Shown here: piece by piece, positions 1 through 21,709 of the stretch
Layout of the letters: every line of letters starts with the position of its first letter
Position numbering within the stretch: position 1 is the first letter of the stretch
IMG/VR virus record: IMGVR_UViG_3300046690_000528
Span: 1-21,709 of that record
Source of the DNA: a virus
DNA: 21,709 nucleotides
Reading direction: 5' to 3' (one strand)
Notes under the pieces: model-generated
What the model was told of the DNA's origin: nothing
Database searches by the model: none
Seen by the model: only the letters and a program-made list of their open reading frames with translations
Position numbers and translations under genes: made by a program

Positions 1-120
1 TTCTTTTTCCCGCGCCCAGGCCTCGGCAGCGCCTTTGGTTTTGAACGTTTTTGCTATACTCTGCCCTCGCCTGCGTACCTGGGCACGCCAGCGACTGCCG
101 ACTGGCAGGATTGAAGCCAT
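1..120 (-). CDS. int: Phage integrase, N-terminal fragment (cut by window edge)
   Basis: A leftward ORF starts with ATG at 118-120 and stays open for 40 codons to the window edge. The protein begins MASILPVGSRWRAQVRRRG and continues with a K-T-F-x-T-K-x-A-A-x-x-W-A-R pattern. This is the usual N-terminus of tyrosine-recombinase phage integrases: a small three-stranded arm-type DNA-binding domain ('sW.a.vrr.g.....F.tk.eA..Wa...e'). The catalytic domain (R-K-H-R-H-Y) lies outside the window, so the recombinase class is inferred from the N-terminus only. A GGGGAAAAC stretch just upstream of the ATG can serve as a ribosome binding site. The gene would excise or integrate the prophage at its att site. 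It reads away from the accessory genes, and its upstream region carries repeated TGTAGCA motifs that may be its own binding sites. Confidence 0.8.
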   Translation of the reverse strand, partial: MASILPVGSRWRAQVRRRGQSIAKTFKTKGAAEAWAREKE

Positions 121-139
121 GTTTTCCCCGCTCGAAAAC

Positions 140-419
140 TGTAGCAGTGCCAGATCATTTTTGGGTGCTACAGGGACGATTTGTAGCAAAAGTGTAGCAG
201 AGACTGCTATAAACTGGGGTTCACTGGCTGTCACGGCGCTTCATTTAGGAAGAAGCAGAAAAGCCGGAAACGCCCACGGGACAAGGACTGAACCAAGAGC
301 AGCAAGGGTTCAGTCGTCCCATTGCAAATATCCATCTCCCTGTAGTTCAGGGGGTGGAATGACAGGCGCAAGGCCTGTCAGATATGGATGGCTACCCTTG
401 CTGTAGCAGATCTGTAGCA
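140..419. promoter_or_regulatory. Cluster of TGTAGCA motifs upstream of int (possible arm-type/att or autoregulatory sites)
   Basis: TGTAGCA occurs at 140-146, 182-188, 193-199, 402-408 and 413-419, with its reverse complement TGCTACA at 166-172. The two close pairs (182/193 and 402/413) both have a start-to-start spacing of 11 bp, about one helical turn, as expected for cooperative protein binding on one DNA face. They lie directly upstream of int. Arm-type integrase sites and excisionase sites are typically short direct repeats of this kind. No core site can be identified without the other prophage end, so the att assignment is inference. Confidence 0.5.
336..385. repeat. Direct repeat copy 1 with two adjacent hairpins
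   Basis: A block of about 41 bp (343-385) recurs at 3376-3417 in the same orientation with one substitution and two 1-base indels. This copy holds a perfect 7-bp inverted repeat, GACAGGC-GCAAG-GCCTGTC (361-379). Directly before it is a second small hairpin, CCCTG-tagtt-CAGGG (338-352). The two copies bracket the accessory genes between 1054 and 3112. Confidence 0.6.
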
Positions 420-1053
420 CGCAAAATTTCCCCACTTACAGCAACAGTCGGCAATTCCACGCCTTGGCTCGCGCACTCATCGGCGACAATCGGCCATGAA
501 GCGTCATTCGCCCGCCCCGTCGCCCGGACATTCAGGCGTCGGTTCCACCCAGGAAGCGGCCATTCAATTCGCGATGCTGAACATTGCTTCATCGGCCCAA
601 GCGGACGTTCTGCCTTCGAGTGTCCCGACGGGCCTCCGATGTCCGTTTTCGATTAATGCCATCGACCGTAGTCGATCCGCGAGGGACAATTAATTCGCCC
701 GAGAGCGGCCGCTAGCTGATGAAAGGTTTGGGCAAGATGCCGTTGAAAGCATGCTGCACGGCGACAACGGTTGCTCCGCAGCTTTCGAGCGATTTGCTAG
801 TCTTTCGACGGACCGTTCTTTTGGCCGTCGCGGCTCAACTGTCGCGAAATCGGCGCTGTCCGACCATTTTTGCTGAGCAACCATATGTGCGGTTCCGCAC
901 ATTGGTCGCCTCAATAAACCGCGTACATTAGCTCGTTGGAAACAGCTGGTGTGGCAAACCTGATTAAGCGTGGTGATTCAACAGTTCGGCTCCCTCGGTC
1001 GACCTCACTAATTTTGCCGATGAATCCGAAAGTACTTCAGGAGGTTCATCACC
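420..1053. other. Non-coding stretch with degenerate Burkholderia-type intergenic repeat fragments
   Basis: I see no convincing gene here. Small ORFs on both strands have no ribosome binding site and their translations look like random high-GC sequence. The segment holds fragments such as GGACATTCAGGCGTCGG (about 525-542) and AAGCGGCCATTCAATTCG (about 553-570). These resemble elements at 2319-2530 and 3281-3332. A different motif, GAGCAACCATATGTGCGGTTCCG (around 875-897), may be a further decayed relative. The end of the stretch contains the leader of the gene at 1054. Confidence 0.45.
1039..1044 (+). promoter_or_regulatory. Strong ribosome binding site fixing a GTG start
   Basis: AGGAGG lies 9 nt upstream of the GTG at 1054. 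It supports this GTG as the start, since no in-frame ATG is placed as well. Confidence 0.75.
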
Positions 1054-1701
1054 GTGTCACTAGAGAATTTCTTCGCCAATCAATACGTCGCAGGTCTGCT
1101 CTCAGGCGTTGTCCTCAGTGCATTGGGGTTACTCGCCAGGTTTGTTTACACAACAGCGACAGTACGCAGGATATTACGATCCAATGAGTGCCTCTGGCTA
1201 GAGGTTATCCGGGAAGGAAGTGGGACCTCATACAGCATCGGAAGATTTTATTTTGACTACCATGCGCGCGCTCATTTTTTTGACGGCGAACACTTCAATG
1301 CTACTGGGGACGTTGAGACAACGTGGCGCTCACTCGCCATCCGATATGTCCCGAAAGATCGAAATATTTTTTACATTTACGAAAGTCAAGATGGAAATCA
1401 GGTTCGGAGTCATGGTTTCGGCTTTATTGATTTAGGTACCAACGGGCCACCAATCGCCCATCACGGCTATTTTATGGGCGCTGACGCTAGCACGTCCGCT
1501 AGCACGTCCGTTAGGCGACTGGTTGACTATTACCCAGCGGTACGAACATGCCAAGGCATTCCCTTTGCGGGCGCCTTGGATCCTGACTCCAACGAATTTT
1601 CGCAACAGAAAAGTAAATTTATCCAGGAATTACACGGCTTTAAATGGACGGGACCAACTTCGTTTTCTCCGAAAGCAAAGCCGCCATTGATAACGTCGTG
1701 A
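1054..1701 (+). CDS. One-TM, beta-rich membrane protein, possible Cap15-like effector fold
   Basis: This is a 215-aa protein starting at GTG behind a perfect AGGAGG. Residues about 9-30 form one clear transmembrane segment (YVAGLLSGVVLSALGLLARF), followed by a short basic stretch (VRRILRS). The rest is soluble and rich in alternating hydrophobic and aromatic residues (SIGRFYFDYHARAHFFDG, WRSLAIRYV, NIFYIYESQDG, HGYFMGAD), which looks like a series of beta strands. The pattern 'W..........G..fd......f.....f...G.....W.S....y.....i.YiYe..........G......f.......G.f.' resembles the SMODS-associated 2TM-beta / Cap15 barrel family, whose members are membrane effectors of CBASS. That match is by eye only. 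No cyclase gene is visible here, and only one TM is clear instead of two. A 12-bp tandem duplication (1486-1509) encodes the STSASTS stretch. The three-TM gene at 1775 follows closely on the same strand. Confidence 0.7.
   Translation: MSLENFFANQYVAGLLSGVVLSALGLLARFVYTTATVRRILRSNECLWLEVIREGSGTSYSIGRFYFDYHARAHFFDGEHFNATGDVETTWRSLAIRYVPKDRNIFYIYESQDGNQVRSHGFGFIDLGTNGPPIAHHGYFMGADASTSASTSVRRLVDYYPAVRTCQGIPFAGALDPDSNEFSQQKSKFIQELHGFKWTGPTSFSPKAKPPLITS
1486..1509 (+). repeat. 12-bp perfect tandem duplication inside a gene
   Basis: GCTAGCACGTCC occurs twice back to back, adding a four-residue repeat (A-S-T-S) to the protein without shifting the frame. The next bases (GTTAGG) look like the start of a third, diverged unit. 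This is consistent with replication slippage. Confidence 0.75.
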
Positions 1702-1774
1702 GGAAGCTCCTTAGGTCCGACGCCGTGCCGGATCGCGCTCGGCCTCTTGTCGCTCATGCGGGATGGTCCGAATC

Positions 1775-2269
1775 ATGCGCGTCGATGCTGTTGAAAGTAA
1801 GATCGAAGAATTGTACAAATATGTGAGGCATATATTTACGATATTTGTGAATTGGTTTATTTTTTTTGTTACCGTGAGCTATGCAACTATGGGTTGATTA
1901 ACAAGACCCGACGCCACTAATAACACATGTCAGTCGGGCCAAGATCACGGGTTGCTCTACATAGTCGTCGTGCTGTTTATATCCCATAATATTCTTGGCG
2001 TTTCCGCCTGCAATACAATCTATAAATATTTGGCTGAAGCAAATTTTAAGATTATTGGTTTTGAAAATATTGCGTCAACGCTCGATGAGGTTAGAAATTG
2101 GGAAAGCGTTTATAGTAGTAGCGTACCGATTGATACTTATAAAGGTCTAATTCGCCTTGCGAAATGGGCGCTTGTCGCGATCGCCGTCGCTTGGCTCGCC
2201 ATCGGGATTGCGAAAAGTATCAGTGAATGCCGACAGTCGCTATCATTGAGGCGCGAATATCGGCAATAG
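1775..2269 (+). pseudogene. Three-TM membrane protein gene interrupted by an in-frame TGA
   Basis: A single reading frame runs from ATG 1775 to the stop at 2269 (164 sense positions), broken only by TGA at 1895-1897 (codon 41). The upstream part reads MRVDAVESKIEELYKYV and then a hydrophobic segment ending ...VSYATMG. After the TGA the frame continues with a short polar loop, a second hydrophobic segment (LLYIVVVLFISHNILGVSA), an amphipathic region and a third TM (WALVAIAVAWLAIGIAKSI). The pattern 'YATMG-stop-L' is what a TGG to TGA change would leave, since tryptophan after the glycine suits the membrane edge. An ATG at 1763 in frame is an alternative start; neither has a strong ribosome binding site. 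If the downstream part is expressed alone it would need a TTG start (1952). It begins 74 nt after the beta-barrel-like gene and may have been its partner. Base composition is visibly AT-rich compared with the phage genes. No function is known to me. Confidence 0.65.
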
Positions 2270-2279
2270 CCGAGAATGT

Positions 2280-2306
2280 GCCGGCCGCCGCGGACTCGCG
2301 GCCGGC
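2280..2306 (+). terminator. GC-rich hairpin just after the three-TM gene
   Basis: GCCGGCCGC (2280-2288) and GCGGCCGGC (2298-2306) form a perfect 9-bp stem with a 9-nt loop, 11 nt after the stop at 2269. There is no T-run, so it may be a 3'-end stabiliser or a weak terminator rather than a canonical one. Confidence 0.4.
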
Positions 2307-2318
2307 CGATGAACATCG

Positions 2319-2530
2319 GAAGCAGCCGTTGATGTGACGAGAGTCCCAATGGCAGTTGAGGGTCGGTTTGTGCCTTTCGTACACCTGCTGCGATCAAAGA
2401 TCCATCGAGGTCTTCTTCGGACCGGGTTCGGCCACAAGCAGCCATTGACGGGCGCGGTAACGCCAACTTTCAGGCGTCCCCTCAAGCTTGACAGCGGACA
2501 TTCGGGCGTCGACTACTCCTGGGAACGGTG
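2319..2530. repeat. Intergenic repeat fragments (AAGCAGCC(A/G)TTG type)
   Basis: Two units lie side by side. The first (about 2319-2368) begins GAAGCAGCCGTTG and ends GGCAGTTGAGGGTC. The second (about 2436-2530) begins AAGCAGCCATTGACGG and includes GCGGACATTCGGGCGTC. Related units occur at 3281-3332 and in 487-570. They resemble degenerate intergenic repeats that I recall being scattered in Burkholderiaceae genomes. No protein-coding signal is seen between 2307 and 2590. Confidence 0.45.
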
Positions 2531-2590
2531 AGTGAGCAGGCCATCCTTGAGCACTAATTCGTCTGCGCCACACAAGAAGCACATCGCAAC

Positions 2591-3112
2591 TCATGAAAGA
2601 CCACGTTCCTGCTTGAGCCAGCCGAGAAAACCAATGATGAACGCGATACCTCCAGCGATCAGTCCAGATGCACTGAGAATCATACGAACGCGAAAAAGCA
2701 AAACGCCTTGATCCAGGCGCTCGGTTATCCCGTCCGTCTTAACGATAAGAATTTGTAACCGATCGAATTGTTCCCGCGATGCTTTGACTCTCGCATTGAT
2801 GGAATCAATATAGTCCAATATCTTTTGTGATTCCGTTGCTAAGCACAGCGTGACGGCTTTTTCATCATTAGGGTGTTCTCTCTCACACTTACCTTCTTCA
2901 TATTTCAGACCGCCGCTTGGATGCTCTCGCTGTCGACTTAGTTCGATCAGTTCAATTTCCTCTTTTAGAGGCCTCAGTTCATCAAACAGACGCTCCACTT
3001 CTTGAATACGGTTTGAGTACGTCGTGTAACCAAATCCGGCGCTTCCGACGGCGAGCGCAAGACCCGCTATCGCGATGAACTTGTGGATGTTGTCGTACGG
3101 GATGGAGAACAC
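2591..3112 (-). CDS. Two-TM coiled-coil membrane protein, function unknown
   Basis: This is a leftward 173-aa protein starting at GTG (3110-3112). GAGGG lies 8 nt upstream on the same strand and supports the start. There is an N-terminal TM at about residues 11-30 (FIAIAGLALAVGSAGFGYTT) and a C-terminal TM at about 146-166 (ASGLIAGGIAFIIGFLGWL), followed by a short charged tail. The 110-residue middle is highly charged with heptad-like leucine and isoleucine spacing (VERLFDELRPLKEEIELIEL; ILDYIDSINARVKASREQF), so it is probably a coiled coil held between two membrane anchors. Two cysteines (C-E-R-E-H and V-T-L-C-L) lie in the central segment. I do not recognise the family. It stands alone, with opposite orientation to the genes on both sides and non-coding repeats around it, which fits an independently acquired cassette. 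Confidence 0.7.
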   Translation of the reverse strand: MFSIPYDNIHKFIAIAGLALAVGSAGFGYTTYSNRIQEVERLFDELRPLKEEIELIELSRQREHPSGGLKYEEGKCEREHPNDEKAVTLCLATESQKILDYIDSINARVKASREQFDRLQILIVKTDGITERLDQGVLLFRVRMILSASGLIAGGIAFIIGFLGWLKQERGLS

Positions 3113-3628
3113 ACCGAAGACCCTCGCGGAATGGTAGTACGTCGTTTTGCGGTCAATCGCAATCCAACGCTATCGAGTCATTCCTTGACTTTAGCTTAAT
3201 TTCACAAGGTTGCTACCTGAAAGGGCGACGGACAAGGCTAATGGCCACATAACCGAAGACGAAACGGTCGATGAACTTTGAAAAGCAGCCATTGGCGGCT
3301 CGTGGCGGCGAACGGCAGTTGTGGGTCCGAACTAGGCGGTTCAAAGCGACTTTGCCGATCCTTCCCGGGCGGCGATAGTTCAGGGGGTTGGAATGAAGGC
3401 GCAAGGCCTGTCATATATAAGATCACACAAACCAGATAAACAAACGAGAGAGCACATCCACATCCTGCGCAAACGAAGATAGGGACGCTTTTTTCGTTCG
3501 CAACGTTCGCTTGGACACATTTATAAGTAGAGAAATGGTGCGACGCCTAGCACGGTGCGTTATTGAACGCCTATTGTGTAATCAGGAAATGCAGTTTTCG
3601 CGCCGCGCGAATTTAGAACGCTTCCAAC
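3113..3628. other. Non-coding stretch with two repeat units
   Basis: The stretch contains an AAGCAGCCATTG...GGCAGTTGTGGGTC repeat unit (3281-3332) and copy 2 of the hairpin-bearing direct repeat (3376-3417). From about 3420 the sequence is more AT-rich and probably holds the leader of the lipoprotein gene. I could not identify a convincing promoter. No gene is supported. Confidence 0.4.
3376..3417. repeat. Direct repeat copy 2
   Basis: This matches 343-385 over about 41 bp (shared cores TAGTTCAGGGGG and GGCGCAAGGCCTGTCA). It has one extra T, one missing C and one substitution near the end. The missing C shortens the inverted repeat (A-AGGC-GCAAG-GCCT-G). The orientation is the same as copy 1, 3.03 kb away. 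Confidence 0.6.
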
Positions 3629-3652
3629 ATGTGGTTTGTACTGTGGGCTACC

Positions 3653-5359
3653 ATGACTGCGACTACCCGTGTTTTTAGCTACTTCCTAATCGCATACATA
3701 GTCGGTTCGATATTTGGATGTAGCGGTAGCGTTAACGACAGCGGGAACCAAAGTACGGGCAGCGGCACCACCACCGCGTCTGGCACCACGGCGGTCGTCG
3801 GGCCCTCGGTCCCGATCGCGGCGTCTCGCGCGATAACCTCAATTTATACGCCCGACGCCACAGTTCTGCCTGGGGCAACGATACCGCTCCAAGCAGACGG
3901 TTCTCTTCCACTCCTCATTGCGGGCGACAGTCAAGGCACGGCATTCCTCTTAGCCGTCGGAAGCACCAACGGCGTGATGGACGTCACTAGCACTTCCATA
4001 TCGCTCGTACGACTCGGCCTTGATACGGCACAATTGCCCGCAGGGGTCACAGCGTCCCAGTATACACAGGCGATTACGACGTCACCGAGTTACCCCGCGC
4101 TCGTGTCGGCTGTGACGGAAGCTCTTCAGGCTGGTCAGTCCCCACTGAATAGCGATGCGGCTATTAGCAGCACTTGGGCTGTGATTAACGAAACCGTAGC
4201 GTCGCTGGGAAGCGTGCTCACCGGTAATACTCAAGCGAAAGTTGCAACCACCCCAGTGGCACTTCCGCTGCCCTTTTATTTGATCAACAACGTCGAGCCT
4301 TTTGCAAGGGTGTATCTTAACGATATAAGTGGCGGAAATTCTTTCAATGTTTTCAACCAAACGTTTATCTCATGGCAGATCGAAACTAGGACCCTAGATG
4401 ATCGTGCCATCGACAGCCACATCACGCCACCGTTGGAGACCACGACGTTGCAACTGGTCGCCTACTACGGCGGCAGTGCATCGGTTACTGCTGTGCAAGG
4501 GGTTTCGCCAGAATTTACATTGACGTTATCTCAGAACCCGACTAGCAGGAAACAGAACGGAGTAGCCGCGCTAACGAAATACATTTTATTCATCTGGTCT
4601 GCGGTAACCGGACTTTATCCAAATCAAGCTACTAATAACTGTATCGTCGGAATCGCTTCTTCCGTGTTCAATGACAAGTTTCCCGCATTCGCGACGCAGC
4701 CCGACGCGGCATCCGCTAGTGCGTATTTTTCTGCGCTTCTTCCAATCAGCTCATCAGGGGATACGGCTTACAAAAGATTTTCGGCGTGCGGCGCGCTACC
4801 GACTCCCAGCCAACTATTCGGTGCAGCGATAGGCACATTTTGGAAGAGGATAAATCTAGTTCGTTCCGGAATAGCGGCGTTCGGCGCAGTTGCGGAAACG
4901 TTCAATTACTGGGCGTATAACTCCCCGTTTCAAATTTGCAAAACAAACGGCAAAATCGTTACCTGCGACAGGATAAACATTACTCAAGCAGACTGCGTAA
5001 AAGTAAAAACCGTTTCTAATACATCTGGATACACAGGTCCGCGTTACGACATAAACGCTGCGGGGAGCGGCGTGGGTAATTCGCCCTCCGACATAATGAC
5101 CTTCACCCTTCAGTCGCCGTCTACCTGTTATGGCTGCGACGGCAAAATTCCGGCCATTTCGTGCTCATCCGGCTGGCAAGTAGGACAGGGACCGGTCTTC
5201 GTAGACTTCTTATGCAAACGCGCTGGCGGCTTACCGTCCATGACCTTCAACTTCTCAGGCAGCTTTAACATGAATCCGAGCGCGGCCGGGAGACCACAAT
5301 CCGTGACAGCTTGCTTCGGCACATTATGCACGACGAAGCCGCTCATGTGTCCCGCTTGA
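3653..5359 (+). CDS. Large secreted lipoprotein, Cys-rich C-terminus, function unknown
   Basis: This is a 568-aa protein if it starts at ATG 3653; an in-frame ATG at 3629 would add 8 residues. From 3653 the N-terminus reads MTATTRVFSYFLIAYIVG and ends in SIFGC, a clear lipoprotein signal with the acylated cysteine at position 23. A Ser/Gly/Thr-rich linker of about 30 residues follows. The main part has a repeated beta-sandwich flavour (PGATIPLQADGSLPLLIAGD, SISLVRLGLDTAQLPAGV) and then a long mixed region. The last about 150 residues contain many cysteines (C-x-x-C-D-G-K, I-S-C-S-S-G-W, F-L-C-K-R, C-F-G-T-L-C, M-C-P-A), which suggests disulfide bonds in the periplasm or on the cell surface. 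I recognise no enzyme motif. Its place among prophage accessory genes suggests a lysogenic-conversion protein such as a surface modifier or exclusion factor, but this is inference. Ribosome binding sites at both starts are weak. Confidence 0.75.
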   Translation: MTATTRVFSYFLIAYIVGSIFGCSGSVNDSGNQSTGSGTTTASGTTAVVGPSVPIAASRAITSIYTPDATVLPGATIPLQADGSLPLLIAGDSQGTAFLLAVGSTNGVMDVTSTSISLVRLGLDTAQLPAGVTASQYTQAITTSPSYPALVSAVTEALQAGQSPLNSDAAISSTWAVINETVASLGSVLTGNTQAKVATTPVALPLPFYLINNVEPFARVYLNDISGGNSFNVFNQTFISWQIETRTLDDRAIDSHITPPLETTTLQLVAYYGGSASVTAVQGVSPEFTLTLSQNPTSRKQNGVAALTKYILFIWSAVTGLYPNQATNNCIVGIASSVFNDKFPAFATQPDAASASAYFSALLPISSSGDTAYKRFSACGALPTPSQLFGAAIGTFWKRINLVRSGIAAFGAVAETFNYWAYNSPFQICKTNGKIVTCDRINITQADCVKVKTVSNTSGYTGPRYDINAAGSGVGNSPSDIMTFTLQSPSTCYGCDGKIPAISCSSGWQVGQGPVFVDFLCKRAGGLPSMTFNFSGSFNMNPSAAGRPQSVTACFGTLCTTKPLMCPA

Positions 5360-5885
5360 CCCGACACAGAAAACGCGCTGCACGCGCTGTGCTAAACAAA
5401 GGCGGATCTCGTACTAACCCGCGCTTTGGGTGCCGTCTTTTTCCAAAAACGTACCGTCACCAGCAGGCCGTTGTCAGGATCTGGATAAGCAATGGATCGA
5501 CTGCAGGCGCGTTAAATCCATTGGCAGGAGATCGTAAGCTCGATCCACTCGCCGGCGGGTGGGGCCACCTTGCGCTCCGCCGCTGCCAAAAGTCTTGGTT
5601 TGCCAAGCTGGAAGGCGAGCAACAATTGTTTGGGGCGGTCGTCTGTTACCCCGGGTATTGGCAAATCACATCAGATCTGAGCTCGTAGCCGCAGTGCCCC
5701 GGCTCCACTGCTAAGCGGGCAGCAGAGGGTTCGTAGACCGGCGGCGAGTGCTCCCGTCGCTCGGTAGCGACGCGAACAAGTGCCTTGCAGGCCGCCGCGC
5801 GGCGCTATACAACCAACGCCGCGCTAACTATAATCGCCCGCGAACAAAAGCAATCAGCAATCAAGACTTGGCACCGGGGAAACGA
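5360..5885. other. Leader/non-coding stretch before the ATPase-TOPRIM gene
   Basis: No supported gene. An ORF on the + strand (5311-5688) overlaps the end of the lipoprotein gene and has no ribosome binding site or recognisable protein pattern. A candidate -10 box lies near the right end. I saw no clear terminator after the lipoprotein gene. Confidence 0.4.
5829..5834 (+). promoter_or_regulatory. Candidate -10 box (TATAAT) for the ATPase-TOPRIM gene
   Basis: A perfect TATAAT lies 52 nt upstream of the ATG at 5886. No good -35 hexamer is found at 16-18 nt spacing (CTATAC is the nearest). If used, transcription would begin near 5841. This would exclude the longer ORF start at 5748 and support the ATG at 5886. 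Confidence 0.3.
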
Positions 5886-7574
5886 ATGCCGTCCATTAAA
5901 CTGAAAACTCTACGATTCGAGCAACCCGCATTCCGTAAGCTTGGCGATATCAAAATTCCATTCGCGGATCGGATGACGATAATCGCCGGTCACAACGGAA
6001 TCGGAAAATCAACCATCTTGGGAATTGTTTCAAACGGCTCCGGATTAAATAATAGCGAATATCAGAGCTATTTTCGCCGAATGTTTGTGGCTAATTTGTA
6101 TGACATAATTCACCTAGATCACGAGAGGGAGTTTCATTCTTACAAATCCGAGCAAAAACCATTGCCGTCGCCTTTTATCGACTATGATATTGATAATGCG
6201 TTGCTGGTAAAACGCAGCGCCGTGACGGAAAGGCGAAGCGAATCCCGTAACGAACAGCAAGTACGGGTTGTGCCGCGTAACGACCCTTACGAGGCCGTGA
6301 CAAGCTCTTCAGGAATTGAGATCGGCAAAGATGCCAAAGTGCCTTTGCCAACTTTGTACTTGGGCATGACCCGGATGCTACCTGTAGGCGAAAGTGAGCC
6401 ACGCTCAGTCACAAATTCCATAGAACAGACGTTCGATGCTAACGACGCTGGATTTATCGAAAAATTTATCGGCAGCGTGATTGGAACAGGATTATCGAGC
6501 AAAGCGTCGGGAAAGATCACTACGCAGTCAATTAAGGGAACTAAAAAGACAACGAAGCACCCGGAATACTCGTATCACACAAAATGCATTTCCCTTGGCC
6601 AAGACAGTCTTAGCGCCATTGCGACGGCACTCGCTTCGTTCAAAAAACTACAGCGCGAATGGAAAGAATATCCCGGCGGTCTTTTGGTTATTGACGAGAT
6701 CGATGCAGGCTTCCATCCGCACGCTCAGCAAAAGCTCGTAAAAGCGCTGTGCAACGCCGCTAGGGGTCTCCAGTTGCAGATTGTGGCGACAACACATTCC
6801 ATGTGCCTAATCGAGGCAGTCCACCCGGAATCGAACCCTGTCGGCAAAGGCGGGAAGCACGTCGACTCAGTTGTGTACCTAACCGACACATCACGCCCGC
6901 GAATCGCCGAAGGATATTCGCTAAACGACATTAGGCGGGATATGAGCTTACTTCCGCCAGAGGTCGCGGCGCGAAGTCAGGTGCCGGTCCTTAAGATCTA
7001 TCTAGAGGATCCGGAAGCGCATTTCTTCTTGGAGCGGCTGCTCACTCGAGCGCTGAAAATGCGAGTGAAACGCGAAGCAGGCGTACGCCTCAAGCCAATC
7101 CCGCTGAGCGTTGGTTGCAATAATCTTCAAAGTTTCCATAAGCACGACCCTTACTTCAACACTGTTCTGATCGTTTTGGATGCCGACGCATCAATCTCCG
7201 GTCCAGCTAGATCGAACAAAAACGTTGTTAAGCTGCCCGGCGGAAAGGATAGAAACGGTCGAGGCCTCTCTCCCGAACGCACGCTGCATGCATTTATTAA
7301 GGTTCTAGCGGATGACAATGACTCGTATCCGATAGCACGTGCAAAGCTCAAAAAACTCAAAGTTAGCAGCGATCAACTTCGAGAGCACTTGATCGACGGA
7401 TACGACACCCTCGGGGGTCGCGAAAACACAAAAGCATGGATGACGGCCCGGCTGACATTCATAGAACAATGGGAGTTGGTCGAGATGTGGCTCGAAGAAC
7501 ACCCTTATTACATCAAGGCGTTCAATGAAGCTTTTTTGGCGGCATCAATCGCAACGGCTAAATTTCTAAGGTAA
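5886..7574 (+). CDS. AAA ATPase fused to a TOPRIM domain (OLD / PARIS-like), probable anti-phage nuclease
   Basis: This is a 562-aa protein from ATG 5886. The frame is open 46 codons further upstream, but that part does not look like protein and includes the candidate promoter. ATPase part: the first strands lead to Walker A GHNGIGKST (residues 35-43). There is a signature-like SLGQDSLSAI, Walker B LLVIDEIDAG with D270/E271, and a switch histidine in ATTHS (H304). TOPRIM part: an acidic IYLEDPEAHFF motif (E374, D375, E377) and a VLDADAS motif (D432, D434), the metal-binding residues of topoisomerase-primase nucleases. This architecture matches the OLD family, which includes the Gabija subunit GajA, and fused AriA-AriB (PARIS) proteins. 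The ATPase would sense invasion and the TOPRIM would cut DNA or RNA. No UvrD-like helicase (GajB) or separate second subunit is next to it, so it would act alone. It is convergent with the SRAP gene, 69 nt from its stop codon. Confidence 0.85.
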   Translation: MPSIKLKTLRFEQPAFRKLGDIKIPFADRMTIIAGHNGIGKSTILGIVSNGSGLNNSEYQSYFRRMFVANLYDIIHLDHEREFHSYKSEQKPLPSPFIDYDIDNALLVKRSAVTERRSESRNEQQVRVVPRNDPYEAVTSSSGIEIGKDAKVPLPTLYLGMTRMLPVGESEPRSVTNSIEQTFDANDAGFIEKFIGSVIGTGLSSKASGKITTQSIKGTKKTTKHPEYSYHTKCISLGQDSLSAIATALASFKKLQREWKEYPGGLLVIDEIDAGFHPHAQQKLVKALCNAARGLQLQIVATTHSMCLIEAVHPESNPVGKGGKHVDSVVYLTDTSRPRIAEGYSLNDIRRDMSLLPPEVAARSQVPVLKIYLEDPEAHFFLERLLTRALKMRVKREAGVRLKPIPLSVGCNNLQSFHKHDPYFNTVLIVLDADASISGPARSNKNVVKLPGGKDRNGRGLSPERTLHAFIKVLADDNDSYPIARAKLKKLKVSSDQLREHLIDGYDTLGGRENTKAWMTARLTFIEQWELVEMWLEEHPYYIKAFNEAFLAASIATAKFLR

Positions 7575-7643
7575 TCAGCTTGGCGTAGCGAGGAAATTCG
7601 GAGCGGCGCCCCTCTTGACCAAAGGCGCGGCTTCGCCAACGAG

Positions 7644-8564
7644 TCATGCAGCCATTTGATTTTCATAGTAAGGCCGCTCACGGTCATCGAGAATGGCGTA
7701 CAACCCCGCCAGGTCGGACGGATCCGGATTGAGCCACGCGTCGATGTTCTCCGGCTTGATCGGGACAATACAGCGATCGTGACCGGCCGCCGCGACTTCT
7801 GGCGGCGGCTCGTCAGTGATCGCAGCAAATGACCATAGATCGGGTTCACCTGGTATCGGCATGCGTGACCACAGACAGGCGACCAGCATTTGTTGCGGCG
7901 GCGTCGGATCGAACTGCAGAACGACGTCTTTTCCGTTTCGGTCAACGTTCTCATAGAAACGATTGACGACCATGATGCCGTGTTTGTAGCCGAACAACTT
8001 CCCCCATACTCGCCGCAGATTGTCTCGCCGGGCGTTGTATGTCCCCGGCTTTTCTCTCTCCATCTGCTCGGTCCAGCCTGGTAGCCGGCAGCGATAACGC
8101 ATTGGAACAACAACGCGGCGGCCGTCCTGAACGATCATCACTGGGGCATACCAGCCAGGATATATCCGCGAGTCAGCATCCTTCAAGGTGGTGCGCTTCA
8201 GGTCAGCTAGCCGGCGCACTGCGGCGTCGATCTTGTCGGACGCAATCCGCTTGCTTTCAGTGGCCGTTTTTGTCGCCTTCGTTTCCAGAATGCGTTCCGC
8301 ATCGGCGAGACGCGTCCGCTGTTTGAAAAGCTCTTGTTCGAGCTTCGTCGCACGCCGCGCATTGTTTTCGGCAATCAACGCCTGGATGCGACGCTCGTCG
8401 TCGGTATGGGCATCCGAAAATGCTGCCTCCATCGCCATAGGGGCTTTCAGTTCCCGGCCGCCGTGTTCCCAGTACAACGCGGCGAACTCCCGGATGCTCA
8501 TGACAGCGCCGAACATCCTGACGTACTTCTTGTAGTCCGCCTCAATCTGAGCCGAATAGCACAT
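7644..8564 (-). CDS. SRAP-domain protein (HMCES/YedK family), abasic-site DNA-protein crosslinker
   Basis: This is a 306-aa protein starting at ATG 8564 behind a perfect GGGAGGT. A longer in-frame ORF to 8702 would hide the catalytic cysteine, so it is rejected. The protein begins MCYSAQ. Cys2 becomes the N-terminus and in this family forms a thiazolidine crosslink with abasic sites in single-stranded DNA. Other family residues are visible: N-A-R around residue 177, the glutamate in RFYEN (about 205), and the histidine in GHDRCIVP (about 262) followed by the conserved AWL (about 276-278). Between the N-terminal strand and the core is a charged, probably helical coiled-coil insertion of about 70 residues (55-124, e.g. 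KLEQELFKQRTRLADAERIL) that compact YedK proteins lack. The role is inferred to be protection or processing of abasic sites in phage or host DNA. It lies downstream of the dam-like gene with a gap of 106 nt and is probably co-transcribed with it. Confidence 0.9.
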   Translation of the reverse strand: MCYSAQIEADYKKYVRMFGAVMSIREFAALYWEHGGRELKAPMAMEAAFSDAHTDDERRIQALIAENNARRATKLEQELFKQRTRLADAERILETKATKTATESKRIASDKIDAAVRRLADLKRTTLKDADSRIYPGWYAPVMIVQDGRRVVVPMRYRCRLPGWTEQMEREKPGTYNARRDNLRRVWGKLFGYKHGIMVVNRFYENVDRNGKDVVLQFDPTPPQQMLVACLWSRMPIPGEPDLWSFAAITDEPPPEVAAAGHDRCIVPIKPENIDAWLNPDPSDLAGLYAILDDRERPYYENQMAA

Positions 8565-8670
8565 GAATACCTCCCGTGGACCCGCCCATGATAATGCTGA
8601 ACGCGAGTTGCAAACGCTGTCTGGACGATGTATCGGGACCCCCTTCCCAGAGCCCCGACCATTCAACAAA

Positions 8671-9462
8671 TTAGAAGAGACCGGCCGGTTGCGCGGCGTC
8701 ATCCCAACTGAAAATTATCACTTCCTTGCGGGCCGCTTCTCTCCCGCCGCCGCCCACGGTGTACTTGATGTCCACCGTCTCAATGTGGAAGCCATCAAAG
8801 GCCTGACGGATCGCCGGGTGATCGTTCAGGCTAATGATCGCTTTGCCTTTCAAAGCACGCAACCCGGCTGCCATGGCGACGTACTCTTCATAGGGAAACG
8901 GAACGCCGTAGCCTTCAGTCTCCCAGTACGGAGGATCGAGATAAAACAGCGTATGGGGTCGATCGTATCGGTCCAAACACGTCTTCCAGTCCAGATGCTC
9001 GACGAACGTGTTGGAGAGGCGCAGGTGCGCCGCTGACAGAGTTTCCTCAAGCCGCAGAAGATTCAGGCCGGGAGGCGATGTGGTTGCCGTCCCGAAGGAT
9101 TGCCCATCCACCTTGGCGCCAAAACAGTTGTGCTGCAGGTAATAGAAGCGTGCCGCACGCTGAATATCGGTGAGGGTTTCCGGGACCGTGTCCTGCAGCC
9201 ATTTGAACACCTGTCGGCTCGTGAGCGCCCATTTGAACTGGCGTACGAACTCCTCGAGGTGGTGCTGCACGACCCGATACAGATTGATCAGGTCCCCGTT
9301 GATATCGTTGATGACTTCGACCGCTGCCGGCGGTCGAAGAAAGTACAGCGCTGCTCCGCCCGCGAACACTTCGACGTAACACTCGTGTTTCGGAAAACGC
9401 GGGATGAGGTGATCGGCCAGTCGACGCTTTCCGCCGATCCAGGGAACGATGGGAGTTGCCAT
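8671..9462 (-). CDS. dam: Phage DNA adenine N6-methyltransferase (D12 class, Dam-like)
   Basis: This is a 263-aa protein. It shows motif X/start PWIGGK (7-12), the AdoMet-binding motif I VEVFAGGAAL (30-39), an acidic INDIN loop (51-55) and the catalytic DPPY (176-179). The order motif X, I, IV is that of alpha-class (D12) adenine methylases such as Dam and DpnM. It transfers a methyl group from AdoMet to adenine in a short DNA target. GATC is the usual target, but it cannot be read from the sequence. No restriction endonuclease is adjacent, so it is probably a solitary methylase that protects phage DNA or affects gene expression. The C-terminal part contains a glycine-rich VGGGGREAARKEVIIF segment typical of phage members. 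It is divergent from the LexA-controlled gene at 9715 across a 252-nt gap and precedes the SRAP gene. Confidence 0.9.
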   Translation of the reverse strand: MATPIVPWIGGKRRLADHLIPRFPKHECYVEVFAGGAALYFLRPPAAVEVINDINGDLINLYRVVQHHLEEFVRQFKWALTSRQVFKWLQDTVPETLTDIQRAARFYYLQHNCFGAKVDGQSFGTATTSPPGLNLLRLEETLSAAHLRLSNTFVEHLDWKTCLDRYDRPHTLFYLDPPYWETEGYGVPFPYEEYVAMAAGLRALKGKAIISLNDHPAIRQAFDGFHIETVDIKYTVGGGGREAARKEVIIFSWDDAAQPAGLF

Positions 9463-9714
9463 AGTTGGAATTGCCTTTTCTTTTTCAGTTAGAATTCGGC
9501 CCGCCTACCGGTAGGTGTCAGGGCCTTGGCTAATTCACTGGCTAGTGCAGTGGAAAGGCGACCGGGAGCATGCGCAAACATGCTTTCGGCCGCCCTGTCT
9601 TTTCCCCGCAGCGGGAGAAAAGTTACTTTGCCGCTGGATGACGGCAAAAATGAGGGCCATGTTGCACCCGATAAAATACTGTATGTTTACACAGTGTTTT
9701 ACCGGAAGCATTCC
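9463..9714. other. Divergent control region between dam-like gene and LexA-box gene
   Basis: The region holds a perfect 12-bp palindrome, CCTACCGGTAGG (9504-9515), upstream of the dam-like gene. It also holds an AGCATG/CATGCT hairpin (9567-9584), an imperfect CTTTTCCCCG/CGGGAGAAAAG hairpin (about 9598-9621) and the LexA box (9677-9696). The palindrome is a candidate operator. A longer ORF extending back from the 9715 gene to 9526 crosses the LexA box and is not accepted. Confidence 0.5.
9677..9696 (+). promoter_or_regulatory. LexA (SOS) box
   Basis: TACTGTATGTTTACACAGTG fits the LexA consensus CTGT-N8-ACAG exactly, with the preferred TA flank on the left. It ends 18 nt before the ATG at 9715, so bound LexA would block transcription or its early elongation. 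The binding pattern is well established for E. coli and for many beta/gammaproteobacteria. Confidence 0.8.
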
Positions 9715-10080
9715 ATGCCAATCGAATTTCAATCACCCACCCTCTCCGAACTAAGGGAGATGTGGGCACAACACACGGACTGGAACATCCGCAGGCTGAT
9801 CCTCGAAATCCAGCACCTGCGTGTTTTCCTGCTAGAGGCCCACGACCTGATCAAGGTCATTGATCAATGCTGGGCGGCTGAGACCGATACCCGCCTTGTC
9901 GCGATCCTGCGGCTCATGGCACTCATTGAGAATGAGCCGAAGCGATTCGGGAAAGTCACCGACCGACCGCGCCCCAAGTTGTCGCCAGCAGAGGAACAAA
10001 AACGGCTGGAAACCTTGCGCGGTCGCCTGGAAGCAGACTTTGGGGAACGGTCTCGCAACCAGACTCTTGATCTTCGGTGA
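9715..10080 (+). CDS. Small SOS-regulated protein, function unknown
   Basis: This is a 121-aa protein from ATG 9715, with a weak CGGAAG ribosome binding site about 7 nt upstream. An in-frame extension to 9526 is rejected because it would translate through the LexA box. The protein starts MPIEFQSPTLSELREMWAQH and is mostly predicted helix. It has a hydrophobic core segment (LRVFLLEAHDLIKVIDQCW) and a charged C-terminal tail (PAEEQKRLETLRGRLEADFG). No membrane segment or catalytic motif is visible. Its control by LexA and its position next to the SRAP and Dam genes suggest a role in the DNA-damage or induction response, such as a modulator of prophage induction, repair or cell division. It could also be a toxin-like arrest factor. 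The family is not recognised. Confidence 0.7.
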   Translation: MPIEFQSPTLSELREMWAQHTDWNIRRLILEIQHLRVFLLEAHDLIKVIDQCWAAETDTRLVAILRLMALIENEPKRFGKVTDRPRPKLSPAEEQKRLETLRGRLEADFGERSRNQTLDLR

Positions 10081-10151
10081 AAGTCATACTGGCCGGCGGC
10101 CGCCCCGATGTTGAAAATCGCGGTTCCGTTCGGGCTGATCCCCTGACGTTT

Positions 10152-10178
10152 CGGCCCATCCATGCGGATGGGCCGCTT
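10152..10178 (+). terminator. Intrinsic terminator-like hairpin between convergent genes
   Basis: CGGCCCATCC (10152-10161), loop ATGC, GGATGGGCCG (10166-10175) form a perfect 10-bp stem followed by CTTTC on the + strand. It sits between the 3' ends of the LexA-box gene and Rz1, 71 nt after the former's stop. The U-tract is short, so termination may be partial. Confidence 0.65.
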
Positions 10179-10179
10179 T

Positions 10180-10491
10180 CTACTGGTCGACCGGATGGGT
10201 CACACAGGCTGTGAGCAACCCTGTCAATTCCGTCTCCCATTTCTCCCGTTGCAAGTGATCCCGCCAGATGCGATCTACGGCCGAACCGTTGGGCGCGGCC
10301 AGCAAATCTGCGTCGGACAGGAACACAGGCAAGGGCGGAACGGAATCGATACACGGCACGGGCACCTGCACCTTCGCCTCGACCGTCTCCGTGTGGACAA
10401 CAGGTGAGATCGGTGCCGGCGGTGTCGAGCCACAACCGGGAATAACAAGCAGCGCGCTACAGAGCGCCGCGCAAACGATCGAATGCCGCAT
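10180..10491 (-). CDS. Rz1-like outer-membrane spanin lipoprotein
   Basis: This is a 103-aa protein starting at ATG 10491. The signal sequence MRHSIVCAALCSALLVIPGC has a lipobox with Cys20 as the acylation site. Two PP/PAP motifs follow at once (GSTPPAPISP), as in Rz1 proteins. The mature part ends with an amphipathic helix (DRIWRDHLQREKWETEL). It overlaps the Rz gene in another frame by 35 nt (10457-10491), the classical Rz/Rz1 arrangement. It would pair with Rz across the periplasm to fuse inner and outer membranes in the last step of lysis. The long same-frame extension to 10827 is an antisense-like Arg-rich translation and is rejected. Confidence 0.85.
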   Translation of the reverse strand: MRHSIVCAALCSALLVIPGCGSTPPAPISPVVHTETVEAKVQVPVPCIDSVPPLPVFLSDADLLAAPNGSAVDRIWRDHLQREKWETELTGLLTACVTHPVDQ

Positions 10492-10879
10492 CGCATGTCT
10501 CCGACTGGTTGGATGGATCCTGAATGCGCTTTGAGAGCGCGTCGATCTGCTGCTGGTAGGCCTGCGCCTGCGTTGCTGCCTTCGCCTTCGCGGCGTTCGC
10601 AGCAACCCTGACCGCACTCGCCTCGGACGCGGCCTGCGCGACCGACGCCGAACACGCCTGCACGCCGGAAGCCGCTTGCGCGAGATCTGCCTGCGACGTC
10701 GCGAGCTGCGATCTAAGCGTGCCGATCCACTGATCGTCCGTCTGCGCTTTCTGCTGTGCCAATGCAAAGTCGGAGCGGACACTGCGCAGCTCGAAGAACT
10801 GCACGGTGCACGCGATCGCAAGCACAACGGCGACGAGGCCCGCGACTACGGCCGAGATACGACTGGTGATTTCCGTCAT
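10457..10879 (-). CDS. Rz-like inner-membrane spanin
   Basis: This is a 140-aa protein starting at ATG 10879 with a GGGGGAAAG ribosome binding site. Residues about 8-28 are a single N-terminal TM (ISAVVAGLVAVVLAIACTVQ). The rest is an Ala/Gln-rich coiled coil typical of i-spanins (AQQKAQTDDQWIGTLRSQLA; the AAKAKAATQAQAYQQQIDAL region), ending ...CDAAFDRLRGAL. Its start overlaps the holin stop by 4 nt and its 3' end contains the start of Rz1 in another frame. This indicates translational coupling within the lysis operon. Confidence 0.85.
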   Translation of the reverse strand: MTEITSRISAVVAGLVAVVLAIACTVQFFELRSVRSDFALAQQKAQTDDQWIGTLRSQLATSQADLAQAASGVQACSASVAQAASEASAVRVAANAAKAKAATQAQAYQQQIDALSKRIQDPSNQSETCDAAFDRLRGAL

Positions 10880-11274
10880 TGTCTTTCCCCCTGAATGCGG
10901 CGAAGGCCGGCATCGACCGCCTGATCCAGCACGCGTTTGCCGCCCCAGCTCGCCAACGTAATCGCGAGCGCGGTCAGCGGCGCAGGCCACCCCCGCCACT
11001 CGCAAAAAAAGAAGGCGGACAGACCTGCGACGATCGATGCGGTGATCACACTGCCGATCTCGATCGCCGCCGAACGCGCCGGCGGATCGCTCGACGCGAA
11101 ACGCTGGAACGTACTGGCCGTGCCGCCGATCAACGCAAGGAACACGGCCAGCACGAGCGACGCGGCCGGAATGCCCGCCAGTCCATCGGCAAGCACCGTC
11201 TCGGTCTGCCGCACCATGGCGTACGCCGCTGCAGCCCACAGCAGCGCGCACCCTCCCCAACCCCACTGAATCAT
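10876..11274 (-). CDS. Phage holin (three-TM)
   Basis: This is a 132-aa protein from ATG 11274. Three hydrophobic segments are seen: about 7-22 (GGCALLWAAAAYAMVR), 38-52 (ASLVLAVFLALIGGT) and about 75-110 (SVITASIVAGLSAFFFCEW, then a Pro-rich turn and LTALAITLASWGG). A basic tail follows (GKRVLDQAVDAGLRRIQGERQ). Size, charge pattern and position next to the endolysin and Rz genes match class-I-like holins, including the LydA/holin_3 type seen in Burkholderia phages. It forms the inner-membrane hole that releases the endolysin, which has no signal sequence. It overlaps both neighbours by 4 nt (ATGA). Confidence 0.75.
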   Translation of the reverse strand: MIQWGWGGCALLWAAAAYAMVRQTETVLADGLAGIPAASLVLAVFLALIGGTASTFQRFASSDPPARSAAIEIGSVITASIVAGLSAFFFCEWRGWPAPLTALAITLASWGGKRVLDQAVDAGLRRIQGERQ

Positions 11275-11675
11275 TCGGCGCACGTTATCCCCCGTTTTGC
11301 CTGCGTTTCCTGATAACCGAGCAGCAGCCCGAACAGCGCCATGCCCACGTAAAAAACCAGTTGTGCCGCGTTGACGAAGTACGCGCTTGCCGCGAATATC
11401 GGCGTCACGTAGCAGGCTGCGGTCGTCGCATAGAGCCAGTGCCGCCGGGTCTGCGCCCAATGAAAGATGTATCTGTCCGGCAACCAGTCATTGATCGCGA
11501 CGTCGGCCGCGACGACCAACGCGAGCACTGCGGTCCCTGTCGTGACGACATACCCCCAGAACCCATCGCGCGTGAGCATCACCGAGGTCGCCGAGCACGG
11601 TGCAGCAAATGCCGACACCGCGATGTAGATCGCCACGTATGCGTAGAGGAGCCGGGCGAAAGCATCGTTTTTCAT
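11271..11675 (-). CDS. Four-TM membrane protein of the lysis cassette (possible second holin or antiholin)
   Basis: This is a 134-aa protein from ATG 11675. It has about four hydrophobic segments: YAYVAIYIAVSAFAA (about 11-25), FWGYVVTTGTAVLALVVAADV (about 39-59), LYATTAACYVTPIFAASAYF (about 81-100) and LVFYVGMALFGLLLGY (about 106-121). It lies between the endolysin and the holin with 4-nt ATGA overlaps on both sides, so it is translated as part of the lysis operon. Two consecutive small membrane proteins in a lysis cassette often form a holin/antiholin pair. Which of the two makes the lethal hole cannot be decided from the sequence. I do not recognise a specific family. Confidence 0.65.
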   Translation of the reverse strand: MKNDAFARLLYAYVAIYIAVSAFAAPCSATSVMLTRDGFWGYVVTTGTAVLALVVAADVAINDWLPDRYIFHWAQTRRHWLYATTAACYVTPIFAASAYFVNAAQLVFYVGMALFGLLLGYQETQAKRGITCAE

Positions 11676-12199
11676 GCGGCGACCCTCATGTGATTCGCGC
11701 CGAGCTGGAACAACGCGCGTTCGGCTTCGCGCCGTTTGACCAGTCCCGCCAGCACGATGCCGCCCGCCTTGTTCCAGCGGGCGAATTCGGCGATAGCGCC
11801 ATCCATATCGCCGGCGTTGAGCTTGCGCAAAAGCGTCGACGTGTCGAAGTTGCCGCTGCCGATGTTGAACACCAGATCGACGAGCGCGTCGTACTCTTCC
11901 TGATTCAAAGCAACTTTGACGTCGCGTTTGACCACCGCCTCCGCACCGCGCACATCGGCACGCAGCCAGTCGACGGCCAGATCCCGCGTGATCACCATGC
12001 CGAGCTTGACGTCCGGGCCTGTATGGCCCCACCCGCCCGTCCACGGCGCACCGCTCAAGGCGAGCAGCTCACCTGGGATCGGCGCACCCTGCAGCGTCTT
12101 CTGCCACAGACCCCGTGATTGCAGTGCTTTCCCGAGCGGCGACGCTGGATCGGGATACGCGAACAGCACCAGCGTCTCCGCGTTCTCCGTGAGCGACAT
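11672..12199 (-). CDS. Phage endolysin, lysozyme-type (GH24)
   Basis: This is a 175-aa protein starting at ATG 12199 (MSLTENAETLVLFAYPDPAS). The catalytic triad of GH24 phage lysozymes is recognisable: Glu8 in ENAETL, Asp17 in AYPDP and Thr54 in PWTGGWGHTG. The spacing between Asp and Thr (about 37 residues) is longer than in T4-like lysozymes because of an inserted helix-rich segment (LGKALQSRGLWQKTLQG). Further GH24 features are the FNIGSGNF segment and the C-terminal LVKRREAERALF. There is no signal peptide or SAR-type TM, so release depends on the holin. A start at 12283 is excluded because its first 28 codons are made of the terminators and leader. It is the first gene of the lysis operon. 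Confidence 0.85.
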   Translation of the reverse strand: MSLTENAETLVLFAYPDPASPLGKALQSRGLWQKTLQGAPIPGELLALSGAPWTGGWGHTGPDVKLGMVITRDLAVDWLRADVRGAEAVVKRDVKVALNQEEYDALVDLVFNIGSGNFDTSTLLRKLNAGDMDGAIAEFARWNKAGGIVLAGLVKRREAERALFQLGANHMRVAA

Positions 12200-12246
12200 G
12201 CCCTGATCGGAATATTTAAGGTTCTCGTTCAAACGATGCCCCCAAG

Positions 12247-12281
12247 AAAAAAGGCCGCGCCGACATGCGGTCGGAGCGGCC
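12247..12281 (-). terminator. Intrinsic terminator (second of a tandem pair)
   Basis: On the minus strand, GGCCGC-T-CCGAC, loop CGCAT, GTCGG-C-GCGGCC is followed by TTTTTT. The stem is 11 pairs with one mismatch. It lies immediately downstream of another terminator and upstream of the endolysin gene. Confidence 0.85.
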
Positions 12282-12283
12282 AT

Positions 12284-12305
12284 AAAAAAACCGCCCGAAG
12301 GCGGT
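12284..12305 (-). terminator. Intrinsic terminator with UUCG tetraloop
   Basis: On the minus strand, ACCGCC-TTCG-GGCGGT is followed by a run of seven T. It is an ideal rho-independent terminator. It ends the transcript of the tail genes, 27 nt after the stop of the small membrane protein gene, just before the second terminator. Confidence 0.9.
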
Positions 12306-12331
12306 CCGCGAAACGTCTTAGAAAAATTCAG

Positions 12332-12577
12332 CTAGCGCGCGAAACAGATCAGTCCAAGCAGCCCACCGGACAGAGTCGCCGCGACATCCCACACGGACAC
12401 GTCTCCGCCCGTCAGGTGGTCAAGCAACTCCTTGGCGATGCCGGCAACGAGCACGGCCGCGATGCCAACCTGCCACGAAATAAAGTGTGCGGCGCCGAAG
12501 ACCAGCACACCAGCGAGCGCGTGCAGGCACTTGTCCTGCGGCACTGTGCGGAGAATCCACTTCTCGATATCTCGCAT
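12332..12577 (-). CDS. Small phage membrane protein with D-K-x-x-H motif
   Basis: This is an 81-aa protein from ATG 12577 with AGGGGAA as a ribosome binding site. An in-frame ORF start at 12637 overlaps the tailspike gene end and lacks such a site. The protein has a short cytoplasmic N-terminus (MRDIEKWILRTVPQDKCLH). Hydrophobic segments follow at about 19-33 (HALAGVLVFGAAHFI), 35-48 (WQVGIAAVLVAGIA) and 64-80 (WDVAATLSGGLLGLICF). The polar residues DKxxH, K-E-L-x-D and S-x-W-D are arranged like those of YfiM/DUF2279 and VanZ-like small membrane proteins. That likeness is by eye. It is the last gene before the double terminator, next to the tailspike, so it may act in lysis control or host-envelope change. 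Function unknown. Confidence 0.65.
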   Translation of the reverse strand: MRDIEKWILRTVPQDKCLHALAGVLVFGAAHFISWQVGIAAVLVAGIAKELLDHLTGGDVSVWDVAATLSGGLLGLICFAR

Positions 12578-12590
12578 GAAATTCCCCTGT

Positions 12591-14711
12591 TCAGGCGCGC
12601 AGAGCGCGCACGTTCTTGATATAGACGTCGCCGACAAACGCCGAGACGGTGAAAAACAACCTGAAACTGGACGCCTGCGGAGGGACAGTCTGGATCCGGT
12701 GATCGACTGTCATTGCCCGGTTACGCCCCGCCGCGAAGTTTGGAAGCACCGGATCCGCGTAGGCATCGCCCATCCTGTACGTTGTGCCGAGATCGTTTCC
12801 GACCTGATTGCCCTGATAGTCATAAAAGCGCATGAATACGCGGATATTGAGGTCGCCGGTCGTACCATTCGCAAATACGTCGCAACCGGGACAATAGGTT
12901 TCACCCGGCTTGCACGGAATGCTCTCGTTAGAATGAAATGTAATCGTCGAATCGGCCGCCGCGCCGTGCAGATGCAATGACTGACCAAGCGTCGGGGTCG
13001 ACTGGATGTCTCGCACGTCGACATCGGTCAATCCGAGATCGCGCGTCCAGTGCGTGAGAGCGTCGGCGCTCGTTCCGATTGCGTTCGCTGAAAAATCATA
13101 GTCCCGGCCGAGAGAGCGCGAGCGCGTGAGGGGTACGTAATAGCCCTCCTGAATCGTGCCCTCGAGTGCGTGGATCAGCACGTTGTCGCCGACGATTGGC
13201 GTGTCGGCGAGATAGGGGCGCCACAGGTAACGCAACGAGGTACCGAACGCTGACATACGCACGCGATTCGCCGCGTTGCCGTCGATAAGGGTGCGCGGCG
13301 AAGCAATGAACGATGCGTCGACATAATGCGTCGGCAGAATCTCGTGCCCCTGCATCGTCAGCTCGATACGTTCACCGCTCGCCGTCGCATCGAACCACAG
13401 GCGGTCGAACGCCTCCGAATGACCACCCTTGAACAGAAAACGCGAGTAGCGCCCGAGCGCATTGATTTTGAAGGGCGTCGCGTGGTAGTCGAACGAGCAA
13501 CCGCCGAATTCGTAGCTGTAGCCGTCACAGTTGTGATAAACGGCATTGTTAGCCGCAGCGAATACGCAGTCGTTGAATGTCATACGTTCGCCACTATTGA
13601 CCACTGGCGTGGCGCTGCTTACGTACAGGTTTTCCGAGCCGTTCTGCTCGAACCGGCAGCGCTCCCACGTGATCAGATACAAATTGATCGGATCGTAGCG
13701 CAATGCGCCACGCCAGCCCGTTACAATCACGTTGCGGCCGCCGGTGTCGCGAATGTCGCTGGATTCGGCCGTCGTGTTACCCATCCGGAGACCCCAGCCG
13801 GTTGACGTCGCCTTGCCCGGCCCCAGCACGACAATCGAGCCTGCGCTGCCATCCAGGAAGGGGGCCACCGACGCCCACTTTGCATCGCCCATCGCAATGG
13901 CCGTCTGTTCGTTACGCATGACGATGCCGTCCTTGGCTACATCAAGCGTGCGGAAGTCCAGCAGCACAACACCTTTCGATCGCATCCGGTGCCAGGGCAG
14001 CAGGTTCAACGTATCCGAAAGCTTGTAGACGCCAGGCGGCACGTCAATCACCGGTGCGGGATAGGGACTGCCCTGCGCCGTGACCAGTGCGGTAACCCGT
14101 GCGATTGCGGCCTTGAACGCTGCGGTGGAATCCGCAGCGCCGGCCGGATCTGCCTCGTAGCTCGCGACACTTACCGACTCATTAAGAATCGCCGCGAGCA
14201 TTTGCCGCGCCGCTCCGTCACCGGCCGCAAGAAAGCCAATGAGCGACGCCCCGCCGCCGCCTGAGAGCACTCTGTCGTCGACAGCGTGAGCGACCATTGC
14301 GACGCCCTTGCCAGCGTCAGCACTCGCCAGATCCCGATCGTCGACGGCGTGCGCCACCATCCTGACGCCCTTGTCTGGATTCGCCAGATCCTCGACGGTT
14401 GCGCCCTGATGCACCCCAATGCGGCCGGCAGCCAGATCCGCTGCGATGTCATTCGAGACGAACGCCGCAGACGACAGTGCAACGTATGCCACGCCACCCG
14501 CGACGACAATATCCTTCATCGCGAGGGTCATGCCGGCGATCCAGTCTCCACGCACGTTGTAGGCCTTGAGCGTGGCCACGGCATTCGCCATCGTCGGGAT
14601 CGGGCCGCCGTCGGTCTGCACGATGGCATCCGCCTCACCGTGGATGACCTGATGCGCGAGGTCGCAGTCGACCGACAGCCGGTCAATCTTCTGAATTGTG
14701 GAAAGTGCCAT
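12591..14711 (-). CDS. Tailspike / tail fibre protein with beta-helix (pectate-lyase-like) domain
   Basis: This is a 706-aa protein starting at ATG 14711. The N-terminal part (about 1-100) resembles tail-fibre attachment domains (ADAIVQTDGGPIPTMANAV; then WIAGMTLAMKDIVVAGGVAYV). A linker of two similar units (about 109-148, MVAHAVDDR twice) follows. From about 185 a region starts with SYEADPAGAADSTAAF and VIDVPPGVYKLSDTL, the typical entry into a right-handed parallel beta-helix ('pectate lyase 3' type), and runs to about 470. The last 150 residues are beta-rich (ITFHSNESIPCKPGETYC, ASSFRLFFTVSAFVGDVYI), like a CBM/jelly-roll cap. It probably binds and depolymerises a host surface polysaccharide, so it would define host range. 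It is preceded by its own terminator-bounded leader and ends 14 nt before the next gene's start. Confidence 0.85.
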   Translation of the reverse strand: MALSTIQKIDRLSVDCDLAHQVIHGEADAIVQTDGGPIPTMANAVATLKAYNVRGDWIAGMTLAMKDIVVAGGVAYVALSSAAFVSNDIAADLAAGRIGVHQGATVEDLANPDKGVRMVAHAVDDRDLASADAGKGVAMVAHAVDDRVLSGGGGASLIGFLAAGDGAARQMLAAILNESVSVASYEADPAGAADSTAAFKAAIARVTALVTAQGSPYPAPVIDVPPGVYKLSDTLNLLPWHRMRSKGVVLLDFRTLDVAKDGIVMRNEQTAIAMGDAKWASVAPFLDGSAGSIVVLGPGKATSTGWGLRMGNTTAESSDIRDTGGRNVIVTGWRGALRYDPINLYLITWERCRFEQNGSENLYVSSATPVVNSGERMTFNDCVFAAANNAVYHNCDGYSYEFGGCSFDYHATPFKINALGRYSRFLFKGGHSEAFDRLWFDATASGERIELTMQGHEILPTHYVDASFIASPRTLIDGNAANRVRMSAFGTSLRYLWRPYLADTPIVGDNVLIHALEGTIQEGYYVPLTRSRSLGRDYDFSANAIGTSADALTHWTRDLGLTDVDVRDIQSTPTLGQSLHLHGAAADSTITFHSNESIPCKPGETYCPGCDVFANGTTGDLNIRVFMRFYDYQGNQVGNDLGTTYRMGDAYADPVLPNFAAGRNRAMTVDHRIQTVPPQASSFRLFFTVSAFVGDVYIKNVRALRA
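14277..14400 (-). repeat. Imperfect tandem repeat inside the tailspike gene
   Basis: The DNA encoding the linker repeats with a period of about 63 bp (21 codons). Both units encode an L-A-(N/S)-x-D-x-G-x-x-MVAHAVDDR pattern. It lies between the virion-attachment part and the beta-helix. Confidence 0.65.
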
Positions 14712-14733
14712 ACATGGGTTTCCCGGTAGAAAT

Positions 14734-14758
14734 AAAAAAGGCCGCGCTCAGGCGGCCT
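14734..14758 (-). terminator. Intrinsic terminator after the gpJ-like gene
   Basis: On the minus strand, GGCCGC-ctgagc-GCGGCC is followed by TTTTTT, 21 nt after the stop codon of the gpJ-like gene and before the tailspike start. The tailspike may thus depend on read-through or antitermination, or on a separate promoter. Confidence 0.8.
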
Positions 14759-14778
14759 CTGTGTCATGCGTCTGCTGG

Positions 14779-17700
14779 TCAAGCTGGTCCGCCGCCATCC
14801 CTCGGACCGCCATCACCACCGGGCGGCGAAGCAACAACCGGTGTGCCGGTCGACACGCTGCCCCACGAGTTGTAGGCATAGACGGTGTAGGTCTCTGCGT
14901 CCTGGTCGATCGTGCAGGTTCCCGTCGTGCTGTCGCATACGACGACGCCGTCCGGATCCGCGACACGATAGCCAGCGACATCCGGATAGCCCGCGACGCT
15001 CATCAACAAAGTCACTGTGGTGTCCCCGCCAGTTACGGCCACGCTCGGCGCAGGCGGAGGCTGGTTCGTGACGGTGATCGTGCCGGGATTGCCTGAACCA
15101 GCGATGTTGCCGGCGGCCACCTTCACGTCGAACGTGCCCGCGACGGCGCCGTAGAACTTCGCCTGATCAAGCGTCCAGGTAAAGTTCTGTGCCGTGATTT
15201 CCGCCCCGTATTTGACGACGCCGCCCACCACCACACTAACGTCGAAATAATCGACATCCGGCAGGCGCTGGATCTCGATCGACAGTTGATTGCCGGCAAA
15301 CGGTTCGCGCAACGTGAGCACAGGTGGCGCCGGCGGATATCTGAACTCGTCGACCGTTCCTGTCCAGGTCGCAAACGGACCTGGCAACCCGCTGGCGCCA
15401 TATGCGCGCACGCGAAACTCCCACGTCCCCAGCGCGATAGGCACGGTCAGGACATTGCCCGCCGACGTGCCGAGCTGCGCCCACGTCACGCCAGCGTCGA
15501 GGCTGCCCTGATACTCGTACAGCAATGCCCCTGCGGCCGGCGACGCGGTGATCGACACATAGCCCGGCGTGATTTTCGAGTTGGCACTCACCTGCGCAAT
15601 GATCGGCGCGTGGATCACGCCCGGCAGAAGCGACGGCGACACGGGCGCAGGCGGGTTCATGCCGGTCTCGGCAGTGTGAGGACTTTCCGCGTTGTTCACG
15701 AACGTCAGCTCAACCTGCCCGTCGCGCGGCGTCGCCTTGATCAGCCGGACGTCCTGCGCAATCCGGTCGAGCGCCGGACCAAACGAAAACCGCGTCGGCT
15801 CTTCCGAGTGACCGTCGCTAAAGTCGAAGAGCTCCGGCAACGGATCCACCAGCATCATCGACATGCCGTCGGCATCGCCAGCCGGCTGCGCAACGCGAAG
15901 CGCTGCCGTCGGGGCCCCATTGCGCTGAGCGAAATAGACATAATGCTGTGCGCCGGCCGTCCATTCAAGCTGCTCACTGACGTCGACGCGCACCCCATCA
16001 AAACTCTCGACGACACCGGAAATGCCCCACTTCGGCAAATCGTGTGAGATTCCAACCAGATCGCCATAAAGCGGAATCAGACCGTCCAGCTCGGTCGTGA
16101 TCATGATTGTCTTGCGTTGATCGCGGTTCGCATAGGCCATATAAATGCCCTCGCGCCATGCCTGCGCACGCTTCGTAGGGCCGACCATCTGGATCCGCTT
16201 TTCGACCAAAGCCGGCGAGCCCGTCGGAACACAGGCGACGTCCTGCCATGACCACGTAGTCTCATCCATGTATTCGACCGTCACGTAGTCCGGCGAATCA
16301 ACGCTGAAGAACCCGTAATCCGCCTCAAATGAACCCGCCACGATGTTCTGCGGCGTGTACATTGCCGTGCGAACGGTCTTCAGCTCATCCCGCACGATGC
16401 TGATTACTCCGCCGAAGTACATCGGGATTGCCCGGCCAGCACGGCAGATCGTAGTCAGCGCATCCCAGAACGATCCCTTCGTATCGAACACGCCGTTGAA
16501 CTCGTCGCCACGCGAAGTCCACACTGCATCGAGACGTTCCAGCGCATCAATGTCCAGCCGCTTGTCAGGCAAGCCAAGACTATAGTCGGCGTTGCGGACC
16601 GCATCAGCTATCGCCCATGCAATGCTCCTTGTCGGTTGCGGATCGCTCCACCCACTCCCCGTCCAGATCGGCAGCTTTCGTGTCGCGATCACGTGCACGT
16701 CGTGCGCCGTGCTTGAATTCAGCGAATTCGTGGCTCGCGCGCGCATCGCCAGCAAAGTCACATTGCCGTAATATCGCTCGCTCGGCAGGTAGGCGCGCAA
16801 TGCCGCCCACTGAATCCGGTTCTGGGCACGCGTGTCCGTGTTCAGATTTGTCGTGCGGCGCATGCGGACCTCGTAGCGGCCCGGAGTGACGCTGTAACGG
16901 TACGAGATCATTTGCGGCTGGGAGGTCGCCATACTGAGCTCCCGCAGATCAAGCCCGATCCAGTCACCTGCCGCTGCGCCGGCGTCGTCAATGAGCCGCG
17001 CCTGCGCCTCAAATGTAAGCGAGAGGTTCTGCAGCGAACCGTCGTCGGCCGCGTAAAAGAGCCCCGACGGTAGCGTGATGTCAAGCCCGATAAAATTCGC
17101 CGCGCTCGCTGCCGGATTGGCAACAAATGGCCCGACCCAGTCGCCGCTATCGTTTGGCGCCTGCAGTTCGATCCCGCTAACTGCATCACTCGTTACGACG
17201 TTATCGGGAAAAAGCGTGACCGCCTGGTTCGGCCCGATAACCTGATAGTCAATCTCGCTGAAATTGCCGATGTCCGTCGTACCGATCAGGACCTGTTCGA
17301 TCTCGATCTCGCCTTTCGAAATGCAGAAAAGCTGATACACGTAGAGATCGTTGCCCAGATACTCCGTGTACGGTGTTGCTGCCAGGTCGGGCGTGACGTT
17401 CATCCGGCCATAGAGAACTGGAATCGCCTCAAGCAGCCTTGCGGCGTTGCCGCTAGCCGATAGCGAATAGGTCGGGCTGTTCGTGACGCCCTGCGCGACG
17501 CTGGCCGTTTTGGCTGGGACGATCGCGTTGATCAGCATCGAACCCGCAGCCATGACGGCCATCGACACGCCAGTTGAGACAACGGCGTACGACGTCGCCA
17601 TACCCGCAGCTGCTGCCGCTGCGGCCGACGACGCCCCAGTGTAGGCAGCCGCAGCAGCACCGCCCGTGTAGACCGAAGCAACAGCCACTGCAACCAGCAG

Positions 17701-17976
17701 TATGGCCTGCAGGGGATTTGATCCGCCACCGCCTTTTGGTACAGGAATGAACTGCACGATCGCCCCGTGCGGGATCGGCCTTTCCCAATCGCTCCTTAAC
17801 CAGTAATCGCTGTCCACGCAGATGATCGTGTGCTGCGTGTCGACGCCGACCCGCTCGGCCCACTCTGCAGGCGTCAATGGCGAGTCCAGCTCATAGACCT
17901 GCCGGCCCTGCGCATGACAATACGGATTCACGGCGCGAACGATCGTCGCCTTATAGGAAGCTGTACCAGCTAGCAC
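14779..17976 (-). CDS. Tail tip / host-specificity protein (gpJ-like) with C-terminal Fn3-type domains
   Basis: This is a protein of about 1065 aa. The frame is open to 18321, but the first 115 codons of that ORF are a shadow of the NlpC/P60 gene. The best start is GTG 17976 (VLAGTASYKATIVRAVNPYC), with GGGG about 8 nt before it, overlapping the NlpC/P60 gene by 26 nt. The N-terminal part includes an Ala/Gly-rich hydrophobic stretch (about 68-130), as in other gpJ-like tail tip proteins. The middle (ARLLEAIPVLYGRMNVTPDL; RAGRAIPMYFGGVISIV) matches the conserved core of lambda gpJ and related central tail fibres. From about 790 onward there are repeated beta-sandwich units (APIIAQVSANSKITPGYVSI; APPVLTLREPFAGNQL; APSVAVTGGDTTVTLLMS), probably Fn3 domains, ending in a Gly-rich tail. 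It would form the tail tip that contacts the receptor and starts DNA ejection. Confidence 0.85.
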   Translation of the reverse strand: MLAGTASYKATIVRAVNPYCHAQGRQVYELDSPLTPAEWAERVGVDTQHTIICVDSDYWLRSDWERPIPHGAIVQFIPVPKGGGGSNPLQAILLVAVAVASVYTGGAAAAAYTGASSAAAAAAAGMATSYAVVSTGVSMAVMAAGSMLINAIVPAKTASVAQGVTNSPTYSLSASGNAARLLEAIPVLYGRMNVTPDLAATPYTEYLGNDLYVYQLFCISKGEIEIEQVLIGTTDIGNFSEIDYQVIGPNQAVTLFPDNVVTSDAVSGIELQAPNDSGDWVGPFVANPAASAANFIGLDITLPSGLFYAADDGSLQNLSLTFEAQARLIDDAGAAAGDWIGLDLRELSMATSQPQMISYRYSVTPGRYEVRMRRTTNLNTDTRAQNRIQWAALRAYLPSERYYGNVTLLAMRARATNSLNSSTAHDVHVIATRKLPIWTGSGWSDPQPTRSIAWAIADAVRNADYSLGLPDKRLDIDALERLDAVWTSRGDEFNGVFDTKGSFWDALTTICRAGRAIPMYFGGVISIVRDELKTVRTAMYTPQNIVAGSFEADYGFFSVDSPDYVTVEYMDETTWSWQDVACVPTGSPALVEKRIQMVGPTKRAQAWREGIYMAYANRDQRKTIMITTELDGLIPLYGDLVGISHDLPKWGISGVVESFDGVRVDVSEQLEWTAGAQHYVYFAQRNGAPTAALRVAQPAGDADGMSMMLVDPLPELFDFSDGHSEEPTRFSFGPALDRIAQDVRLIKATPRDGQVELTFVNNAESPHTAETGMNPPAPVSPSLLPGVIHAPIIAQVSANSKITPGYVSITASPAAGALLYEYQGSLDAGVTWAQLGTSAGNVLTVPIALGTWEFRVRAYGASGLPGPFATWTGTVDEFRYPPAPPVLTLREPFAGNQLSIEIQRLPDVDYFDVSVVVGGVVKYGAEITAQNFTWTLDQAKFYGAVAGTFDVKVAAGNIAGSGNPGTITVTNQPPPAPSVAVTGGDTTVTLLMSVAGYPDVAGYRVADPDGVVVCDSTTGTCTIDQDAETYTVYAYNSWGSVSTGTPVVASPPGGDGGPRDGGGPA

Positions 17977-18340
17977 GTGGATACCCCACTTTTTTAAGTT
18001 TTGACCGCTCGGTGAAGATGACGCCCGCCCCCTCCTGCGCGTGAAGCACTCCGCCGCCGTCGAGATTGAGATACACGCCAACGTGCGGACGATCTCCACC
18101 GCGAAGCAGCACACCGCACCCGTGCACGGGCCGCGCGATGACGTTCCACGCCCCCGAGTCCATCTGTTCGCGATAGAGGTCTCGCCGCATGTCTGGCATC
18201 GCGGGCAGCTCCGGTAGTACAAGATCGAAGTGGTGAAGCTGGACCCAGCGCAGCAGTCCCCAGCAGTCGAAGCAGTCGGGACCCCGAGCACCGTCCGCCC
18301 AGGGGAGGCCGATGTAGGCATTAGCCTGTTCTGGCGTCAT
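17951..18340 (-). CDS. Tail assembly protein, NlpC/P60 peptidase fold
   Basis: This is a 129-aa protein from ATG 18340. The motif GPDCFDCWGLLRWV carries the catalytic cysteine (probably Cys26 in DCWG), and RPHVGVYL carries the catalytic histidine about 60 residues later. This is the papain-like fold of NlpC/P60 cell-wall peptidases. In lambda-like phages this corresponds to the peptidase domain of gpK, the tail tip protein that cuts peptidoglycan during infection. The start overlaps the stop of the DUF1833-like gene by 4 nt (ATGA), and its 3' end overlaps the gpJ-like gene. A LysM/JAB domain as in full gpK is absent. Confidence 0.85.
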   Translation of the reverse strand: MTPEQANAYIGLPWADGARGPDCFDCWGLLRWVQLHHFDLVLPELPAMPDMRRDLYREQMDSGAWNVIARPVHGCGVLLRGGDRPHVGVYLNLDGGGVLHAQEGAGVIFTERSKLKKVGYPRASWYSFL

Positions 18341-18876
18341 CGCACGAGCCCCGGAAAGACGTCCGGGCTATAGACGTCCGAAGGAAATGGACTGTTGTTG
18401 ATGTCGGTGAGCGCCGCCGTCGCCGTGACCCGCGTCAAAGTTGCTTTGGCACTCGCGACATATAGCGTCAGCGGTTCTTCGTCGTGCGGCCCTGCAGCCG
18501 GATTGGAGGCGAGAAAACGTCTGTGAGTGCATTCGATTTTCTCGGTCTGCGTAACCGCACTTTCGAGATGGCCGATAATCTGGGCGCTCGCACCGTCGAT
18601 CACGATGTCGATTTGCGGCGCCTGCCCCTCCTCCATCGACGGTAGCGCAAACTGGAACGCAACGGCGGTGAAGGTCACGCTCTGTCCCGCGTTTAGCGGT
18701 GCATCACTCTCCAGTGTTGCGACCAGATCGTTATAGTCGGCGACCACGCGGATCGGCGCGGGATTGCCCGCATCATCGATAAACGACGAATGCCGCAATT
18801 CCAGCGTCGTCAGCACGACCTCGTCTTGCGGATTGCTGGCGTAGACTTCCGCCAGCGCCTCAGTGATTGTCGCCAT
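18337..18876 (-). CDS. Minor tail protein, DUF1833-like
   Basis: This is a 179-aa protein starting at ATG 18876 (MATITEALAEVYASNPQDEV). GAGGTGG lies 5 nt upstream and decides against the ATG at 18885. The pattern 'L.E.YAS.P....V.l.TLEL.H..F.....P..vv.d..d..a.LE..ap.nag..V.F..vaF.f..P....G....i.i.iD' fits the phage DUF1833 family found between the tail genes and NlpC/P60 in many proteobacterial siphophages. It is all-beta and probably part of the tail tip, equivalent in position to lambda gpL. Its start overlaps the previous stop by one base (TGATG) and its stop overlaps the next start (ATGA). Confidence 0.75.
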   Translation of the reverse strand: MATITEALAEVYASNPQDEVVLTTLELRHSSFIDDAGNPAPIRVVADYNDLVATLESDAPLNAGQSVTFTAVAFQFALPSMEEGQAPQIDIVIDGASAQIIGHLESAVTQTEKIECTHRRFLASNPAAGPHDEEPLTLYVASAKATLTRVTATAALTDINNSPFPSDVYSPDVFPGLVR

Positions 18877-19373
18877 CAGTTCCACCTCATCGGACCGGGT
18901 AACTGCACGTGTATGAGTTCGTGAAGCGAGTCACTCATTGCCGCAATTTCGGCCTCTGTGTACGCACGCAACACTTCATATTCATCTCGCGACGGCAACG
19001 GCAGCGCCTTCACTTCAAGCGTGGCGGTCACGTCGAGCCAGGCACGCGAGTCGCTGATCGCTGACTTGTACGGCGGATCGTCCATGAATCTCGCCTGCAC
19101 CTGATTCACCCCCATACCGTTGAGCAGACCGACAGCGAACCAGTCCGTGCCAAGATTGATTTCGTATGCCAGAAACCCTTCAAAGATCGCGTGCTGCGCG
19201 TGCGTGAAGCGCCACGTCACCGACACGTGCGATGGGAGACTGGTGAAGCGGCGCCGCTGTCGGGCTGCACCGTTGTCCATATCGGTTCGCGCGTACGGTG
19301 TCACCGGCTGGATGCCATAACCGCTCGCACGCGGATCCGGCAGCGTGGCTGGCCACGTCGGAAGATCTGCCAT
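18876..19373 (-). CDS. Minor tail protein (gpM-position), function unknown in detail
   Basis: This is a 165-aa protein from ATG 19373, overlapping the tape measure stop by one base (TGATG). It starts MADLPTWPATLPDPRASGYG and contains a beta-rich core (VSVTWRFTHAQHAIFEGFLA, GTDWFAVGLLNG, AWLDVTATLEVKALPLP). 'P.wP..LP.p...gy......' followed by a 'v...w..t..q...f..f......G..wF.' pattern is common in minor tail proteins encoded right after the tape measure gene. It would be equivalent in position to lambda gpM. A structural role at the tail tip is inferred from order only. Confidence 0.7.
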   Translation of the reverse strand: MADLPTWPATLPDPRASGYGIQPVTPYARTDMDNGAARQRRRFTSLPSHVSVTWRFTHAQHAIFEGFLAYEINLGTDWFAVGLLNGMGVNQVQARFMDDPPYKSAISDSRAWLDVTATLEVKALPLPSRDEYEVLRAYTEAEIAAMSDSLHELIHVQLPGPMRWN

Positions 19374-21611
19374 CAGGTTTGCCCCACGGTTCGGTTAAGC
19401 CCGTACTGCTGCTGCATGGTGCGGGCCGTCGCACCCCGGCCTGATCGGATGCCGGAAGCAATGTGCTGGTCGACCTTTTCCAGAATAACGTCGAGCCGCA
19501 TACCGCCGTTCGGCATCTTCGTCTGGTTGACCTGGGCACCGGCCGGCGCGTTGTGGATATGCAGATCGACGTTCGGTCCTGATACCGAGGCGCCCGACGA
19601 GTCGTCTCCAACATACCCACCGTTAGCGAAGCGATTGCGGCCACTGACACCATGACCGCCGTTAAGAGCCTGCAGAAACGAGCGAACGCCCGGCTGCGAG
19701 ACGACGCTCTCCTTCACTACAAACTCACCATTCGAGAGCTTCGCGTTGATGCTGTCGCTGGTTCCTGTGCCCGGCCCCGACACGTCGCCACCGCCTGCGA
19801 ACATCAACCCGGCATCGGCGCCGAACAACGCGCCGCTGCCCTGAATGGACGACGGCATCGTAAAGCCGTATGCCGCGCTTCCCGTTGCCGCCGTCGACGT
19901 CGGAAAGATCGAGCCAAACAGGCCGTTGACGATGCTCGAATACGCCTTGTTCGCGAAAAGCTGCGCGAACGAAGCGAGCATGCTGGATACCATCGACTGA
20001 ACGGCCTGTGCGGGCGTTCTGGAACCCGTCACGATGTCCGAGAACATCCCGGAGAAAGCACTCTTGCCGGCGTCGGCGAAGTCCTGAAAGTAGTTCTGGC
20101 TATCGAGCATCGACTGCCGGATCTTGTCGCGCAACTGGTCAAGGTTGCGCAGCACACCCTCGTCGGTCGTTTGCCACGAAAGCCTGTTCACCTGCTCATA
20201 CAGGGACTGCAGCGACTGCACGGTGTCGGCCGAATTCGAACGCAATTGCGAAAACGCATCGAGCAGACCGGTCACGCCCGTCTGCTGGTCGAGGGAAATA
20301 CTGTTTTGTGCCTCTTTCGATTGCGTGATCACGTCGTTGTATTGAGCGATCAGCAACGTGAGCTGCCGGTTCTGGTCGAGGAATGCGGCGCCACTCAGAT
20401 CGCCCGTCGTCGCCGCCTGCAGCATCGCACCGCGGTTCTTTTCATCGTACTCGTGTGCAGCCTTTGGAGCGCTCACACCCGACTGCGCGAGAAGCGCATC
20501 GCGTGTATCTTCGATGGACTTCTGGTACTTGCGCTGCGCCTCTGTCTGCTGCGTCAGGTAGACAGCATCCTTCGCTGCGTTATCCTGCCGGACCTTGGTA
20601 ATTTTCGTATCGACTTCACCGATCTCCTGCGTGATCTTGATCCGTTCGTCGAGCGGCGCTCTCCAGTACGCATCCTGCAGCGTTTTCTTCTCCTGCTCGT
20701 AGGCCGCGATCTGCTTCTGAGCGGCATCATCGGCCGCTGTGATTTCTGCCGTGTAGAAAGTCTGGTCGGAAATCAAAGTGGCTTTGTGCAGCGCCTGCAA
20801 CTGGTCGTCCGCCGCCTTGTACGCCGACTGGATCAGGTCCAGCCCGTTTTTGGTCGTCTGCAAGGCAGCGTCCAGCATGCTCTTGCGGATCCTGTTTGCT
20901 TCGGACTGCCCCGAGTGGTCGCTGTACTGCTTGCGCAGATAAGCCTCATCGGCGGCCTGCTGCTGCTTCGAAACAGGACTGTTCGGATTGGCCTTGTTGT
21001 ACTCCGCGACCTTTTTGCGATAGTCATCCAGCGCCTGACTGACGCGGCTAATGCCTTTTTCCTCGTCCTGCAGCTTCTTCAGGAAGTCAGACGCGGCGAT
21101 GCCGGCCTGTTGCGTTTGCGCCTGTAGCGACTTCTCCGTCGCTGCATCCTGCGCACGCAAAGCATCACGATTCAGCGATTCAAGCTTCGCCTGCGCCGCC
21201 TGAAGCTGCGGTTGCAGCAGATCGGCATTCATCTGGCCGCTGGGTGCATTCAACGCGTTTTGCAACCGCTGCACCTCCGCCGTTGCGCTTGTGATCTGCT
21301 CGGCAGCCGTCTCCGCGCGACCGATAGATTTCATCCATTCCCACGCGCCACTGACGGCATTGCCAACTTTTCGCCACGCAGTTTCCAGCAGCCCCAGATT
21401 CTTGAGGGATTCGTTGCGTAGCTGGTCGTCGAGCGCCTTCGCGACAACGAGCATTGCGCCCTGCTTGTCGCCCACGTCTTCAAGCTGCCGGATGTAATCG
21501 TATTGCGCGGTCGTGATGAAGTGCATGCTCTGGTTATGCTGCTCGGCCCACTTCGCCACGCCTTCGGGCATCCTGGCGTAATCCTTCGCGATATCGTCGA
21601 GCTTCTCACCG
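19373..21611 (-). CDS. Tail tape measure protein, 5' end removed by an IS insertion
   Basis: An open frame of 732 codons exists from ATG 21571. The same frame continues 13 codons upstream (GEKLDDIAKDYAR) until it meets the IS end at about 21612, so the native gene began further upstream. The protein is long, helical and rich in Ala/Gln/Asp. It has many coiled-coil stretches (LQNALNAPSGQMNADLLQPQ; AADDQLQALHKATLIS; LRDKIRQSMLDSQNYFQDF) and a C-terminal Gly/Ser-rich region (GGDVSGPGTGTSDSINAKLS, NGEFVVKESVV). The latter is the usual C-terminal signature of lambda-type tape measure proteins. Tape measure proteins set tail length and pass into the host at DNA ejection. The N-terminal part is lost or separated, so functional virions are not expected from this copy. 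Confidence 0.85.
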
Positions 21612-21709
21612 TGTTGATTTGCATGGAATCCTGACCCACGATTTGCATTGAATTCTGACCCACCCGTTGGACCAGCTTTGCGGGTTATTCGGTGGGTATC
21701 TGGGTCTTC
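21612..21709. mobile_element. Terminus of an IS21-family-like insertion sequence
   Basis: The sequence starts with TGTTGATTTGCATGG and holds two tandem 24-bp repeats (21616-21639 and 21640-21663) of the type GATTTGCAT(G/T)GAAT(C/T)CTGACCCAC, identical except for two positions. A third partial match (GTGGGTATCTGGG) may follow. IS21-type elements have TG...CA ends with several internal terminal repeats of this kind. The other end and the istA/istB genes lie outside the window. The exact junction (21611-21614) cannot be fixed without the target duplication. Confidence 0.75.

Follow-up and report, generated by a model that had tools for sequence, protein, structure and literature searches.

What interrupted the tape measure gene with which this phage sequence ends, and what became of the phage as a result? 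The DNA analyzed here, which we call the window, is the whole of IMG/VR virus record IMGVR_UViG_3300046690_000528, 21709 bases in length, and it runs out 98 bases into a mobile element. We consider it very probable that the window represents part of a siphovirus-like phage or prophage of the Paraburkholderia type in which an element of the IS21 family lies within the tape measure gene, an arrangement that likely put an end to virion production.

The remainder of the tape measure gene occupies positions 19373-21611 on the minus strand and, as counted against intact homologues of 942 amino acids, consists of codons 198-942 and the stop codon, preceded by a single base of codon 197; codons 1-196, together with the other two bases of codon 197, are missing from the window. 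Its identity is indicated by a match to the tape measure profile phrog_24 (E = 9.1e-51 for the remainder and 1.5e-91 for the intact protein of the related viral locus L006) together with its place upstream of the tail-tip genes. Relatives of this gene are encoded in ten viral loci and the frame is open across the junction site in every one of them. Both the start and the stop are present in seven of the ten, the other three running off their contigs at the 3' end, and the intact proteins have 942 amino acids in L006, L007, L008 and L014 and 933-940 in L009, L010 and L013. A search of the genus of L016, a prophage of Paraburkholderia sp. BL9I2N2, yielded two close relatives without stops that are likewise open across the site, in G001 and G022 (96 and 81% identical, respectively), the other matches from that search being at most 44% identical. 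For purposes of annotation, then, the gene in the window does not represent a naturally short tape measure.

The point at which the tape measure sequence gives way can be placed to the base. It reaches 21611, and the final 98 bases (21612-21709) are the right, or istB-side, end of an IS21-family element on the minus strand, truncated where the record stops; in the frame of L006 the element lies after codon 196 plus two bases. When the last 500 bases were compared by blastn with the ten related viral loci, the alignment started at query base 99 (= 21611) in seven cases and at query bases 100, 104 and 108 in the remaining three, and four plasmid loci with IS21-type ends gave blastn matches that stopped at query base 98-100. 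The IS end starts TGTTGATTTGCATGG at 21612 and carries two terminal repeats of 24 bp, R1 (21616-21639) and R2 (21640-21663), which Tandem Repeats Finder reports as a two-copy tandem repeat (21616-21663) with 91% matches; elsewhere in the window, no stretch matches the first 20 bases of this end with fewer than 5 mismatches. A preliminary description of this DNA had the tape measure frame continuing past its first ATG to about 21611 and there meeting a TG-starting end with tandem 24-bp repeats, which it took for the end of an IS21-type insertion inside the gene. The junction proves to be exactly 21611|21612, the TG and the repeats are where they were said to be, and complete istA/istB copies elsewhere, along with the intact tape measure relatives, bear out the type and the position of the end. 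That description overlooked the last seven codons of istB (KTQIPTE) and their stop at 21685-21708 on the minus strand, which were recognized by comparison with other IstB C-termini (KTQTPTA in L002, KTQTPIA in L055). The record contains neither a second IS end nor a target duplication nor the start of the tape measure gene.

The complete copies of the element, with the edges of which the end in the window coincides, were found in bacterial DNA. Among plasmid records searched by blastn, a like end adjoins istB in Caballeronia and a Paraburkholderia plasmid contains a 97% match, and in a first look at 144 genomes of the Paraburkholderia genus, scored for at most six candidates per genome, 44 had some match to the 98 bases and 13 had a match of at least 94% identity over at least 88 of them. 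Twenty places were fetched; at twelve of them the element is complete, with a length of 2468-2469 bp, and at the other eight the contig ends 113-296 bases into it. The right end in the window differs at 2 of 98 positions from five complete copies of one genome, at 5 of 98 from six other copies and, in an ungapped alignment, at 18 of 98 from one further copy. Eleven of the twelve encode an istA frame of 508 codons and an istB frame of 258 or 264 codons, both frames being shorter in the L057 copy, and the L055 proteins match the NCBIfam IS21 transposase (IstA) and the IS21 helper ATPase (IstB) above cut-off. The left ends of the complete copies also start TGTTGATTTGCA, and the TG and the two repeats of the end in the window agree with the 5'-TG ... 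CA-3' termini and the multiple repeats per end that characterize the IS21 family. Two repeats per end is the arrangement described for IS21 (PMC10122671), for which it is also described that it is IstA that links the terminal CA ends with the target DNA, that IstB is required for correct target duplications and that the experimental direct repeat is 5 bp (PMC10122671; see also PMC11208146). A perfect direct repeat surrounds only two of our twelve complete copies (8 and 9 bases). The other ten of this set (L055-L063 and L070-L072) are without one, and our guess is that this reflects recombination between copies.

Downstream of the tape measure gene, and likewise on the minus strand, the window encodes an intact virion or tail protein (18876-19373; phrog_384; 98% identical, without gaps, to that of L006), an intact minor tail protein of the DUF1833 type (18337-18885) and an intact NlpC/P60 tail protein (17951-18340), the last two recognized by profile matches and by comparison with relatives. 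These are followed by a tail tip or host-specificity protein resembling J (14779-17962), which in a longer frame matches phrog_469 and phrog_31, and for which the start of the 1061-amino-acid frame was used in the comparison with relatives. In the window, what remains of the tape measure gene and the tail and lysis genes retain their full length and are colinear with those of relatives, the alignments to L006 or L047 are ungapped in all rows compared, and the genes compared carry no other lesions. The J-like protein is 91% identical to that of L006 and 62% to that of L016, where the figures for the adjoining tail genes are 98% and 90-96%; such low conservation is as expected for a host-range protein. 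On the far side, beyond the lysis genes, lie a methyltransferase, a SRAP peptidase and an AAA ATPase, all of them cargo-like. The ATPase (5748-7574; 608 amino acids) has weak and generic matches to defense ATPases of the PtuA, AriA and GajA kinds. In the G022 locus L097 other open reading frames (373 and 629 amino acids) adjoin the methyltransferase, so that cargo may be exchanged on this side of the phage genome. A dispersed repeat of ~110 bp occurs in full at 3310-3418 and in part at 343-385 of the window; of 58 Paraburkholderia genomes searched, 13 have copies, which are 75-93% identical and often partial, and G022 and G145, records that bear the prophage, have it on the methyltransferase side.

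Sequence divergence within the tape measure gene provides some insight into the age of the event. Over the 732 codons that run from the first ATG of the remainder (19373-21571), the window and L006 differ with a dN of 0.006 and a dS of 0.072. When the differences were polarised by L007, L016 and L008, 5 amino-acid-changing and 8 silent codons fell on the window branch and 4 and 9, respectively, on the L006 branch, 4 differing codons being ambiguous and all of these numbers small. Within those 732 codons, and again with small numbers, we saw no decay, nor were amino-acid changes overrepresented on the window branch. The preliminary description had left a choice between domestication and a recent inactivation. 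We favor recent inactivation, since the other tail and lysis genes are full length and colinear and since the substitutions on the two sister branches are alike; domestication finds no echo in the tail and lysis genes, which are intact and colinear, or in the tape measure substitutions, and neither further lesions nor relaxed selection are to be seen in the genes compared.

Lambda-like phages without a whole tape measure are not known to form normal tails. This copy of the phage is probably defective for virions, because loss of the whole tape measure should prevent normal tails from being made. The tape measure frame is open past the ATG at 21571 to the junction and then through the IS end to the end of the contig, and of the 12 complete elements, 11 have 47 open codons in the corresponding frame and L057 has 32. 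A fusion protein begun inside the element and continuing into the tape measure remainder was considered and is unlikely, because none of the 12 elements has an ATG, GTG or TTG among its open codons leading into that frame.

In the scenario that we prefer, an IS21-family element of ~2.47 kb, with istA and then istB in the orientation of the tape measure gene and reading toward its remainder, would have entered codon 197 (of 942) behind its second base. In keeping with the established mechanism of IS21, the IstA transposase would have cut at the terminal CA while IstB chose and shaped the target, and the element would have become joined to phage DNA at 21611. The gene would thereby be divided into an N-terminal piece outside the record and a 745-codon remainder without a start codon in the stretch of element frame leading into it, and virion formation would be lost while the other genes stay intact. 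The record most likely ends inside the element because short-read assemblies break at repeated IS copies; a contig end within the element, as at eight of the 20 fetched places, points the same way.

Simple insertion is the default reading of such a junction, and the single edge visible in the record could also have been left by deletion or recombination between IS copies, with the tape measure start and the head genes lost or located elsewhere. One end alone is no proof of simple insertion because only two of the twelve complete copies have a perfect repeat, and the ten without one are what recombination or loss of a flank would be expected to leave. The window itself, however, has no sign of a deletion, its tail and lysis genes being colinear with those of relatives, and we regard this alternative as unlikely, if worth keeping in mind. 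Far less probable is that the junction is an assembly chimera that joins an unrelated copy of the IS to a phage contig. Metagenome assemblies do form chimeras at repeats, and the exact junction is absent from the other viral and genome contigs searched. It also counts against the preferred scenario that the exact junction does not recur, that the expected mate junction, i.e., the tape measure start joined to the left IS end, is absent from the viral contigs searched, and that the IS end itself is absent from other viral contigs (by exact and looser patterns). The last 310 bases had no blastn match among phage records. Against a chimera, the join coincides precisely with the terminal TG/CA of the element. 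By eye, moreover, no long word is common to the IS end and the sequence of relatives at this site, so that an assembler would have lacked anything on which to join the two.

A domesticated prophage, in which the other genes have long been kept without a virion function, would be in keeping with the cargo-like methyltransferase, SRAP peptidase and AAA ATPase; the intact tail and lysis genes, the absence of decay among the tape measure substitutions and the intact tape measure of close relatives nevertheless make it a very improbable account. We attach just as little probability to the idea that the insertion yielded a stable tail-less carrier that retains for the host its lysis genes and its cargo (methyltransferase, SRAP peptidase and defense-like ATPase), which, if true, would represent domestication at an early stage, before decay has set in. 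As an insertion in the tape measure gene, the event would be an ordinary one, i.e., a further example of a prophage gene inactivated by an IS, and the record is best annotated as a truncated phage fragment that ends in an IS and not at a phage terminus. In those parts of the literature that we consulted no IS insertion in a tape measure gene was identified, which does not imply that none is in print.

Among known systems, the closest counterpart on the phage side is the prophage of Paraburkholderia sp. BL9I2N2, which has a tape measure 95% identical to the remainder in the window and colinear tail and lysis genes; it differs in that its tape measure gene is intact, and the IS end of the window was not found in that genome. 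On the side of the element, two IS21-family members named in plasmid-record annotations share the istA-istB order. IS1326 of R100 has a right end that is 83% identical over 58 bases, whereas its IstA and IstB are 64 and 69% identical to those of the L055 copy. IS1600 of pENH91, compared at the protein level, has the nearest named IstA among those compared (69%), with an IstB that is 73% identical. Much closer are the unnamed IS21-like elements of Paraburkholderia and Caballeronia, which are located elsewhere and exist as 2468-bp copies with 2-5 mismatches per 98 bases in the right end, the Caballeronia IstB being 89% identical to that of L055, and the element to which they belong may already have a name in ISfinder.
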